A stretch of 64,000 nucleotides of DNA from Pelotomaculum schinkii (GTDB taxonomy: Bacteria; Bacillota; Desulfotomaculia; Desulfotomaculales; Pelotomaculaceae): assembly GCF_004369205.1 (NCBI RefSeq), contig NZ_QFGA01000001.1, forward strand, positions 124,001 to 188,000, in the 5' to 3' direction. Positions 1-64,000 of this stretch are shown one piece after another. Numbering within the stretch: position 1 is the first letter of the stretch; the number at the start of each line of letters is the position of its first letter. The notes under the pieces are model-generated. The model did no database searches. It was not told where the DNA came from and saw only the letters and a list, made by a program, of their open reading frames with translations. The position numbers were made by a program, and so were the translations under genes.

Positions 1-387
1 GCGGCTATTCCCCGTTTCATCAAGGCTTTACTTAATAAAGCATCGCCGGTGATATACGGCGATGGAAATCAATCCAGGGATTTTACGTTCATTGACAACG
101 TTGTTCAGGCGAATCTTTTGTCCATGCAGACTTGCGCAGCAGCCGGGGAAGTGTTTAATATTGCCTGCGGCAAGAGAATCACTTTAAATGGATTATTAGA
201 AATCTTAATGGACATTACCGGTACCCGGGTGGACGTTGTCTATACAGCTGCCCGTCCGGGCGACGTAAAGCACTCGCTGGCCGGCGTGGAAAAGGCGGCC
301 GGCGTGCTCGGCTACTGTCCCAAAACTGACATTAAAGAGGGCCTAAGGCTGACGGTCGAATGGTTCACTAAGGAAAGCGGTTTATAA
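1..387 (+). CDS. NAD-dependent sugar epimerase/dehydratase, C-terminal part
   Basis: The reading frame is open from base 1, so the gene starts before the window and only the last 128 residues are seen. YGDG, then RDFTFIDNV and FNIACG, are typical of the C-terminal substrate-binding half of extended short-chain dehydrogenases such as UDP-glucose or UDP-GlcNAc 4-epimerases. The NAD-binding Rossmann half and the catalytic YxxxK are outside the window. It probably supplies a nucleotide sugar to the polysaccharide locus that follows. It is related to the epimerase at 4291-5241, which has the equivalent YGDG and SRTYTYVSD segment. The exact substrate cannot be read from this fragment. Confidence 0.85.
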   Translation, partial: AAIPRFIKALLNKASPVIYGDGNQSRDFTFIDNVVQANLLSMQTCAAAGEVFNIACGKRITLNGLLEILMDITGTRVDVVYTAARPGDVKHSLAGVEKAAGVLGYCPKTDIKEGLRLTVEWFTKESGL

Positions 388-588
388 GTAATTGAATATC
401 ATGCAGGAGGTGGGGGAGAGGAGGTCGATAGTGAAGTCCTAAACAAAGTGTTGCGCAGAGCTGTTGCCGGACCTGAATTGCTCCTCCGGATAGGAAAGCA
501 GGACAGCTGTGCGGGTGTACCGTCACTTTTATGAGGCAGAAGTGGCCCGGGGGAAGAAGTTTCAATTTAATTTGCAAAGGAGGTCAGG

Positions 589-1848
589 ATGAAAAAATAT
601 TTATTGGTTCTGTTGTTTACCCTGGCATGTTTTTGTCCCGGGCAGAATGTCTTTGCCCAGACCTTTAATGATATTCAGGACCACTGGGCGAAAGGCTATA
701 TCAGCCAACTATCTGATGCCAATGTTATCAGAGGCTATCCAGACGGCACTTTCAAACCGGAAGGCAATATTACCAGGGCTGAATTCACCAAAGCGCTGGT
801 GCTAAGCCGCGGCCTTCCTTTAAAACCTACGGTAAATCCCACATTCACAAATGTCGGAGCTTATCATTGGTGTTACCCCTACGTTGAATCGGCTATAGCT
901 GCCGGAATTATTGTCCCCGATGAATATGTGCAAACAGCCTTTATTCCTGACGAACCAATAACCAGGGTGGAAGCCGCTATATTTCTGTCCCGGTCACTTG
1001 GCCTGGCAGAGGGATCCGGCTTTACCGGATTTGACGACGGTAACCAAATTCCTGTTGAGTTCAGGGGATATATCAGAGCGGTTAAAGAGCGCGGCTTGAT
1101 TGCCGGTTATCCCGACGGGACTTTCAGGCCGTGGAATCCTATCTCAAGGGCAGAAGCCAGTACTATTCTAGTACGTTACATGTATGAGCAGGGCAAGGGC
1201 AAAGGGTTGGTCACCATCAGCTATGACCATCAGTTTTCATCAGTATTTGAAAACGCCTTTCCTCTCCACAAGGCTTACGGTTATCCGGGAGTAAACTACG
1301 TCTGTACTTCGTCTGTGGGCTCAGAGGGGGCCATGACGGTAAAGCAATTAAAAGAAATGGAAGACGCAGGCTGGGAAACAGCTTCACACAGCGCCAATCA
1401 TCTGCACTTTAAAGATTTGGACGAAAAAGGTATACGCGATCAGCTGGAGAGATCAAAACAGTGGTTGAAGCAGTACAGCCTGACAGGGGAAAACTTTGCT
1501 TATCCTTTCAGGTTTGCTGCCGCCCCTAACCCGCTGGTGCGGGAGTATTACAACTCCGGCGCGACCTCCTATGACAAGCAGATTAATGTAAAACCTTTTA
1601 ATTCATATAAGCTAAGCAGGTATTACTTGCAAAAGCCGGGTGAGGAAGAAATTAAAGAGGTTCTGGACAAAACCGTGGCAGAGGGAGGTTGGACCATTTT
1701 CTATACACACAATGTTTACAAAGGCAACCAGACTCCAGATGATAAAAGCATCAATCAAGATACATTGCAATTCCTGTTTGACGAAATAGCAAAGAGGAAC
1801 ATGCAGGTAGTCACAGTGAAACAAGGCCTGCAACTGATGAGCCGGTAA
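589..1848 (+). CDS. S-layer-homology protein with polysaccharide deacetylase (NodB-like) domain
   Basis: A signal peptide covers residues 1-24 (cleavage after VFAQ). Three SLH modules follow at about 25-72, 85-137 and 145-197 and should anchor the protein to secondary cell-wall polymer. The rest (about 208-419) is a NodB-like deacetylase fold, with metal-binding histidines in HSANH (H267, H271) and a late FYTHN segment. The usual TFDDG motif reads SYDHQ: Asp213 is kept as candidate catalytic base, but the second Asp, a metal ligand in the family, is His214. The metal may still be held, or activity may be altered. A good ribosome site (AAAGGAGG) precedes the ATG. The product is probably exported and acts on cell-wall or capsular polysaccharide. 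Confidence 0.85.
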   Translation: MKKYLLVLLFTLACFCPGQNVFAQTFNDIQDHWAKGYISQLSDANVIRGYPDGTFKPEGNITRAEFTKALVLSRGLPLKPTVNPTFTNVGAYHWCYPYVESAIAAGIIVPDEYVQTAFIPDEPITRVEAAIFLSRSLGLAEGSGFTGFDDGNQIPVEFRGYIRAVKERGLIAGYPDGTFRPWNPISRAEASTILVRYMYEQGKGKGLVTISYDHQFSSVFENAFPLHKAYGYPGVNYVCTSSVGSEGAMTVKQLKEMEDAGWETASHSANHLHFKDLDEKGIRDQLERSKQWLKQYSLTGENFAYPFRFAAAPNPLVREYYNSGATSYDKQINVKPFNSYKLSRYYLQKPGEEEIKEVLDKTVAEGGWTIFYTHNVYKGNQTPDDKSINQDTLQFLFDEIAKRNMQVVTVKQGLQLMSR

Positions 1849-1959
1849 ATCTGACAACTGGAGTATCATTTTGGCTGGAAGAGTCATGAATCATGAGATA
1901 AAATGCCATTCACCCCTATGGAAGATTATCGGCTAGTTGGTTAGACAAAGAATGGGAGG

Positions 1960-2547
1960 GTGATACCGATTAGCCAAAGGGGTTGGTGGATCATCGTGAG
2001 TCTGGGCTTTCTTCTCGTTATAGCTGGTATCGTTGCTTTTCCTCCCTGGTCGCTTATGGCGAGGCTGCTGGACGTTAACGACCGGCCAGAAAAAGTTGAT
2101 GTTTTGATAACACTCGGAGGAGATTCGGAAAGAGAGCTTTATGCGGCAGAGCTTTACCGGCTTGGCTTTGCTCATAAGATCATAATGTCCGGCTGCGGCT
2201 CGTCGGCCCGGCAGATGGCAAAGAAAGCCATCCAAGCCGGCGTCCGGACGGAGGATATTATTTTAGAAGAAAAAGCTGAAAGCACGTACGAAAATGCAAT
2301 TTTTTCAAGAAACATTATTATCCAAAAACAATATCAATCCGCTATCGTGGTCACCTCGCCCTACCATATGAGGCGTGCCAAGCTGGTATTTGACAGGGTG
2401 TTCAAAAAAACAGGCGTGAAATTGCTTTATTGCTCAACCAATGACTCGGGATTTAACGTGGACGGCAGGTGTATTAGCGAAAACGACAGGCGGTTGGTAC
2501 GAAAAGAGTACGTTAAATTGCTCTATTACTGGCTGAGGTATTGGTAG
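1960..2547 (+). CDS. YdcF/SanA-like DUF218 membrane protein
   Basis: One N-terminal membrane segment (about residues 9-27) is followed by a DUF218 domain: VDVLITLGGD, then an acidic-residue loop, ESTYENA, and VVTSPYHMRRA. These are the conserved blocks of the YdcF/SanA/ElyC family, proteins linked to envelope biogenesis in other bacteria whose chemistry is poorly known. The start is uncertain: GTG at 1960 directly abuts GGGAGG, which leaves no spacer, so a start a few codons later (for example ATT 1969 or GTG 1996) is possible. It lies between the deacetylase and the FemAB-like gene on the same strand, consistent with a role in surface polymer assembly. Confidence 0.8.
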   Translation: MIPISQRGWWIIVSLGFLLVIAGIVAFPPWSLMARLLDVNDRPEKVDVLITLGGDSERELYAAELYRLGFAHKIIMSGCGSSARQMAKKAIQAGVRTEDIILEEKAESTYENAIFSRNIIIQKQYQSAIVVTSPYHMRRAKLVFDRVFKKTGVKLLYCSTNDSGFNVDGRCISENDRRLVRKEYVKLLYYWLRYW

Positions 2548-2562
2548 TAAGGTAAGGGTTCC

Positions 2563-2571
2563 GGGGGGGGG
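2563..2571 (+). promoter_or_regulatory. G9 tract at the ribosome-binding position
   Basis: Nine consecutive G end ten bases before the ATG at 2582 and are the only Shine-Dalgarno-like sequence there. Homopolymer runs of this length are prone to slippage, which would change spacing rather than reading frame. Similar G tracts stand before the genes at 7730 and 28169 (reverse strand). Confidence 0.5.
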
Positions 2572-2581
2572 CTGCTGTAGC

Positions 2582-3643
2582 ATGGGACATTATGAAGTGC
2601 TGGGTTTGCAGGACCGGCAGCAGTGGCTGGAGGAGTTGGAAAACGTAAAAGAGGTATGTCCGGATCTGTACTACCGGCCTGAATACCACGGGCTGTTTAA
2701 AGATTGGGGAGAAGCGAGGGCCTTTGTTTACCGGGAAGGAAACGACATGGTTATCTACCCTTTTTTGTTCAGGAAGATCGATCTGATCCCCGGACTGAAG
2801 GGTAAGCTCAAGCAGCAGCTTTATGATATTACCAGTCCGTATGGTTACGGGGGGCCGCTGGCAAGTCATATGGCCGGCGAAAAAGTACTGGATAACTTTT
2901 ACCGGTGTTTTGCCGCCTACTGTGAAAGAAACAACGTGATTACGGAGTTCATACGGTTTCACCCTTTACTGGGCAACCACCGCCTGCTGGAGAAACAGGT
3001 TGAGATCGAAAGAGTATCGTCTGTAATCTGTGTTGACCTCGGAAAATCAGAAGAAGAGATATGGCTGGGATATGGACGAAACAACCGTAAAAACATAAAA
3101 AAGGCTTATCAGGCAGGTCTGAAGGTAATCATGGAAGATACCCCGGCCCATTTTACTGATTTTATTTCCATTTATCACCACACCCTGGCAAGGAACGGGG
3201 CCGGTCAGTTTTACTTCTTCAACGGTGAACTTTATGACCATATTCATCAAGAGTTGAAAGGTAATTTTATATATGCTCATACCATAAAGGACAATCAGGT
3301 AGTATCAACTGAGCTGCTGCTGTACAATAACTTCTACATGCATTCCTTTCTTGGAGGGACTCTGGAACAATATTATCAGTACCGTCCCAACAATATTTTA
3401 AAACATGAAGTGATCAAGTGGGCAAAAACGAGAGGAATCAAATATTTTTTACTTGGCGGTGGTTACCGGGAGGGAGACGGTATTTACCGGTTTAAGCGTT
3501 CCTTTGCTCCGGACGGACACCTGGATTTTTATATTGGGAAAAAGGTGCATAACCACGAAGCCGTCAGAATGCTTGAAAAGATGATGGAGTCAAAAATCCC
3601 CCGAGAAGGTGAAGGTTATTTCCCCGTTTACCGGAGGTACTAA
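2582..3643 (+). CDS. FemAB/GNAT-like aminoacyl- or acyltransferase
   Basis: 353 residues with the double GNAT fold of FemAB-type and BioF2-like (PF13480) proteins. The centre has RNNRKNIKKAYQAGLKV, a typical FemAB block, and the C-terminal half has FFLLGGGYREGDGIYRFKRSF-like sequence (residues about 290-315). Family members add amino acids to peptidoglycan bridges or acyl groups to sugars; the acceptor here is unknown. Within a polysaccharide locus it may modify a sugar or link polymer to the wall. A run of nine G (2563-2571) stands at the ribosome-binding position, ten bases before the ATG. Confidence 0.8.
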   Translation: MGHYEVLGLQDRQQWLEELENVKEVCPDLYYRPEYHGLFKDWGEARAFVYREGNDMVIYPFLFRKIDLIPGLKGKLKQQLYDITSPYGYGGPLASHMAGEKVLDNFYRCFAAYCERNNVITEFIRFHPLLGNHRLLEKQVEIERVSSVICVDLGKSEEEIWLGYGRNNRKNIKKAYQAGLKVIMEDTPAHFTDFISIYHHTLARNGAGQFYFFNGELYDHIHQELKGNFIYAHTIKDNQVVSTELLLYNNFYMHSFLGGTLEQYYQYRPNNILKHEVIKWAKTRGIKYFLLGGGYREGDGIYRFKRSFAPDGHLDFYIGKKVHNHEAVRMLEKMMESKIPREGEGYFPVYRRY

Positions 3644-3644
3644 G

Positions 3645-4271
3645 ATGTTTGAAAAAAGAATATATTGGATTGTTAAAAGAGTGTTTGATATTTTCTTGAC
3701 AATATTGCTCCTTTTGATTCTAAGTCCGCTGTTATTGGCAGTGGCTTTAGCAATAAAATTATCATCACCGGGTGAAATCTTCTTCAAACAGCAGCGTCTG
3801 GGTTTACATGGGAAGGTTTTTTGGATGTATAAATTCAGGAGTATGGTTTCTAATGCTGTGAATATTGGTTCGGGGATGTTTGTGGAGAAGGATGACCCCC
3901 GCATAACCCGTATTGGTAGAATCCTCAGAAAAACTGACATTGACGAACTGCCGCAATTATTCAACGTGCTTCGTGGAGATATGAGTCTGATAGGTCCCCG
4001 GCCAGCCCCTTTGCACCATCTTAAAAAATACGATAAAAGGCAAAAAAAGAGGTTAAGCGTAAAGCCGGGCATTACCGGATGGGCACAGGTTAATGGACGT
4101 CTGGCTCTTTACTGGCCCGAAAGGATTGAGTTGGATCTCTGGTACGTTGAAAATAATTCGCTTTGGACGGACATAAGAATATTAATGAAGACAATTACCG
4201 TAGTCCTTTACCGCCGTGGGGAAACGGCCAGGGAAGATCGTAAAGATGTAGACCCCTTTATGAAATTATAG
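3645..4271 (+). CDS. Initiating sugar-phosphate transferase (bacterial sugar transferase family)
   Basis: This 208-residue protein belongs to the PglC/WcaJ-type family (PF02397), which transfers a sugar phosphate from a nucleotide sugar to undecaprenyl phosphate and starts repeat-unit synthesis. A hydrophobic segment at about residues 11-33 is followed by YKFRSM, then DIDELPQLFNVLRGDMSLIGPRP, which includes the catalytic Asp-Glu pair. The short length, lacking the extra membrane domain of WbaP/WcaJ, matches the minimal monotopic form. The ATG at 3645 is chosen because GGAGGT lies six bases upstream; an in-frame ATG at 3609 overlaps the previous gene and lacks a site. Confidence 0.92.
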   Translation: MFEKRIYWIVKRVFDIFLTILLLLILSPLLLAVALAIKLSSPGEIFFKQQRLGLHGKVFWMYKFRSMVSNAVNIGSGMFVEKDDPRITRIGRILRKTDIDELPQLFNVLRGDMSLIGPRPAPLHHLKKYDKRQKKRLSVKPGITGWAQVNGRLALYWPERIELDLWYVENNSLWTDIRILMKTITVVLYRRGETAREDRKDVDPFMKL

Positions 4272-4290
4272 AAAAAAACAGGAGGGCCGG

Positions 4291-5241
4291 ATGAGACTAA
4301 AAGGACGTCATGTCTTGGTTACAGGTGGGGCCGGTTTTCTTGGCTCTCATCTTTGTGAAAAGCTGCTGTTGGAAGGCGCCCGGGTAAGGGTTCTGGACAA
4401 ATTAACCACCGGCAGGGAAGATAATCTACACCCGCTTAAAAAACAAGTCGAACTGGTAAACAGCGACATAGCTTGTGAAGACTCGGTTATGAGCGCAACC
4501 AGGGATATTGATACAATTGTTCATCTGGCGTTTCCCATGGTTTTGCGCCTTCGCTCAATTGAAACAGCAGTCGTAACCGAAGCTTTAGCCGGCTTTATGA
4601 ATTTAATAAAGGCCGCGCTGGAACGTAACGTGCTGCTTATTTATATCTCTTCTATCGCAGTATACGGTAACCAAAAATACGTTCCCATAGATGAAAACCA
4701 CCCGCTGGAACCTGTACAGGTACACGGCGCAGTTAAACTTGCTGAAGAATTCTTGTGCCGGACACTTGCCTTAAGTGACGGTCTTGCGGCTGTAATACTG
4801 AGACCTTCAGATATTTATGGGCCAAGAAATACCAGGATCAGCGTGCCGATTAAGTTTTTGCTCCAGGCTATCCGGAATGAACCAATTACTGTTTACGGAG
4901 ACGGCTCAGACAGCCGGACTTATACGTATGTCTCAGATTTTTCTGAAGCGGTAGTTTTAAGTATGATCCTGCCTGAAGCTATCGGCGGGATTTTTAATGT
5001 CGGAGGCGATGAATGTGTTTCCATGCGCCAACTGGCCTGTGAGGTTAAGAAAGTAACTGGAAGCAGCAGTCCCGTTATTCATCAGGACAGCCCTGCAGCA
5101 GGCCGCAAACTTATCGTCGATAGCTTGAAAGCGAAAAAGATACTGGGCTTCCAACCTGCTACTAATATTACTGATGGGTTAGCCGAAACCTACCGGTGGC
5201 TTAAAGAAAACCAAAGGTATTTCCAACTTTTATCTTACTGA
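4291..5241 (+). CDS. NAD-dependent epimerase/dehydratase with altered active site
   Basis: Extended SDR of 316 residues. The Rossmann motif TGGAGFLG is at 11-18, SSIAVYG follows at 120-126, and the C-terminal YGDG/SRTYTYVSDF block is present. The catalytic YxxxK motif reads HGAVK: His145 takes the place of the tyrosine while Lys149 is kept. The tyrosine is normally the proton donor/acceptor, so this protein may be inactive or may act differently. AGGAGG precedes the ATG by a normal spacing. The gene follows the initiating transferase and is the last of this same-strand run. The substrate cannot be assigned. Confidence 0.85.
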   Translation: MRLKGRHVLVTGGAGFLGSHLCEKLLLEGARVRVLDKLTTGREDNLHPLKKQVELVNSDIACEDSVMSATRDIDTIVHLAFPMVLRLRSIETAVVTEALAGFMNLIKAALERNVLLIYISSIAVYGNQKYVPIDENHPLEPVQVHGAVKLAEEFLCRTLALSDGLAAVILRPSDIYGPRNTRISVPIKFLLQAIRNEPITVYGDGSDSRTYTYVSDFSEAVVLSMILPEAIGGIFNVGGDECVSMRQLACEVKKVTGSSSPVIHQDSPAAGRKLIVDSLKAKKILGFQPATNITDGLAETYRWLKENQRYFQLLSY

Positions 5242-5420
5242 ATGCCTGCTGGTTTTGAATCCTTATAAGCTAGTCATGTGTCAGTTTTGCAAACAAATTA
5301 TTATTACAAATGTGTTATTTTACTATATTAAAATCTAAATAGACGGAATATATCTTTAACAATGATAATTATTTAGTGAGCGAATCCATTTCAAAATAGA
5401 TAGGGATTTGAGGAGATTAT

Positions 5421-7460
5421 ATGATTGCAATCTATTTTGCAGTTGGGATATTGCTTGTCCTGGCCTGGTTATATATTTATTTAAAATATTTCAGCAAGAC
5501 AGAGGGTAAAAAGTATTTTATAGATTTATCAAAAAAAAATTCCAAAGAATATGAAGCATATTTTGTAGCTCCTTTTGGCGACGATAATAACAGTGGTTCT
5601 TTAACAAGTCCCTGGGGGACCATAACCTACGCTGTCAGCCAATTGGGACCAGGGGAAAAGCTCTTGCTCCGGGGAGGCGTTTATAAAGAATATGTTTCAA
5701 TAAATAAATCAGGCTCCGTTGATAATCCTATTGAAATAGCTGTGTTTCAGGATGAGGAGGCGATATTGGACGGCGCGGGGCTCGTCTGGAAATACGGCCT
5801 TAACTTCCAGTTTGGCGTTTCTTATGTAACTTTAACAGGGTTGAAAATAAAAAATACTAAAGAACACGGGGTTACTCTGTGGGGAGAGAACAGGTACATC
5901 CAATTAAGAAATTTGGAAATTCAAGGTTGTGGTACCGGTCTTCATATTATATCAGCCACAGATCTGTTGGTTAAAGACTGCAACTTGCATAATAACAACG
6001 GGCCTGGTCTTGTTGTGTCTCCCGGGCCGGTAAATAAAGCCCGGATTGTACATACAAGATCCTCCTTTAATGAAAGCCCGGAATTACCTGACGGCTTTAA
6101 ACTGGACAGCGGTGAGGATATTTTATTTGAAAAGTGTTTTGCAGAGTATAATGCCGGAAACGGTTTTGGGTGCATTACTTCAAGTATGGTCATTTCCTCC
6201 TGCGTGGTCAGACACAATGGACGTTATGGCATCAGGTGCGTTGGAGAAGACAATAAACTGGTCAACTGTATTGTTGATAGCAATGGAATGGCAGGTATTG
6301 CCTTGCTGGGTGGAGGATCTTATGAATTATACAACAACCTGGCGATCAATTGTGGTTCTCTTGGTGATTATGGATTGATTGCGGGTACTGAGGCCGATAC
6401 TTCAATTGCCAGAGTAGCGTTAATTAATAATATTTTTGCTTATAACTACGGCGGGGTCCATTTTGGTTGTTCTGCTGTTTTGGAGAGAGAAAATCATAAT
6501 ATTTTTTGGAGCCGTATAGATTCAGAAATATCTGTTAACAACCGGAGGTATTCCCGTGAGGACATAAATGAACGGGTTTGGTTTCAAGAGACCGGCCGGG
6601 GAGAGCGCAGCTTTAGCCGTGACCCTCTTTTTGTTGATTACATGTCCAACGATTTCAGGCTGGCCAAAAACAGCCCCGCCATCGACCGGGGCGCTAAAGA
6701 TGGGTCTCCAGGCACAGACATAAACGGCGGTATTCGCCCGCAGGGATGGGGTATTGATATTGGGCCCTACGAATCCGCAGAAGGAACACTTATCCCGCCC
6801 ACAGCCGATATCATTTTCTGTCCCAGTTGTTCCAGTGATGATTCGGAGTCACAAACGTTCAAAGTCAAATGGGCAGGTTCTATTTTTATTGAAAAAGGCA
6901 ATGTAACAAAATTCCACATTCAGTATAAAGAGGGAGAGGGAGGAGCCTGGCAAAACTGGCTATTGGAAACTTCAGAATATGAAGGAGAATTTTCAGGGAG
7001 CGCCGGTCGTACCTATTACCTGAGGGTCAGGGCTAAAGATGACCTTGGTAATTGGGGAAACTGGTCAGATAGTAAATGTGCCGTGGTTCCAATCGATGAC
7101 CAGAATCCATTAATAAAATATGAAGGCTCATGGAGTTCAGTAAGTTCAGAGCATTCATTCCTAAATACCCTGCATTATTCCGATGTTCCAGGAGCATCCG
7201 CGTCTATACTCATAACGGGCAAGGAGTTCTCCTGGATATCTACCACAGGGCCGGACCGTGGGATTGCTGTGGTTTATCTTGATGATATCGCGCAGGCCAA
7301 GATTGATCTTTATGATAAAGAGTACGAATACAGACAAAGGGTTTTCACAGTTGCTCTTGATGGCAAATCACATTTAGTGAGAATCGAGGTAGATGGTAAA
7401 AAGAATTCTCTGGCAAGTGGATGCCGGGTGGATATTGATGGTATTTATATAAAGTCATAA
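5421..7460 (+). CDS. Membrane-anchored right-handed parallel beta-helix protein
   Basis: Residues 3-22 form a membrane anchor or uncleaved signal. From about 47, YFVAPFGDDNNSGS starts a DUF1565/NosD-like right-handed beta-helix with repeated V-x-G-x-x-I/V turns to about residue 430. This fold is typical of polysaccharide lyases, hydrolases and phage tailspike-like proteins. A fibronectin-like segment (about 455-550, ending RAKDDLGNWGNWSD) and a C-terminal jelly-roll-like module (about 560-679) follow and may bind carbohydrate. No catalytic residues can be named with confidence. In this setting it could trim, epimerise or bind the exported polysaccharide. Confidence 0.75.
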   Translation: MIAIYFAVGILLVLAWLYIYLKYFSKTEGKKYFIDLSKKNSKEYEAYFVAPFGDDNNSGSLTSPWGTITYAVSQLGPGEKLLLRGGVYKEYVSINKSGSVDNPIEIAVFQDEEAILDGAGLVWKYGLNFQFGVSYVTLTGLKIKNTKEHGVTLWGENRYIQLRNLEIQGCGTGLHIISATDLLVKDCNLHNNNGPGLVVSPGPVNKARIVHTRSSFNESPELPDGFKLDSGEDILFEKCFAEYNAGNGFGCITSSMVISSCVVRHNGRYGIRCVGEDNKLVNCIVDSNGMAGIALLGGGSYELYNNLAINCGSLGDYGLIAGTEADTSIARVALINNIFAYNYGGVHFGCSAVLERENHNIFWSRIDSEISVNNRRYSREDINERVWFQETGRGERSFSRDPLFVDYMSNDFRLAKNSPAIDRGAKDGSPGTDINGGIRPQGWGIDIGPYESAEGTLIPPTADIIFCPSCSSDDSESQTFKVKWAGSIFIEKGNVTKFHIQYKEGEGGAWQNWLLETSEYEGEFSGSAGRTYYLRVRAKDDLGNWGNWSDSKCAVVPIDDQNPLIKYEGSWSSVSSEHSFLNTLHYSDVPGASASILITGKEFSWISTTGPDRGIAVVYLDDIAQAKIDLYDKEYEYRQRVFTVALDGKSHLVRIEVDGKKNSLASGCRVDIDGIYIKS

Positions 7461-7523
7461 TTCGACGCTTTTATATATTGAAAGTATAGCATTAACTACA
7501 ATGTAAATAACAATTAGTAGCAG

Positions 7524-7580
7524 ACGCCTCTGGTGCTTTTTTCGGTGCATTTGGCACACTCAAAAGGGGCGTTTTTCTTT
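7524..7580 (+). terminator. Possible rho-independent terminator after the beta-helix gene
   Basis: ACGCC at 7524-7528 pairs with GGCGT at 7568-7572, with an inner GTGC/GCAC pairing and a T-rich tail at 7572-7580. The stem is interrupted by loops, so this is a weak call. Confidence 0.4.
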
Positions 7581-7729
7581 TCACCCGATATGTGCATACG
7601 CTTTGGGGAGGAGGAAAAGTTGTGAATTATTTGTCATAACTGTGGTTAACTATTGAATCGTAGTCCAGGTGGTGAATGTCCGGGAATTTTGTTGTGTGTG
7701 CTCTGCTTTTGTTAAGGGGGGGGTATTTT

Positions 7730-8311
7730 TTGATCGAAATTCTAAAAAAAAGGCTGTCTCTTTTAATGATTATCCCAATAGCATCTATATTTACCGCGGC
7801 TATCATCAGTTTATTAATGGCGCCGGTTTACCTCGCGACTACTACCATCATGGTAGTAAACACGACCGGTGAAGAAAATCCTGTTTCAGATTATAATTTC
7901 TTAAATTTAAACCGTCAGCTTGTTAAAACATACGGGGAATTGGCGACAGAACAGGTTATTTTACAGGAAGTAACCACGCAGCTTAACGGCATAACAGCCA
8001 TTGAACTGGCAGATAAAATCACCGTTACTCCCGTCAAGGATTTAGAGCTGTTAAGAATCTCTGTCAGAGACGAAAATCCGGAAATAGCCTCCTTTATCGC
8101 CAATAAAATAGTTGATGTTTTAAGGAAGAAAACCACGCAGCTGTATGAAAAAGATAACATAAAAGTGGTCAGCTATGCGGATATCCCGGTAAAACCTGAT
8201 CAACCCGACTTTCTGGTGAATATTGCCGGAGCTTTTTTGGCGGGATTGATTGTCGCCATCATCATTTCGTTCTGCTTGGAAGAGAAATTGTTAAAAGCAG
8301 ATCAGGGTTGA
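7730..8311 (+). CDS. Wzz/YveK-type polysaccharide chain-length protein
   Basis: Two membrane segments (near the N-terminus, and about 165-187) flank an extracytoplasmic domain. The proline-rich PVKPDQPDF block just before the second segment is characteristic of polysaccharide co-polymerases. Family members control chain length and often activate a BY-kinase; no kinase gene is adjacent. I prefer the TTG at 7730, which has a G8 tract (7716-7723) at ribosome-site spacing and gives the usual N-terminus IEILKKRLSLL. An ATG at 7676 would add 18 residues that look non-coding and would put the G tract inside the frame. Confidence 0.85.
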   Translation: MIEILKKRLSLLMIIPIASIFTAAIISLLMAPVYLATTTIMVVNTTGEENPVSDYNFLNLNRQLVKTYGELATEQVILQEVTTQLNGITAIELADKITVTPVKDLELLRISVRDENPEIASFIANKIVDVLRKKTTQLYEKDNIKVVSYADIPVKPDQPDFLVNIAGAFLAGLIVAIIISFCLEEKLLKADQG

Positions 8312-8383
8312 AGCGGGCTTCCATGACCCCGTAGGTTTGCTGTTAGTGATATGAAGCAGTCTGGATAAACAGGGAGCGCTGAA

Positions 8384-9775
8384 ATGAAAGAAGTGAGAAT
8401 TATTGGAGCAGCGAAGCTAAAAGGCCAAACCAGTGAACAATCACTACCGTCCCTGCTTTTGGCTGTTGCCTGCGGCGCAGCATTGGGATGCCTGGCCTCC
8501 CTTACCGGCAATTTGTTAATAACAGTCATAACAGCCTTAAGTATTCCGCTAATACTCTGGAAACCTTTTCTTGGACTGATCGGCATGATGTTTATGGTGC
8601 CGTTTGAAGAATTGACCACTTTGGGTTTCTCCTTTACTTTGGTGAGGGTGGTAGGGGCTGTCACATTTATATGCTGGTTTTTCCAAGTAATATTAAAAAG
8701 GGAAAAAATAAAGACAGACCGCTTCTTGGGGGTGGCGCTGCTTTTCCTGGCATGGTCTTGCTGTTCTCTTTTATGGGTGATTAACTGGGATCAAGGAATA
8801 GTTGCAGTATTAACCATATCCCAACTGGTCCTTCTGTACTTGATGAGCAGAAATTTAATCAATTCTGATGATAAACTTCGTGTTGTTTTAGTCAGTTATG
8901 TTGTTGGCGCCGTTGCTGCCGCCATAATTGCCACCTTGGGGGTATATGAGGCCGGTTTTGTCACGAGGGCTTCCGTTTCAGATCTGCAAGACCCCAACCA
9001 CTTCGCGCGTGCTTTATGTGTTGCTCTGATTTTGACAGTATACCTGACCTGCAAATACCGGAGTTATCAGCGTTACCTGTATTTTATCAGCAGTTTTCTT
9101 CTGGCCGGGGGAGTGTTGTTGTCCGGTTCCAGAGGCGCTTGGCTGGCCGTACTGGCTTCAGTCGCTGCCGCTTTTGTGTATACCAAAAGCAAAATCCTGA
9201 AAATAGCGCTTATTACCTCCTTGATGATGGTTATCCTGCTCTTTAACAGTGTGGCCTTAAAAACGATGCCGCCGCTAATCACTGAAAGAGTCGTTTCTAT
9301 GACAGAACTCGCCGACCGCGGCAGCGGACGGCTTGATATCTGGATGGTCGGCGTGGAGATGGTCAAGAAGAATTGGCCGGCCGGAGTCGGTATCAACAGT
9401 TTTATCACGGCTTACAACGATTACCTACTCAAAACAAGCGACGAGATCAGAGATCGGGGTGTAATGAGGGACGCTCACAATTCTTTTCTCTGTATATTGG
9501 CGGAACTGGGATTGTTGGGCTTGCTTTTATTTTGTATGTTCTGGCTGGTTGCATGGAAATCAGTTAGTGGATTATCCGGTGATCCCGAAAAAACGATGGG
9601 TGTTTGCATGCTGGTATACCTTTTTTTTGCCTCCCTTACCGGAACTGAATACATGAACAAATATTTCTGGGTAGGGCTATTGGTTGTTAACATGTTGTTT
9701 GTGGTCAAGGCTAATAAGCTGGCCGATGAACAGGTTATCACAAGAAAAAGGGGAGCCGGGTATGAATATTTATGA
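8384..9775 (+). CDS. O-antigen ligase/polymerase family membrane protein
   Basis: 463 residues with about 10-12 hydrophobic segments. The long loop before the last helices contains DRGSGRLDIWMVGVEM and, later, RDAHNSFLCILAELGLLGLL, the pattern of Wzy/WaaL-type (PF04932) proteins that polymerise or ligate lipid-linked glycans. Here it most likely polymerises the repeat unit made by the neighbouring glycosyltransferases, with the upstream Wzz-like protein setting chain length. It overlaps the next gene by four bases (ATGA), indicating translational coupling. Polymerase versus ligase cannot be separated by sequence alone. Confidence 0.85.
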   Translation: MKEVRIIGAAKLKGQTSEQSLPSLLLAVACGAALGCLASLTGNLLITVITALSIPLILWKPFLGLIGMMFMVPFEELTTLGFSFTLVRVVGAVTFICWFFQVILKREKIKTDRFLGVALLFLAWSCCSLLWVINWDQGIVAVLTISQLVLLYLMSRNLINSDDKLRVVLVSYVVGAVAAAIIATLGVYEAGFVTRASVSDLQDPNHFARALCVALILTVYLTCKYRSYQRYLYFISSFLLAGGVLLSGSRGAWLAVLASVAAAFVYTKSKILKIALITSLMMVILLFNSVALKTMPPLITERVVSMTELADRGSGRLDIWMVGVEMVKKNWPAGVGINSFITAYNDYLLKTSDEIRDRGVMRDAHNSFLCILAELGLLGLLLFCMFWLVAWKSVSGLSGDPEKTMGVCMLVYLFFASLTGTEYMNKYFWVGLLVVNMLFVVKANKLADEQVITRKRGAGYEYL

Positions 9776-10992
9776 AAATTGTTTATATAACTGCTAAAAC
9801 GCCATGGAGTCCGAAGGAGACATTTATTTTACCCGAAATACAGGAAATCAGGCGACAAGGCCATCAAATAACAGTAATTCCACTGCGGCCGGGCAAAGCC
9901 GTTATTGCCGGCCAAGAGGCAATGCGGGTAGCTGAAATTAGTATCCATCTGCCATTAATAGGGTTTAAGGTCCTGGGTATGGCCCTGGCAGTGACGATAC
10001 TCCATCCACTGTGTGTAATGATTACTTTATGGCATCTATTGCGAACTTGGAGGAAGCCTCTCAAGCTGCTCAAAAACCTTGCTGTTTTCCCCAAAGGTTT
10101 AGCCGTCGCCCGCCTGGTTAAAAAGATAAAGCCAGACCATATTCACGCCCACTGGGCTTCCACTCCGTCCACAGCTGCCTATATAGCGGCTAAGGTTTGT
10201 AATATACCCTGGAGTTTAACCGCTCACCGGTGGGATATAAGTGAAAATAACATGTTGCAAGAAAAAGTTAGAAGCGCAAAGTTTGTTCGTGCCATAAACC
10301 GCCAGGGGCGAGCCGAGATACAGCAAGCTGTAGGTAAGTCTCTGGCTGACAAGTGTGAAGTGATTCATATGGGAGTTGATGTAAGGCAGAGCTTAAACGC
10401 GGAAAATCAGGCCTTGATTGAAGGTAAATTAGATAAATTTGTTTTTTCCTGTCCGGCCTATATGGTTTTAAAAAAGGGACACAGTTATCTGATTGAGGCC
10501 TGCAGTCTATTAAAAAAACGAGGAAAACCTTTTTATTGTTGGTTATTTGGGGATGGACCGCTTGAGGGCGAATTGCGCAAGCAAGTTAAGTCCTTGGGCT
10601 TGGAAGGCGTAGTTGAATTCAAAGGGCGTTTACCTCATGATGCCTTGCTCGGACTATATCAGAATGGGGCAATAGATACTGTTGTGTTACCTAGTATTGA
10701 GACTGAATCGGGCGACAAAGAAGGAATTCCCGTATCTTTGATCGAGGCCATGGCCTGGGGAGTTCCCGTGATTTCCACTCCCACAGGCGGAATTAGTGAG
10801 CTTTTGCGGGAAGAAGCCGGTGTTCTGGTACCGGAGAGAAGCGCACAGGTTTTGATGGAGTCTATGGAGACGTTAATGAGAGACGCAGAGTATTTACAGA
10901 CCATTGCCGAGCGGGGTCGCCGGCGTGTTTTTGAAGAGTATAGTATTGAGACGGTGGTTAAGGACTTGCTTGGGTTAATGAAATCGAAGTAG
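9772..10992 (+). CDS. GT4 family glycosyltransferase
   Basis: GT-B fold retaining glycosyltransferase of 406 residues. The N-terminal domain has IKPDHIHAHWASTPSTAAY; the C-terminal domain has the GT4 nucleotide-sugar block EGIPVSLIEAMAWGVPVIS with the E-x7-E pattern, followed by TPTGGISELL. The start ATG overlaps the stop of the polymerase gene. It should add one sugar to the lipid-linked repeat unit at the inner membrane face; donor and acceptor cannot be read from sequence. Confidence 0.9.
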   Translation: MKIVYITAKTPWSPKETFILPEIQEIRRQGHQITVIPLRPGKAVIAGQEAMRVAEISIHLPLIGFKVLGMALAVTILHPLCVMITLWHLLRTWRKPLKLLKNLAVFPKGLAVARLVKKIKPDHIHAHWASTPSTAAYIAAKVCNIPWSLTAHRWDISENNMLQEKVRSAKFVRAINRQGRAEIQQAVGKSLADKCEVIHMGVDVRQSLNAENQALIEGKLDKFVFSCPAYMVLKKGHSYLIEACSLLKKRGKPFYCWLFGDGPLEGELRKQVKSLGLEGVVEFKGRLPHDALLGLYQNGAIDTVVLPSIETESGDKEGIPVSLIEAMAWGVPVISTPTGGISELLREEAGVLVPERSAQVLMESMETLMRDAEYLQTIAERGRRRVFEEYSIETVVKDLLGLMKSK

Positions 10993-11074
10993 TTGTGTTC
11001 AACTTTTGGGCGAATATACGCCAACGAATTTTTAATAATGGTTGTAAATTTGCCTTTACAAAGGAAGAGATATA

Positions 11075-12238
11075 GTGAAAGTTTTACAGTTGGCCAATTA
11101 TAATGGTCCGTATGAAGGTAATTTCATCCCTTCCTTAATAGCTTTGGAAAGAAGGCTACAAGAGCGTGGTTGGCGGCAAATATTGGCCTTTCCAGAAGGG
11201 GCAAAAGAATTCAACTGGTTTCAGCGAGTACAAAGAGAAAATAAGTGTATTTACATTATTCCCAAGAGGAAGTCAATATTTAGTCAAATAAAAGCAGTTG
11301 ACCAGATCGTTAACCACGAAGGAATCAAAATTATACACACACATTTTACAAATTACGATGTAGTTGCCTGGCTTTCTAAATTGCATGATAAGATAAATAA
11401 TAATAATAACATTGAGGTTCTATGGCATATTCATTCTCCGGCCCGTGTAAAAAAGACTTTTATGCGACAGCTGCGAGATCTGGTGAAATATAAAATTATT
11501 GGTAGAAGCGTACATGCGATTGTGGTTTCAAGCGGCGGGTTTATTTCAATGAGAGAGAGGGGGTTGTTGGAACGGCAGGCTTTTGTTGTTCCAAATGGTA
11601 TTGATCTGGGAAGATTGACCAAGTGTACAAAAACACGGCAAGAAATGCGTAATTCTTTTCATGTTACAGCTGAAGAGGTTTTATGTCTTCAATATGCTTG
11701 GGAACCGTATATAAAAGGTGTAGATATAACATTAAGCGCCATGGAATATTTAATGCGTTATGGATTACAGGTAAAACTCTGCCTGGTTGGGCAAGATGTA
11801 TTGTTTCATTTCGTCCGTAAGAGATTTAAAGACAGGATTCCTGATTGGGTGAGGATCATCGAGCCTGAAAATGAAGTAACCAATTACCTAAAAGCCGCCG
11901 ATATTTTTGTGTCCGCCAGCCGGACGGAAGGTTTTTCTTATGCTGTTGCAGAGGCAATGGCTATCGGCTTGCCTGTAATATGCAGTGACATTCGAGGCCT
12001 GGAATGGGCGAGGGAAGCGCCAGGTGTGGTTTTTTTTCCAAGCGAAGACAGCGCAGGTTTGGCGCAGGGGATCATAAAAATTATGAAATGGGCGCCGGAA
12101 AAGCTTGCTGCCCGAACTGCAGCCGGTCAATCACTAATTATTGAGCGATATGGAGTGGAAACGTGGGCTGAACAGGTAGCAGATTTATATGAGCAAATAG
12201 TAGAAAATAAGGGACGCCGGACAGACGCCCCTTATTAA
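11075..12238 (+). CDS. GT4 family glycosyltransferase
   Basis: 387 residues, GTG start with AAAGGAAGAG upstream. The N-terminus has IKIIHTHFTNYDVVAWL; the C-terminal donor site has SRTEGFSYAVAEAMAIGLPVICSD, the GT4 E-x7-E signature. It is probably cotranscribed with the preceding transferase (82-base gap without an obvious terminator). The coding sequence is more AT-rich than the core genes after 25 kb, as in much of this locus. Specific sugar unknown. Confidence 0.88.
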   Translation: MKVLQLANYNGPYEGNFIPSLIALERRLQERGWRQILAFPEGAKEFNWFQRVQRENKCIYIIPKRKSIFSQIKAVDQIVNHEGIKIIHTHFTNYDVVAWLSKLHDKINNNNNIEVLWHIHSPARVKKTFMRQLRDLVKYKIIGRSVHAIVVSSGGFISMRERGLLERQAFVVPNGIDLGRLTKCTKTRQEMRNSFHVTAEEVLCLQYAWEPYIKGVDITLSAMEYLMRYGLQVKLCLVGQDVLFHFVRKRFKDRIPDWVRIIEPENEVTNYLKAADIFVSASRTEGFSYAVAEAMAIGLPVICSDIRGLEWAREAPGVVFFPSEDSAGLAQGIIKIMKWAPEKLAARTAAGQSLIIERYGVETWAEQVADLYEQIVENKGRRTDAPY

Positions 12239-12250
12239 AATGGTCATTAA

Positions 12251-15200
12251 TTATTTAACCTGAATCAACGTAATGTCGTCAAAGTAATAGGTGCCGGTGC
12301 TGCCGGCGTCAACGGAGGGATAAATCCTTACGTAGGCGGTAGCGGCCGGTACGGTTATGGTCATTTCGGGCATGGCCTCCCACCCGCTGCCGGTATTATT
12401 GAACTTAAAGGCGTAAGGGACCGTATAGGTGCCGTCCTGTTTGAAGAACTGGACTACGACTCTGGCGCTCATATTTGCCGTGCCTTTTTTAGCTTTCATG
12501 TTAAGCTTGTAGGTACCCGGTTGTAAATTCAGCTTCTGGTAAAAACCCCAGCTGTAATTGTTGGAAACATACTTGTTGCCGTTTGCTTCAGTGTTGATTG
12601 CCGCTGTGTTTGTTTCATTGGCCCAGCCCTGCAGGCCCGAACTGAAATCGCCGTTTGTGATGAGATTGGCCTGGTTGTTTACAGTATTGTTTACAACACA
12701 GGAAACGGCAGCCGATGTGGATGAATTGCCGGCTGCGTCTTTAGCGGTAGCCCGCACATAATAGGTCCCGTTATTAATATTGGAAACGTCCCAGGCAAGC
12801 TGCCAGGCGCCGGATGTTTTCGTGCCGTCCTGCAGGGCGGCCGCCCCAATGCTTGTCCAAGTGCCGTTTACATCAGCAGTATAAGCAAAGGTTACGGACT
12901 CAACTCCCTGGTTGTCACCGGCTGAGGCTGTTAAAATCGCTTTATCCTTTAATGTGATACCGGCAGCCGGCGCGGTTACGGTCACCTGGGGAGATTCTGT
13001 ATCAGGCGCCGGTGCTGGTGTAACGCCGGCCGGGACCAGAGAAACGTCGTCAAAGTAATAGGTGCCGTTGCTGCCGGCGTCGACGGAAGGATAAATCCTT
13101 ACGTAGGCGGTTGCGTCCGGCACGGTTATGGTCATTTCAGGCATGGCTTCCCAACCGCCGCCTGTGTTATTGAACTTGAAGGCGTAAGGGACCGTATAGG
13201 TGCCGTCCTGTTTGAAGAACTGGACTACTATTCTGGTGCTCATATTTGCCGTGCCTTTTTTCGCTTTCATATTCAGCTTATAGGTGTCCGGCTGTAAAAT
13301 CAGTTTCTGGTAAAAACCCCAGCTGTAACTGTTGGAAACATACTTGTTGCCGTTTGCTTCAGTGTTGATTAACGCTGTGTTTGTTTCATTGGCCCAGCCT
13401 TGCAGGCCCGAACTGAAATCGCCGTTGGTGATGAGATTAGCCTGGTTGTTTACAGTATTGCTTACAATACAGGAAACGGCAGTTGATGCGGATGAATTGC
13501 CGGCTGCGTCTTTAGCGGTAGCCCGCACATAATAGGTACCGTTATTTATATTGGAAACGTCCCAGGCAAGCTGCCAGGCGCCGGACGTTTTCGTGCCGTC
13601 CTGCAGGGCGGCCGCCCCAATGCTTGTCCAACTGCCGTTTACATCAGCGGCATAAGCAAAGGTTACTGACTCAACTCCCTGGTTGTCACCGGCTGAGGCT
13701 GTTAAAACCGCGGTATCCTTTAATGTGACACCGGCAGCCGGCGCGGTTACAGTCACCTGGGGAGATTCTGTATCAGGCGCCGGTGCGGGCGTAGAACCGG
13801 CCGGGACCAGAGAAATGTCGTCAAAGTAATAGGTGCCGGTGCTGCCGGCGTCAACGGAGGGATAAATCCTTACGTAGGCGGTTGTGGACGGTACGGTAAT
13901 GGTCATTTCAGGCATGGCTTCCCACCCGCTGCCGTTGTTATTAAACTTGAAGGCGTAAGGGACCGTATATGTGCCGTCCTGTTTGAAGAACTGAACTACG
14001 ACCCTGGCGCTCATATTTGCCGTGCCTTTTTTTGCTTTCATATTCAGCTTGTAGTCGCCCGGTTGCAAATTCAGTTTCTGGTAAAAACCCCAGCTGCAAT
14101 TGTTGGAAACATACTTATTGCCGTTCGATTCAGTGTTGATTACCGCTGTGCTTGTTTCATTGGCCCAGCCTTGCAGGCCCGAGCTGAAATCGCCGTTGGT
14201 GATGAGATTGTCAGTCTGTCCGGGTATTGGCGTCGGATCAGAATTTTGGCCGCCTTGCGCAACTGTGTAGTTCAACAGGGCCAAACCGGCAAAAACCATA
14301 TCGTGTACCGATGTTTGGTTTGCAAGGATACTCCAGGACGTGTCGATTAGAGATGGCGCCCAGGGCGCAAACCATAGCCATTGTGCGATAGTGCCCGGTA
14401 AAGGTGACGTGCCGCTGCCATCAAGGCGGTGAGCGATTGATCCATTGCTTTTTACCATTATTTTTGTGGCTGTATTGGCGAACCTTTGCATGTCGGTGTC
14501 GCTAAAAAGGCCATGTTTGTATGCATAATTGATAAATTCCAGTTCGGGAACGACATGGCCTGTGTCTTCATAAACGCTGCCGTAATCAGCGCTGTCAGGG
14601 AAGTATTTCCAGGTGTAGGCATTCAAGGCAGTGTTTAAGATGAGATATTTTTTGAAGTAATTTGTTATTTTAGTGGCTTTATCGAGGTAGGTCTTGTCCC
14701 CTGTGGCTTCATAAATAGCAAACATGACGCTGCCTTGGGCCAAATTCATGTTAATAGGCAAGTTTAAATGCATCGTAGCGCTATCTTCAATCCACTTTGA
14801 ATTGGTATCCAGGTATTTGGGCTGATCCCTCATGTCATGGACCTTGACGGCATCCTTGGCAGCCTGCAAATATACATCCGCCTTGGCTTTATACTTTGAC
14901 AGAGCCGGGTCATTGTACACCATGGCGGCAAATTCAGCCATGGGCTGGACGGTTACTCCCGTTTGTACCGCATAAAGCCAATAACTCTGATAATTGGTAA
15001 AAGAACCATTGCGCCAGGCGGGTAAACTCAAGCCGCGGTAATCGGTTACTTTCCGTATATTATCACGGCGATTTAACTGGCTATCTATATGTCCGGTAAA
15101 CAAATTCAGGTAGCTTTCATCTTTAGTAGCTTTGTACATTATTAAATAAGCTCTTGTGACGTAACTTTCTTCCCAGGTGGGATAATTATTATCCACTTGG

Positions 15201-15364
15201 GTTTTATAACTTTCCCAGGTACTTTTATTATATTGGTCCACCTGATCAAACTTTGCCCGCAAAGTTGCCGCGCTGGGGGTTGCAGCTTGCGCATATCCAA
15301 CAAATATAAGCGAAAACAAGAAAACTAACGAGAGCATGCTGAAAACAAACTTACTTTTCTTCAC
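12251..15364 (-). CDS. Secreted alpha/alpha-barrel-like protein with repeated carbohydrate-binding and Ig-like modules
   Basis: GTG start with AAGGAGGA upstream; signal peptide to about residue 27 (GYAQA/A). Residues about 28-380 look like a helical alpha/alpha toroid of the glucuronyl-epimerase/lyase or glycoside hydrolase type, rich in W and Y; I cannot assign a reaction. Then come three near-identical modules starting NLITNGDFSSGLQGWANET (about 383, 640 and 897), resembling CBM4/9 jelly-rolls. Between them are two Ig-like modules (ESPQVTVTAPAAG to TAKDAAGNSS) joined by PAPAPD linkers. The spacing is exactly 257 residues. The gene is convergent with the preceding glycosyltransferases. It probably binds or processes the secreted polysaccharide. 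Confidence 0.8.
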   Translation of the reverse strand: MKKSKFVFSMLSLVFLFSLIFVGYAQAATPSAATLRAKFDQVDQYNKSTWESYKTQVDNNYPTWEESYVTRAYLIMYKATKDESYLNLFTGHIDSQLNRRDNIRKVTDYRGLSLPAWRNGSFTNYQSYWLYAVQTGVTVQPMAEFAAMVYNDPALSKYKAKADVYLQAAKDAVKVHDMRDQPKYLDTNSKWIEDSATMHLNLPINMNLAQGSVMFAIYEATGDKTYLDKATKITNYFKKYLILNTALNAYTWKYFPDSADYGSVYEDTGHVVPELEFINYAYKHGLFSDTDMQRFANTATKIMVKSNGSIAHRLDGSGTSPLPGTIAQWLWFAPWAPSLIDTSWSILANQTSVHDMVFAGLALLNYTVAQGGQNSDPTPIPGQTDNLITNGDFSSGLQGWANETSTAVINTESNGNKYVSNNCSWGFYQKLNLQPGDYKLNMKAKKGTANMSARVVVQFFKQDGTYTVPYAFKFNNNGSGWEAMPEMTITVPSTTAYVRIYPSVDAGSTGTYYFDDISLVPAGSTPAPAPDTESPQVTVTAPAAGVTLKDTAVLTASAGDNQGVESVTFAYAADVNGSWTSIGAAALQDGTKTSGAWQLAWDVSNINNGTYYVRATAKDAAGNSSASTAVSCIVSNTVNNQANLITNGDFSSGLQGWANETNTALINTEANGNKYVSNSYSWGFYQKLILQPDTYKLNMKAKKGTANMSTRIVVQFFKQDGTYTVPYAFKFNNTGGGWEAMPEMTITVPDATAYVRIYPSVDAGSNGTYYFDDVSLVPAGVTPAPAPDTESPQVTVTAPAAGITLKDKAILTASAGDNQGVESVTFAYTADVNGTWTSIGAAALQDGTKTSGAWQLAWDVSNINNGTYYVRATAKDAAGNSSTSAAVSCVVNNTVNNQANLITNGDFSSGLQGWANETNTAAINTEANGNKYVSNNYSWGFYQKLNLQPGTYKLNMKAKKGTANMSARVVVQFFKQDGTYTVPYAFKFNNTGSGWEAMPEMTITVPAATAYVRIYPSVDAGSTGTYYFDDITLIQVK
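12275..14205 (-). repeat. 771-bp tandem coding repeat, 2.5 units
   Basis: The same motif recurs at 12275, 13046 and 13817, giving a period of exactly 771 bp (257 codons). Each full unit encodes one CBM-like and one Ig-like module; the third copy holds only the CBM-like part. The copies are nearly identical at DNA level, including synonymous positions, which suggests recent duplication or gene conversion and makes unit number unstable and hard to assemble. Confidence 0.95.
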
Positions 15365-15445
15365 TTACGCTGTCCTCCTTGAATTTGTCGTTTGTGACAA
15401 TTTTCGACATCATACAAGGAAGTCCTGTTGGCAATTCATACCAAT

Positions 15446-15641
15446 GAAGCAAGGGGACGGTTCTTTTGCTTCCCTGAAAATAGCCGTATAGCTGTTCAGC
15501 TCGCAGAGTGAATCCCCAAAAGGTGCGAATTCAGCAACATTGGCTGCCACTAGTCTGGCGCCGGCGCGTCGTGTGTGATTAAAATCGCGCCTGTATCACT
15601 TGGGTTTTTTTTTATGATGCGATACCTAGAGGCGTGTGTAA
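15446..15641. repeat. Composite intergenic repeat, copy 1 (hairpin plus type I core)
   Basis: Fills most of the 283-base gap upstream of the secreted protein gene. It opens with a hairpin, GAAGCAA at 15446-15452 pairing with TTGCTTC at 15466-15472, around GGGGACGGTTCT. A short element of the GGTGCGAATTC family follows (15520-15596), then a T run and GGCGTGTGT. Much of the stretch aligns with 43627-43841 in the same order. No coding potential is seen. Confidence 0.8.
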
Positions 15642-15647
15642 TTGCTC

Positions 15648-16751
15648 TTAAAATACACACTGAGCGCCATCAATGTTATACAGGTTTTTATACTCATCAA
15701 CAACACGGGTAAGATCAAACCTCTCCCGAACAACGGCCGCGCCTTTTAACCCCATGGCCGTAAAGTATTCTCTATGATCTATTAAATCAATAATCGACTC
15801 TGTAAGTGTATCGATATCATATGGAGGAATGAGAATACCGGTTTTTCCGTTATCTATTACTTCCGGAATACCGCCAACGTTTGTGGCAATCACTGGTTTG
15901 CCCGCTGCCATTGCTTCGAGAACAACAAGCGGCAATCCCTCTATGTTTGAAGTTAATACAAGGCCGTCACTATATCCCAGAAGCTCTGCTATATCTTGTC
16001 TTTCTCCCATAAATTCAACGACTTTTTCGAGGCAGTATGTTTGGACCATGAGCCTAATTGATTGGAGTTGAGGGCCGGTACCAACTAAGAATGCTTTTAT
16101 CCTGCCCGGTCTTGCCTCAACAACCTTTTTTAAAGCTTGAATAAAAAGAGCATGATTCTTTTCAGGACTGAATCTGGCAACGTGGATGAGAGATATTGGC
16201 TTATCAATAGGTTCGGTTACTTTGACTGCCTGGTATTTCCTGGTAGTAATCCCATTTTGTATTACTAAAACTTCTTTTATTTTATAAACGCGCTTAATGC
16301 TTGCGGCAACATTTTTTGCTACTGCTACAGGCACGAAACCACAATATTTATATGCAAAACGGCGAACAAGCCGGGTATCCCGGCCGCCTTCCCATTCAGC
16401 CATGCTGTGTATTGTTTCTAACCTGCGAGGTACTTTGCTAAATATTGCTGGTAATAGAGTATATAGAATTGCCCTTTGATGGACATGGATTATGTCAGGC
16501 CTATAGGTTTTGAAAATCTTCCACAAACGATAGATTATTGGAACATCAAGGCCTTGTTTCTTATTTAGGAAAAACAGCTCAATATTTGAGTCTCTAAGTC
16601 TTTTGCTTAAATTATTGTTTGTATCTTCATACAGAGAGCATAAACCGATCTCAAAACAAGTTGAATCTAATGAACATAGTAAGTCGGTAACTAAGCAACT
16701 TGCCCCTCCTGTGGAAAGAGACGGAATAACATGAAGGACTTTTTTCTTCAT
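15648..16751 (-). CDS. GT4 family glycosyltransferase
   Basis: 367 residues on the reverse strand. The N-terminus VLHVIPSLSTGGASCLVTDLL is the usual GT4 opening; RPDIIHVHQ follows. The donor site is SNIEGLPLVVLEAMAAGKPVIATNVGGIPEVI with the E-x7-E pair. It stands alone on this strand between the repeat and the divergent Gfo/Idh operon. Probably acts on the same lipid-linked glycan as the other transferases; sugar unknown. Confidence 0.92.
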   Translation of the reverse strand: MKKKVLHVIPSLSTGGASCLVTDLLCSLDSTCFEIGLCSLYEDTNNNLSKRLRDSNIELFFLNKKQGLDVPIIYRLWKIFKTYRPDIIHVHQRAILYTLLPAIFSKVPRRLETIHSMAEWEGGRDTRLVRRFAYKYCGFVPVAVAKNVAASIKRVYKIKEVLVIQNGITTRKYQAVKVTEPIDKPISLIHVARFSPEKNHALFIQALKKVVEARPGRIKAFLVGTGPQLQSIRLMVQTYCLEKVVEFMGERQDIAELLGYSDGLVLTSNIEGLPLVVLEAMAAGKPVIATNVGGIPEVIDNGKTGILIPPYDIDTLTESIIDLIDHREYFTAMGLKGAAVVRERFDLTRVVDEYKNLYNIDGAQCVF

Positions 16752-17009
16752 TCTAATTCTCCACCGGTAAGCTTCAATTAATATACATAAACATCATATT
16801 CAGGAAAAGTTGTTCCTGATACATGGGATATAAGTTTAGTCTTACATAGGGCGTTTTAGATTGTTGGATGCAGACCGGTTGGAAATATATGTTTTACATG
16901 ATCAGTAACAATTCCATTAGGTTTAGCGTAACGTAAATTAATAACTATATTTCTACATAAGAAAACCAATGTTTATCTATAAGGGTATAGGTGGTATAGG
17001 AGGAAAGAA

Positions 17010-18059
17010 TTGCCGATAGATAAGTCAATAGAATTAGTAAAATTTGGTATTATTGGCTGTGGCGCAATTGCACAGCGTTACATGGATGTTTTTGAAAACT
17101 TGAAATTAGCTAAGGTAATTGCTGTAGCAGATATTGATTTTAATAAAACAGCTGCGTGGTCAAAAAAAATAAAGTGTCAAGCTTTTGCGGATTATAGACA
17201 CCTTTTAGAAAATAAAAATATTGATGTAATTATCATTGCAACACCGAGCGGACTACATGCTCAAATAGCTATTGAAGCCCTTCATGCAGGAAAGCACGTT
17301 GTTGTGGAAAAACCAATGGCAATGACGTTGGAGCAGGCTGATGCTATGATTGAGGCGGCAAAGCGTGCAAATCTTATTTTGAGCACAATGTTAAATAAAC
17401 GCTATTTGCCCGCGTGTGTTTTGTTAAAACGAATTGTCGAGCAAGGTGTCCTGGGGCGGTTATTATCTGGAAGTGTCAGTTTATATTGGTATCGTCCTCA
17501 AGAATATTATGATGAAAGCGGATGGCGTGGAACAATATCTATGGATGGCGGTGTTTTAATGAATCAGGCCATACATCATATAGACCTTTTACTTTGGTAC
17601 ATGGGAAATGTTAAGAAGGTACATGCTTATCGCGCTACCTTGGGGCACAACATTGAAGCTGAAGATACGGCGGTGGCAATACTTGAATTTGAAGACAATG
17701 CGCTTGGTACAATTAATGCTTCAACCTGCTCCTATCCCAAAAATATGGAAGAAACATTGACTATTATAGGTGAAAAAGGAAGTATTATATTGGGCGGCAG
17801 CGATTTGAATAATTTTCGTTTATGGCATATGGCTGGCGCTACAATACAAAGCGCTTTAAATTCAATTAATAAACTCAATATTCCAAAGTGGTATGGACAT
17901 TATAAAGCAATTGAAGCTGTCAGTTTAGCAATCATTGATGGAAAAGAAGGTACGATTAAGAACTTAGACGGTAAACCGGCCCTTGAGCTGGTTCTTAAAA
18001 TATATAGTGGCAGTAATATCACGAAGCCTGAAATAGGCCGTAAAGAAAGTTTGGAATAA
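17010..18059 (+). CDS. Gfo/Idh/MocA family sugar dehydrogenase (WbpB/WlbA-like)
   Basis: TTG start with AGGAGG upstream. The N-terminus has a Rossmann motif, FGIIGCGAIAQRYM, then IIIATPSGLHAQIAIEALHAGKHVVVEKPMAM with the conserved EKP lysine, and a C-terminal substrate domain with GGVLMNQAIHHIDLLLWY. Family members oxidise sugar hydroxyls using NAD(P). Followed directly by a hexapeptide acetyltransferase and a DegT aminotransferase, it fits the WbpB-WbpD-WbpE order that builds a 3-acetamido group on UDP-GlcNAcA. The UDP-GlcNAc 6-dehydrogenase of that pathway is not in the window, so the substrate is inferred. Confidence 0.88.
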   Translation: MPIDKSIELVKFGIIGCGAIAQRYMDVFENLKLAKVIAVADIDFNKTAAWSKKIKCQAFADYRHLLENKNIDVIIIATPSGLHAQIAIEALHAGKHVVVEKPMAMTLEQADAMIEAAKRANLILSTMLNKRYLPACVLLKRIVEQGVLGRLLSGSVSLYWYRPQEYYDESGWRGTISMDGGVLMNQAIHHIDLLLWYMGNVKKVHAYRATLGHNIEAEDTAVAILEFEDNALGTINASTCSYPKNMEETLTIIGEKGSIILGGSDLNNFRLWHMAGATIQSALNSINKLNIPKWYGHYKAIEAVSLAIIDGKEGTIKNLDGKPALELVLKIYSGSNITKPEIGRKESLE

Positions 18060-18062
18060 AAA

Positions 18063-18662
18063 ATGAATTATACTATATTTCCCAACGTTAGGCTAGGTAA
18101 AAATGTATATATCGGTGATTATGTGATCCTGGGCCTTCCGCCCGCAGGGAAAAAAGGGGGTGAAGTTGAGACAATAATCGGCGATAATGCCGTTATCCGT
18201 TCTCATACGGTAATCTATGCCGGCAACCTGATAGGTGATAATTTTCATGCCGGACATCATGTGATGGTACGTGAGGAAAACATAATAGGTAATAACGTAA
18301 GCATAGGTACCGGAACTATAGTTGAACATCACGTGATTTTGGAGAATTATGTTCGCGTTCACTCACAAGCTTTCATTCCTGAATTCAGTATTTTAGAAGA
18401 GGGAGCCTGGATTGGTCCTAATGTAGTTATCACAAACGCTCTATATCCATTTTCACCAGGAGCCAAAGACAACCTGAAAGGAGCCTGTATTAAGAAAAAT
18501 GCGAAAGTGGGAGCGAACAGCACCTTGTTACCCGGGATTGTCCTCGGTGAAAATTGTCTTATCGGAGCAGGCTCAGTGGTTACAAAAGACGTACACGCAG
18601 GAACAGTGGTTGCCGGTAATCCTGCCGGGATTATTAACGAAATAAATAACCTCCCGTACTGA
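18063..18662 (+). CDS. Left-handed beta-helix sugar N-acetyltransferase (WbpD/WlbB-like)
   Basis: 199 residues made mostly of hexapeptide repeats (I-G-x-x-x-x type: [23 protein letters not shown], then [28 protein letters not shown]). The start is three bases after the stop of the dehydrogenase, so translation is coupled. Trimeric acetyltransferases of this kind put an acetyl group from acetyl-CoA on the amino sugar made by the neighbouring dehydrogenase and aminotransferase. Confidence 0.88.
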
Positions 18663-18684
18663 TAAAAAATGTAAAGGTAATTGT

Positions 18685-19809
18685 ATGCGAAAGATACCGT
18701 TAATAAATCTAACCTCACAATATACAAAAATAAAAACGGAAATTCAGGCCGCAATAAATAATGTTTTGGAATCAGCAAATTTTATTTTAGGGTCTGAAGT
18801 TGCTTCCTTTGAACGAGAATTTGCGGATTTTTGCGATGTGAAATACTGTTGCGGTGTTAGCAGCGGAACTGACGCCCTTTTCTTAGCTTTAAAGGCAATA
18901 GGGGTAGGACAGGGAAACCTGGTAATCACTGTTCCGAATACCTTTATTGCAACCACTGAGGCTATCACTCGAGCGGGTGGAAAACCTGTTTTTGTTGATG
19001 TAAACCCGAAAACATATCTCATCGACCCGGAGCAATTAGAAGCCAAAGTAAAGGAATTAAGAGCAAAAGGTGATCTTTTAAAGGCAGTAATCGCTGTTCA
19101 TCTTTACGGTCAACCGTGTGACATGAACGCCATCAATACGATTGCTGGAAAGTACGAACTAAAAGTGATCGAGGATGCCGCTCAAGCTCATGGAGCTGAA
19201 TACGAGGGGCGGAAGGTAGGGGGTTTTGGAGCGGCGGCCTGTTTTAGCTTTTATCCGGGTAAAAATTTAGGCGCCTGCGGAGATGCCGGAGCGGTGACAA
19301 CAAACGACCCGGAAGCGGCAAGAGTCATAGCGAGGTTGGCAAACCATGGCCGGGACGGGAAATATATACACCTTGTAGAGGGTTACAATTGTCGTCTTGA
19401 TACCCTTCAGGCCGCGGTGTTGCGGGTAAAGCTCAGGTATCTTGAAGAATGGACGGAAAAGCGAATTGAAAACGCGAAATATTATTCGGAAAGGCTGGTG
19501 AAGCAGCCTTCCATCAGCATCCCATCAGTATCTGAAAAGGTTAGACATGTTTTTCATCTTTACGTAATAAGAGTCAAGAACAGAAATGAACTGCGAAATC
19601 ATCTCCGGAAGGCCGGAATATCAACCGGCATACACTATTTTCCACCACTGCACCTCCAACCGGCTTATAGGTATCTTGGCTATAAATCAGGAGATTTACC
19701 TGTCACCGAAGGTTTAAGCCATGAAATTCTCAGCCTGCCCATGGATGCGGAACTTACCAGGACGCAAATGAATTATATTTGCAACGTATTAGAAGCTTAC
19801 ATTCATTGA
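18685..19809 (+). CDS. DegT/DnrJ/EryC1 aminotransferase (WbpE/WlbC-like)
   Basis: PLP-dependent sugar aminotransferase, 374 residues. [13 protein letters not shown] is the family opening; [11 protein letters not shown] (from 163) and [17 protein letters not shown] carry the expected PLP lysine at Lys193. It is 22 bases after the acetyltransferase, in a likely three-gene operon that would install a 3-acetamido group on a nucleotide sugar. The C-terminal region has [14 protein letters not shown]. The exact sugar is inferred from context only. Confidence 0.9.
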
Positions 19810-19871
19810 TTGCCACTTTGTAAAGCTGTACTTAATGCAAGATTCCAAATACAGGGGGAAGGCAGGCAGTT

Positions 19872-21113
19872 ATGCCCAAACTTTGGATTTTAAATCATTA
19901 TGCGGTTGGGCCGGGGGAGAGTGGCGGGACCAGGCATTTCGATTTGGCGAGAGAGTTGGTAAAGATGGGTTGGGATGTTTCAATCTTTGCGGCCTCTGTT
20001 AATCATATAATGCGACGGGAAACACATCTTCAGCCTGGAGAGAAAATAAAAAAGGAAGTTCATGATGGAGTAAGCTTTTTTTGGTTGCGAACTCCAGTAT
20101 ATTATGCTAACGGCCCACGCAGAATCTGGAATATGCTGGTTTATACAATAAGCGTTTTACGCAACGCCTGGGGACGGGAACGTCCGGAGATAATCATAGG
20201 CTCTTCCGTGCATCTTTTTGCAGCCTTTGCCGCGTATATTCTTGCAAGACGCCACCGGTGCCGTTTTATTTTTGAAGTGCGTGATCTCTGGCCCCAAGCC
20301 TTTATTGAGATATTTAAGATTTCTGAATATAATCCGGCCATATGGTTATTGCGCCGTCTTGAAGTCTTTCTGTATCGGAAGGCTGAAAAAATAATTGTAT
20401 TATTGCCAAGAGCAAATGAATATATCGAACGTTTTGGCATCCCAAAAGAAAAGATTTTTTATATTCCTAACGGAGTATATCTATCCAGGTACCAAGAAAG
20501 TACCTTTCCTTTCAACCCGCAATTATCCAATACACTGGATTCACTGGCAGGAAAGTTTATTGCAATATATGCCGGTTCACTTGGTCCTGTTAACGGCTTG
20601 GATACGCTTCTCGACGCCGCCGGGCTTCTTCAACTGCGGGGGGATAAGCAGGCGCATTTTCTTTTTGTGGGCAACGGCGCCCAAAAAAAACGGTTGCAGC
20701 AGCGGGTTGTTGATGAAGATCTTGCCAACGTTACTTTTATTGACCCGGTGCCCAAAGATTATGTACCCATGCTTTTAAGAAGGGCCAATATTGGAATTCA
20801 TGGTTTTCAGGATTTACCGGTATTCAAGTGGGGAGTTAGTCCAAACAAAGTATTTGATTACATGGCTGCCGGTTTGCCAGTGCTTCTTTTGTGTAGTTAT
20901 ACGCGTGATAATCCTGTTGATATAAGCGGTGGAGGGATGGTTTTACCACCCGGTGAAGCTGAAACGCTGGCCCAAGTCATAATCGAGCTTGCCGCCAGCC
21001 CGGAGCGTTGTGCCGTAATGGGCAAAAAGGCTCTTAAATATGTTGAACAGGTACATTCCATGGAAGCGCTTGGCCGGCGACTAGCTTTAATCCTGTCAAG
21101 AAATGCCGGTTGA
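19872..21113 (+). CDS. GT4 family glycosyltransferase (WbuB-like)
   Basis: 413 residues. The start, LWILNHYAVGPGESGGTRHFDLARELVKMGWDV, and the donor region SPNKVFDYMAAGLPVLL are typical of WbuB-type GT4 enzymes that add amino sugars such as FucNAc in O-antigen and capsule pathways. The EVRDLWPQ block is also characteristic. It follows the amino-sugar triad after 62 bases and may use its product. The donor is not proven. Confidence 0.88.
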   Translation: MPKLWILNHYAVGPGESGGTRHFDLARELVKMGWDVSIFAASVNHIMRRETHLQPGEKIKKEVHDGVSFFWLRTPVYYANGPRRIWNMLVYTISVLRNAWGRERPEIIIGSSVHLFAAFAAYILARRHRCRFIFEVRDLWPQAFIEIFKISEYNPAIWLLRRLEVFLYRKAEKIIVLLPRANEYIERFGIPKEKIFYIPNGVYLSRYQESTFPFNPQLSNTLDSLAGKFIAIYAGSLGPVNGLDTLLDAAGLLQLRGDKQAHFLFVGNGAQKKRLQQRVVDEDLANVTFIDPVPKDYVPMLLRRANIGIHGFQDLPVFKWGVSPNKVFDYMAAGLPVLLLCSYTRDNPVDISGGGMVLPPGEAETLAQVIIELAASPERCAVMGKKALKYVEQVHSMEALGRRLALILSRNAG

Positions 21114-21282
21114 AAAGCAAAAAGACGGTGATCAGCAGCAATATTATTTAAAAAATGGCAGTTAAAAGTATGTTGGCAACTCTGAACATATTAAACAAAG
21201 TATTAATATCATGAATTATGGAAGGCGAGGTTTGAGTAAAGGCTTAATGTCCAAAAACTTTTTTTATTGGGAGAAAATTATT

Positions 21283-22392
21283 TTGGCTAAGATTCTGTTG
21301 ATCGCAAGTTATGCAAAATCACTGATACGTTTTAGGGGCAAGTTAATAGAAGAGTTAGTTGGACGTGGTCATCAGGTGATTGCCCTGGCGCCCGAAACGG
21401 ATTATGAGAAAGATCTAAATGAACTGGGCGCTCAATATTTGAAACTTCCGCTGCGAAGAACTGAGCTAAACCCGTTCAAAGATATCATTTCTCTCCTATA
21501 TTTGGTTAGGGTCTACAGGAAGCTCAAGCCCGATATTATATTTACATATACGATAAAACCCGTAATCTATGGCTCACTGGCAGCCCGTATGGCTAATGTT
21601 GACCGGGTTTATTCAATGATTACCGGCCTTGGTTATGTATTCACGGGAAATACAGTGAAACAACGAATATTGTTGAGTTTAATAAAACTTCTATATAAAG
21701 CCGCTTTGAAAAAAAATGAAACAGTTTTTTTTCAAAACCAGGATGATTTGAATCTGTTTAAATCTCTTGATTTACTGCATAACAAAGAGCAGGCGGTTGT
21801 AATAAATGGTTCTGGTGTCGATTTGGAATATTATGATTACGTGAAGTATGAAAAAAACAAGAGTTCTTTTTTAATAATTGCAAGACTGCTCAAGGATAAG
21901 GGCATAGCTGAATTTGTTGAAGCGGCCCGTATACTCAAGCCGGTTTACCCTGATGTGACTTTTAATATACTTGGGCCTTTTGATTGCAGCCACGCCGCAA
22001 TTCCTCGGCAGGATTTAGAGCTCTGGACAGCTGACGGGACGGTAAATTACCTGGGTGAAACCGATGATGTACGTCCTTTCATTGCCGACAGCAGTGTCTA
22101 TGTATTGCCGTCTTACCGTGAAGGGACGCCTCGTTCTGTTCTTGAAGCCATGTCCATGGGGAGACCTATTATAACCACCGATGCGCCCGGCTGTCGCGAA
22201 ACAGTCCGGCATGGAGAAAACGGTTTTCTTGTGCCGGTTAAAGATAGTAATGCTTTGGCGGAGGCTATGGAATATTTTATCCTGCACCCTGAAAAGGTTG
22301 CGACCATGGGTTGGGCGAGCCGTAAGCTTGCTGAAGAAAAATATGATGTTCATAAGGTTAACCATGCGATACTGGAGACACTGGGTATCTAA
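21283..22392 (+). CDS. GT4 family glycosyltransferase
   Basis: A TTG start at 21283, nine bases after GGGAG, gives the usual N-terminus AKILLIASYAKSLIRFRG; an in-frame ATG at 21211 would add 24 residues not typical of the family. Central blocks are KPDIIFTYTIKPVIYGSLAARM and ITGLGYVFTG. The donor site is REGTPRSVLEAMSMGRPIITTDAPGCRETV with E-x7-E. It resembles capsular GT4 enzymes transferring GalNAc- or FucNAc-type residues. Confidence 0.88.
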   Translation: MAKILLIASYAKSLIRFRGKLIEELVGRGHQVIALAPETDYEKDLNELGAQYLKLPLRRTELNPFKDIISLLYLVRVYRKLKPDIIFTYTIKPVIYGSLAARMANVDRVYSMITGLGYVFTGNTVKQRILLSLIKLLYKAALKKNETVFFQNQDDLNLFKSLDLLHNKEQAVVINGSGVDLEYYDYVKYEKNKSSFLIIARLLKDKGIAEFVEAARILKPVYPDVTFNILGPFDCSHAAIPRQDLELWTADGTVNYLGETDDVRPFIADSSVYVLPSYREGTPRSVLEAMSMGRPIITTDAPGCRETVRHGENGFLVPVKDSNALAEAMEYFILHPEKVATMGWASRKLAEEKYDVHKVNHAILETLGI

Positions 22393-22472
22393 CCAGTTGA
22401 TGCAGACACGTCCATTCAGGTGATCCGTATTTGTAATAAGTATTAATTTTTAAAAAGGAAGGTATCGGTTTT

Positions 22473-23591
22473 ATGATAGTGCCCCTTTCCTGTCCGGACA
22501 TTGGTAATAGAGAGCGTGATTTGATAAATGAAGTACTGAATAGTAATGTGCTGAGCATCGGGCCCAAAATAGCTTTGTTTGAGCGTCTGGTAGCGGAATA
22601 TCTGCAGGTAAAAGAAGCTGTAGCGGTAAACAGCGGAACAAGCGGTCTTCATCTGGCGGTACGGGCGTTGGGAATAGGTGAGGGAGATGAGGTGATCACA
22701 ACTCCCTTTAGCTTCATATCATCCAGCAACTGCCTTATCTTTGAAAAAGCGCGCCCGGTATTCGCAGACATCGACCCGGTCACTTTCAATATTGATCCGG
22801 AACAGATTGAATCCAGAATAACACCAAAAACCAGGGCCATTCTCCCCGTACATGTTTTCGGAAGACCGGCAGACATGGATACCATCTTCAAGATCGCTAC
22901 AAAAAAAGGTATTTTCGTAATTGAAGATGCCTGTGAGGCCATCGGCGCCAGTTACCACGGAAAGAAGGTTGGCACTGAGTGTGACGCGGGAGTTTTCGCC
23001 TTTTATCCCAACAAGCAGATTACAACCGGTGAGGGCGGAATTATTACAACTAATAACAGTGATGTGGCCAGCCTGTGCCGCAGTATGCGCAATCAGGGAA
23101 GAAGCGAGGAAGACGGGGGCTGGCTGAATCACTGCCGTCTGGGCTACAATTACCGGCTGGATGAATTAAGCGCGGCGCTTGGTGTAGCACAGATAGAGCG
23201 TATTGATGAAATTCTGGCTAAAAGAGAGTCGGCGGCCAGGGCCTATAGCGTCAAGCTGAAGAAAATAAAGGGTGTCATGACACCAAACGAGACGCCGGGG
23301 GTAAGAATTAGCTGGTTTGTGTATGTAGTTAGTCTGGCCCACGGAATTGACCGAAACAGCGTTATGAATCATTTGCAAAAGAATGGAATCGGCTGCAGAC
23401 CTTATTTCCAACCATTGCATCTGCAGCCGTTTTACAGAAAATCATTTGGTTATAGTGAAGGAGATTATCCCAACACAGAGCGGATTTCTTCCTCAACGCT
23501 GGCTCTGCCGTTTTTCAACGATATCACGGAACAACAAATGGATTACGTTGTTGATGTGCTGCAACAGGCAATTGAATTGGTATCATGTTGA
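22473..23591 (+). CDS. DegT/DnrJ/EryC1 aminotransferase (second copy)
   Basis: 372 residues with VNSGTSGLHLAVRALGIGEGDEVITTPFSF, EDACEAIGASY (from 151) and the PLP lysine Lys181 in FAFYPNKQITTGEGG. This is the family branch that makes 4-amino or 3-amino nucleotide sugars. It differs clearly from the enzyme at 18685-19809 (related, not a duplicate), so two different amino sugars may enter the polymer. It is the last gene of the polysaccharide locus and is followed by a strong hairpin. Confidence 0.9.
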   Translation: MIVPLSCPDIGNRERDLINEVLNSNVLSIGPKIALFERLVAEYLQVKEAVAVNSGTSGLHLAVRALGIGEGDEVITTPFSFISSSNCLIFEKARPVFADIDPVTFNIDPEQIESRITPKTRAILPVHVFGRPADMDTIFKIATKKGIFVIEDACEAIGASYHGKKVGTECDAGVFAFYPNKQITTGEGGIITTNNSDVASLCRSMRNQGRSEEDGGWLNHCRLGYNYRLDELSAALGVAQIERIDEILAKRESAARAYSVKLKKIKGVMTPNETPGVRISWFVYVVSLAHGIDRNSVMNHLQKNGIGCRPYFQPLHLQPFYRKSFGYSEGDYPNTERISSSTLALPFFNDITEQQMDYVVDVLQQAIELVSC

Positions 23592-23635
23592 CATATATAC
23601 AACAAGTACTAAAGTGATTAACTAATGTTCGAAAA

Positions 23636-23682
23636 AAGGCATCTGATAAAACCCGGATAAGGTTTTTCAGATGCCTTCCTTG
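23636..23682. terminator. Rho-independent terminator, probably bidirectional
   Basis: AAGGCATCTG at 23636-23645 pairs with CAGATGCCTT at 23668-23677, with an inner AAAACC/GGTTTT extension. It separates the polysaccharide locus (+) from the convergent gene at 23726-24331 (-). Confidence 0.85.
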
Positions 23683-23725
23683 TGATGTATTGTCAAACCT
23701 ATTTATTAACAAATTTCATAAAATA

Positions 23726-24331
23726 CTAAGGGGTATTGAAAAGAGGAGATTTTTCCACAACAACTTTTTCTGATATATCCATGTTGACAGATGTATCAGC
23801 AGGTACTTCGTAAATAATATGGTTTTTTTCATTAAGGATAATTTTAGGCGTAGTATCATTTCCCGTAAGAGTTATATCTATGATCTTATGCCTGGTAGTT
23901 GACTTGGTAACAATCATTTCCAAGCCACCAAGTTTAACAAACTCACCAACCTGATATTCCTGTGGAATAATAACATTATTGATTAAAGCTGTAGCCTGAG
24001 CCGCGCTTGACGGTGCTGGTGCAGAATTTGTTGCCGTCGCAGGGTTTGTTGACTGAACTGGCGGATTTGTTTTAGGAGAGGTTGCCGGTGAGGTGGTTGC
24101 TGTTGTTTTATCTTTGGCGCCGCCGGAGTTTGTTTGCGCACTGGTGGTTTTGGATGTTTGACTGGCGTTATTATCCGTTTGTACAATCTCGGATTGCCTG
24201 CGCTGGCTATCCTGATAGTTGTCCGCGGCCTTTATTGGCGAGATACTCTGTCTCCATAGACAGGCGCCTATCAACAAAAATATACCTAAGCAAATCAACG
24301 AAACAATAAAGAAAATCTCCCGCCTGGTCAT
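23726..24331 (-). CDS. Hypothetical membrane-anchored or lipoprotein with Ser/Thr/Pro/Ala-rich linker
   Basis: 201 residues. A hydrophobic N-terminus (7-24) ends in LLIGAC, which could be a lipobox with Cys24 as the lipid site. A low-complexity T/S/A/P/N linker covers about 40-115. The remainder is a small globular domain (VIIPQEYQVGEFVKLGGLEMIVTKS) that may be beta-rich. I do not recognise the family. AAAGGAGGG just upstream of the ATG supports a real gene. It stands alone between two terminators. Confidence 0.65.
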   Translation of the reverse strand: MTRREIFFIVSLICLGIFLLIGACLWRQSISPIKAADNYQDSQRRQSEIVQTDNNASQTSKTTSAQTNSGGAKDKTTATTSPATSPKTNPPVQSTNPATATNSAPAPSSAAQATALINNVIIPQEYQVGEFVKLGGLEMIVTKSTTRHKIIDITLTGNDTTPKIILNEKNHIIYEVPADTSVNMDISEKVVVEKSPLFNTP

Positions 24332-24510
24332 TTGCTATCCCTCCTTTCTTCTATCCCCTGACGGTAGGGCATTGTTTGTTTATAATATTTTATTCAGGGT
24401 GCAAAAAAGTGTGAAAACCAATTCAGCCTTTTCCCAGGTTGAGTTTGGTTTACGTATATCTGAAAGAAGAGCCAGGTTATTGGCAGGGCCCACTTAAACA
24501 GTTCATTCGC

Positions 24511-24539
24511 AACAAAAATTGACTGCCCGAAGTGGGCAG
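24511..24539 (-). terminator. Rho-independent terminator of pstB
   Basis: On the reverse strand CTGCCC...GGGCAG (24539-24523) forms a GC-rich stem followed by CAATTTTTG. It lies about 40 bases after the pstB stop. Confidence 0.85.
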
Positions 24540-24577
24540 CCTTTAGCATCTTGATCTATTTTGGTTTGAACTAAATA

Positions 24578-25336
24578 CTATCCAAAACGGCCGGTGATAT
24601 AGTCTTCGGTACGCTGGTCAACCGGTTTTGTGAATATCATTTCGGTTTCACCGCATTCCACCAGGGAGCCGTTCAAAAAAAAGGCTGTGGTATCGGATAT
24701 CCTGGCAGCCTGCTGCATGTTGTGGGTTACAATAATAATGGTATAGCGTTCTTTCAAGTCACGGATCAGTTCTTCAATTTTCATAGTGGACTTGGGATCC
24801 AGCGCGGAAGAGGGTTCATCCATCAGCAGGACGTCCGGCTGGACTGCCAGCAGGCGGGCGATGCAGACCCTTTGCTGCTGACCGCCGGAAAGTCCAAGCG
24901 CCGATTTGTGAAGACGGTCGCGGACCTCATCCCAAAGAGCCGCGCCGCGCAGGCTGGTTTCTACGATTTCATCCAGCTTGCGCTTGTTTTTTTCACCGTG
25001 AATTCTTGGTCCGTAGGCCACATTATCATAAACTGACATGGGAAAGGGATTCGGCCGCTGGAAAACCATGCCCACTCTTTTTCTCAGGGTGACCATGTCT
25101 ATATCGGGCATGTAAATATCACGGCCGTCCAAGAGGATGGTCCCTTCAACCCGGACGCCTTCTATGAGATCGTTCATCCGGTTTAGTGAACGCAGAAAGG
25201 TCGACTTGCCACAGCCTGAGGGACCGATTAGCGCGGTAATATGGTTTTGTTTTATTTCAATGCCCACATCCTTAAGAGCTTGAAAATCCTTATAAAAAAG
25301 ATTGAGTTTGTTAACTGATATCTTGCTTTCCGGCAT
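24578..25336 (-). CDS. pstB: Phosphate ABC transporter ATP-binding protein PstB
   Basis: 252 residues, the normal PstB length. Walker [10 protein letters not shown] is at 38-46, signature LSGGQQQR at 149-156 and Walker B LLMDEP at 170-175; the stretch [21 protein letters not shown] is diagnostic for PstB. The start at 25336 is chosen because GGGAGGT precedes it; an upstream ATG would add 22 unrelated residues. It energises phosphate uptake together with PstC and PstA, but no pstS, pstC or pstA gene lies next to it: the neighbour is divergent phoU. Confidence 0.95.
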
Positions 25337-25389
25337 CCAACAAGACCTCCCGTTCAAGGAAAAACATAAGATGAATACTAGGTATGAAT

Positions 25390-25530
25390 TGTAGTTTAAC
25401 ATTATTCCGTTAGGATATTGTTATTTGCATGTTAACAATTAATTAAGTTGCAGCCGCTCTTCTTCTGGGCACAGAACTTAATTGATTCTTAAAAGCAGCT
25501 TAAGAATGTTTTAACATGGGTTTGCTTAAA
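25390..25530. promoter_or_regulatory. Possible Pho boxes between pstB and phoU
   Basis: TTAACA occurs at 25396-25401, 25432-25437 and 25511-25516 in an AT-rich divergent intergenic region. PhoP of Bacillus binds repeats close to TTAACA, and a PhoP/PhoB-type regulator is encoded at 26467-27174. The spacing here is not the regular 11-bp repeat of a classical box, so this is suggestive only. Confidence 0.3.
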
Positions 25531-25649
25531 TATAAATAACAGCTGAAATCGTACCCACGTAGCGGGGTATTTTCATGTTCTGATGGCGCCGGCCGTCAGC
25601 GATATCAGAATCAAAATTATATAATCAGCAGTAATACGGAGGCACAGTT

Positions 25650-26306
25650 ATGGAGAAAAGAATATTAGAGGAAGAACTGGAGGACCTGCAAAATAATGTG
25701 TTGCGCATGGGCGCGCTGGTGGAGAAAGCCCTGTACGATGCTACCAGGGCCTTGCTGGAAGGCCATGCTGATCTGGCTGAACGGGTTATTGCCGCCGACG
25801 ATAGTATCGACAGCCTGAACACGGAGGTGCAGGATCAGTGCGTCAGGCTTTTGGCGCTGCGCCAGCCTATGGCAGGCGATTTGAGGACCATTAAGACTGA
25901 TTTACAGATAGCCATGGACCTTGAGAGGATGGGGGACTACTCTGAAAGCATAGCCAAGGCCGCATTACGGCTGCATGGCGAGAAAACCATTCACAAGCTT
26001 CATTATATGCCGCAGATGGTGGAGCTGGTACGGGAGATGGCGCATAATTTCATAACATCCTACGACCTTGCCGATATAGAACTGGCCAGGAGAGCAGCCA
26101 CTCTTGAAGACGCCATTGATAAGCTCTATAAGGAGAGTTTCCAGTCGCTGACCGGCATCATCAGGGAAGATCCAGGCACAGCGGCAACAGCCATACAGCT
26201 GTTGCTGGCAGGAGTATACCTGGAAAGGATTGCCGACCATGCCACCAATATTGGAGAATCGGTTATATATATGGTCACAGGACTGCGGTCAAATTTGAAT
26301 GTTTAG
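25650..26306 (+). CDS. phoU: Phosphate signalling protein PhoU
   Basis: 218 residues, all helical, in two PhoU repeats. EDLQNNVLRMGALVEKALYDA opens the first; LERIADHATNIGESVIYMVTG near the C-terminus holds the E/DxxxD metal-cluster motif, which recurs as LERMGDYSESIAKA in the first half. PhoU links the Pst transporter with the phosphate two-component system and represses the Pho response when phosphate is plentiful. Good ribosome site (GGAGG). Confidence 0.95.
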   Translation: MEKRILEEELEDLQNNVLRMGALVEKALYDATRALLEGHADLAERVIAADDSIDSLNTEVQDQCVRLLALRQPMAGDLRTIKTDLQIAMDLERMGDYSESIAKAALRLHGEKTIHKLHYMPQMVELVREMAHNFITSYDLADIELARRAATLEDAIDKLYKESFQSLTGIIREDPGTAATAIQLLLAGVYLERIADHATNIGESVIYMVTGLRSNLNV

Positions 26307-26319
26307 TATTTATTATCTT

Positions 26320-26342
26320 GAGGCATTAGCCTCTTTTTTTTA
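26320..26342 (+). terminator. Rho-independent terminator of phoU
   Basis: GAGGC-ATTA-GCCTC followed by at least eight T, 13 bases after the phoU stop. Confidence 0.85.
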
Positions 26343-26466
26343 GGTCTTATATTATTCGGGCGTGTAATACGTATTTTGGCTATTATGAAAAAAGGTCGAA
26401 TGGATACGCGCCGGCTTTGGCTGGTAAGGTTGCCGGTCGATATTAAGTGGCCTTAAAGCAACATAT

Positions 26467-27174
26467 TTAGCTTGTCGCACGGAAACGGTAGCCCACTCCC
26501 CGCACCGTCTCAATATATTCAGGGACTGCAGGGTCCCGTTCAAGCTTTTGGCGCAGGTACCTGATGTGAACATCAACTGTTCGTGTCTCTCTGGCATAAT
26601 CGTAGCCCCAGATTCTCTCCAGCAAAATATCCCGCGTGAAAACACGGCCGGGATTAAGCGCCAGCAGGTGCAACAACTCGAATTCCTTGGGGGTCAGGTC
26701 GATTTTATTTCCCTCCATGACAGCTTCATACTTCTCCGGACGGATTATAAGGTGGTTAATAATAATCTCACTTGGCTTAATCTCCTGCTGTGCTATACTC
26801 AATGAGACCTTCCGGCGCAGGCGTGCCTTTACCCTGGCCAGCACTTCCCGGGGTGAGAAAGGTTTGGTAATGTAATCATCCGCGCCGAGTTCCAGACCAA
26901 GGATCTTGTCGACCAGCTCTCCTTTGGCGCTCAACATAATCACGGGGATGGCGCTGGTTTCCGGTTTGGCTCTGAGGGTGCGCAAGACCTCGTAGCCGTC
27001 CATTTGCGGCAGCATGATGTCAAGTATGATGAGGTCAGGCTTGGCTTCTTCCGTAAAATTTACGGCATCCCGGCCATTGGTCAGGCCAACTACCTGGTAG
27101 CCGTCTTTGCCCAGGTTAAACTTCAAAAGCTCGATAATGTTGGTTTCATCGTCGACAACCAGGACTAACGACAT
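26467..27174 (-). CDS. OmpR-family response regulator, PhoP/PhoB type
   Basis: 235 residues. The receiver domain has D8/D9, phosphorylation site D52 in LIILDIMLPQMDGYEVL, S82 and K104 in DYITKPFSPRE; the winged-helix domain (from about 135) has LTPKEFELLHLLALNPGRVFTR and RTVDVHIRYLRQKLE. Together with phoU and pstB on either side this fits the phosphate regulator. No sensor kinase gene is adjacent. ATG 27174 is chosen over two in-frame earlier starts because of spacing from GAGGTGG. Called PhoP-type from context; other OmpR regulators cannot be excluded. Confidence 0.85.
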   Translation of the reverse strand: MSLVLVVDDETNIIELLKFNLGKDGYQVVGLTNGRDAVNFTEEAKPDLIILDIMLPQMDGYEVLRTLRAKPETSAIPVIMLSAKGELVDKILGLELGADDYITKPFSPREVLARVKARLRRKVSLSIAQQEIKPSEIIINHLIIRPEKYEAVMEGNKIDLTPKEFELLHLLALNPGRVFTRDILLERIWGYDYARETRTVDVHIRYLRQKLERDPAVPEYIETVRGVGYRFRATS

Positions 27175-27461
27175 ATCCGTCACCACCTCAACCAATACTT
27201 TATACAAGTTGGGTTAAAAGACTATTACTCTCGATTAACTGTGCATTATAGAAACATTAATTTTGTGTTAAATTTTACTTCAGGCGACCGAAGGTGGATT
27301 CAGGATAAATGGACATAGTATTTTTGTCTGGAAAACAGATTCATGTTGTGGTGAAATAATTAAAAACAGGAGAACTTGTCCAGGGAGTGAGACAGGGAAC
27401 GGTTTTCTCTCACTGAGTTTTCATTCCCTTGGTGCAACTGCCTGAATAAAAAGGCCGCCCA

Positions 27462-28169
27462 CTATTGGCAGCGCTCAAGGATGAATTCTTTAGTAAGTTT
27501 GCTTAAGGCCCTTTTTTCTATCCGCGAGACATATGACCTGGAGATACCCAGGCTCCGGGCTATTTCGCGCTGTGTTTTCCTCGCCCCGTCCTCAAGCCCG
27601 AATCGCAGTTCAAGGACTTTCTTTTCACGCCGCGTCAGATGTTGGACTTTCTCACGGAGACGTTTTTGTTCGAATTTATTCTCCACAGTTTCAGCCACAA
27701 CTTCAGAATGGGTTCCTAAAATGTCAATCAGAGTTATTTCATTGCCTTCCTTGTCTACGCCAATTGGGTCGTAAAGAGAGACCTCTGCTCTCATTTTCTT
27801 GGTGTAGCGCAGGTGCATCAGGATTTCGTTTTCGATGCACCTGGCCGCATAAGTAGCCAGGCGGGTTCCTTTGCCCGGGTTGAAGGTGTTGATTGCCTTA
27901 ATCAGGCCTATGGTGCCGATGGATATCAGATCGTCCGAATCTTCTCCCGTGCTGTCGAACTTCTTGACAATGTGAGCGACCAGGCGCAGGTTCCGTTCGG
28001 TCAAGACGTTGCGCGCGCCTTCATCCCCCTGATTTAGAAGCTTGAGGTATTTTGCCTCTTCTTGCTCCGAGAGCGGCTGAGGGAAGGTATTGTTGGCTAT
28101 GTAAGAGACGAGCAACATGAGACCGTTTACCAGCGATACCACCGTCAGAGTCCAGAGACCTGGCAGCAT
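27462..28169 (-). CDS. sigK: RNA polymerase sporulation sigma factor SigK (precursor)
   Basis: 235 residues. [25 protein letters not shown] and [17 protein letters not shown] (region 2) and a helix-turn-helix [24 protein letters not shown] (region 4) match SigK, the late mother-cell sigma factor. The first about 22 residues are a hydrophobic pro-sequence ending [16 protein letters not shown], aligning with the SpoIVFB cleavage region of Bacillus pro-SigK. The gene is in one piece, so there is no skin-type insertion. A G7 tract stands at the ribosome site, eight bases before ATG 28169. Confidence 0.95.
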
Positions 28170-28381
28170 CAAAGCATCCCCCCCATAAAATTTGCGTGCT
28201 ATTAATTTTATGAAATGGGAGGCGCTTTTGGTGCACGTCCTGTCAAAAAATGTTTCATAAAAGGATTTTTCAGGTTACCGGAGAAAAATAATTAAGGAAA
28301 GAAAATTTAACCTTAACACAAGTTGAATAGCATAAGCCACCACGGAACCTGGTGAGTAATAATAGAAAGCAGGGGAAATGA

Positions 28382-29023
28382 TTGGCTGGAAACGAGGCTA
28401 CCGGGGTGATCCTCGCAGGCGGCAAAAGCCGGCGCATGGGTAGTGATAAAACCTTTATGGAAGTAGGGCGGGCCGGCATGATCCAGATTGTCGCGGCTGA
28501 GCTTCAAAAAGTTTTTGAAGAAATCCTGATCGCCGGGGGAAGTGAGGAGACGGGCAGGCGTCTTGGTCTTACAGTGGTAGCCGACCTGATCCCCGGGGGC
28601 GGGCCGCTCAGCGGTATCCATGCCGCCCTGACAGCTTCTGCTCATGACAAGTGTCTGGTGGTTCCATGTGATATGCCTTTTCTCAAGGCAGAATTGGCCG
28701 CGCTTATGGTCGGTCTGGCACAGGGTTATGAGGTGGCTGTTCCCACCGATGGCGTCTATTTCCAACCGCTTTTCGCAGTTTATGATAAGAGCTGTATTAA
28801 GGTTATAGAACAGGCTTTGCGGGCAGGCAGGTATAAAGTGGTTGATTTTTATCCCCAGGTCAGGGTAAATTATGTTAATGATAAGCTTTTAGGTGAGTTG
28901 GCTGATACCGGAAGGGCTTTTTTTAACGTCAACACACCTAAAGATTTGCACCAGGCCAGGGTTATGGCGGGAATAACAGAAAAAAAGCGGGAGAAAAAAA
29001 TTGCTGAAAATACTGTATCCTAA
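28382..29023 (+). CDS. mobA: Molybdenum cofactor guanylyltransferase MobA
   Basis: 213 residues. The N-terminus GVILAGGKSRRMGSDKTF is the nucleotide-binding signature of MobA; PGGGPLSGIHAAL and LVVPCDMPFL (with the metal-binding Asp) follow. It attaches GMP to molybdopterin to form the bis-MGD cofactor used by formate dehydrogenases and related enzymes. TTG start at 28382 with AGGGGAA upstream. It overlaps yqeG by 23 bases. No other moco genes are in the window. Confidence 0.93.
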   Translation: MAGNEATGVILAGGKSRRMGSDKTFMEVGRAGMIQIVAAELQKVFEEILIAGGSEETGRRLGLTVVADLIPGGGPLSGIHAALTASAHDKCLVVPCDMPFLKAELAALMVGLAQGYEVAVPTDGVYFQPLFAVYDKSCIKVIEQALRAGRYKVVDFYPQVRVNYVNDKLLGELADTGRAFFNVNTPKDLHQARVMAGITEKKREKKIAENTVS

Positions 29024-29525
29024 ACTGTATGCGTCGTCACTGGTGGAAATTGAGCCGGAACTCCTGGAAAAACTGGGCTTGAAAGGGATCCTGTTAGACC
29101 TTGACAACACCATAGTACGCAGGGATTCAAACAGGTATTCCGAGGAAGTGGGAGAATGGCTGCGTGAACTACGCGCCCGTGGGTTCAGGCTGGGGATAGT
29201 ATCCAACAACTCCCGCCAAAGGGTTGGCGCTGTGGCCCGCCTTCTCGATCTTCCGGCTGTGCACCGCGCAGTCAAGCCCCTGGTTAGCCCTTTCCGGCGG
29301 GCTATGAACATGCTCGGGACAAAGCCTGCGGAAACTGCCTTAATCGGGGACCAGATTTTTACCGATATCTTTGGGGGTAACCTGTGCGGGTTGTATACCA
29401 TTTTGGTCGTCCCCCTAAAAGGCAAAGAATTTTGGGGGACGAGGCTTTTCAGCCGTCCCCTGGAAAAAATCGTACTGGCGCGATTAAAACGGTACCCGGA
29501 GGTATTACATGGCCGGTGGGATTAA
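29001..29525 (+). CDS. yqeG: YqeG-family HAD phosphatase
   Basis: 174 residues. The HAD motif I is LLDLDNTIVRRD, motif II is IVSNNS, and K plus GDQIFTDIFGG gives motifs III and IV. The family is a HAD-IIIA phosphatase related to phosphatidylglycerophosphatase, the usual annotation in Firmicutes, where yqeG commonly sits next to aroE as it does here. TTG start; overlaps mobA by 23 bases and aroE by 17, so the three genes are translationally coupled. Confidence 0.9.
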   Translation: MLKILYPKLYASSLVEIEPELLEKLGLKGILLDLDNTIVRRDSNRYSEEVGEWLRELRARGFRLGIVSNNSRQRVGAVARLLDLPAVHRAVKPLVSPFRRAMNMLGTKPAETALIGDQIFTDIFGGNLCGLYTILVVPLKGKEFWGTRLFSRPLEKIVLARLKRYPEVLHGRWD

Positions 29526-30396
29526 CGGCCTTACAAAGGTCTGCGGCATTTTCGGCGACCCGGTGCAGCATTCCTTATCACCAGCGATGCACAACGCCGC
29601 CTTCGCCGCGACAGGGCTTGACTACATATATGTTCCATTTCAAGTTGAAAAGGCTAACCTTCCAGATGCAATAAAAGCCTTACGGGCTCTGAACCTGGCC
29701 GGTGTCAACATCACCATTCCGCATAAGGAGACTGTTCTGCCGCACCTGGATGAAATAAGCATGGAGGCTGGTTTCATCGGGGCAGTGAACACAGTGGTTA
29801 ACCGCCAAGGGCATCTTCGCGGCGAGAACACAGACGGGCGGGGTTTTATTAAAGCGCTGTCAGAGCAGGTTGGTTTTAATCCCAAGGGGAAAACTGCGCT
29901 GGTACTGGGGGCCGGTGGCGCGGCCAGGGCAGTGGCGGTACAATTGGCCCTTTCAGGGCCGGCAAAGCTGGTGCTGGCCAATCGCTCCAGGCCGAGAGCT
30001 GAGGGGCTGGCCAAGCTGATCGCAGAAAAAACGGGGGCTGCAGTGGCGGTTGCAGAATGGCCGGCTCAGGGGTTGCAACACAGTGACAGCCGTATGATTG
30101 CAAACGCCGACCTGGTGGTGCAGGCTACCCCTGTGGGTATGTATCCCTATACCGCAGAAACAGTTTTTTTCCCATTTGAGCGCCTAAAACAGGGTGTGGT
30201 CGTATGTGACCTGGTTTACAACCCTGCCCGGACGAACTTTCTGAATAAGGCTGCGCATTTCGGAGCTGTTACCGTCAACGGCCTGGGTATGCTTCTATAC
30301 CAGGGGGCGCTGGCCTTTGAGCTGTGGACAGGAATAACTGCTCCGGTTGAGGTGATGAGAGACGCCTTAATGAAAGCTCTTTCCACACACAGTTAA
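29509..30396 (+). CDS. aroE: Shikimate dehydrogenase AroE
   Basis: 295 residues. GDPVQHSLSPAMHNAAF is the substrate-binding opening, GVNITIPHKE holds the catalytic lysine, NTDGRGF the conserved Asp, and GAGGAARAVAVQL the NADP-binding loop; GLGMLLYQGALAFELWTG closes the protein. It reduces 3-dehydroshikimate to shikimate with NADPH. The following aroC and aroK serve the same pathway. Confidence 0.96.
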   Translation: MAGGINGLTKVCGIFGDPVQHSLSPAMHNAAFAATGLDYIYVPFQVEKANLPDAIKALRALNLAGVNITIPHKETVLPHLDEISMEAGFIGAVNTVVNRQGHLRGENTDGRGFIKALSEQVGFNPKGKTALVLGAGGAARAVAVQLALSGPAKLVLANRSRPRAEGLAKLIAEKTGAAVAVAEWPAQGLQHSDSRMIANADLVVQATPVGMYPYTAETVFFPFERLKQGVVVCDLVYNPARTNFLNKAAHFGAVTVNGLGMLLYQGALAFELWTGITAPVEVMRDALMKALSTHS

Positions 30397-30470
30397 CGAA
30401 TAATGCAAACCGCCAATTCATAATGATCAACGGCTAACCTGAAAATGCACACAGGGCGCATCCCCAAAAA

Positions 30471-30570
30471 ATGCGGGTGCGAATTCATTTGCACAGACCC
30501 CAAAGAAATGGAGCAGCAGAGTCCCTTAAACTGCTTCGCATTGCATTGGGATTGAATTCGCACCTGCAAT
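30471..30570. repeat. GGTGCGAATTC-family intergenic element, type II core
   Basis: 100 bp between aroE and aroC. The left end ATGCGGGTGCGAATTCATTT and the right end ATTGAATTCGCACCTGCAAT are inverted copies, each able to form a small hairpin. The core has CTTAAACTGCTTCGCA, the reverse complement of the core in 56089-56188, so this copy lies in the opposite orientation. Confidence 0.85.
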
Positions 30571-30590
30571 GCCCGGTAGCACATAAAAAC

Positions 30591-30622
30591 GTTCCATATA
30601 TAGAACGTTCCATATATAGAAT
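30591..30622. repeat. Two tandem 16-bp near-palindromes upstream of aroC
   Basis: GTTCCATATATAGAAC is followed directly by GTTCCATATATAGAAT. Each is an imperfect inverted repeat around an AT-rich centre, ending 48 bases before the aroC start. The layout suits a dimeric DNA-binding protein, or is a recent 16-bp duplication. Confidence 0.6.
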
Positions 30623-30669
30623 GATGGGAACAAGAATTGCACAGAACGAAAATAAATGGAGGTAACAAA

Positions 30670-31830
30670 ATGCTCAGGTATCTGACGGCCGGGGAGTCCC
30701 ATGGTCCGGCGCTGACCGCGATCGTGGAAGGCTTGCCGGCCGGTTTACCCTTGACAGCGGATTATATAAATACTCAATTGGCCCGCCGCCAGGGTGGTTA
30801 CGGGCGCGGTGGCAGGATGAAGATAGAGAACGACACCGTACGCCTGCTTTCAGGGGTGCGGGGCGGTGTGACCCTGGGCAGCCCGGTGAGCATGCTTATT
30901 GAAAACAAGGACTGGGCCAACTGGTCGGAAATCATGTCCCCGGCCGCCGGGGCCAAGATGGCTGAAAAGGCAGTGAGCCGTCCGCGGCCCGGGCACGCGG
31001 ACCTGGCGGGCGCCCTGAAATACCGGCACGGAGATATCCGCAACGTGCTGGAACGCTCCAGCGCGCGCGAGACCGCCGCCAGGGTGGCCGCGGGCAGTCT
31101 GGCGCGGCGGTTTTTAGAGGAACTGGGTATCACAATTATGGGACAGGTGCTGCAAATCGGGGATCAGCAGGCCAGTGTCGGGGAGTTTAGCCCTGCACAA
31201 CTGGAGGAAAGGTTGAGAGGCTCAAGGCTCCTCTGCGCCGACTCTGAGGCGGAACAGCTAATGGTCAAGCTGATCGACCGGGCCAGGACTAACGGGGATA
31301 CGCTGGGCGGTATATTTGAGATTAGAGTTTTCGGCGCGCCGGCAGGCCTGGGCAGTTATGTCCAATGGGATCGCAGGCTTGATGGAAGACTCGCCGCCGC
31401 ACTGATGAGTATTCAGGCGGTAAAGGGTGTTGAGGTGGGGCAGGGCTTTGCCGCTGCTGCCCGGTTTGGTTCGCAGGCACTGGACGAGATCTTTTATAAA
31501 AAAGGAAGAGGTTTTTATCGCAGGACCAACCATGCCGGAGGCATTGAAGGCGGGGTAACCAATGGTGAGACGCTGGTGGTCAGGGCAGCCATGAAACCTA
31601 TACCGACACTTAACCAGCCGCTTAGCAGTGTCGACCTGGCCACAAAAGAGCCGGCGCCGGCTTCTATTGAGCGCTCAGACACCTGCGCAGTTCCGGCTGC
31701 TTGTGTAATTGGCGAGGCGGTGGTGGCCTGGGAATTGGCTTGCGCCTGTATGGAAAAATTTGGAGGGGACAGCCTGGACGAGCTGAAAAACAATTGGGAA
31801 AGGTACCTGTCCTACCTGCGGCAGGTGTGA
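30670..31830 (+). CDS. aroC: Chorismate synthase AroC
   Basis: 386 residues. [21 protein letters not shown] is the family signature, [35 protein letters not shown] binds FMN and substrate, and [11 protein letters not shown] and KPIPT follow. It converts EPSP to chorismate with reduced FMN. GGAGGT before ATG 30670 fixes the start. The next gene, aroK, starts six bases after the stop. The EPSP synthase gene aroA is not in this window. Confidence 0.97.
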
Positions 31831-31836
31831 AATAAG

Positions 31837-32358
31837 ATGAAAAATATTGTATTAATCGGCTTTATGGGTACCGGCAAGACGGTGGTAGGACGACGGCTGG
31901 CCCGCCGGCTCAAGCGCGAGTTTATAGATACCGACGCTGAAATTGAAAAGCTCATGGGTAAGACGGTGGCCCAGATATTTGCCAGGGACGGGGTCGTCCG
32001 CTTCCGTTCCGAGGAAGAACTGCTGGTGAAAAAGCTTGCCAAGCGGGAAGACCTGGTCATCGCGACCGGAGGGGGCATGGTTTTAAACACAGAAAACCTC
32101 CTGTTGCTCAAAGAAAACGGGATCCTGGTAGCCCTGACCGCCTCGCCCGAGATCATCTACGACCGTGTCAGAGGTAACAAGAACCGGCCCCTGCTGATGC
32201 ACGGCGATATGATGGAAAAGATCAGGGAGCTCTTGCAGGAGCGGGAGAACGCCTATAAAGCAGCAGAAATCACTGTTGATACAGGCAACAGCAGCATAGT
32301 GGAGATAGTCGAGCAAATTACCCGTTGCCTGTTGGAAAGGAACTATATCACTTATTGA
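31837..32358 (+). CDS. aroK: Shikimate kinase AroK
   Basis: 173 residues. Walker A GFMGTGKT is at 8-15, FIDTDAEIE binds shikimate, FRSEEE and ATGGGMV follow, and the LID arginine lies in NKNRPLL. It phosphorylates shikimate at O3 using ATP. In many Firmicutes aroB follows aroK; here an intergenic repeat and the prepilin peptidase gene follow instead. Confidence 0.96.
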   Translation: MKNIVLIGFMGTGKTVVGRRLARRLKREFIDTDAEIEKLMGKTVAQIFARDGVVRFRSEEELLVKKLAKREDLVIATGGGMVLNTENLLLLKENGILVALTASPEIIYDRVRGNKNRPLLMHGDMMEKIRELLQERENAYKAAEITVDTGNSSIVEIVEQITRCLLERNYITY

Positions 32359-32368
32359 TTACCCAAAA

Positions 32369-32430
32369 TATGGGTGCGAATTCAATTGACAGATTATATA
32401 GCTGTATGAATTTGTCCGCAATTGACCCCA
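32369..32430. repeat. GGTGCGAATTC-family element, partial
   Basis: TATGGGTGCGAATTCAATTG matches the left end of the family. The other side has only a decayed counterpart (TGAATTTGTCCGCAATTG). Lies between aroK and pilD. Confidence 0.55.
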
Positions 32431-32469
32431 TAACTTCTTATTTTGATTAAAACGAGAGAGTTGAAACCT

Positions 32470-33219
32470 ATGGAACTCTTCATACCGTTGTTTGCATTTC
32501 TGGCCGGGCTCTGCGCAGGCAGCTTCCTGAACGTGTGTATCTGCAGGCTGCCGGAGGGAGGCTCAATCGCTTATCCGCCTTCCAACTGCCCCTCGTGCGG
32601 GAGCCGGCTTCGAGCGGTCGATCTCATTCCTGTACTCAGCTACCTGTTTTTACAGGGCAGGTGTCGCTACTGCGGCGGTAAAATATCGGCGCAGTATCCA
32701 ATTGTAGAGTTGACCATAGGTATACTGTTTCTCCTGACTTATCTCAAGCATGGTCTGACCCTGGCATCCCTGCGGGCGGCCGTGCTTTTTACGTTGGTTA
32801 CGGCGGCCGCCGTGATCGATTGGCGATACCGGATTATACCGGACAGGCTGAACCTGGCAGGGTTTGTCCTGGGAGCGGTCCTGCTCTTTGAGTCCCGTGA
32901 GGTCCTTACCGCAAACGCCATCGGGTTTCTGGCCGGGGGAGGCCTCCTGTACCTGGTCGCTCTTGTTTCACGGGGCGGCATGGGCGGCGGAGATATCAAA
33001 CTGGCCGCGGTGATGGGGCTGCTCCTTGGCTGGAAATACCTGCTGCTGGCCCTTTTTCTTGCTTTCGCCGCAGGGGCGTTAGTGGGGATCCTGTTAGTGC
33101 TTTTAAAGATAAAGAGGATGAAAGAAGGCTTGCCTTTCGGCCCTTACCTGGCCCTGGGCTCCGTTGTTGCGGCGCTGGCCGGGGACCGGCTGCTGTACTG
33201 GTATCTTCAGCTGTTTTAG
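32470..33219 (+). CDS. pilD: Prepilin peptidase / N-methyltransferase (A24 family)
   Basis: 249 residues with about eight membrane segments. A cytoplasmic zinc-binding loop has C40, C43, C65 and C68 (CPSCG and CRYCG). The aspartyl protease residues are D117 in VIDWRYRIIPD and D175 in GGGDIK. It cleaves the leader of type IV prepilins before the conserved Phe and methylates the new N-terminus; its substrates are the pilin-like proteins at 37.4-39.5 kb. ATG 32470 is preferred over an earlier in-frame start at 32443 that would add nine residues. Confidence 0.95.
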   Translation: MELFIPLFAFLAGLCAGSFLNVCICRLPEGGSIAYPPSNCPSCGSRLRAVDLIPVLSYLFLQGRCRYCGGKISAQYPIVELTIGILFLLTYLKHGLTLASLRAAVLFTLVTAAAVIDWRYRIIPDRLNLAGFVLGAVLLFESREVLTANAIGFLAGGGLLYLVALVSRGGMGGGDIKLAAVMGLLLGWKYLLLALFLAFAAGALVGILLVLLKIKRMKEGLPFGPYLALGSVVAALAGDRLLYWYLQLF

Positions 33220-33277
33220 GATTAGATACAGCTGCCCCGGCAGATAACTGAAAATAACGTTCCGGGCTTTCTCTAAA

Positions 33278-33297
33278 ATGTGGGTGCGAATTCATTC
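33278..33297. repeat. Solo end of the GGTGCGAATTC family
   Basis: AATGTGGGTGCGAATTCATT is a single left end with no core or partner end. It lies just before the terminator of pilD. Confidence 0.5.
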
Positions 33298-33298
33298 A

Positions 33299-33328
33299 CC
33301 CAACTCAATTGTGATTGATTGGGTTTTT
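33299..33328 (+). terminator. Rho-independent terminator after pilD
   Basis: CCCAA-c-TCAAT, loop TGTG, ATTGA-TTGGG, then TTTTT. The stem is 10 bp with one bulge. It suggests pilB has its own promoter. Confidence 0.75.
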
Positions 33329-33456
33329 ATATCAATGGCGGCAGTTGATTGCCAGATTCACGGAGGAGTATTAACATATTAACATTTAAGAGGAAAAACG
33401 ATATCTTTCTAGAAATACTGTCAAAAATGTCCGTATCAGCATGAGGTGACTTACTT

Positions 33457-35145
33457 GTGATAGACGCCCCAAAAAAAGCAAAAAAAACCCTTGGCGAGCT
33501 TCTGATTGAGAGGGGTTTTATTAACAACGCGCAATTATGGGAAGCGCTGCGGGTACAGTCCCGCACTGGTGAGTTCCTGGGTGAGATTTTAAGCAAGCTC
33601 GGCATGGTTTCAAAAGATACGATCAATGAGATTTTGGGGGTCAAGAGAATCAATCTGGATAACCTGGACCCCGAACTTTTTAAATTAGTACCCGAGCACA
33701 TGATCCGTAAGTACAAGCTGCTGCCCTATAACAAAGGAGGCAATCTTCTTACCGTGGTTATGGCGGACTCCGCCAATGTCCTGGCTATCGATGACCTGCG
33801 CCTTGTGACCGGCTGCAAAATCGAGCCTGTAAGACTGGAGCAGCATGTCATTGAAGAGGCCATACGCAAACATTTCAGTGTCCCCGAAGTTGACAGGATC
33901 TTTGACGAGTTTGAACTAACCACAGAACAGCATGAGTCTGAAGCGATCGTCCTGGAGGAAGAGGTTTTTGACGAAGCGCCCGTGGTGCGCCTGATCAACT
34001 CTATTTTCATCCAGGCCATTGAACAGAAGGCCAGTGACATCCACATTGAGCCGGCGGAGAAGCATGTCCGGGTAAGGTACAGGATTGACGGGATGCTGCA
34101 GGAAATCATGACTTTGCCCAAAAAAATTCGTTCGGCTGTGATCTCCAGGGTCAAGATCATGGCCAGCATGGACATCGCTGAAAAGCGGGCGCCGCAGGAC
34201 GGCAGGATCATGCTCAAGCTGGGCAGCCAGGAATTTGACCTTAGAGTATCCTCGCTTCCCACCGTCTACGGGGAAAAAATAGTCACCAGACTTTTGGGCA
34301 AAGGCAGCATGAAGAGCTATAAGCTGGAAAACGTCGGGTTTGACTCCAAAAGCCTCAGTATATTCAGAAACGCGTTGAAAAGCTCTTACGGGATGCTCCT
34401 GATTACCGGACCCACGGGCAGTGGGAAAACAACCACTCTTTACGCAGCGCTCAATGAAATAAACACCGTCGAGAAGAATATCATTACCGTGGAAGATCCC
34501 GTCGAGTATATGCTGGAAGGGATCAACCAGACCCAGGTCAATCCCAGGGCGAGGATGACCTTCGCCACCGGTTTGCGGGCCATCCTGCGGCAGGACCCGG
34601 ACGTGATCCTGGTCGGGGAAATCCGCGACGGCGAAACTGCGGAAATTGCCGTCAAGGCAGCCACCACCGGACACCTGGTCCTTTCCACCCTGCATACCAA
34701 CGACGCCGCGGGCGCTTTCACCCGACTGGTGGACATGGATATAGAACCGTTCCTGGTGGCCTCATCGGTGCTGGGCGCGGTTGCCCAGCGGCTGGTCAGG
34801 CTAATTTGCCCGAGGTGCCGCCAGAGCTATGTACCGGAACCGGATTCCCCGGAACGGCTGTTTATAGGCGCCGGGCCCGACCAGCCGCTGACTCTTTACC
34901 GGGGCGCAGGCTGCAATGAATGCCGGAACAGCGGTTACCGGGGGCGCATGGCCATCGTAGAGATCCTGCCTATGACCACCGGGTTGCGCACGCTCATTTT
35001 AAATAAAGCCTCTGCCGATGAAGTCAAGCAAAAAGCCCAGGCCGAGGGCATGGTTACCCTGAGGATGGACGGTATCCAAAAAGCTCTACGGGGGCTGACC
35101 ACCATCGAGGAAGTGATGAGGGTCGCATATTCAGAAAACAATTAA
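33457..35145 (+). CDS. pilB: Type IV pilus assembly ATPase PilB
   Basis: 562 residues. The N-terminal MshEN-type domain has two tandem motifs, TLGELLIERGFINNAQLWEAL and FLGEILSKLGMVSKDTINEI; in MshE this domain binds cyclic di-GMP, but the first Arg of the motif is Thr here. The ATPase core has Walker A GPTGSGKTT at 318-326, the Asp box ITVEDPVEY, Walker B ILVGEIRDGETAEIA and the His box TGHLVLSTLHTNDA. A CPRC...CNEC zinc motif follows. It powers pilus extension. GTG start with GAGGTG upstream. Confidence 0.96.
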   Translation: MIDAPKKAKKTLGELLIERGFINNAQLWEALRVQSRTGEFLGEILSKLGMVSKDTINEILGVKRINLDNLDPELFKLVPEHMIRKYKLLPYNKGGNLLTVVMADSANVLAIDDLRLVTGCKIEPVRLEQHVIEEAIRKHFSVPEVDRIFDEFELTTEQHESEAIVLEEEVFDEAPVVRLINSIFIQAIEQKASDIHIEPAEKHVRVRYRIDGMLQEIMTLPKKIRSAVISRVKIMASMDIAEKRAPQDGRIMLKLGSQEFDLRVSSLPTVYGEKIVTRLLGKGSMKSYKLENVGFDSKSLSIFRNALKSSYGMLLITGPTGSGKTTTLYAALNEINTVEKNIITVEDPVEYMLEGINQTQVNPRARMTFATGLRAILRQDPDVILVGEIRDGETAEIAVKAATTGHLVLSTLHTNDAAGAFTRLVDMDIEPFLVASSVLGAVAQRLVRLICPRCRQSYVPEPDSPERLFIGAGPDQPLTLYRGAGCNECRNSGYRGRMAIVEILPMTTGLRTLILNKASADEVKQKAQAEGMVTLRMDGIQKALRGLTTIEEVMRVAYSENN

Positions 35146-35303
35146 GACAATCATATTGCTAACTCGGTGCAGTAGAAGATGAAAACCAGCAATGTGCGAT
35201 TTTGATCGCATATGGCACATTAGTACTAACTTGGTTGGTACCTAATGTTGCATATGGGGAATAAATTCGTAGCTGCATTTTTTCAGATTAGGGGGTTATT
35301 CAA
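35146..35303. other. Intergenic region with two imperfect hairpins
   Basis: AATGTGC...GCACATT (about 35191-35221) and TAGTAC...GTACCTA (about 35221-35244) can pair. Neither has a T tract. No gene is seen. Confidence 0.35.
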
Positions 35304-35637
35304 ATGACCTGTGATGAAATCCTTTCCTGTGCCTTCAAGGTGGGCGCCTCGGACGTACTAAAGCGCCTCCGGCCCTGCGTCTGCAGGGGCGCTTTTGCCG
35401 TTGGCCGCGCCGGAATGGCAGGGGAAATTAGACTTTGGAAGTGCGCCTGCCGGCCCGCTGTCTCCAGAAGATACGGACAGGATGGCCCGCGAGATTATGA
35501 CGCCGGAGCAGTACCAAAAATTCCAGCAGGTGGGGGAGTTGGACTTTTCCTACTCCATACCGGGTGTCTGCCACTTAATCAGCAGGGAGGAGGCGTTGAC
35601 CCGGGCGGCCGATCCCGAGGCGCTCTTAAAGCGCTTA
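35304..35637 (+). pseudogene. pilT: pilT remnant with its ATPase core deleted
   Basis: The ATG at 35304 begins MTCDEILSCAFKVGASD, the usual PilT N-terminus. The frame then shifts by +1, and from 35422 the text reads GKLDFGS...LSPEDTDRMAREIMTPEQYQKFQ...GELDFSYSIPGV, the PilT N-terminal domain. Directly after SIPGV comes LISREEALTRAADPEALLKRL, which matches the C-terminal end of PilT. The whole RecA-like core (Walker A, Asp box, Walker B, His box), some 230 residues, is missing. The position between pilB and pilC is the normal place of pilT, the retraction ATPase. The two overlapping short frames are therefore not separate genes. Confidence 0.85.
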
Positions 35638-35702
35638 ACTGAAAGGAATATTTTTTATTTGGTGAGAAGATATATTGCATTCTTTACTTTAAAATTGTAT
35701 TA

Positions 35703-35730
35703 TAGACATATCACAACAAAATAGTATAAT
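35703..35730 (+). promoter_or_regulatory. SigA-type promoter of the riboswitch-pilC transcript
   Basis: TAGACA (35703-35708), 16-base spacer, TATAAT (35725-35730). Transcription would start near 35737, about 20 bases before the riboswitch aptamer. Confidence 0.7.
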
Positions 35731-35757
35731 ATTCCAAAATATATATAAACCTTCCAC

Positions 35758-35840
35758 CGAAAACAGCAAACCTGTCGAAAGGCGGGGACGCAAAACCATG
35801 GGTCTGAGGCCGCTAGGCTACGACTGTCAGGTTGCTGAAG
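35758..35840 (+). ncRNA. Cyclic di-GMP-I (GEMM) riboswitch
   Basis: CAGCAAACC opens the aptamer and GGTTGCTG closes P1. P2 has the GAAA tetraloop (TGTCGAAAGGCGGGG), then the invariant GGACGCAAAACC linker, and P3 (ATGGGTCTGAGGCCGCTAGG) with its receptor region. These are the conserved blocks of the class I cyclic di-GMP aptamer. A downstream hairpin AAGGCCC-TTTTT-GGGCCTT (about 35882-35901) may belong to the expression platform, though it lacks a clear T tail. It stands in front of pilC and the pilin genes, so cyclic di-GMP probably sets pilus expression, as reported for a pilin operon of Clostridioides difficile. Confidence 0.9.
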
Positions 35841-35989
35841 TAGAGAAGGACTGTTAAAAGCGGGTGCTCCTTCGGTGAGTAAAGGCCCTTTTTGGGCCTT
35901 GTGCCAGAAGGGGGATCCTTATTTATACGGCCGGTTAACGTTTGCTCATCAGTCAATCAACTGGAAATTATAAGAAAATGGTGGAGTAA

Positions 35990-37207
35990 ATGACACAAAA
36001 CTTTGCCTACAAAGCCCGCAACCCGGCCGGCAAACTGGTCACCGGTAAGATCGAGGCCGAAAACCGCAGCAAAGCCATCACCCAGCTCAGGGACCGCAGG
36101 TTTTTTGTTGTGGAGCTTAAAGAAGCCCCTCTCGCCGGGACCAGCATTAAGCTGGACAAGCTCTTTCAGAAAAAAGTCGGCAGCAGGGACCTGGCTGTAA
36201 TGTGCCGGCAGTTTGCCACCATGGTGCAGGCGGGAGTCCCTCTCCTGCAGACAATAAGCATTATCAGCCAGCAGTGCGATAACAAGACGCTGCAGGACAC
36301 GATGAAAAAGGTCGGCGGCAACCTGGCAGGCGGCATGTCTCTGACCGAGTCGATGAAACCCTATCCCCGGGTGTTCCCCGGTATCTTTACCAGCATGGTC
36401 GAGGCCGGGGAAGTCGGCGGCGACCTGGAACACGTGCTGGAGAGGCTGGCTGTAAACTTTGAAAAAGAGCACGACATCAGGGAGAAGGTCAAGTCGGCCA
36501 TGACCTACCCGACAGTGGTGCTGGTAGTGGCGGTGCTGTCGGTAGTGGCCCTTTTGATCTTCGTGTTGCCCAGCATGACCAAAATGCTGATAGACATGAA
36601 GGCGCCCCTGCCCGTTACTACTAAAATAATTATGGGTGTCAGCGGTTTTCTAAAAAACTACTGGTTCATTGCTCTGACTTTGGTGGTTGCTTTGGCTTTC
36701 GGCTACAAGACCGGTGTTAAGACCGGGCGGGGCAAGAAAATGAAAGACGCGGTTGTCCTGAAACTTCCGGTAATGGGCCCCATGGTCCAAAGAATCATTA
36801 TCTCCCGTTTTTGCCGCTCGTTGAGCACCCTGTTGAAAAGCGGCGTGCCGGTCCTGCAGTCGCTGGAAGTGGTCAAAAACATCGTGGACAACCACTCGGT
36901 GAATATGGGCCTCAAGGAGGCTGAAAGAAGCATCAAAGAGGGCCAGAGTTTTGCCGAGCCGCTCATGAAGAGCCGGGTATTTCCTCCGATGGTCAGCACG
37001 ATGATATCGATTGGGGAGGAAACAGGGTCGGTCGACACCCTGCTGGAAAAGGTAGCCGACTTTTACGAAAAAGAAGTGGACGCTATGGTCTCCCGCCTGT
37101 CCTCCATGATCGAGCCGATTTTGCTGTTGGGGATGGGTGTGGTGGTCGGGTTCATTTTGATCTCGATTATGGTGCCGATGTTTACTGTAATGGACAGTGT
37201 GAAATAG
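35990..37207 (+). CDS. pilC: Type IV pilus inner-membrane platform protein PilC
   Basis: 405 residues with two T2SSF domains (about 70-195 and 270-395) and three to four membrane segments. FCRSLSTLLKSGVPVLQSLEVV and MISIGEETGSVDTLLEKVADFYEKEVD are the family signatures, echoed as [19 protein letters not shown] and MVEAGEVGGDLEHVLERLA in the first half. PilC links the PilB motor to the pilus base. The upstream leader carries the cyclic di-GMP riboswitch; the ribosome site is GGTGGAG. Confidence 0.96.
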   Translation: MTQNFAYKARNPAGKLVTGKIEAENRSKAITQLRDRRFFVVELKEAPLAGTSIKLDKLFQKKVGSRDLAVMCRQFATMVQAGVPLLQTISIISQQCDNKTLQDTMKKVGGNLAGGMSLTESMKPYPRVFPGIFTSMVEAGEVGGDLEHVLERLAVNFEKEHDIREKVKSAMTYPTVVLVVAVLSVVALLIFVLPSMTKMLIDMKAPLPVTTKIIMGVSGFLKNYWFIALTLVVALAFGYKTGVKTGRGKKMKDAVVLKLPVMGPMVQRIIISRFCRSLSTLLKSGVPVLQSLEVVKNIVDNHSVNMGLKEAERSIKEGQSFAEPLMKSRVFPPMVSTMISIGEETGSVDTLLEKVADFYEKEVDAMVSRLSSMIEPILLLGMGVVVGFILISIMVPMFTVMDSVK

Positions 37208-37275
37208 TTTTCGGCCGGCGTGGCTGGCCTGGTCATCAATGGAAATCATGAGAATTCATGATTTGGAGGTGGTTA

Positions 37276-37386
37276 ATGAAACAAAGACGAACGTCGCTTC
37301 GCCCAATGCGGATGAAAAGAGTTTTGATTATTGCCGGCATAATGGCGACTATCGCTAGAATCCAAGTAAACGGTCTGCAAGGTTAA
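37276..37386 (+). CDS. Possible 36-residue small protein
   Basis: ATG with a strong GGAGGTGG upstream opens a 36-codon frame with a basic N-terminus followed by a short hydrophobic stretch (RVLIIAGIMATIARI). It sits between pilC and the pilin gene. The ribosome site is the main support. It could be a small membrane peptide, a leader peptide or a decayed pilin start. No family is recognised. Confidence 0.4.
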   Translation: MKQRRTSLRPMRMKRVLIIAGIMATIARIQVNGLQG

Positions 37387-37442
37387 GAAAGCAGTTGCAA
37401 CTAGGGACTACATAACAATTATATTAAAAGGAAGTGAAGTAA

Positions 37443-37898
37443 ATGAAAATAGCAAGAAACGAACGAGGTTTTACCCTGATTGAACTGATGGTGGTGCTGA
37501 TTATCATCGGTATCCTGGCAGCCATCGCTATTCCCGTAATGAGCAAGCAAAGCGATAAGGCCAAAAACAAGAGGGCAGTTGCTGAATTAAAGAGCATGAA
37601 AACAATATTAGACATTTACATTAGTGACCCAATAGTGAACGAAGATGGAACATCTCCAGCAGATGCCGCTGAAGCCAAAACAGTGCTGACTGACAATGGT
37701 TTTACAACTTTTAATGATGCTTGGGGTACTCCTTACAAATATTTAAAAGTTGGTACTAGTGGTTATCTTTTGTATTCCTGTGGTTCTGACAAGGATGATG
37801 CTTCAGGCTCCGATAGTGACAATATTACTGTTAAAAATGATGCAAATCCTGAGGAGGGTGTTGCGCCACCTACAACCGTAGGAAGTTCTATCGAATAA
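37443..37898 (+). CDS. Type IV pilin (GspG-like major pilin)
   Basis: 151 residues. The short leader MKIARNERG is followed by the class III signal FTLIELMVVLIIIGILAAIAIP, with cleavage after Gly9 and Glu5 of the mature protein present. DAWGTPYKYLKVG and a late CGSDKDD(A)SGSDSDN segment resemble the GspG/major pseudopilin calcium site. The acidic C-terminal tail is unusual. It is the first of a run of pilin genes behind PilC and is the best candidate for the main pilus subunit. Confidence 0.92.
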   Translation: MKIARNERGFTLIELMVVLIIIGILAAIAIPVMSKQSDKAKNKRAVAELKSMKTILDIYISDPIVNEDGTSPADAAEAKTVLTDNGFTTFNDAWGTPYKYLKVGTSGYLLYSCGSDKDDASGSDSDNITVKNDANPEEGVAPPTTVGSSIE

Positions 37899-38049
37899 CT
37901 ATGGATTAAAGTTCTATTATTTATTTTGATTAGGATGCAAATTAAGGCAGGGTTAAGTATAATACCTTACAAATAATTTTATTGAATTCATATAGGATTA
38001 TAAGTCCTGACAATTAAGAGAATCATGTTAATAACAACTTATTTAAGAG

Positions 38050-38553
38050 ATGAGTATGTCCCCTATTGAAAAGCAAACACCTATGGTTCAAAATAATCTT
38101 GGCTTTACCATCATTGAGATGGTTGTAGCAATGCTAATCATCAGCATTGCTGTTGCTTTCACTGTGCCCAATTTCAAGAAAATTATTGGTGCTTATCAAC
38201 TCGACATCTCTGCCAGGGAAATGGCTTCAGATATTCGCGACCTGCAACAGAAAATAGTAAAGACTCAGAATACTAATTATAAAGTGATATGGAACATAGA
38301 AACTGAAACTTACTTGCTTAGTGACGGTGTAATAGCCTACAAAACTATAAAACTCCCATCCGGCGTAGATTTGTTCCAATCTCCTGTAAACCAGAATAAT
38401 AATAATATCCCTGAAATGCTTTTTGCTGCAAGCGGCAGACCTGCTAATGGTTTTGGCGGGACTGTAAGACTTGTGGACAATAATACCGGGAAAAATAAGT
38501 ACGTTTTCATAGATACACTTGGGCGGGTGAGGGTCAGTGATACGAATTATTAA
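38050..38553 (+). CDS. Minor pilin, GspH/FimT-like
   Basis: 167 residues. The prepilin signal is NNLGFTIIEMVVAMLIISIAVAFTVP, preceded by a 17-residue leader with cleavage after Gly. The C-terminal domain (SGRPANGFGGTVRLVDNNTGKNKYVFIDTLGRVRV) is the GspH/FimT fold. It overlaps the next gene by 17 bases. Minor pilins of this type prime pilus assembly at the tip. Confidence 0.85.
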   Translation: MSMSPIEKQTPMVQNNLGFTIIEMVVAMLIISIAVAFTVPNFKKIIGAYQLDISAREMASDIRDLQQKIVKTQNTNYKVIWNIETETYLLSDGVIAYKTIKLPSGVDLFQSPVNQNNNNIPEMLFAASGRPANGFGGTVRLVDNNTGKNKYVFIDTLGRVRVSDTNY

Positions 38554-38995
38554 TTTTGAAGGGCCCCTATCCCGGGAAAAAAAGTATAAATTTATTAACA
38601 ATGAACAGGGTCTGACCCTGCTTGAAGTGTTGGTGGCCCTTCTGCTCCTGTCAATGGTGCTTGTCACCATGCTGAACAGTTTTGTCCTGGCCAGCCGCCA
38701 GAACAGCGACACTTACCGCTACAACGAAGCCCTCTCACTGGCCCAGAGCAAAATTGAGGAAATTAAAAAAAAGAATTTTAATGACGTGACCAGCGTAGCT
38801 ATCACTGATTTTGCGACTGAAAGCGACTATGCCCAATTTCAGGGACTTAGCTACAAGGTAACTGTTGCGCCAAACTATATTACGGTAAACGACACCTCCA
38901 TATTAAATTCGAAAACGATTACTGTTACTGTTTATTACGATGACGAGGGGGCAGCCAAACAGTTGGACCTGACGACGGAGGTCGCAAGGCGGTGA
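38537..38995 (+). CDS. Minor pilin, PilV/GspI-like
   Basis: 152 residues. The prepilin signal NNEQGLTLLEVLVALLLLSMVLVTML has Leu instead of the usual Phe at +1 and Glu at +5. The leader before the cleavage site is long (about 25 residues), so an internal start is possible, but the GTG at 38537 keeps the overlap with the upstream gene. AQSKIEEIKKKNF is typical of PilV/GspI. Confidence 0.85.
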   Translation: MIRIINFEGPLSREKKYKFINNEQGLTLLEVLVALLLLSMVLVTMLNSFVLASRQNSDTYRYNEALSLAQSKIEEIKKKNFNDVTSVAITDFATESDYAQFQGLSYKVTVAPNYITVNDTSILNSKTITVTVYYDDEGAAKQLDLTTEVARR

Positions 38996-39531
38996 AGATA
39001 CCGGTCAGCCTGCAGGACGAGCGGGGGTTTACTTTTATTGAGTTGATGCTTGCGCTGGTACTGATGAGCATCCTTTTTCTTGGCGTATGGGGGATTTTTG
39101 CGAACGGTTATACCTTTTGGCGTCAGGCGGAGTACAAGGTCGACATGTACGACAGCCTGCGTTTCTCCCTTGACATGATGGGGCGGGAACTGATGTATGC
39201 CCGAAAACCGGACGGAACAACAGGTGGGGTAGTGTCGCCAAGCGACAGCCGCAATCTTTACTTTATTAATGCGGAGGGTAAAACCATCCGTTATTATCGT
39301 GATGGTTATCAGCTTATGCGAAAAGAGTACAATATCCCTCAGCCGCTGGCCAGTGACATTCAGGACATCAGTTTTACTTACTACAATGGAGCCGGGGCAC
39401 CCATAACCCCTACTTCATCAGGTTTTCCGGGAACTGTCAGGCAAGTCAAAATAACGCTGACGGCAAAAAAATATGGCAGCAATGTTAATCCTGTTGTATT
39501 GGTTCGAAAAATAAGCCTGAGGTCATTGTGA
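38992..39531 (+). CDS. Minor pilin, PilW/GspJ-like
   Basis: 179 residues, GTG start overlapping the previous stop by four bases. The signal is DERGFTFIELMLALVLMSILFLGVWG. DMMGRELMYARKPDG and ISFTYYNGAGAPI match the GspJ/PilW family of tip pseudopilins. It overlaps the next gene by one to four bases, so the minor pilins are translationally coupled. Confidence 0.85.
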   Translation: MKIPVSLQDERGFTFIELMLALVLMSILFLGVWGIFANGYTFWRQAEYKVDMYDSLRFSLDMMGRELMYARKPDGTTGGVVSPSDSRNLYFINAEGKTIRYYRDGYQLMRKEYNIPQPLASDIQDISFTYYNGAGAPITPTSSGFPGTVRQVKITLTAKKYGSNVNPVVLVRKISLRSL

Positions 39532-40853
39532 TGGAAAGGTTGAAAAATGAATCGGGCCAGGCTTTGTTCCTGGTAATGATGGTGCTCATGGTGCTGATGC
39601 TGATTGGCGCGGCAGCCTTGACCCGTACCAGCAGCAGCCATATACGCTCGTTTGAACAAAAGAAAATGGTGCAGTCCTCTTACATTGCTGAAGCTGGTGT
39701 TGAGAAAGTCCTGGCCCATATAAAAAATGACTTTGAATGGTTGAAGGCCCTGGAACCTAATAAGGCCACCAACTATGTATTTGCGGAAAATGGCGAGACA
39801 TTCCTCGACTACGCCGGGGGGCGGATTACCAGTGTTAAGGTTACCAGGACATCGACCGGGAACGACCCAACGACATTTTGCCTGGAGTCCAGGGGTGATT
39901 ACCAGGGAGCCACTCGTACCATCAAGGTCACGGGAGAGGCGCGCGACGGGATTACTTTCGCCAAAGGGATTTGGGTTAATTCGGCCACGGAATTCGGGAA
40001 TAAGGTGGAGTGTTACTGTGATATTATTGGCAAAAGCACGTTGACTTTCAAAAATAACGATATTGTCGGTGGAAACATAATCGCCGAAGGGACTGTCGAC
40101 GTGAAAAAGGGTATAACCGCCTACAGCATTATCTCAGGCCAAGACGTAATAATTGAGAGCAATCTTGAAGTAATATCGCAAATAAAAGCAGGCGGGAATA
40201 TTAGGATCGATAAAGGCTTTGTAGGTGGACAAGTCAGCGCTATAGGGGACATCATTCTCGAAAACACAGTGGATATTACCGGAGACGTATACCAGAACGG
40301 CGAACTTTACATGAATGATAAGAAACCTTCTACCGGGACGCTTCACAAAGGTGAGGCAGTGCCGTTTGAGGTGAATATTCCTTCTCTTCCGGTAATAGAC
40401 AAAAATATGTATTCTGAAAACCCTAATCAGACTATTGAATCAGGTATTCTCTCCGGTACCTATGACATCAATGGTATTACTTACGCGCCCGGGGATCTCG
40501 ATATATCCGGCAATTACTCCGGGAGAGGGGTGATCGTGGTACAAGGCAAGGTGACCATTAGCGGCGACCTGATCCGGGCGAACGAAGATTCATGCCTGGT
40601 CATTATTGCGCTGGGCCAGGTTGATGGGGTGGGCATAAGTTCAAATAATAAAACGACCTACGCGCATCTTTTTTCTCCCTACCTGATTGATCTCAATACA
40701 GAGCTTTTCTACGGAAGTATTATCTGCGATAGTGTTAAGCTTGGAAACAAGACGGTGGTGAGATACGATAACGATCTGTATCGGAACCAACCGGACGGGC
40801 TGGCAGCTGCTGTGAAAGTGAAATCCTGGAAGGAAGCCAACCCGGTGTTTTAA
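39531..40853 (+). CDS. PilX-like protein with C-terminal beta-solenoid
   Basis: 440 residues. After NESGQALFLVMMVLMVLMLIGAAAL (a PilX-type N-terminal helix with no standard G-F cleavage site), AEAGVEKVLAHIKND is typical of PilX/PulK-like proteins. The long C-terminal part (about 140-400) is built from short repeats such as GGNIIAEGTVDVKKG, GNIRIDKGFVGGQVSAIGDI and LDISGNYSGRGVIVVQGKVTISGDL, the look of a bactofilin-like beta-solenoid. GTG 39528 is an alternative start. The role is unknown; a tip or base structure is possible. Confidence 0.8.
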   Translation: MERLKNESGQALFLVMMVLMVLMLIGAAALTRTSSSHIRSFEQKKMVQSSYIAEAGVEKVLAHIKNDFEWLKALEPNKATNYVFAENGETFLDYAGGRITSVKVTRTSTGNDPTTFCLESRGDYQGATRTIKVTGEARDGITFAKGIWVNSATEFGNKVECYCDIIGKSTLTFKNNDIVGGNIIAEGTVDVKKGITAYSIISGQDVIIESNLEVISQIKAGGNIRIDKGFVGGQVSAIGDIILENTVDITGDVYQNGELYMNDKKPSTGTLHKGEAVPFEVNIPSLPVIDKNMYSENPNQTIESGILSGTYDINGITYAPGDLDISGNYSGRGVIVVQGKVTISGDLIRANEDSCLVIIALGQVDGVGISSNNKTTYAHLFSPYLIDLNTELFYGSIICDSVKLGNKTVVRYDNDLYRNQPDGLAAAVKVKSWKEANPVF

Positions 40854-40878
40854 TCTACATTCTTGAAGGGTGTTCGGT

Positions 40879-42051
40879 ATGAACGGCATAAAAAATAAAG
40901 GGGCTAAAGACGGAGGGACCTCCGCGAAGACCACAGGCAGTAAAGGAAAAAGCAAGTCGAGCCTGAAGGGCCTTCTACGAAAATATGCCCCGAAAAAAAA
41001 CCAGTTTGCCGCTGTTGATATCGGCGCCAGCGAAATCAAGTTGGTGGAAATCAGCACCGCTGACGGTAGCCCTGTAGTTACGGCTTTCGGGAAATTACCC
41101 ACCCCTCCGGATACTCTGGACGACCTGGCTGACGAGGAGGTGCTCGTCAACGCCCTGAACGAGCTGGTCCTGACATCAGGCTTGCAGTTGAGAGAAGTCA
41201 TAACCACCATCAGCGGAGACAAGGTTGTGACCAGGCATATCAAGTTGCCGGTAATGCCTGACAAGGAACTGGAAACCGCCGTACGCTTTGAGGTCGAGAA
41301 ATTGATCCCTGTCCCTGCTGATGAGCTTACAATCAGGCATCTTAAGCTGGGCGTGACGGGGGTAAACGGGCAGAAAACCTTGCACCTCCTGGCAGCTGCC
41401 GTACCAACCTCCTACATATATGATTTTTACAGAGTTTTTGCCAGGGCCGACCTGACCGTGGCGGCCATCGACCTCCAGGTCCTCAGCTTGTGGAGAGTAT
41501 TCTGCGGGCTAAAACCAGGCTCCGGTAGCAAGGGTACCTTGGGCGTCATGGACATCGGCGCGTCGTCCACCCAATTCCTGGTGGTGCGTGACGGCTTGCT
41601 TGAATTCACCAGGACACTTCCGGTAGGCGGTAATTTGCTCACGCAATCCCTGGCGGAATACTACGGTTACGAGCTCGGACAGGCCTCGCAGATGAAAGAG
41701 GAAAGGGGCAGGCTGCTCAGCTCCGAGGAAGCCGCCGCGACCTCGGAGGAAGCTATGCAGATGGACTTTTCCCTGCGGGACGGGCTGTCGGAACTGGTAC
41801 GCGAAATCCGGCGCTCCATCGACTTCTACGCCTCTCAGGAGGGCGCCGCGCCAATTGAAAGGTTCGTGCTCAGCGGCGGCGCCGTTAAATTGGCCGGTTT
41901 CCGCGAATTTATGGCCGATGCGATGGAGGTTCCGGTAGAATTCGGGGATCCCGGACTATCCGGCCAGCCGGTTGACGAGACCTCGCCGGAGGCTTTCGAC
42001 CAGGCTTACGCGGTAGCGCTGGGTTCTGCGCTGCGAGAGGTGGTTGAGTAA
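40879..42051 (+). CDS. pilM: Type IV pilus assembly protein PilM
   Basis: About 390 residues (GTG 40870 is an alternative start). Actin-like ATPase fold: VDIGASEIKLVEIS, GVMDIGASSTQFLVV and LSGGAVKLAGF are the nucleotide-binding blocks. About 35 residues of Lys/Gly/Ser-rich N-terminal extension come before the first block. PilM forms the cytoplasmic ring that binds PilN. The stop overlaps the pilN start (TAATG). Confidence 0.92.
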   Translation: MNGIKNKGAKDGGTSAKTTGSKGKSKSSLKGLLRKYAPKKNQFAAVDIGASEIKLVEISTADGSPVVTAFGKLPTPPDTLDDLADEEVLVNALNELVLTSGLQLREVITTISGDKVVTRHIKLPVMPDKELETAVRFEVEKLIPVPADELTIRHLKLGVTGVNGQKTLHLLAAAVPTSYIYDFYRVFARADLTVAAIDLQVLSLWRVFCGLKPGSGSKGTLGVMDIGASSTQFLVVRDGLLEFTRTLPVGGNLLTQSLAEYYGYELGQASQMKEERGRLLSSEEAAATSEEAMQMDFSLRDGLSELVREIRRSIDFYASQEGAAPIERFVLSGGAVKLAGFREFMADAMEVPVEFGDPGLSGQPVDETSPEAFDQAYAVALGSALREVVE

Positions 42052-42716
42052 TGTACAAGATCAACCTTCTACCCGCTGAACTGCAGAGAGATTTAAGTAT
42101 CGATGTTAAAGGACTGGTCAGGCGGGTTACCGTTACCATCATGGTGATACTGCTTCTATTTGGCTACGGCGCCTTTCTATTCATGGGTTACCTGACCCAA
42201 AAGGAAATAAGCGATACGGAAAGATACCTCAGCCAGATCTCGGCTACTGTAAAAAAGGTCGAGGGGATCAAGAACGAGGAGAGCACGAGAGTATTTAAGG
42301 AACTGCTCAACGCCAGGCAGTCCCGGTTTCCGCTGCTGGAAGATATTAGCTACAATATGCCGGTCGACCTGTGGCTGGGGAATGTAGATATATCTTATGT
42401 GGCGCCAAAGAACGCCGGCAAGGATGGGCAACCCGGCCAGCCGTCCGGTAACGAATCAAGCGGCTACGCGCAGGGACAACCGGTCACGGCAACCCAGTCT
42501 GCCACCGAGAAAAATGGAGTTGATTCACTCCCGCTGCCCAATACACTGATCATTGTGGGCTATGCACGCTCCGTCCCATCCATCGGCTTCTTTATGAATA
42601 ACCTTTACCGCATGCCTTACTTTTCAAATGTCTTTCTCAACGAGTTGCAATGGGATGAAAAAGAAGAGTGTTTCAAATTCAAGCTGACTGCGGAACTGAA
42701 GGAGGGTGGACGCTAG
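42051..42716 (+). CDS. pilN: Type IV pilus assembly protein PilN
   Basis: 221 residues. The N-terminal YKINLLPAEL is the PilM-binding INLLP motif; a membrane helix covers about 27-46; a coiled-coil stretch and an extracytoplasmic domain follow. A Gly/Ser/Gln-rich insertion at about 120-160 is longer than usual. With PilM and PilO it forms the alignment complex. Confidence 0.9.
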   Translation: MYKINLLPAELQRDLSIDVKGLVRRVTVTIMVILLLFGYGAFLFMGYLTQKEISDTERYLSQISATVKKVEGIKNEESTRVFKELLNARQSRFPLLEDISYNMPVDLWLGNVDISYVAPKNAGKDGQPGQPSGNESSGYAQGQPVTATQSATEKNGVDSLPLPNTLIIVGYARSVPSIGFFMNNLYRMPYFSNVFLNELQWDEKEECFKFKLTAELKEGGR

Positions 42717-43591
42717 TGTGGCAGAAGCTTCAACCCCGTGAAAAAATTCTTCTAGCCACCCTGGGAGCCTGTATTGTCATTTTTCTTTTATTTAACTTTA
42801 TATTGATTCCTCAATATGATGCCTTTTCTGAAAACAGGGACCGATTGACTGAATTAGAAACTAAGGCCAAGGTTGCCGAAAACATTTTGTCTTCCGAGAA
42901 GGCCGAGTCGGAATTGGCCGCCAAAGCAACCGAAAAGCTCAACGAGGTCAAACCATTATTCAATAACCAGATGACCGACGGTTTGGCAGTGGCGCATATC
43001 GGTCTGGAAGCCATGAGAACCAATGTCCGGATCAATTCTTTCATACCCTCTGATATCATTAACAAAGGCGCCCATCTGGAACTGCCGGTCAAGTTTGAGG
43101 TCAGCGGAGACTATCCCAATGTAGTCAGCTTTATTCAGAAAATGGAAGGCCTGCCCAACCTGTCGGACCTGAGATCGCTGAAAATACAACCGGAAAAAGA
43201 GACGACGTCGACAGCGTCTGCCGTGCAAAACTTTGTCAAGGAACAATTACCGGCCACGCCGGGCTCAGACCAGAACGGCAGGGTCACTGCGGCGTTCGAC
43301 CTGGTTATATATTCCAGCACGGCGCCGGAAGAGCGGCTCCGGCTGGAACAGGAGGCCGGATGGCTCACGGGACGGCAAAATGCCTTCCAGACGCCGGGCG
43401 GCGCATCACCTTCCCCGGACATTGAAGCGCCTGCTAAGGCGTCTGAAGCCCCTATGACCAGCGGGGAGGATTTCCTCAAGACTTTTGTGCAGCAGTTGCT
43501 GAACCAGGGCATCACCAACAGCAATAACGCCCTGCCCGGCAGCAGCGGGACCGTGGAACTTGAGACCCCGCCCGAAGGCGAAGAGAACTAA
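42716..43591 (+). CDS. pilO: Type IV pilus assembly protein PilO
   Basis: GTG start overlapping the pilN stop (TAGTG); 291 residues. Membrane helix at about 13-33, coiled coil (FSENRDRLTELETKAKVAEN), then a ferredoxin-like domain (VRINSFIPSDIINKGAHLELPVKFEVSGDYPNVVSFIQKME). The C-terminal about 90 residues are a low-complexity tail beyond the usual PilO length (about 200). No PilP or PilQ follows, as expected for a single-membrane cell. Confidence 0.9.
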   Translation: MWQKLQPREKILLATLGACIVIFLLFNFILIPQYDAFSENRDRLTELETKAKVAENILSSEKAESELAAKATEKLNEVKPLFNNQMTDGLAVAHIGLEAMRTNVRINSFIPSDIINKGAHLELPVKFEVSGDYPNVVSFIQKMEGLPNLSDLRSLKIQPEKETTSTASAVQNFVKEQLPATPGSDQNGRVTAAFDLVIYSSTAPEERLRLEQEAGWLTGRQNAFQTPGGASPSPDIEAPAKASEAPMTSGEDFLKTFVQQLLNQGITNSNNALPGSSGTVELETPPEGEEN

Positions 43592-43600
43592 TGTCAGTGC

Positions 43601-43614
43601 TGCCGCCGGCGGCA
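43601..43614. repeat. Perfect GC palindrome after pilO
   Basis: TGCCGCCGGCGGCA begins ten bases after the pilO stop. The same palindrome, two bases longer, follows tldD at 46106-46121. In both places a GGTGCGAATTC-family repeat follows. Confidence 0.6.
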
Positions 43615-43626
43615 TGGACACCTACG

Positions 43627-43841
43627 GAAGCAGGGGGACGGTTCTTTTGCTTCCTTTCCTAGAAAATAACTGTACAGATGTTCAGCCCACAGAGCGAATC
43701 CCAAAAATGCAGGCGCGAACTCATTCGCAGAGAAGATCCATTTGCCGCACAAGCCCGGCGCCGGCGCGCCGTGTGCGATTGAAATGGCACCTGCATCGCC
43801 TGATTTTTTCATGATACGCGGCGCCGCGATAGCGGTGTGTG
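43627..43841. repeat. Composite intergenic repeat, copy 2 (hairpin plus type I core)
   Basis: Aligns with 15446-15641 in the same order: GAAGCAG...TTGCTTC hairpin around GGGGACGGTTCTT (43627-43653), spacer, then a family element at 43707-43796 in reverse orientation (ATGCAGGCGCGAA to GGCACCTGCAT, with CCGGCGCCGGCGCGCC in the core), then T-rich and GGTGTGTGG. Non-coding. Confidence 0.85.
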
Positions 43842-43867
43842 GAACTATATATATACGGAGCGCGTAA

Positions 43868-43983
43868 CCCCAAAATATTGTTTTGGAATTCATACGTAGA
43901 TGAAAATGCAGTATATGTAAGGAAGATTCGTATAAACCTCTTAAACTGCTCCACAGCGTGTTTAAATCGCCCGCATTGCGCTG
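43868..43983. repeat. Decayed type II repeat copy
   Basis: GGAATTCAT, then CTCTTAAACTGCTCC and CCGCATTGCG, recall the type II copy at 30471-30570 in the same orientation, but the terminal ends are lost. Together with the composite copy it accounts for most of the 472-base gap between pilO and the next gene. Confidence 0.35.
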
Positions 43984-44063
43984 ATTTTATCCTCTTCTTG
44001 AGCGTGGCGTGCAGCCAGGAGGTAAATTGAAAATATATCATAACGAAACAGGGGGTTGTTGTT

Positions 44064-44477
44064 TTGTTTAAGTCGCTTTGGGTCACTGTGGCGCTGTGCT
44101 TGCTTTTGGCGGCGCCTGCTGTAGCCGTGACTTCGAATTACTCACTGGTGGTCAACGGAACGCAGGTCTATACCGACGTTTCGCCTGTTGTTGAAGGATC
44201 AAAAGTCCTGGTCCCCTTGCGGGCCGTCGCGGAAGCGACCGGGGCCTCGGTGCAGTATGTTGACAGCGAGCGGGAGTTGATTATCAGCAAGCCCGGACTG
44301 GAAGTGAAATTATGGGTCGACAATTACTCCGGCTTCAAAAACGGAACCCCGATTGTATTAACATCTCCGCCTAAAATAGTCAACGACAGGACATTAGTAA
44401 CGCGGGAACTGCTTACCCAGATTATGGACGTCAAGGCCCACCTGAACGTGAAAGCCAACTCCATCGAAGTTCGATAA
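44064..44477 (+). CDS. Secreted copper-amine-oxidase-N-like domain protein
   Basis: 137 residues, TTG start. Signal peptide of about 20 residues (ending PAVAV), then a single PF07833-type domain: NGTQVYTDVSPVVEGSKVLVPLRAVAEATGASVQYVDSEREL. Despite the name this domain is not an enzyme. In Firmicutes it is common in secreted cell-surface proteins and may bind wall or polymer. It lies alone between two intergenic repeats. Exact role unknown. Confidence 0.82.
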   Translation: MFKSLWVTVALCLLLAAPAVAVTSNYSLVVNGTQVYTDVSPVVEGSKVLVPLRAVAEATGASVQYVDSERELIISKPGLEVKLWVDNYSGFKNGTPIVLTSPPKIVNDRTLVTRELLTQIMDVKAHLNVKANSIEVR

Positions 44478-44640
44478 CAACCTGTTTTCTTTCCAATTAC
44501 CTGTTTAAATACTAAGTTATGACGCCGTGGAAGAATCATGTATTACGCCTTACAACCGCTTAGAAGAAAATCTTCTAACCATTCGTCCCTTTTTTATTTG
44601 AATAACATACTATAAAATTACATTGTAATTGGTAAAATAT

Positions 44641-46092
44641 ATGCAGGCAGAAGATAAAAAGAGGGTGATGGACCTGGTTGATAAACAGTTGCTGAAGGAA
44701 GTACTTGAGCAGGCGCTGCAAAAAGGTGGAGATTTTGGAGACATTTTTTTTGAACACAAAAAGACCACTGCTATCCGCTGTGAAGCCGGCAGGATTGAGA
44801 AGATTCAAACCGGTGTTGATATAGGCGCCGGGGTCAGGGTAATATCCGGGGAAGCTACTGCTTATGCCTACACCAATGACCTTTCCCGCGAGGGCTTGCT
44901 GAATGTGGCCGGGATCGTGAGCCATGCCGCTGCCGGCGGCAAGAATAACGTTAATCTTGATTTCACCGAAGTCCAGCCTTTAGTTGAATTTAACTTTAAA
45001 GAGCGCCCCGGGGACGTTAGCACGGAACGGAAGGCGGCGGTGGTGGAAGCTGCCGACCAGGCCGCCCGGGCTGTGGATCCGGCGCGCATTAAACAGGTTA
45101 TTGTCGGCTACGGTGACGTGGTCCAGCAGGTTACCATCGCCAACAGCGAAGGGGATTATGTTGAAGACGAGCGCATCCGTACCCGCCTGGTGGTCCAGGC
45201 GATAGCGGCGTCAGGAGCAGCCATGCAGACGGGTTACGAAGCTGTGGGGAGCCTGTCTGGTTTTGAGCTTTTCGCAAGTGAACAACCGGCGCTGGTAGGT
45301 GAGGCCGCCGCCAGGCAGGCGGTTAACATGCTGGAGGCGCAACCGGCTCCGGCAGGACGGATGCCTGTGGTTATAGCCGGGGAAGCCGGCGGCACCATGG
45401 TCCACGAGGCCTGCGGCCATGGCCTTGAAGCCGATCTGGTGCAGAAAGGCCTTTCTGTATACGCCAATAAGAAGGGGCAGGCTGTGGCAGCCGAAGAGGT
45501 GAGTGTGGTCGAGGACCCGACCCTGGACGTACGTTACGGTTCCTACCGGTTTGACGACGAGGGGGTCCCCTCCCGTAAGGTCAACTTGATTGAAAATGGC
45601 GTGCTTAGCGACTATATGTACGACCGCCTTACAGCTGCCAAGGACGGCGTCAGGTCGAACGGGCACGGCCGCCGCGAGTCCTACCAGCATAAACCCATTC
45701 CCCGCATGGGCAATACCTTTATCGCGCCCGGCAAAACCGACCCGGCAAAGATCATCAGGGAGACGGGGACCGGCTTGCTGGTCAAGAAGATGGGGGGAGG
45801 TCAGGTCAACACCACCACCGGGGATTTTGTTTTTGATGTGGCGGAGGGTTATCTCATTAAAGACGGTGAGACGGGTCCCATGGTGCGCGGCGCGACCCTG
45901 ACCGGAAACGGGCCGGAGGTACTGCGCATAGTTGAAATGGTTGGGAGCGACCTGGGCTTCACCATCGGCACCTGCGGCAAGGACGGCCAGGGCGTGCCCG
46001 TCAGTGACGCCCAGCCCACCATTGCCATTAAGCAACTGATTGTCGGCGGCACTGCCACCGGGTCGGCAAACGGTAAAATCAGGAGAATTTAA
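44641..46092 (+). CDS. tldD: TldD metallopeptidase subunit
   Basis: About 483 residues. The zinc motif HEACGH (near residue 255, in GGTMVHEACGHGLEADL) and GGGQVNTTTGDFVFDVAEGYLI are TldD signatures. TldD with TldE forms a heterodimeric peptidase that degrades unfolded peptides or matures modified peptides in other bacteria. The partner is at 47128-48480. The start is uncertain: ATG 44668 has GAGGG close by but at a short spacing, whereas 44641 lacks a site. Confidence 0.93.
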   Translation: MQAEDKKRVMDLVDKQLLKEVLEQALQKGGDFGDIFFEHKKTTAIRCEAGRIEKIQTGVDIGAGVRVISGEATAYAYTNDLSREGLLNVAGIVSHAAAGGKNNVNLDFTEVQPLVEFNFKERPGDVSTERKAAVVEAADQAARAVDPARIKQVIVGYGDVVQQVTIANSEGDYVEDERIRTRLVVQAIAASGAAMQTGYEAVGSLSGFELFASEQPALVGEAAARQAVNMLEAQPAPAGRMPVVIAGEAGGTMVHEACGHGLEADLVQKGLSVYANKKGQAVAAEEVSVVEDPTLDVRYGSYRFDDEGVPSRKVNLIENGVLSDYMYDRLTAAKDGVRSNGHGRRESYQHKPIPRMGNTFIAPGKTDPAKIIRETGTGLLVKKMGGGQVNTTTGDFVFDVAEGYLIKDGETGPMVRGATLTGNGPEVLRIVEMVGSDLGFTIGTCGKDGQGVPVSDAQPTIAIKQLIVGGTATGSANGKIRRI

Positions 46093-46105
46093 AGGGTAGT
46101 TGTCT

Positions 46106-46121
46106 ATGCCGCCGGCGGCAT
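46106..46121. repeat. Perfect GC palindrome after tldD
   Basis: ATGCCGCCGGCGGCAT, 14 bases after the tldD stop; the same core as at 43601-43614. It has no T tail, so it is not a standard terminator. Confidence 0.6.
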
Positions 46122-46142
46122 CAGCAGAGAATTATAATCAGG

Positions 46143-46233
46143 ATGTAGGTGCGATTTCAATTGCACAACGGCGCGTCAGCGCCGGACTTGGGCATCTCAA
46201 GTAACTTTTGTGCGAATAAATTCGCACCTACAT
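46143..46233. repeat. GGTGCGAATTC-family element, type I core, intact
   Basis: 91 bp with a perfect 12-bp terminal inverted repeat, ATGTAGGTGCGA and TCGCACCTACAT. Left hairpin GTGCGAT-TTCA-ATTGCAC; right hairpin GTGCGAA-TAAA-TTCGCAC. The core has GGCGCGTCAGCGCCGGACTTG. It is the clearest type I copy. Confidence 0.9.
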
Positions 46234-46324
46234 TTGAGCAACATTGTAGCGGCCCAGGATGCCTAGTAAAAGGTTTTGCATATAACGGTTTGACCAGGGC
46301 AACAATATCAATGAGGTGATTCTC

Positions 46325-46582
46325 GTGGAAATCGAAACGTCCTGGCATGACTGGAAGAAGACCCTGGGCCAGGCGGTGAATACCGCCGAATTTGTAGGTA
46401 TGTCGGACCAAACGATTAACAAGATAGCTTACCGCCTGGGGAACTTCTTCGCAAACAACTTCGACCCCGCCAACCGGGAGCAGCGGCTTTTAAAAGAGCT
46501 CTGGGAAGCGGGTGGAGAGGATGAAAAAAGATCCCTGGCTAAAATGATTGCCAAACTGGCGGAACGTGACGTCAAGCATTGA
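46325..46582 (+). CDS. DUF3243 family protein (YmfJ-like)
   Basis: 85 residues. ETSWHDWKKTLGQAVNTAEFVGMSDQTINKIAYRLGNFFANNFDPANREQRLLKELW matches DUF3243 (PF11588), a small helical protein conserved in spore-forming Firmicutes, of unknown function. GTG 46325 is chosen because GAGGTG precedes it by seven bases. Own terminator directly after the stop. Confidence 0.85.
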   Translation: MEIETSWHDWKKTLGQAVNTAEFVGMSDQTINKIAYRLGNFFANNFDPANREQRLLKELWEAGGEDEKRSLAKMIAKLAERDVKH

Positions 46583-46583
46583 A

Positions 46584-46609
46584 GCTGCCTGAAAAGGGCA
46601 GCTTTTTTT
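46584..46609 (+). terminator. Rho-independent terminator
   Basis: GCTGCC-tgaaaag-GGCAGC followed by seven T, starting right after the stop of the DUF3243 gene. Confidence 0.9.
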
Positions 46610-46750
46610 AATGCCTAAAATTCCCATGTATTGGTATTCTAACCGTTGGTTTTCATACACAACTCTTTTAAAAAGGGCATATGTTATAAGGAAAAATAGT
46701 TCTCACCAGGATAGACCACTGCTTGCGCCGGTTTCACAGGGGGTATAGAG

Positions 46751-46963
46751 ATGAAAATCGGGGACATCGTTACCAGGAAAATATACGGAGAGGACATGCA
46801 GTTTTGTATCATCGGCTTCTATACAAACCAGGCTAGCGGGGAGAGAGTGGCAATACTGGCGCTCCTTGATCCGAATCTGATAATAGAAGCTTCCGTACAG
46901 GACCTGGCGCCGATATCGGCAAGAAACCTTTTCGCCCTTACAACACCAATGTTTGTACACTAA
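46751..46963 (+). CDS. Small protein resembling the N-terminal domain of sporulation protease YabG
   Basis: 70 residues. KIGDIVTRKIYGEDMQFCIIGF...GERVAILALLDPNLIIEASVQDLAPI matches the first about 60 residues of YabG, where the segment is IGD-V-RK-Y--D--F-I followed by an A/V-IL-...-DL block. A full YabG is about 290 residues with a catalytic protease domain; here a terminator begins three bases after the stop and no protease part follows. It is either a stand-alone regulatory or adaptor domain or a remnant. GGGGG upstream may serve as ribosome site. Confidence 0.65.
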   Translation: MKIGDIVTRKIYGEDMQFCIIGFYTNQASGERVAILALLDPNLIIEASVQDLAPISARNLFALTTPMFVH

Positions 46964-46966
46964 AAG

Positions 46967-46988
46967 ACTGCCTCAAAGGCAGTTTTTT
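46967..46988 (+). terminator. Rho-independent terminator
   Basis: ACTGCC-tcaaa-GGCAGT followed by TTTTT, directly after the YabG-like small gene. Confidence 0.88.
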
Positions 46989-47127
46989 AGTGGCTCACAA
47001 CAGGAATATTTTAACTAATATTGAATTAAACTTAGGTGCAGCATGGTAAACGATTTTTACGAACACACTATATAATACTATGCATATTTCTTGAGCAGCA
47101 GTATTTTAACAAAAGGAGCTGTCAAAC

Positions 47128-48480
47128 GTGGAAAGGGAAGCGGTCGCTTTTATCAGTACAGCACGGGCAGCAGTGGCCAAAGCCGAACAACAGGGCGCCG
47201 AGGCGGCTGAAGCTTATATTTGTAAAGCCAAAGAGCTTAATATAGAGGTCAGGGGTGGACGTGTCGAGACAATGAAGCTGGCCGAGGACAGCGGTCTGGG
47301 TGTACGGGTAATTCGTGAGGGAAAAACCGGATTTTCCTTTACCTCAGATCTCAGTCCGGCAGGGGTGGATGAAGCGGCCGGCCAGGCTCTAGTGAACTGC
47401 ATGAATCTTTCCGAAGATCCATTCCAGCGCCTGCCCAAACCGGGGAAAGCCTATGAAAAAATGGATATTTACGATCCCGGCATCAAAAAAGCCTCAGTTG
47501 AGCAAAAAATAGATCTGGCCCGGTCAATGGAGGATGCGGCCCGAACTTTCGACCGGCGAGTCAAGGTTATTGAAAGCTCGACCTACCAGGATGGCGAGGC
47601 CCTGGTCACCATCGTCAACAGTCATGGTACGGAGCTCAGTTACCGTGGCGCTTTCTGCGGCGTATACCTGGCACTGGCCGCCGTTGAGGGGGACGACAGC
47701 CAGACCGGGTTTGCCCTGGATTACACGCTGAGGTTTGACCGTTTAAAACCGGAAGAAGTGGGCCGTGAGGCGGCCCGGCGGGCGGTCAGGATGCTCGGGG
47801 CCGCGCCGGTTACCACGCGCCGTGCGGCGGTTGTCCTGGATCCTTATGTCGCCACCGGTTTTCTCGGGTTAATTGCGCCGGCCCTGACCGGTGAGGCTGT
47901 CCAGAAAGGCCGTTCTCTTTTTGCCGGGAAGCTGGGCGAACGGGTGGCTTCAAGCAAAATCACGACTATAGACGATGGAGCGCTGCCCGGGGGGATCGCA
48001 TCCGCTCCCTTTGACGGGGAAGGAGTGGCTACATCAAGGACGGTACTGATTGAAAAAGGTGTTCTAAAGGGGTACCTATACAATACCTATACGGCTGCCA
48101 AGGACGGTGTGCAGTCAACCGGCAACGGGGTGCGCAATTCATTCAAGGGAACTCCTGAGGTGGGGATCACCAATTTCTTTTTCGAGGCCGGAACAGAGCC
48201 GGTTGAAAAGCTGCTCTCGGAAATCAAGAGCGGCATTTACGTGACTGAAGTGATGGGCATGCATACGGCCAACCCCATATCGGGGGATTTTTCAGTGGGA
48301 GTAGCCGGGCTATTAATCGAAAACGGTGAATTGACCAGACCGGTGCGGGGTATGGCCATAGGAGGCAACATAATTGATTTTTTGGCCAATGTGGACGGTG
48401 TCGGCAGCGACCTGAAGTTTTTCGGCGGCAGGGGTTCACCAACGTTGAGGGTTGCGGAGATTACAATAAGCGGGCAATGA
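47128..48480 (+). CDS. tldE: TldE/PmbA metallopeptidase subunit
   Basis: 450 residues, GTG start with AAAGGAG. AEAYICKAKELNIEVRGGRVETMKLAEDSGLGVRVI and the C-terminal GGNIIDFLANVDGVGSDLKF are the TldE/PmbA signatures. The HExxxH zinc motif of TldD is absent, as usual for this subunit. It should pair with TldD (44641-46092). Two short genes with their own terminators separate the two, so they are transcribed independently. No obvious modified-peptide precursor gene is nearby. Confidence 0.92.
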   Translation: MEREAVAFISTARAAVAKAEQQGAEAAEAYICKAKELNIEVRGGRVETMKLAEDSGLGVRVIREGKTGFSFTSDLSPAGVDEAAGQALVNCMNLSEDPFQRLPKPGKAYEKMDIYDPGIKKASVEQKIDLARSMEDAARTFDRRVKVIESSTYQDGEALVTIVNSHGTELSYRGAFCGVYLALAAVEGDDSQTGFALDYTLRFDRLKPEEVGREAARRAVRMLGAAPVTTRRAAVVLDPYVATGFLGLIAPALTGEAVQKGRSLFAGKLGERVASSKITTIDDGALPGGIASAPFDGEGVATSRTVLIEKGVLKGYLYNTYTAAKDGVQSTGNGVRNSFKGTPEVGITNFFFEAGTEPVEKLLSEIKSGIYVTEVMGMHTANPISGDFSVGVAGLLIENGELTRPVRGMAIGGNIIDFLANVDGVGSDLKFFGGRGSPTLRVAEITISGQ

Positions 48481-48543
48481 AGTGGTTGGAATCAACAAGC
48501 TAATTATGGTAAAATGTCAACAGTCGGTCTTGAGGTGTTTAAT

Positions 48544-49005
48544 TTGCATATATTAATCCTGCACGGTCCCAACATGAATTTACTGGGCCGGCGCGAGCCT
48601 TCCGTCTATGGCGTACTAAGTCTGGAACAAATTAATGAAAAATTGGCGGACCTGGCAGCCGGGCTGGGGGTAACAATCACCTGCCGCCAGTCTAACCACG
48701 AAGGGGAATTGGTCGACCTGCTGCACCAGGCTGCCGTGGATTCGCAAGCGGTTGTTTTTAACCCCGGCGCCTACACCCATTACAGCATTGCCCTGCGGGA
48801 TGCCGTGGCCGCCATCGGGATACCTGTTATTGAAGTTCACCTTTCCAATATCCACGCCCGTGAAGATTTTCGCAGGCACTCAGTTATTGCCCCGGTTGCC
48901 GCCGGACAAATAAGCGGGCTGGGCGTTGCCGGCTATCTCGCGGCGCTGAGGGCGGCGGTCGCGTTGGCAGGCATGGGGGGTGAAGACCTTGCAGGAACGT
49001 GTTAA
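48544..49005 (+). CDS. aroQ: Type II 3-dehydroquinate dehydratase AroQ
   Basis: 153 residues from TTG 48544 (GAGGTG six bases upstream); an earlier in-frame start would add ten non-typical residues. HILILHGPNMNLLGRREPSVYG has the catalytic Tyr22 and Arg17; SNHEGELVDLLH and EVHLSNIHARE (His99) follow. It dehydrates 3-dehydroquinate to 3-dehydroshikimate, upstream of AroE. Overlaps pepP by 26 bases, in the same order as yqhS-yqhT-efp of Bacillus. Confidence 0.95.
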   Translation: MHILILHGPNMNLLGRREPSVYGVLSLEQINEKLADLAAGLGVTITCRQSNHEGELVDLLHQAAVDSQAVVFNPGAYTHYSIALRDAVAAIGIPVIEVHLSNIHAREDFRRHSVIAPVAAGQISGLGVAGYLAALRAAVALAGMGGEDLAGTC

Positions 49006-50059
49006 GAGGCTGCAGGGGTTATTTGACGTTAACGGGGTGGATGCATTTTATGTGACCGCTCCGGAAAACCGGTACTATCTAAGCGGTTTTTCCGGGACCA
49101 GCGGCGCCCTGCTGTTGTGCCGGAACAACTCCTATTTGATTACCGACTTCCGCTATACCAGCCAGGCCTCCCAGGAATGTCCCGGTTTCGAAATCATTGA
49201 AGCGCCGGGAAACGGTATTGAGGCGCTCGCCGGGCTTTGCCGGAAAGACCATGTCTCGCAATTGGGCTGCGAGGGCGACAACCTGACCTATGCCCAGTTT
49301 CAAGCCCTGCGGCAAGTTCTGACGAGCGTTGAGTTAAAGCCCGTTAGCGGCGTGGTTGAAGGGCTCAGGCTGCATAAGGATGCCTACGAGTTGCGCTGTA
49401 TTGAGGAGGCGGTCCGTATTGCCGACCGGGCTTTTGCCCGGATAACCGCCATCATCAGGCCCGGGGTTTCCGAGGTTGAGATAGCCCTGGAACTGGAGTT
49501 CTTAATCAGACGCTTGGGCGCTGACGGGATTGGGTTCGCCACAATTGTGGCTTCGGGCACCCGCTCGGCGCTGCCGCACGGTGTGGCGTCAGCTAAAATA
49601 ATTGAAGCAGGAGACCTGGTTACGCTTGATTTTGGAGCGGTGTACCGGGGCTATCATTCCGATATCACCAGGACGGTGGCAGTGGGACAGGGCACGCCCC
49701 GGCAGGAGGATATTTATAACATTGTCCTGGAGGCGCAAATGAGCGCCATAGCTGCTGTTAAGGCCGGTGTCCGGACATCGGAAGTTGACCGGGCGGCACG
49801 TGATATTATTAAGAAAAACGGTTACGGTGATTATTTCGGGCACGGTACGGGGCATGGTTTGGGACTGAATATCCACGAAGGTCCCAGGCTGTCTGCCAAA
49901 GACGACACCGTATTGCAGGCGGGGATGGCAGTGACCGTTGAACCGGGCATTTACCTGCCGGGCTGGGGGGGGATAAGGATAGAGGATACCGTCCTGGTTG
50001 AAAATGGCGGGCGCCGGGTTCTCACCAGATCACCTAAAGATAGATTGTTGTCATTATAA
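48980..50059 (+). CDS. pepP: Xaa-Pro aminopeptidase (M24B family)
   Basis: 359 residues, GTG start overlapping aroQ (TTG 48989 is an alternative). The creatinase-like N-terminal domain is followed by the pita-bread domain with metal ligands in LDFGAVYRGYHSDITRTVAVG (two Asp), FGHGTGHGLG (His), VTVEPGIY (Glu) and GIRIEDTVLV (Glu). It removes N-terminal residues next to proline. It is the yqhT equivalent and sits directly before efp, whose product relieves stalling at proline codons. Confidence 0.94.
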   Translation: MKTLQERVKRLQGLFDVNGVDAFYVTAPENRYYLSGFSGTSGALLLCRNNSYLITDFRYTSQASQECPGFEIIEAPGNGIEALAGLCRKDHVSQLGCEGDNLTYAQFQALRQVLTSVELKPVSGVVEGLRLHKDAYELRCIEEAVRIADRAFARITAIIRPGVSEVEIALELEFLIRRLGADGIGFATIVASGTRSALPHGVASAKIIEAGDLVTLDFGAVYRGYHSDITRTVAVGQGTPRQEDIYNIVLEAQMSAIAAVKAGVRTSEVDRAARDIIKKNGYGDYFGHGTGHGLGLNIHEGPRLSAKDDTVLQAGMAVTVEPGIYLPGWGGIRIEDTVLVENGGRRVLTRSPKDRLLSL

Positions 50060-50088
50060 TCAAAAATATACATATTGGAGGCTAAGGG

Positions 50089-50646
50089 ATGATTTCAACA
50101 AACGATTTTAGAACCGGGCAAACTATAGAGATGGAGGGCGACGTTTTTCAGATTATTGAATTTCAGCACGTCAAGCCCGGTAAAGGGGCTGCCTTTGTCC
50201 GCTCAAAACTGCGCAACGTCAGGACCGGCGCCGTCATAGAGAAGACCTTCAACGCCGGTGAAAAACTACCCAAAGCCAGGATTGAAAAACGCGAAGTCCA
50301 GTATTTATACAACGACGGCAAGGACTATAATTTTATGGACATGGAATCCTACGATCAGACAGCTATGACTTCCGAACAGCTGGGGGACGCCGTCAAGTAT
50401 CTCAAAGAGAACATGATCATTCAGGTCCTGACCTTTCAGGGAAAATCAATCGGTGTTGAGCTTCCCAACTTCGTGGAGTTGGAGGTCGTTGACACCGCCC
50501 CGGGCATTAAAGGGGATACCGCGTCCGGCGGCTCCAAGCCGGCCACACTGGAAACGGGTACGATTGTCCAGGTGCCTTTCTTTATCAACGTCGGGGACAA
50601 GCTGCAGATAGATACGAGGACCGGCAATTATATTAAGCGCGCCTAA
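50089..50646 (+). CDS. efp: Translation elongation factor P
   Basis: 185 residues, the standard length. [41 protein letters not shown] holds the loop with Lys32 that reaches the peptidyl-transferase centre; [25 protein letters not shown] is the C-terminal OB-domain signature. It relieves ribosome stalling at polyproline. AGGCTAAGG upstream of the ATG. Confidence 0.97.
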
Positions 50647-50736
50647 AGCTTCAACTATGTTTAAAACCCCCTGAAACGAGACATACTAAGAAAGCCAAAA
50701 TTAGCCACAACAATTATACCAAAGGGGGTATACTCC

Positions 50737-51201
50737 ATGGGCGAGCTTAAAGCCAAAGTGGCATACCTGCAGGGCATGTCAGCCGGCCTTGACTTGAGCC
50801 AGAATAGTAAAGAAGGCAAACTGCTGAAGGGGATCATTGAAGTCCTTGATGAGTTCGCGGAGACCGTGGGAGGTCTGGAGCAAGGCCAGGAGCAGCTGGA
50901 AGATTATATTGAAAGCATTGACGAGGACCTCTATCACCTGGAAGACGACTATTACGAGGATAACACCTGCAATGAGGGTGAATACTTGGAAGTCGATTGC
51001 CCCAAGTGCGGCGAGACAGTGTGCTTTGACTCAGATATACTTGAGGACGACGATATTGTGGAAGTGACCTGCCCCAACTGCGACGAGGTTGTTTTTGTAA
51101 ATGACGACGACGGCGACACCAGCCATCCGCAGAATCAACCGGAGATGTTCATAGGGCGCGTGTCAGGGGACGGCAAGCCCTCGGTGGAAGAGGACATATA
51201 G
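50737..51201 (+). CDS. CD1247-type N-terminal domain protein with zinc ribbon
   Basis: 154 residues. MGELKAKVAYLQGMSAGLDLSQNSKEGKLLKGIIEVLDE is the CD1247 N-terminal domain of clostridial proteins; a very acidic helical linker follows, then a CPKCGE...CPNCDE zinc ribbon (residues about 88-112). Conserved near efp and spoIIIA in Clostridia. Function unknown. Strong AAAGGGGG ribosome site. Confidence 0.88.
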   Translation: MGELKAKVAYLQGMSAGLDLSQNSKEGKLLKGIIEVLDEFAETVGGLEQGQEQLEDYIESIDEDLYHLEDDYYEDNTCNEGEYLEVDCPKCGETVCFDSDILEDDDIVEVTCPNCDEVVFVNDDDGDTSHPQNQPEMFIGRVSGDGKPSVEEDI

Positions 51202-51224
51202 CGGGTTAGAATAACAACAATTAT

Positions 51225-51269
51225 AAAAAGGTTGAGGGACCACATTAACAGCGGTTCCTCAACCTTTTT
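51225..51269. terminator. Rho-independent terminator, probably bidirectional
   Basis: AAAAAGGTTGAGG (51225-51237) pairs with CCTCAACCTTTTT (51257-51269). It serves the CD1247-like gene and the convergent gene that ends at 51283. Confidence 0.88.
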
Positions 51270-51282
51270 ATTTGGTTAAAGT

Positions 51283-51564
51283 TTACTTTTTGACAACCCC
51301 CAGATGACCTCTGCGATCTGTGTCTTTATTGAACGCCAATAACAGCAGGATTAAAACCAAAAACAAGATATAAGGATTCATCAGGGAACTCTTGCGCGCA
51401 TTATAACGATGGGTAACCGGTTGGGGTCCCTTGCAGTTAGTCTGGATAGGCACAACAACACGTGTGTTCTCCTGCTTCATACGGCCTTCCGGCCTCCGGA
51501 GAAAACTTAACCATTTTTCATATGGGCCCTTTATATCAGCCATTTTATTATAACTGGCTGCCAT
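51283..51564 (-). CDS. Hypothetical small membrane protein
   Basis: 93 residues. A hydrophilic N-terminal part (YNKMADIKGPYEKWLSFLRR) with VVVPIQTNCKGPQPV is followed by one membrane helix (about 62-79, PYILFLVLILLLLAF) and a short basic tail. GAGGTGA before the ATG and a shared terminator support a real gene. I do not recognise the family. It lies just upstream of and divergent from the spoIIIA operon. Confidence 0.65.
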   Translation of the reverse strand: MAASYNKMADIKGPYEKWLSFLRRPEGRMKQENTRVVVPIQTNCKGPQPVTHRYNARKSSLMNPYILFLVLILLLLAFNKDTDRRGHLGVVKK

Positions 51565-51909
51565 AATAAACTCACCTCAATCTCTGATAATAATGCTTTC
51601 TCTCACCGCACGGGCAAACATCGCCACTTACTTTAAATTACGACCAATGTCCTACGCTCTACGACGAATTCATCCTGCGAAATTATCAACACAGGCTATT
51701 TCGTCAACTATGCGCCGGCCAGTCCTAAACGTTTGTATATCCTATATTATGGTATACCCTAGAAGTTTCTTTGGTGTGCGCCAAAGGCAAATGGCAAAAG
51801 ATACATTATCATACGGACAAGGCAATCTCATGGAATATCTTACCGGCTTGTACAATATTTATAGAGTAGTTACCCACGCTGCTATCGCGTCGCCACGCAG
51901 CATGAAAAT
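51565..51909. other. Leader region of the spoIIIA operon, no gene seen
   Basis: About 345 AT-rich bases before the repeat at 51910. An open frame runs in from upstream but reads as non-coding and has no ribosome site. A mother-cell (SigE) promoter is expected somewhere here, but I see no convincing -10/-35 pair. TATATTATGGTATA (near 51732) is weakly palindromic. Confidence 0.4.
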
Positions 51910-51988
51910 ATGCAGGTGCGCACGGCGCGTTAACGCCGGACTTGTTGGGTCTAATGTAACATTTGTGCGAATGAGTTCGCACCTGCAT
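51910..51988. repeat. GGTGCGAATTC-family element, type I, internally shortened
   Basis: 79 bp with ATGCAGGTGCG and CGCACCTGCAT ends. The left hairpin is cut short, so the sequence passes straight from GGTGCG into the core CACGGCGCGTTAACGCCGGA. The right hairpin GTGCGAA-TGAG-TTCGCAC is intact. It ends 27 bases before the spoIIIAA start and so lies in the operon leader. Confidence 0.88.
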
Positions 51989-52015
51989 TTTCAGGATAGG
52001 CAAGGGGGACAAACC

Positions 52016-53035
52016 ATGAAAGCAGCCGGGCTTCCGCTTAATGTGTTGGAATGCGTTAAAGATAATCCGGTTAACGCAATACTGCCGGTCCTGCCGGCCA
52101 ACATACGCGACATGGTGGCGGCCGTGCCGGCTCAGGTTAAAGAACAGGTTGAGGAAATCCGTATCAGGCAGGGAAGGCCGCTGGTATTAGGAATATCCTC
52201 CACCGACACATTTATAAAAGCAGACGGAGGCTTGACCGGCCGGGCGTCGGAGGCTTACCGGGCAACGCCGGCCGACATGGACCGGGTCATTCAGCTTTTA
52301 AGCGGCTCGTCCCTTTATGCTCTGGACGAGGAACTAAGAAACGGCTTTATCACTCTGCCTGGCGGCCATCGCGTGGGTATAACCGGTAAGGCGGTCCTGG
52401 ATGGCGGGAAAATCAGGACTTTGAAGTACCTGACCGGCTGCAATATCCGTATTTCACGGGAAATTCACGGCGCCGGCGAGCATGTGCTTCCCCACATTAT
52501 AGATCGAAACAGGCGCAGCATCTATCACACTCTTCTGATGTCACCGCCCGGCTGTGGTAAAACAACCATCTTGAGAGACCTGGTCAGACAGATCAGCAAT
52601 GGTATTCCTGCAATGAGGTTTACGGGGCTAAATGTTGGACTGGTGGACGAGCGCTCGGAAATTGCCGGCTGTTACAAAGGTGTCCCCCAAAAGGATGTTG
52701 GGATCAGGACCGATGTTTTGGACGGCTGTCCCAAAGCGGAAGGCATGATGATGCTGCTTCGCTCGATGTCGCCGGGTGTTATCGCGGCTGATGAAATTGG
52801 CCGCAGGGAGGATGTGGATGCTTTGGAAGAGGTCTTAAACGCCGGTGTGAAAATCCTTATTACGGCTCACGGCGTCTCGCCTGCCGACCTGGCCGAGAGA
52901 CCCGTTATGACCAGGCTCATTCACGCCAAAATGATCGAACGGTTTGTTATCCTGGGACGCTCGCGGGGGGTGGGTACTATAGAAGATATTATCGACGGCA
53001 GGAGCATGCGCTCGCTGGGGGTGAGAAAATGTTGA
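52016..53035 (+). CDS. spoIIIAA: Stage III sporulation protein AA
   Basis: 339 residues. An AAA+/secretion-type ATPase with Walker A PPGCGKTT at 177-184 and VIAADEIGRREDVDALEEVLNAG (Walker B region). EEIRIRQGRPL and the N-terminal domain match SpoIIIAA. It is the ATPase of the feeding-tube-like channel between mother cell and forespore. ATG 52016 with AGGGGG is chosen; the frame is open further upstream but that part includes the repeat and is not coding. Overlaps spoIIIAB by seven bases. Confidence 0.96.
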   Translation: MKAAGLPLNVLECVKDNPVNAILPVLPANIRDMVAAVPAQVKEQVEEIRIRQGRPLVLGISSTDTFIKADGGLTGRASEAYRATPADMDRVIQLLSGSSLYALDEELRNGFITLPGGHRVGITGKAVLDGGKIRTLKYLTGCNIRISREIHGAGEHVLPHIIDRNRRSIYHTLLMSPPGCGKTTILRDLVRQISNGIPAMRFTGLNVGLVDERSEIAGCYKGVPQKDVGIRTDVLDGCPKAEGMMMLLRSMSPGVIAADEIGRREDVDALEEVLNAGVKILITAHGVSPADLAERPVMTRLIHAKMIERFVILGRSRGVGTIEDIIDGRSMRSLGVRKC

Positions 53036-53547
53036 AATTTTTTGGGGCTGCCATGGTTATAGCGGCCAGCGGCTTGAGTGGTCTGGCCGTGGCCGGCAGC
53101 TATGCCAGGCGTCCCAGAGAACTGCGCGCCCTGCGCTCTGCGCTGCAAATGCTGGAGACCGAGATCATGTATGGGGCCACCCGTTTGCCGGAAGCTCTTG
53201 ATACTGTGGCGTCCCGCTGTGACCAGTTGGTGGGGCCGCTCTTCAAGCAGGCCGGAGTGGAGCTTGCGGCCATGTCCGGAGTCAGCGCCGCGGAAGCCTG
53301 GGAAAAAGCCCTGGCAAAATATTATCCGGCTTCTGCTTTAAAGCCCAGTGATCATTCAATTTTGATCGGTTTGGGCAGGTCACTCGGCAGGTCCGACTGC
53401 GCAGACCAGGTTAAACACCTGCGCCTGGCTATGGAGCAGGTCGCGCAGGAAGCGGCCAATGCGGAAGAAGATGCTTCACGAAACGTTAAAATGTGGAGTT
53501 ATCTCGGTTTTTTGGGCGGGCTGGTTTTTGTTTTAGTGGCTTACTGA
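53029..53547 (+). CDS. spoIIIAB: Stage III sporulation protein AB
   Basis: 172 residues. N-terminal membrane helix, then RRPRELRALRSALQMLETEIMYGATRLPEAL, the SpoIIIAB signature, and a C-terminal helix (WSYLGFLGGLVFVLVAY). It resembles GspF-type platform proteins and would sit with SpoIIIAA at the channel base. Confidence 0.95.
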   Translation: MLKFFGAAMVIAASGLSGLAVAGSYARRPRELRALRSALQMLETEIMYGATRLPEALDTVASRCDQLVGPLFKQAGVELAAMSGVSAAEAWEKALAKYYPASALKPSDHSILIGLGRSLGRSDCADQVKHLRLAMEQVAQEAANAEEDASRNVKMWSYLGFLGGLVFVLVAY

Positions 53548-53566
53548 TTGTAAAGAGGGGGTAAAT

Positions 53567-53770
53567 ATGGGCAGCAGTATTGATTTGATTTTTAAAATAG
53601 CCGGAGTGGGCATTCTGGTTTCCGTTTTAAACACCATACTCAAGCATGCAGGTAAGGAAGAGCAAGGCCAGATCGTTACCCTGGCCGGGCTGGCTATTGT
53701 CTTCATTTGGGTGATACAGCTTCTTGCCAATTTATTTGACCAGGTGAAATCGGTGTTCAGGCTCTTTTAA
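53567..53770 (+). CDS. spoIIIAC: Stage III sporulation protein AC
   Basis: 67 residues with two membrane helices: IDLIFKIAGVGILVSVLNTILKHAGKEEQGQIVTLAGLAIVFIWVIQLL is highly typical of SpoIIIAC. Part of the mother-cell channel membrane assembly. GAGGGGG ribosome site. Confidence 0.95.
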   Translation: MGSSIDLIFKIAGVGILVSVLNTILKHAGKEEQGQIVTLAGLAIVFIWVIQLLANLFDQVKSVFRLF

Positions 53771-53797
53771 ATTAAACTTCGATGAGGTCTATATGCG

Positions 53798-54184
53798 ATG
53801 GATGTGCTTCAGATTGTGGCTCTGGGTTTGACGGCCACCGTGCTCATTGTTGTAGTTAAAAGCCAGCGGCCGGATTTGGCGGTACTGTTGAGTGTCGCTG
53901 CGGGCGCGATCATTTTTCTCCTGGTACTGGGAAAAATCGGCTCGATCATTGAGGTCGTCAAGGAATTGTCGGAACGCGCCGGCATCAGCATGGTTTACCT
54001 GGGTACCATCCTGAAAATAGTCGGGATTGCCTACATTGCTGAATTCGGTTCGCAAATCTGCCGCGATGCAGGTGAAGGGGCGGTGGCCTCCAAGATTGAA
54101 TTTGCCGCCAAGGTTCTGATTATGGTGCTGGCAGTCCCGATTGTGGTGGCCGTTCTACAATCACTGCTAAAACTCCTATGGTGA
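53798..54184 (+). CDS. spoIIIAD: Stage III sporulation protein AD
   Basis: 128 residues with four hydrophobic segments; LTATVLIVVVKSQRPDLAVLLSVAAGAIIFLLVL and VYLGTILKIVGIAYIAEFGSQICRDAGEGAVASKIEFAAKVLIM match SpoIIIAD. Overlaps spoIIIAE by seven bases. Confidence 0.95.
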   Translation: MDVLQIVALGLTATVLIVVVKSQRPDLAVLLSVAAGAIIFLLVLGKIGSIIEVVKELSERAGISMVYLGTILKIVGIAYIAEFGSQICRDAGEGAVASKIEFAAKVLIMVLAVPIVVAVLQSLLKLLW

Positions 54185-55365
54185 GGGCGGTGTGGCAGGT
54201 GACCAAAACATATCTTGCACTGGCAGTTTTTTTGCTTATGTTTTTCCCGGCCTCAGCCCTGGCAAGCCAGGTCAATCCAGCTGACTCAAATCAGCAGGAA
54301 TCACCCCTGGACCTTTTCTCCGTGCAGCAGTATATTGACCAGTTGGACAAGGAGGTCAAGGGCTCCGTTCCCGAGTTGAATTTCGGGGAAATGGTCACCA
54401 AGCTGGCTAAGGGGGAGATCCATTGGAAGCCGGCAGAAATCCTGGCAAATTTGCTCCGACAGCTTTTTAAAGAAGTGGTCGCCAACCTCGATCTGCTTGG
54501 GAAACTGGTGATGCTGGCGGTTATCTGCGCCGTACTGCAGAATTTGATGTCTTCTTTCGAAAAAAGCAGCGCCGCGCAGTTGGCCAACTCCGTATCTTAC
54601 CTGGTGCTGATAACCATCGCCATAGGGTCATTTTCACTGGCGGTCAACGCAGGCAGGGAAGTGGTTAACACGATGGTTATTTTTATGCAGGCCTTGACCC
54701 CGGTTTTACTGACCTTGCTGGTAGCAGTGGGAGGGATAGCCTCAGCAGCTGTCTTCAGTCCGGTAATCCTGGTCACGCTGGATATATTTGGAACATTGAT
54801 CAAAAACGTGATCCTGCCGCTGCTCTTTTTCGTGGCCGTATTGGGCTTGGTCGGCAACCTGTCGGACCGCTTAAAAGTTTCCAGCCTGGCCGACCTGCTA
54901 AAAAGTATTGCCATGGGTTTAACCGGGGTTTTCTCAACTATTTTTCTCGGTGTGCTGGCCATTCAGGGTGTGGCCGGTGCGGTGGGGGACTCGGTTACCT
55001 TCAGGACTGCCAAATACAGCGTTGACGCCTTTGTTCCTGTGGTGGGCGGGATGCTCTCCGATGCCCTGGAGGCGGTGGTCAGTTCTTCTTTATTGATAAA
55101 AAACGCGGTGGGGATAGCCGGTGTGGCGGTGATATTGACGATGCTGGTGGTTCCTCTTTTGAAGATCGTCACGTTGGCTTTTATCTACAAGCTGGCCGGC
55201 GCGCTCATTCAGCCCATTAACGATGGTCAAATGGTGGACTGTTTGAATGGACTGGGCAACAACCTCTTTCTGGTTTTTGCCGCGGTGGCCACGGTGGGCC
55301 TCTTGTTCTTTTTCACCATAACAATAGTTGTCGGGGTCGGTAATATTACCGTGATGTTGAGGTAA
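54178..55365 (+). CDS. spoIIIAE: Stage III sporulation protein AE
   Basis: 395 residues with a signal peptide (cleavage near ASALA) and about eight membrane helices; LLVAVGGIASAAVFSPVIL and the closing GLLFFFTITIVVGVGNITVMLR are typical. It is the largest membrane component of the SpoIIIA channel. Confidence 0.95.
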   Translation: MVRAVWQVTKTYLALAVFLLMFFPASALASQVNPADSNQQESPLDLFSVQQYIDQLDKEVKGSVPELNFGEMVTKLAKGEIHWKPAEILANLLRQLFKEVVANLDLLGKLVMLAVICAVLQNLMSSFEKSSAAQLANSVSYLVLITIAIGSFSLAVNAGREVVNTMVIFMQALTPVLLTLLVAVGGIASAAVFSPVILVTLDIFGTLIKNVILPLLFFVAVLGLVGNLSDRLKVSSLADLLKSIAMGLTGVFSTIFLGVLAIQGVAGAVGDSVTFRTAKYSVDAFVPVVGGMLSDALEAVVSSSLLIKNAVGIAGVAVILTMLVVPLLKIVTLAFIYKLAGALIQPINDGQMVDCLNGLGNNLFLVFAAVATVGLLFFFTITIVVGVGNITVMLR

Positions 55366-55376
55366 GGGGTGGCGCC

Positions 55377-56012
55377 GTGGAAATTATACGCAGCTTGGTC
55401 CAAAACCTCATCGTAATAATCATCCTGGCAGTCTTACTGGATATGTTTCTACCTGCCGGTGAGATGAGGAAATATGTCAAGATGGTCATGGGCTTGCTGA
55501 TTATCGTTGCGGTGGTACAGGCTGTGGGTAACTTGATTCACTGGGATTATGCCGGTGATTTCCCTGCTCTGACGACGCAGGGCGACCAGGGTAAGTTTAC
55601 GGAAATTATGGAGAACGGGAAGAGGCTTACCGAAGACCAGCAGCAAAAAGCGCTGGAGGAGTACAAAAACGGTATAGCCCGCCAGGCAATGGCTCTGGCC
55701 CGCGCCAATAATAAGGTCTCTCTTCTGGGTGTAGAGGTTAAAGTCCAGACCGAACAGAACAAACCAGGGTACGGACAGTTAAGTGAAATGGTTTTGACCG
55801 TGGGTCCAAAAACGGAAAGCGCAGACCTCCAAGCGAAAGGATCGGTCATCAAGGAGGTTGAGCCGGTATCGGTAAAGCTAGACCCTGCAGCGCCGGATGG
55901 ATGGGAGAGGGCAGGAGAACGGCCGCCGGAGGAGGCTGTCGCAGGCCTGGTTGCGACACTGGCCAATTTTTATAACCTTTCACCGGAACAGGTCAAAGTA
56001 AAGTATCAATGA
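55377..56012 (+). CDS. spoIIIAF: Stage III sporulation protein AF
   Basis: 211 residues, GTG start. Two membrane helices (IVIIILAVLLDMFLPAGEMRKYVKMVMGLLIIVAVVQAV, residues about 12-50) precede a soluble domain that forms a ring-building fold in other species. The gene is normally followed directly by spoIIIAG; here 236 bases with a repeat intervene. Confidence 0.93.
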   Translation: MEIIRSLVQNLIVIIILAVLLDMFLPAGEMRKYVKMVMGLLIIVAVVQAVGNLIHWDYAGDFPALTTQGDQGKFTEIMENGKRLTEDQQQKALEEYKNGIARQAMALARANNKVSLLGVEVKVQTEQNKPGYGQLSEMVLTVGPKTESADLQAKGSVIKEVEPVSVKLDPAAPDGWERAGERPPEEAVAGLVATLANFYNLSPEQVKVKYQ

Positions 56013-56088
56013 GACACCCATGCTGCTGTTACGGCGCCAGCAGAGATGAAAATATGCGTCCACATTGTTATGATCAAAGCGGGTTTTC

Positions 56089-56188
56089 ATGTGGGTGCGA
56101 TTTTCAATCGCACTTGCACTGCGAAGCAGTTTAAGGGATTTATACTGTATTTCTTCAGGGTCTTGTGCGAATGAATTCGCACCTGCAT
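56089..56188. repeat. GGTGCGAATTC-family element, type II core, inside the spoIIIA operon
   Basis: 100 bp. Ends ATGTGGGTGCGA and TTCGCACCTGCAT; left hairpin GTGCGATT-TTC-AATCGCAC, right hairpin GTGCGAA-TGAA-TTCGCAC. The core GCACTGCGAAGCAGTTTAAG is the reverse complement of that at 30471-30570. It lies between spoIIIAF and spoIIIAG. Confidence 0.9.
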
Positions 56189-56248
56189 CAAGATAAATTT
56201 AGCTGTTTTTTAAATTAATTTGCGCCCATGATGTGAGGAGGTGAGAGC

Positions 56249-56875
56249 ATGAAAAGATTCTTTGATTTTTTGGGACTGGGGGGACAGGGAAACAATGGTT
56301 TCCCGGCCAAGGACCTGTTCAGGCGCAACCTGTGGCTGGCCGGACTGGCAGCTCTGGGTATTGTAATGTTGCTGTTCTCGGGAACCGGCCGGGAAAAACC
56401 GGCAGAGAAAACCGCAGATCGGTCCGAACTGCCTGTCGCGACCACATCTGAACAAGCCGGAAACGGCATGTCGGCTGAAGAAGAAAAAATCAGTAAAAAA
56501 CTATGCGAAATGCTCCGTCAGGTGGAAGGAGCCGGCCGGGTGGAGGCGTCAGTGCGGCTGTCCGGTTCTACCAGGGAGGAGTATGCCGTAAATACAACAA
56601 CCGGCAAGAAAACAACCCAGGAGCGGGAACAGGCCGGTGGTACACGTCTAACAACGGAAGACACCTTCAGCAGCCAGCTGGTGATGAACCGGAGCGGATC
56701 CGGTGGTGAGCAGCCTGTAGTGGAGCGTGAAACAGCGCCGCAAGTAGCTGGTGTGCTGGTGGTGGCCGAAGGGGCCGGCGAGGCGAGGGTGAAAGCCAAA
56801 CTCTTTGAAGCCACCAGGGTAGCCCTGGGTATTGAACCTCAAAAAATCATGGTCCTCCCCATGGAAAGGAGATAA
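56249..56875 (+). CDS. spoIIIAG: Stage III sporulation protein AG
   Basis: 208 residues. One membrane helix (about 30-46) and a periplasm-like domain EEEKISKKLCEMLRQVEGAGRVEASVRLSGSTREEYAVNTTTGKKTTQE, then VAGVLVVAEGAGEARVKAKLFEATRVALGIEPQKIMVLPMERR, which is the SpoIIIAG signature. It forms the large ring of the channel. Its stop overlaps the spoIIIAH start. Confidence 0.94.
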   Translation: MKRFFDFLGLGGQGNNGFPAKDLFRRNLWLAGLAALGIVMLLFSGTGREKPAEKTADRSELPVATTSEQAGNGMSAEEEKISKKLCEMLRQVEGAGRVEASVRLSGSTREEYAVNTTTGKKTTQEREQAGGTRLTTEDTFSSQLVMNRSGSGGEQPVVERETAPQVAGVLVVAEGAGEARVKAKLFEATRVALGIEPQKIMVLPMERR

Positions 56876-57462
56876 TGATGGTAGCGGTAATTGTTAAGAA
56901 ACGGCTTTTTTTGCTGGTAATCTTGGGCCTGGCCGGACTTACTCTCCTGTTTATGGGCCTGCGCGGGGGGCTGGGTATAGAAGCGCCGCCCTTGCCTGGC
57001 GTCCAGGTCAATACACCAAATACCGGTAATGTCATCATTGAAGGAAGCGTGAAGACGCCCGCGTCCGATATGCAGCTTGATGATCTGGGGTCAAAAATTG
57101 GAGCGTCTCAAAGCCAGGACTTTTTTATTGATTATCGCCTGGAGCGGGACCGCACCCGCGGGCAACAGGTAGAGTGGCTGAGAGAGGTTATTAATAACGC
57201 CGGCACAGCAGATGAAACCAGGCAAAAAGCTCAGGAACACCTTATGGCCATCAGCCGCAGCATGGAAAAAGAGTCCGAGTTGGAAAATTTAATTAGAGCA
57301 AAGGGTTTTGCCGACGCCGCAGTAATGGTGGACGAGAGTACGGCCACAGCCATAGTTGCCGCCGGCAGCCTCAGCAGCGGTGAAGTGGCGGCCATAACAG
57401 AGCTGGTATCCAGAAGCACCGGCATGGAGCAGCAAAAAATCGCGGTCATCAGCAAAAACTAA
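56875..57462 (+). CDS. spoIIIAH: Stage III sporulation protein AH
   Basis: 195 residues. A membrane helix (about 9-27) is followed by a YscJ/FliF-like domain: FIDYRLERDRTRGQQVEWLREVINNAG and the C-terminal LIRAKGFADAAVMVDESTATAIVAAGSLSSGEVAAITELVSRSTGM. It binds SpoIIQ of the forespore across the intermembrane space. ATG at 56875 or 56878. Confidence 0.95.
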   Translation: MMVAVIVKKRLFLLVILGLAGLTLLFMGLRGGLGIEAPPLPGVQVNTPNTGNVIIEGSVKTPASDMQLDDLGSKIGASQSQDFFIDYRLERDRTRGQQVEWLREVINNAGTADETRQKAQEHLMAISRSMEKESELENLIRAKGFADAAVMVDESTATAIVAAGSLSSGEVAAITELVSRSTGMEQQKIAVISKN

Positions 57463-57619
57463 ATGATATTGTATACTTGCTGTAAAGAGGTTCCCAAATG
57501 CCCCGTTTTTTACTATAATGATGGTAATGTTCATTTGTGATCATTACCTGCTGAATCAGGTTGTTAACGTTAATGGCAGCCTGGTTTTTTATATTGTTGA
57601 TGATGGGGAGTGAAAGGCA

Positions 57620-59557
57620 GTGGAACGCCGCGTACAGGTTACTGACACGACTTTAAGAGATGCTCACCAGAGTCTTTGGGCTACCCGCATGCGCACGGCA
57701 GACATGCTGCCGATTGCAGAGAAACTGGACAATATCGGGTACCATTCCCTTGAAGTCTGGGGTGGGGCAACGTTTGACGTCTGTTTGAGGTATCTTAACG
57801 AAGACCCCTGGGAAAGGCTTCGTCAATTAAAAAAACATATTCGAAAAACCCCTCTGCAAATGTTGTTGCGTGGACAATCACTGGTAGGGTACCGGCCTTA
57901 CCCGGACGATGTGGTTGAGTCTTTTATCACCAGGGCGGTTGAGAACGGCATCAATATAATAAGGATTTTTGACGCTCTGAATGATATTCGCAACCTGGAA
58001 ACCCCCATGCGTTCTGCCAAAAAGGCGGGCGCGCACGTCCAGGCGGCAATTGTCTACACAGTGAGCCCGGTGCACACCAACAAGCGTCATTATATTGACC
58101 TGGCGTTGCAGTTGGTCGAAATGGGGGCGGACTCCATTTGTATCAAGGACATGGCCGGTCTTCTGGCGCCCTACCAGGCGTATGACCTGGTAAAATTGCT
58201 CAAGGAAAACTTAAGCCTGCCTCTTCAATTGCACAGCCACTACATTGGGGGATTGGCTGTGGGCGCTTACTTAAAAGCGGCTGAAGCGGGTGTGGATATA
58301 ATTGACACCGCCTCAGTGCCGCTGGCCTTTGGAGCTTCCCAGCCGCCTGTCGAGACTGTCGTTCGCGCCCTGCGGGGCTCTGCTTATGATACCAAACTGG
58401 ATATCCACGAACTTTTCGAGATCGCCGGATACTTTGAAAACTTGAGGAAAGCAAGAGGCTTTGAACGGGGCTTCACCCGGATCAACGACATGCGTGTTTT
58501 TGATCACCAGGTGCCGGGCGGCATGATTTCCAACCTGGTTACTCAGTTGGAGGAACAAAAAGCGCTGCACCGCCTGGGCGAGATCCTGGAGGAGATCCCC
58601 AGGGTGCGCGAGGACTTGGGGTACCCCCCCCTGGTTACCCCGACCAGCCAGATTGTCGGGACCCAGGCCGTCTTGAACGTGCTTAGCGGGGAACGCTATA
58701 AACTGGTCCCCGGCGAGGTCCGTGATTATATTCAGGGCCATTACGGCAAACCTCCGGCGCCGATTAACCAGGAGATAGCCCGCAAGGTGCTGGGGGACCG
58801 GCAGCCTATTGTATGCAGGCCTGCTGATTTACTGGAACCAAAAATGGATAAAATAAGGAAAGAAGCTAAAGATCTGGCAACCTGTGAAGAGGATGTCATC
58901 TCCTACGCCTTATTTACCCAGGTGGCCAAACGTTTTCTGGAGACAAGGAATAAAGGTGGACAATTGGCGCCGGACCCAGCTCCCGGCAGAAAAGAAAATC
59001 CGGCAAAAGACAAGGCTGCGGAAGCGCCCGCCAAGACGCCTGCTTTAAACGATGACTGCGGTGGCGAAACCGCCAGGGAGGTAAATGAATTGAACCTGCA
59101 GGATATTAAAGAGCTAATTAAGTTAATAAATGAAACTGCTGTTAATGAAGTGAAACTGGAAAGTGAAGGAATGAAGATATCTATTAAGAAAGGCGTCGAC
59201 CGCGAGTTAAACCCTGTCAGCCAGACGCCTGCGGTATCGGCTCCGCCGGTCGCCTGCAAGGTTAAGGATGAGACAGAAAATCCCCCAACGGTAAAAACTG
59301 AGGAGAAAAAGACGGAGCTCATTCCGGTGGTATCTCCCATGGTTGGTATGTTTTATGCTGCGCCCGCGCCTGAAGCGCCGCCTTACGTTAATGTCGGGGA
59401 CCAGGTGAAAAAAGGACAGACCCTGTGTATCATTGAAGCAATGAAACTGATGAATAAAATAGATTCAGAAATCGACGGTGAAATTGTTGAGATCGCGGTG
59501 AAGAATGGTGAGCCTGTTGAGTATGGGCAGACCATCTTCCTGATCAAAGAAAAATAA
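57620..59557 (+). CDS. oadA: Pyruvate/oxaloacetate carboxyltransferase fused to a biotin carrier domain
   Basis: 645 residues, GTG start. The TIM-barrel carboxyltransferase (about 1-300) begins [20 protein letters not shown], with the active-site lysine region [11 protein letters not shown] and metal-binding LHSHYIGG. The PYC_OADA region follows to about 455, then a linker. From about 490, [35 protein letters not shown] is an AccB-type N-terminus, and the BCCP domain ends with EAMKLMN, biotinyl Lys609. With AccC next door this would make a two-subunit pyruvate carboxylase or a transcarboxylase; oxaloacetate decarboxylase is the alternative, though no beta/gamma subunits are seen. Confidence 0.9.
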
Positions 59558-59595
59558 GAGGCAGATGTATTTACGCGGGGAGAGGAAAAGGTAAG

Positions 59596-60951
59596 ATGTT
59601 TAAGAAAATCCTGATAGCTAACCGTGGTGAAATAGCCCTCCGCATTCTCCGGGCCTGTCACGAGATGAATATAAGCACGGTCGCGGTTTTTTCGGAGGCT
59701 GATCGTGAAAGCCTGCATGTTTTACGAGCTGACGAATCATACTGCATTGGACCTGCTGCTTCTGCTAAAAGCTATTTAAATATAACCAACCTTATCAGCG
59801 CGGCGCTGGTTTCCGGAGCCGACGCGATCCACCCGGGATACGGTTTTTTATCGGAAAACCCTGATTTTGCAGAGGCATGCGCCAGTTGCGGGATTAATTT
59901 TATTGGTCCCTCGTCCAGGGCTATCCAGCAGCTTGGTTCCAAGGCTCTGGCCAGGGATACCATGGTTCAGGCAGGTGTTCCGGTAATTCCGGGCTCGGAG
60001 GGAGCGGTAAAAGACAACGAGCAGGCCTGGCGACTGGCAGAAAGGATTGGCTACCCCGTAATCATCAAAGCCAGCGCCGGAGGCGGTGGCCGGGGGATGA
60101 GGGTGGTCCAGTGCGGTGAGGAGCTGGAGGAAGCCGTCAGCATGGCTAAAACGGAAGCTCTTGCCGCTTTCGGCAACGACGAGGTTTACCTGGAAAAGTA
60201 TGTTGAAGAGCCACGGCACATCGAGTTTCAGGTCCTGGGAGATAAACACGGCAACCTGATCCACCTGGGCGAAAGGGACTGCTCTATCCAGAGGCGCAAT
60301 CAAAAGATGATTGAGGAGTCGCCTTCCGTTGCGCTTAGCCCCGAACTGCGGGAGGAAATGGGACATATGGCTGTGCGTGCCGCCAGGGCGGTGGGTTATT
60401 ACAGCGCGGGAACGGTTGAATTCCTTTTGGATAAAAATTTAAATTACTACTTTATGGAGATGAACACGCGGATCCAGGTCGAGCATCCGGTCACGGAGAT
60501 GGTAAACGGGATTGATTTAATAAAAGAGCAAATCCGTATTGCCGCCGGCGAGAAGCTGGAAATATCACAGGACCAGGTTTCCATAAAAGGGCATGCAATC
60601 GAATGCAGGATTAATGCCGAGGACCCGGGTAAAAATTTTATCCCCAACTCCGGCAGGATTACAAGCTACCTGACGCCCGGGGGGCCCGGAGTGCGGGTTG
60701 ACAGCGCAGTGTACACCGGTTACATGATTCCCCCCTATTATGATTCCATGATTGGCAAATTGATTGTGTGGGGCAAGGACAGGGAGGAAGCCATCGCCAG
60801 GATGCAGCGGGCGCTTCAGGAGTTTGTGATTATGGGTATCAACACCACGATCCCTTTTCATCAGAGGGTGTTCAGGAACGCTTTTTTCCGCCGTGGGGAA
60901 ATCTATACCAACTTTATTCAGCGTCGTATTTTGGGGGATGAGCAACTATAA
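59596..60951 (+). CDS. accC: Biotin carboxylase AccC
   Basis: 451 residues. [23 protein letters not shown] opens the N-terminal domain; ATP-grasp glycine-rich loop [14 protein letters not shown] and [19 protein letters not shown] carry ATP and catalytic residues. It carboxylates biotin using ATP and bicarbonate; the partner is the biotin domain encoded just upstream. Acetyl-CoA carboxylase or pyruvate carboxylase use cannot be told from this subunit alone, but the neighbour points to pyruvate. Confidence 0.95.
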
Positions 60952-60970
60952 AACACTAAAATCATAGTGT

Positions 60971-60999
60971 TTGCGTTAATTTACCAACTTTGCTATAAT
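60971..60999 (+). promoter_or_regulatory. SigA-type promoter before asp23
   Basis: TTGCGT (60971-60976), 17-base spacer, TATAAT (60994-60999). The first gene is about 55 bases downstream. Confidence 0.65.
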
Positions 61000-61054
61000 A
61001 TACGCATATGAGACATGGATCATCATTTTTTGGGTATAGTGTATTATAGCGGAG

Positions 61055-61462
61055 GTGAAAAAGATGAACGAGAGTGATTTTGTCAAGGAAGAGCAAACCG
61101 GACTGGGTTCAATCAGGATTTCGGATGAGGTTGTTAAAATAATAGCCGGCCTTGCTGCCACTGAGATTAAAGGGGTAGCCGGGATGAGCGGGGGACTGGT
61201 TGGCGGTATAGCTGAAATGCTTGGCCGCAAAAACCTTTCCAAAGGAATCAAGGTAGAGGTGGGAGAAAAAGAAGCCGCCGTCGACGTTTTTGTGATCATT
61301 GAATACGGGATTAGAATACCTGATGTAGCCGCTCAAATCCAGGAAAGCGTAAAGAGCGCCATTGAACGGATGACCGGCTTGGAAGTTGTCGAAGTCAATG
61401 TAAATGTTCAAGGTGTTGCCTTTACCTCCGAGGGCAGGGAAGAAGAACATAAGGTTAGATAG
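61055..61462 (+). CDS. Asp23/Gls24 family envelope stress protein
   Basis: 135 residues. GSIRISDEVVKIIAGLAATEIKGVAGMSGGLVGGIAEMLGRK and VNVQGVAF are Asp23 signatures. The protein is held at the membrane by AmaP, encoded next. Equivalent to yqhY, which in Bacillus also lies next to accBC and nusB. GGAGGTG ribosome site. Confidence 0.93.
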   Translation: MKKMNESDFVKEEQTGLGSIRISDEVVKIIAGLAATEIKGVAGMSGGLVGGIAEMLGRKNLSKGIKVEVGEKEAAVDVFVIIEYGIRIPDVAAQIQESVKSAIERMTGLEVVEVNVNVQGVAFTSEGREEEHKVR

Positions 61463-61512
61463 CTTAACCGACCCCCTTGACAGGGGGTTAGCTTTTAGGG
61501 AGGTGTACCTGT

Positions 61513-62046
61513 TTGGGTCCTTTCGACCGCTTCTTACTGGGGGTATACGCATTCTTCATTACGGTTGTCTTTGTACTGTTTTCAGCTGTAATGTTGGGTT
61601 GGACGGCTCCCTTGTTTTTGCTGAAAGAAATGTTTTATCCCGGACAACCGGAGATTTTCTGGCCTTTCATGGCTTTGGTCATACTGGCCGGCTTGAGACT
61701 GCTCTGGGTGAGTCTCTTTGGCAAGTCAAGAGGCAGGCATGTGGTCCTGACGGAAAGTTCGCTGGGACAAGTCAATGTTTCGCTGCAGGCGATAGAAAGC
61801 CTGGTAGAGAAAATAGTTTCACAGTTCAGCGGGGTTAGAGAAGTTAAACCCAACATTATACAAGTCCCGCAAGGTATAGGTATTAAAGTTCGGGTTGCGG
61901 TAACCCCGGATGTCAACCTCCCTCAGCTTTCTGAAGAAATTCAAAACAGGGTCAAGTCCAGGGTGATGGAAGTAACAGGGATTACCGTCAATACTATAAA
62001 AATCATGGTTGAGAATATTTCCGTTCACAAGCCAAGGGTTGAATAG
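61513..62046 (+). CDS. amaP: Asp23 membrane anchor AmaP
   Basis: 177 residues, TTG start with AGGGAGGTG upstream. Two membrane helices (about 8-31 and 50-70) are followed by an Asp23-like domain (TESSLGQVNVSLQAIESLVEKIVSQFSGVREVKPNI). It tethers Asp23 to the membrane. The gene is in a run with asp23 and a DUF2273 gene. Confidence 0.88.
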   Translation: MGPFDRFLLGVYAFFITVVFVLFSAVMLGWTAPLFLLKEMFYPGQPEIFWPFMALVILAGLRLLWVSLFGKSRGRHVVLTESSLGQVNVSLQAIESLVEKIVSQFSGVREVKPNIIQVPQGIGIKVRVAVTPDVNLPQLSEEIQNRVKSRVMEVTGITVNTIKIMVENISVHKPRVE

Positions 62047-62075
62047 CACATTTCAGCCCCGGAAAGGAGCGGCAT

Positions 62076-62288
62076 ATGGAAGTATTTCAGGAAATTCTAA
62101 ATAAGCATCTGGGAAAAGCGGTAGGCGTTATTCTGGGCCTGATTTACGGTTTGCTGGCAATTAAGTACGGTTTTTTTAAGGCCCTTTTTGTGTTGATTTG
62201 CGCCGCACTCGGTTATTATATCGGCAAACGGCTGGATGAGAAGGTTGACTTCAGAGAATTGTTCTTAAGGCTTTTCCGGGAACGATAA
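62076..62288 (+). CDS. DUF2273 small membrane protein
   Basis: 70 residues with two hydrophobic stretches: KHLGKAVGVILGLIYGLLAIKYGFFKALFVLICAALGYYIGKRLDE is the DUF2273 signature. It regularly accompanies asp23 and amaP and probably belongs to the same envelope assembly. AAAGGAG ribosome site. Confidence 0.88.
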   Translation: MEVFQEILNKHLGKAVGVILGLIYGLLAIKYGFFKALFVLICAALGYYIGKRLDEKVDFRELFLRLFRER

Positions 62289-62338
62289 CTGTATTGTTCA
62301 CATACAGCGGTTAAATAACGAGGGGGATACGTAACAAC

Positions 62339-62758
62339 ATGGGCAGGAGAAAGGCCAGGGAAAGGGCGCTGCAAATCCTGTTTCAGGTAGATATGGGCGG
62401 CAACGATCCAAAGGAAGCCATGAAAAATATGGATGAGAGCTTTGGACCTGTATACAATAACGTAGAATTTGTCGAAAAGATTGTAATGGGAACCCTCACT
62501 AATTTAGCGTGTATTGATAGAAACATTTCGAGCATCAGTCAGGATTGGAACATAGAAAGAATGGCCAGCGTGGACAGAAATATCATCAGGCTGGCTTTTT
62601 ACGAAATATTGTTCTGCAGTGATATACCGAACAATGTGTCCGTCAACGAGGCTGTAGAACTGGGCAAAGTGTACGGTGGGGAAGAGTCTGCGCGCTTTAT
62701 TAACGGCATTCTCGGCAAGGTGCTGGCGAACCCGGAAGAGTACAAACCTGAATTGTGA
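62339..62758 (+). CDS. nusB: Transcription antitermination factor NusB
   Basis: 139 residues. MGRRKARERALQILFQVDMG and the C-terminal NNVSVNEAVELGKVYGGEESARFINGILGKVL are NusB signatures. With NusE it binds BoxA of rRNA leaders. In Bacillus folD and xseA follow; here folD is absent and an intergenic repeat takes its place. Confidence 0.96.
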   Translation: MGRRKARERALQILFQVDMGGNDPKEAMKNMDESFGPVYNNVEFVEKIVMGTLTNLACIDRNISSISQDWNIERMASVDRNIIRLAFYEILFCSDIPNNVSVNEAVELGKVYGGEESARFINGILGKVLANPEEYKPEL

Positions 62759-62858
62759 GACACGCCGGCGTATGATTGGCAACCTGACCAGGGCAACACA
62801 CCAACGATGCCGGGACTTCTACCTTAGCTTGTCTTTTGCAAGTTAGACCATCTTGACG

Positions 62859-62948
62859 ATGCAGGTGCGATTTCAATCGCACACGGTGCGTTAGAGCCGC
62901 ACTTGGACAGCTAATGTAACTTTTGTGCGAATGAATTCGCACCTACAT
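62859..62948. repeat. GGTGCGAATTC-family element, type I core, intact
   Basis: 90 bp. Ends ATGCAGGTGCGA and TCGCACCTACAT; left hairpin GTGCGAT-TTCA-ATCGCAC, right hairpin GTGCGAA-TGAA-TTCGCAC; core ACGGTGCGTTAGAGCCGCACTT. Fills part of the 328-base gap between nusB and xseA; the rest of the gap shows no gene. Confidence 0.9.
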
Positions 62949-63025
62949 GTAAGGTCCGTCCGCAATGTTATTTGGAGGGTAGGGGCATCTGTACAGGCCA
63001 ATTACTACACACACTAAGACAGAAC

Positions 63026-63070
63026 AGCACCCTTCACGCCAGGGGTGCTATTGTATTTAGTCTTTTTTTG
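63026..63070 (+). terminator. Hairpin with distant T tract before xseA
   Basis: AGCACCC-ttcacgcca-gGGGTGCT followed after about ten bases by seven T. It may end the nusB transcript or act as an attenuator for xseA. The T tract is further away than usual, so the call is tentative. Confidence 0.45.
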
Positions 63071-63086
63071 GGGAGATATAATATAA

Positions 63087-64000
63087 ATGAGAATTTTAAC
63101 GGTCCACGAGTTGACCAAACATATCAAAACACTTGTGGAAAAAGATCACCTGCTGGTAAATGTATGGGTCAAAGGGGAAATATCAAACTTTAAAGCCCAT
63201 TCCTCAGGCCATTTGTATTTTACCCTGAAGGACGATCTCAGTTGTGTGAAAGTTGTAATGTTCCGTTCCAAAAGCAGGCTGGTCCCTTTTCAACCGAAAA
63301 ACGGCATGGCGGTAACAGTGAGGGGTTACGTTTCAGTATTTGAACGGGACGGTACCTACCAGCTTTATGCCGAAGGACTTGAGCCGGACGGCACGGGGGC
63401 TCTTTACCTGGCGTTTGAGCAACTGAAAAAAAGGCTGGAGCAGGAGGGGCTTTTTGACCGGCGCCATAAGAAATCACTACCCCTGCTGCCGCGTCGCATC
63501 GGCATCGTTACCTCGCCCACCGGAGCGGCAATCAGGGATATGCTCCAAATTATCGGACGCCGCTGGCCGGGCCGTGAAATTATGCTGGTACCGGTTCCGG
63601 TCCAGGGCGAAGCAGCGCCTCAGGCTGTGGCCGGAGGTATTAAGCTCCTGAATCAGGTTGGCGGTGTAGACCTGATTATAACCGGCCGGGGCGGGGGAGC
63701 GCTGGAGGAGCTTTGGACCTTCAACACCGAGATCGTAGCCCGCAGCATTTTTCACTCCAAGATTCCTGTCATATCCGCGGTAGGCCACGAAACAGATACC
63801 ACCATCGCCGATTTTGTAGCTGATGTCAGGGCTGCCACGCCTTCTGCAGCGGCTGAAATAGCTGTGCCGGACAGGAAGGATATGGCCCGCTACATCCGTA
63901 CTCTAAAGACCCGGCTGGCACGGGCGGTTGATGAAAAGTTGGCGGCTTCCAAGCGCCGTATTGAGTCCTGCCTGCTTAACCGTGTATTTACCAGCCCTCT
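63087..64000 (+). CDS. xseA: Exodeoxyribonuclease VII large subunit, 5' part
   Basis: ATG 63087 opens a frame that runs off the window end (304 codons seen of about 400-450). RILTVHELTKHIKTLVEKDHLLVNVWVKGEISNFKAHSSGHLYFTLKD is the OB-fold N-terminus of XseA, and PLLPRRIGIVTSPTGAAIRDML then GRGGGALEELWTFN are catalytic-domain blocks. It degrades single-stranded DNA with XseB. GGGGAG precedes the start. Confidence 0.93.
   Translation, partial: MRILTVHELTKHIKTLVEKDHLLVNVWVKGEISNFKAHSSGHLYFTLKDDLSCVKVVMFRSKSRLVPFQPKNGMAVTVRGYVSVFERDGTYQLYAEGLEPDGTGALYLAFEQLKKRLEQEGLFDRRHKKSLPLLPRRIGIVTSPTGAAIRDMLQIIGRRWPGREIMLVPVPVQGEAAPQAVAGGIKLLNQVGGVDLIITGRGGGALEELWTFNTEIVARSIFHSKIPVISAVGHETDTTIADFVADVRAATPSAAAEIAVPDRKDMARYIRTLKTRLARAVDEKLAASKRRIESCLLNRVFTSP

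Follow-up and report, generated by a model that had tools for sequence, protein, structure and literature searches.

GTAG-REP dimers (REPINs) in the genome of Pelotomaculum schinkii and the probable loss of their RAYT

The repeats described here, from a window of 64,000 nucleotides (the whole stretch of DNA analysed) of the Pelotomaculum schinkii genome, are head-to-head heterodimers of GTAG REPs, i.e. REPINs, and probably represent a population once spread by a short RAYT and now orphaned and ageing in this genome. The units would be non-autonomous mobile elements of about 91-110 bp, with two GTAG REP hairpins facing each other across a spacer, and would often be carried together with a one-sided extra hairpin module (about 150 bp, BIME-like). 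Wherever the DNA becomes single-stranded, e.g. in the lagging-strand template, each REP would fold; a short RAYT (TnpA-REP, an HUH enzyme with one tyrosine and some 150 residues) would then recognise the hairpin with its GTAG, and by cutting and rejoining would copy the unit into intergenic DNA without target duplication.

The unit at positions 46143-46233 starts with ATGTAGGTGCGATTTCAATTGCAC and finishes with GTGCGAATAAATTCGCACCTACAT, and each of its ends is a REP, in which a 7-bp hairpin has a GTAG tag at its base; the pair faces inwards across a spacer that holds a third, GC-rich hairpin. As single-stranded DNA the two inverted REPs close into one long hairpin, the arrangement that defines a REPIN (-29.6 kcal/mol, z -7.85, with 0 of 200 shuffles as good). 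The REP of the family reads GTAGGTGCGAATTCATTCGCAC, with natural variants that include a GCAG tag and a broken stem, and because the arms differ at the tip (ATTTCAAT versus AATTCATT) the dimers are heterodimers. A covariance model, R1, places eight dimers in the window, namely all seven that a preliminary description of this DNA had listed and one that it had not, with E-values of 1e-25 to 1e-7 except for the copy at 30466, which has a different spacer and reaches only 0.0028. The copies, the parts of the first of them and two single REPs are as follows.

46143-46233 (+): REPIN copy with spacer type A and perfect 12-bp inverted ends, the one first described; R1 112.0 bits at 46138-46238
46145-46166 (+): left REP of the 46143 copy, with GTAG tag at 46145-46148 and hairpin GTGCGATTTCAATTGCAC at 46149-46166
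46169-46184 (+): GC-rich spacer hairpin of the 46143 copy, CGGCGC-GTCA-GCGCCG (helix 2), paired in 94.4% of cells over 84 copies
46210-46231 (-): right REP of the 46143 copy, with hairpin at 46210-46227 and tag CTAC at 46228-46231; reads GTAGGTGCGAATTTATTCGCAC
15524-15601 (-): degenerate REPIN copy, REP on the GGTGCGAATTC side truncated; R1 40.6 bits
30466-30574 (-): REPIN copy with spacer type B; R1 23.0 bits
35183-35283 (+): degenerate REPIN copy, the one not listed before; R1 42.0 bits
43702-43801 (-): REPIN copy with extra modules on both sides; R1 88.2 bits
51905-51993 (+): REPIN copy, left REP reduced to GTGCGCAC; R1 73.8 bits
51866-51909 (+): left extension module of the 51905 copy, with GTAG at 51866-51869, running from GTAGTTACCCACGC to ATGAAAATA
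56084-56193 (+): REPIN copy with spacer type B; R1 41.1 bits
62854-62953 (+): REPIN copy, type A; R1 108.1 bits
32373-32391 (+): single REP remnant, noted earlier at 32369
33283-33302 (+): single REP remnant, noted earlier at 33278

Two spacer types occur in the window, CGGCGC..GCGCCG-ACTTG (46143, 51905 and 62854) and another common to 30466 and 56084. The perfect 12-bp ends at 46143 had been read correctly, and the copies do have both ends and a core in common. The left hairpin quoted for the family, GTGCGAT-TTCA-ATCGCAC, exists at 62859, but the left arm at 46143 ends in ATTGCAC and contains one G-T pair, and the right-hand loop there is TAAA-like instead of the TGAA quoted. Among three suspected partial copies, those at 32369 and 33278 are single REPs, whereas the third, at 43868, is weakly similar by eye.

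Among 100 copies sampled across the genome, the left tag is GTAG in 45, GCAG in 24, GTGG in 11, GCGG in 2 and some other sequence in 18, and the right tag is GTAG in 38, GCAG in 38, GTGG in 5 and other in 19; the left end thus carries the G[TC][AG]G tag of GTAG REPs in 82/100 copies and the right end GTAG, GCAG or GTGG in 81/100. By its published description, the head-to-head GTAG REP dimer (Di Nocera et al. 2013, PMC3733652) is alike in its GTAG/GYRG tag, 7-bp stem and short loop, and also in having its tags outside, heterodimeric arms, conserved types of structured spacer and a mostly intergenic position. The REPINs of Pseudomonas fluorescens SBW25, as described by Bertels and Rainey (2011, PMC3116915), are likewise extragenic, inverted REP doublets that form one long hairpin, with single REPs as their remnants. 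The initial suggestion of a REP/BIME-type family is therefore supported, with the GTAG-tagged REP superfamily, in its REPIN (head-to-head dimer) form, as the closer place; the accompanying remark that no named family was known gives way to the named kind GTAG-REP/REPIN of these two papers.

The repeat family is real and beyond chance. R1, which was built from 29 copies, gives at least 146 matches at E<=0.01 and at least 135 at E<=0.001 in the 4.44 Mb genome, and so finds the further copies that the preliminary description had proposed to look for; these are lower bounds, since 150 of 1709 candidates were scored, and the E-values are rough. A DNA search of the genome returned at least 42 matches at E<=1e-3 (40 of 162 candidates scored), and the 22-base REP with at most one mismatch has 35+39 genomic occurrences, compared with 0 for the same word read backwards. 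The 100-copy sample was drawn from 194 R1 rows (maximum E 0.01, 91 sources) and represents about 100 of 146 places, better-scoring ones first, so that very old copies are under-represented. Omitted from it were opposite-strand matches of the same palindrome, the double-fetched L001, L014, L297:3833 and L020:151, and weaker extra matches (L022:1679, L021:824, L275:673, L310:1358, L274:247, L004:506 and 532, L291:2334). Nearest-neighbour identity in this sample has a median of 0.85 and a maximum of 0.931, no pair being more than 93.1% identical.

High copy number and extragenic position, as in GTAG REPs, are both evident. With genes taken as ORF calls rather than annotations, the midpoint lies outside ORFs of at least 120 aa in 85/100 copies, against 619 of 4467 random points (14%) in the same loci; the statement that all copies lie between genes holds for most of them, but 15/100 midpoints fall inside an ORF call. 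Strong hairpins in mostly intergenic positions would also suit an RNA element selected by the host, such as a terminator or mRNA 3' stabiliser, dispersed by recombination and only convergently REP-like, and RNA roles of this kind have been proposed for REPs (PMC3733652). This explanation is nevertheless very improbable. Gene orientation around the 100 copies (8 convergent, 5 divergent, 70 unidirectional, 17 not classed) shows no visible bias relative to all neighbouring ORF pairs (26 convergent, 16 divergent, 179 unidirectional), so that convergent pairs are not visibly enriched; moreover, the units are present or absent as blocks, and the identical REP word stands beside RAYTs in far phyla. 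A role acquired after insertion may remain for the copies. In an Rfam scan of the window at the gathering threshold no family matched the repeats; the sole match was a c-di-GMP-I riboswitch (RF01051, 75.2 bits) at 35755-35839 (+).

A left module of about 53 bp, which starts with GTAGTT and forms a hairpin of its own, stands upstream in 67 of the 99 copies used for module counts and downstream in 5/99, which makes many units BIME-like mosaics about 150 bp long; a right-hand module accompanies 13/99 copies, and is found on the other side in 1. Near-tandem pairs of REPINs about 175-185 bp apart were seen at two places in this genome (C5 33499-33774 and C1 1813085-1813349). The left stem is broken at two pairs in 44/84 and 39/84 copies, i.e. 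about half. The seventh base pair of the hairpins does differ between the two arms in a fixed manner, as had been pointed out, but its interpretation as a compensatory change is weak, there being no clear covariation: within the genome (84 of the 100 copies used for pair counting) 5 pairs changed on both sides, a count at least equalled in 19/500 shuffles, and an RNAalifold fold of 29 copies has 21 pairs, none of them changed on both sides. When genomes are compared, both sides of the stems do change. In G019, a genome of a related genus in the same family, two of three copies examined (from 16 R1 matches) carry GTTCGAT..ATCGAAC and the third is imperfect, and the REPs beside the RAYT gene of that genome (see below) carry GTGCGGA..TCCGCAC.

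Two genomes of the same genus, G001 and G002, are partly colinear with the window, the colinear segments of G002 being 85-95% identical to it, and provide the empty sites that had been called for, at three window copies. The 51905 unit is absent along with its left module at a clean site in G001, which also lacks the 62854 unit (about 140 bases); in G002, the 56084 unit is absent (about 145-150 bases missing from about 56064), and no single REP is seen at the site aligned with 32369. Counterparts exist in G002 at 15524, 33278, 35183, 43702, 51905 and 62854, some of them strongly diverged (as at 35183) or rebuilt, and the 30466 site is occupied there by a repeat with another core. The 46143 site is rearranged or gapped in both relatives (rearranged at 46138 in G002). 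Two runs of N in G002 (L344, about 12956-13055 and 17194-17295), each bordered by duplications of 17-18 bp, have the appearance of assembly gaps and not of insertions. The segments missing at the empty sites (about 130-150 bp) exceed the REPIN in length and so leave the precise extent of the mobile unit undefined. The relative may also have lost the segment by deletion, especially at 62854, given that G002 has the copy and that neighbouring bases are gone as well. With these reservations on unit ends and deletion, the presence/absence pattern is that of a unit moving without target duplication, as in REPINs. Inverted ends, a multi-copy and mostly intergenic distribution and a length of about 91-150 bp might also be expected of a DDE-transposon MITE family, i.e. 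internal deletion derivatives with terminal inverted repeats, an alternative raised in the preliminary description. We regard it as extremely improbable, given that each end is itself a GTAG-tagged hairpin, that no target-site duplication was seen at any of the three empty sites (51905 and 62854 in G001, 56084 in G002), and that the same ends flank RAYT genes elsewhere.

Searches of this genome with the Y1-transposase and NF047646 profiles found no short RAYT. Six Y1-transposase matches were obtained: four IS200-size genes, which score 144-151 bits with the IS200 model, a fragment and a RAYT-like gene. The latter (C4, about 206.7-207.5 kb, L035) encodes 262 aa with a C-terminal HTH-like region, scores 86 bits with NF047646 (cut-off 80), and is flanked by 34-bp TIRs of the GGGACGGTTC type, as in the RAYT-like genes with long TIRs termed TIRYT/TIRtrons in PMC3733652; these TIRs are unrelated to the REPs studied here. 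Being flanked by TIRs it was rejected as a REPtron, as was C204 of G002, where a TIR lies between gene and REPIN; the match of G001 C72 to the RAYT model is a broken remnant with 1 stop, assigned by eye to the long type. In the window, TIR-like palindromic hairpins (..GGGACGGTTCTTTTGCTTCC..) stand right next to REPIN copies at 15454 and 43635, and the GGGACGGTTCTTTTGCTTCC motif also forms the TIRs of long RAYT-like genes in the family.

The REPINs could have been mobilised in trans by this resident long TIRYT protein instead of by a lost short RAYT. The protein is the product of the only RAYT-like gene found in the genome, the gene has REPINs on both sides at distances of about 2.1 kb (upstream) and 0.9 kb (downstream), another gene of this sort in G002 is preceded by a REPIN at about 200 bp, and the density of TIR-core motifs is somewhat higher around REPINs (7 in 55 kb versus 11 in 220 kb). 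We nevertheless consider mobilisation by this protein unlikely: long RAYT-like genes were flanked by unrelated TIRs in 8/8 cases examined for TIRs (20 regions fetched), R1 matched around only 2/10 RAYT-like loci of REPIN-bearing relatives, one of them weakly, and the long subclasses with a C-terminal domain, in which the 262-aa protein is placed by judgement on its length and HTH-like end, are described in a published classification (PMC6006769) as not REP-associated.

A short RAYT of the kind that would spread REPINs is encoded in G019. Its 149-aa RAYT (NF047646 141.6 bits, cut-off 80; PDB neighbour 4er8, TnpA-REP) is flanked by GTAG REPs near-identical to those studied here, GTAGGTGCGGATTTATCCGCAC and GTAGGTCCGGATTCATCCGGAC, which depart from them by paired stem changes and whose spacers differ from the REPIN spacers of this genome. 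The contig also carries the end of a Gram-positive type addA gene (390.8 bits, aligned to the final part of the model), which argues against proteobacterial contamination. A REP-flanked tyrosine transposase, anticipated in the preliminary description, thus exists in a related genus but not in the genome under study. Across 25 genomes of the family (own included), 22 have some NF047646 match and only G019 exceeds 100 bits; in eight of the 25 (own included), some of them incomplete, REPINs were matched and the search yielded no short RAYT, an absence that is weak evidence where genomes are incomplete (64-100% for several). Published models treat REPINs as populations of sequences that are copied by a domesticated RAYT with mainly vertical inheritance (PMC8049555), and in SBW25 particular RAYTs of the same genome are linked to the REPIN groups, whose 16-bp ends are invariant (PMC3116915); this genome differs from SBW25 in that a short RAYT was not found and that its copies, as noted above, lack closely similar pairs. 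Since a short RAYT is absent here and present in G019, and young copies are lacking, we infer that a RAYT once worked in this lineage and was then lost, leaving orphan, ageing REPINs. Against the favoured explanation stand, among other points already given, the absence of any RAYT-REP link in the own genome and the unconvincing covariation among its copies.

An exact copy of the 25-base right end stands in at least 120 stretches of a species-genome collection, chiefly from beta- and gammaproteobacteria; most of these carriers are MAGs, whose titles may err. The others are Desulfobacteraceae, one MAG titled Edaphobacter (Acidobacteria), two Pelotomaculum records and one Desulfotomaculaceae MAG. 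Four of the at least 120 stretches encode a close relative of the G019 RAYT (46-57% identity), three of them beside the REP. In a betaproteobacterial MAG (L038), an intact 150-aa RAYT (NF047646 143.4 bits), 57% identical to that of G019, lies between seven exact REP copies, 2 on one side and 5 on the other, so that a short RAYT flanked by REPs, i.e. a REPtron, is present in both G019 and L038. A gammaproteobacterial locus (L051) has an exact REP about 57 bp from the start of a RAYT reading frame cut by the locus edge, one side being seen, and in L061 a short RAYT stands 1.1 kb from the REP. The RAYT gene of a gammaproteobacterial MAG (L147, 4735-5199 (-)) is surrounded by three exact REPs and was rejected as an intact REPtron on account of its three stops; its loss leaves the standing of the favoured reading unchanged, because L038 and G019 carry the argument. 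These arrangements, including the one-sided L051 and the broken L147, resemble the RAYT/TnpA-REP REPtrons described by Nunvar et al. (2010, PMC2817692) and Corneloup et al. (2021, PMC8266576); no REPtron was found in the present genome, whose repeat population is the largest. The G019 RAYT is 50% identical to another proteobacterial RAYT and 24% to the long RAYT-like protein of this genome; among the matches listed for 113 genomes of the class, none of the others exceeds 31% identity.

We infer from this an exchange of the REP/RAYT pair between Proteobacteria and this Firmicute family, by one or more transfers and in either direction; a RAYT transfer with Pseudomonas-like REPs has been described for Thauera (PMC2817692). 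The fuller scenario, in which a complete pair crossed from Proteobacteria into one Firmicute family, spread to well over 100 REPINs and then lost its enzyme in most hosts, is put forward tentatively. The host here is a Firmicute, and the main text of PMC3733652 names no Firmicutes, Pelotomaculum or Desulfotomaculum. The literature listings searched contained no report of REP repeats with Pelotomaculum or of RAYT and REPIN in Firmicutes, nor were such repeats noticed in a Firmicute; the kind is thus known, and the host group, the orphan state and the cross-phylum identity seem new as far as this literature goes. What makes the case interesting is that a REP/RAYT pair has apparently spread between phyla and that the partner is missing here: with a 22-base REP common to several phyla and a cognate-type RAYT found in 1/25 genomes from one family of Firmicutes, related genomes allow a direct comparison of how RAYTs are transferred and lost and how REPINs decay. 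If the transfer-then-loss reading is true, dated orphan REPIN populations would provide a natural test of REPIN persistence without RAYT.

R1 matches 10/60 genomes (own included), of which nine belong to the same family and the remaining one gives a single weak match. If up to one mismatch is allowed, the REP word is present in 8/113 genomes of the class, with 74 occurrences in this genome.
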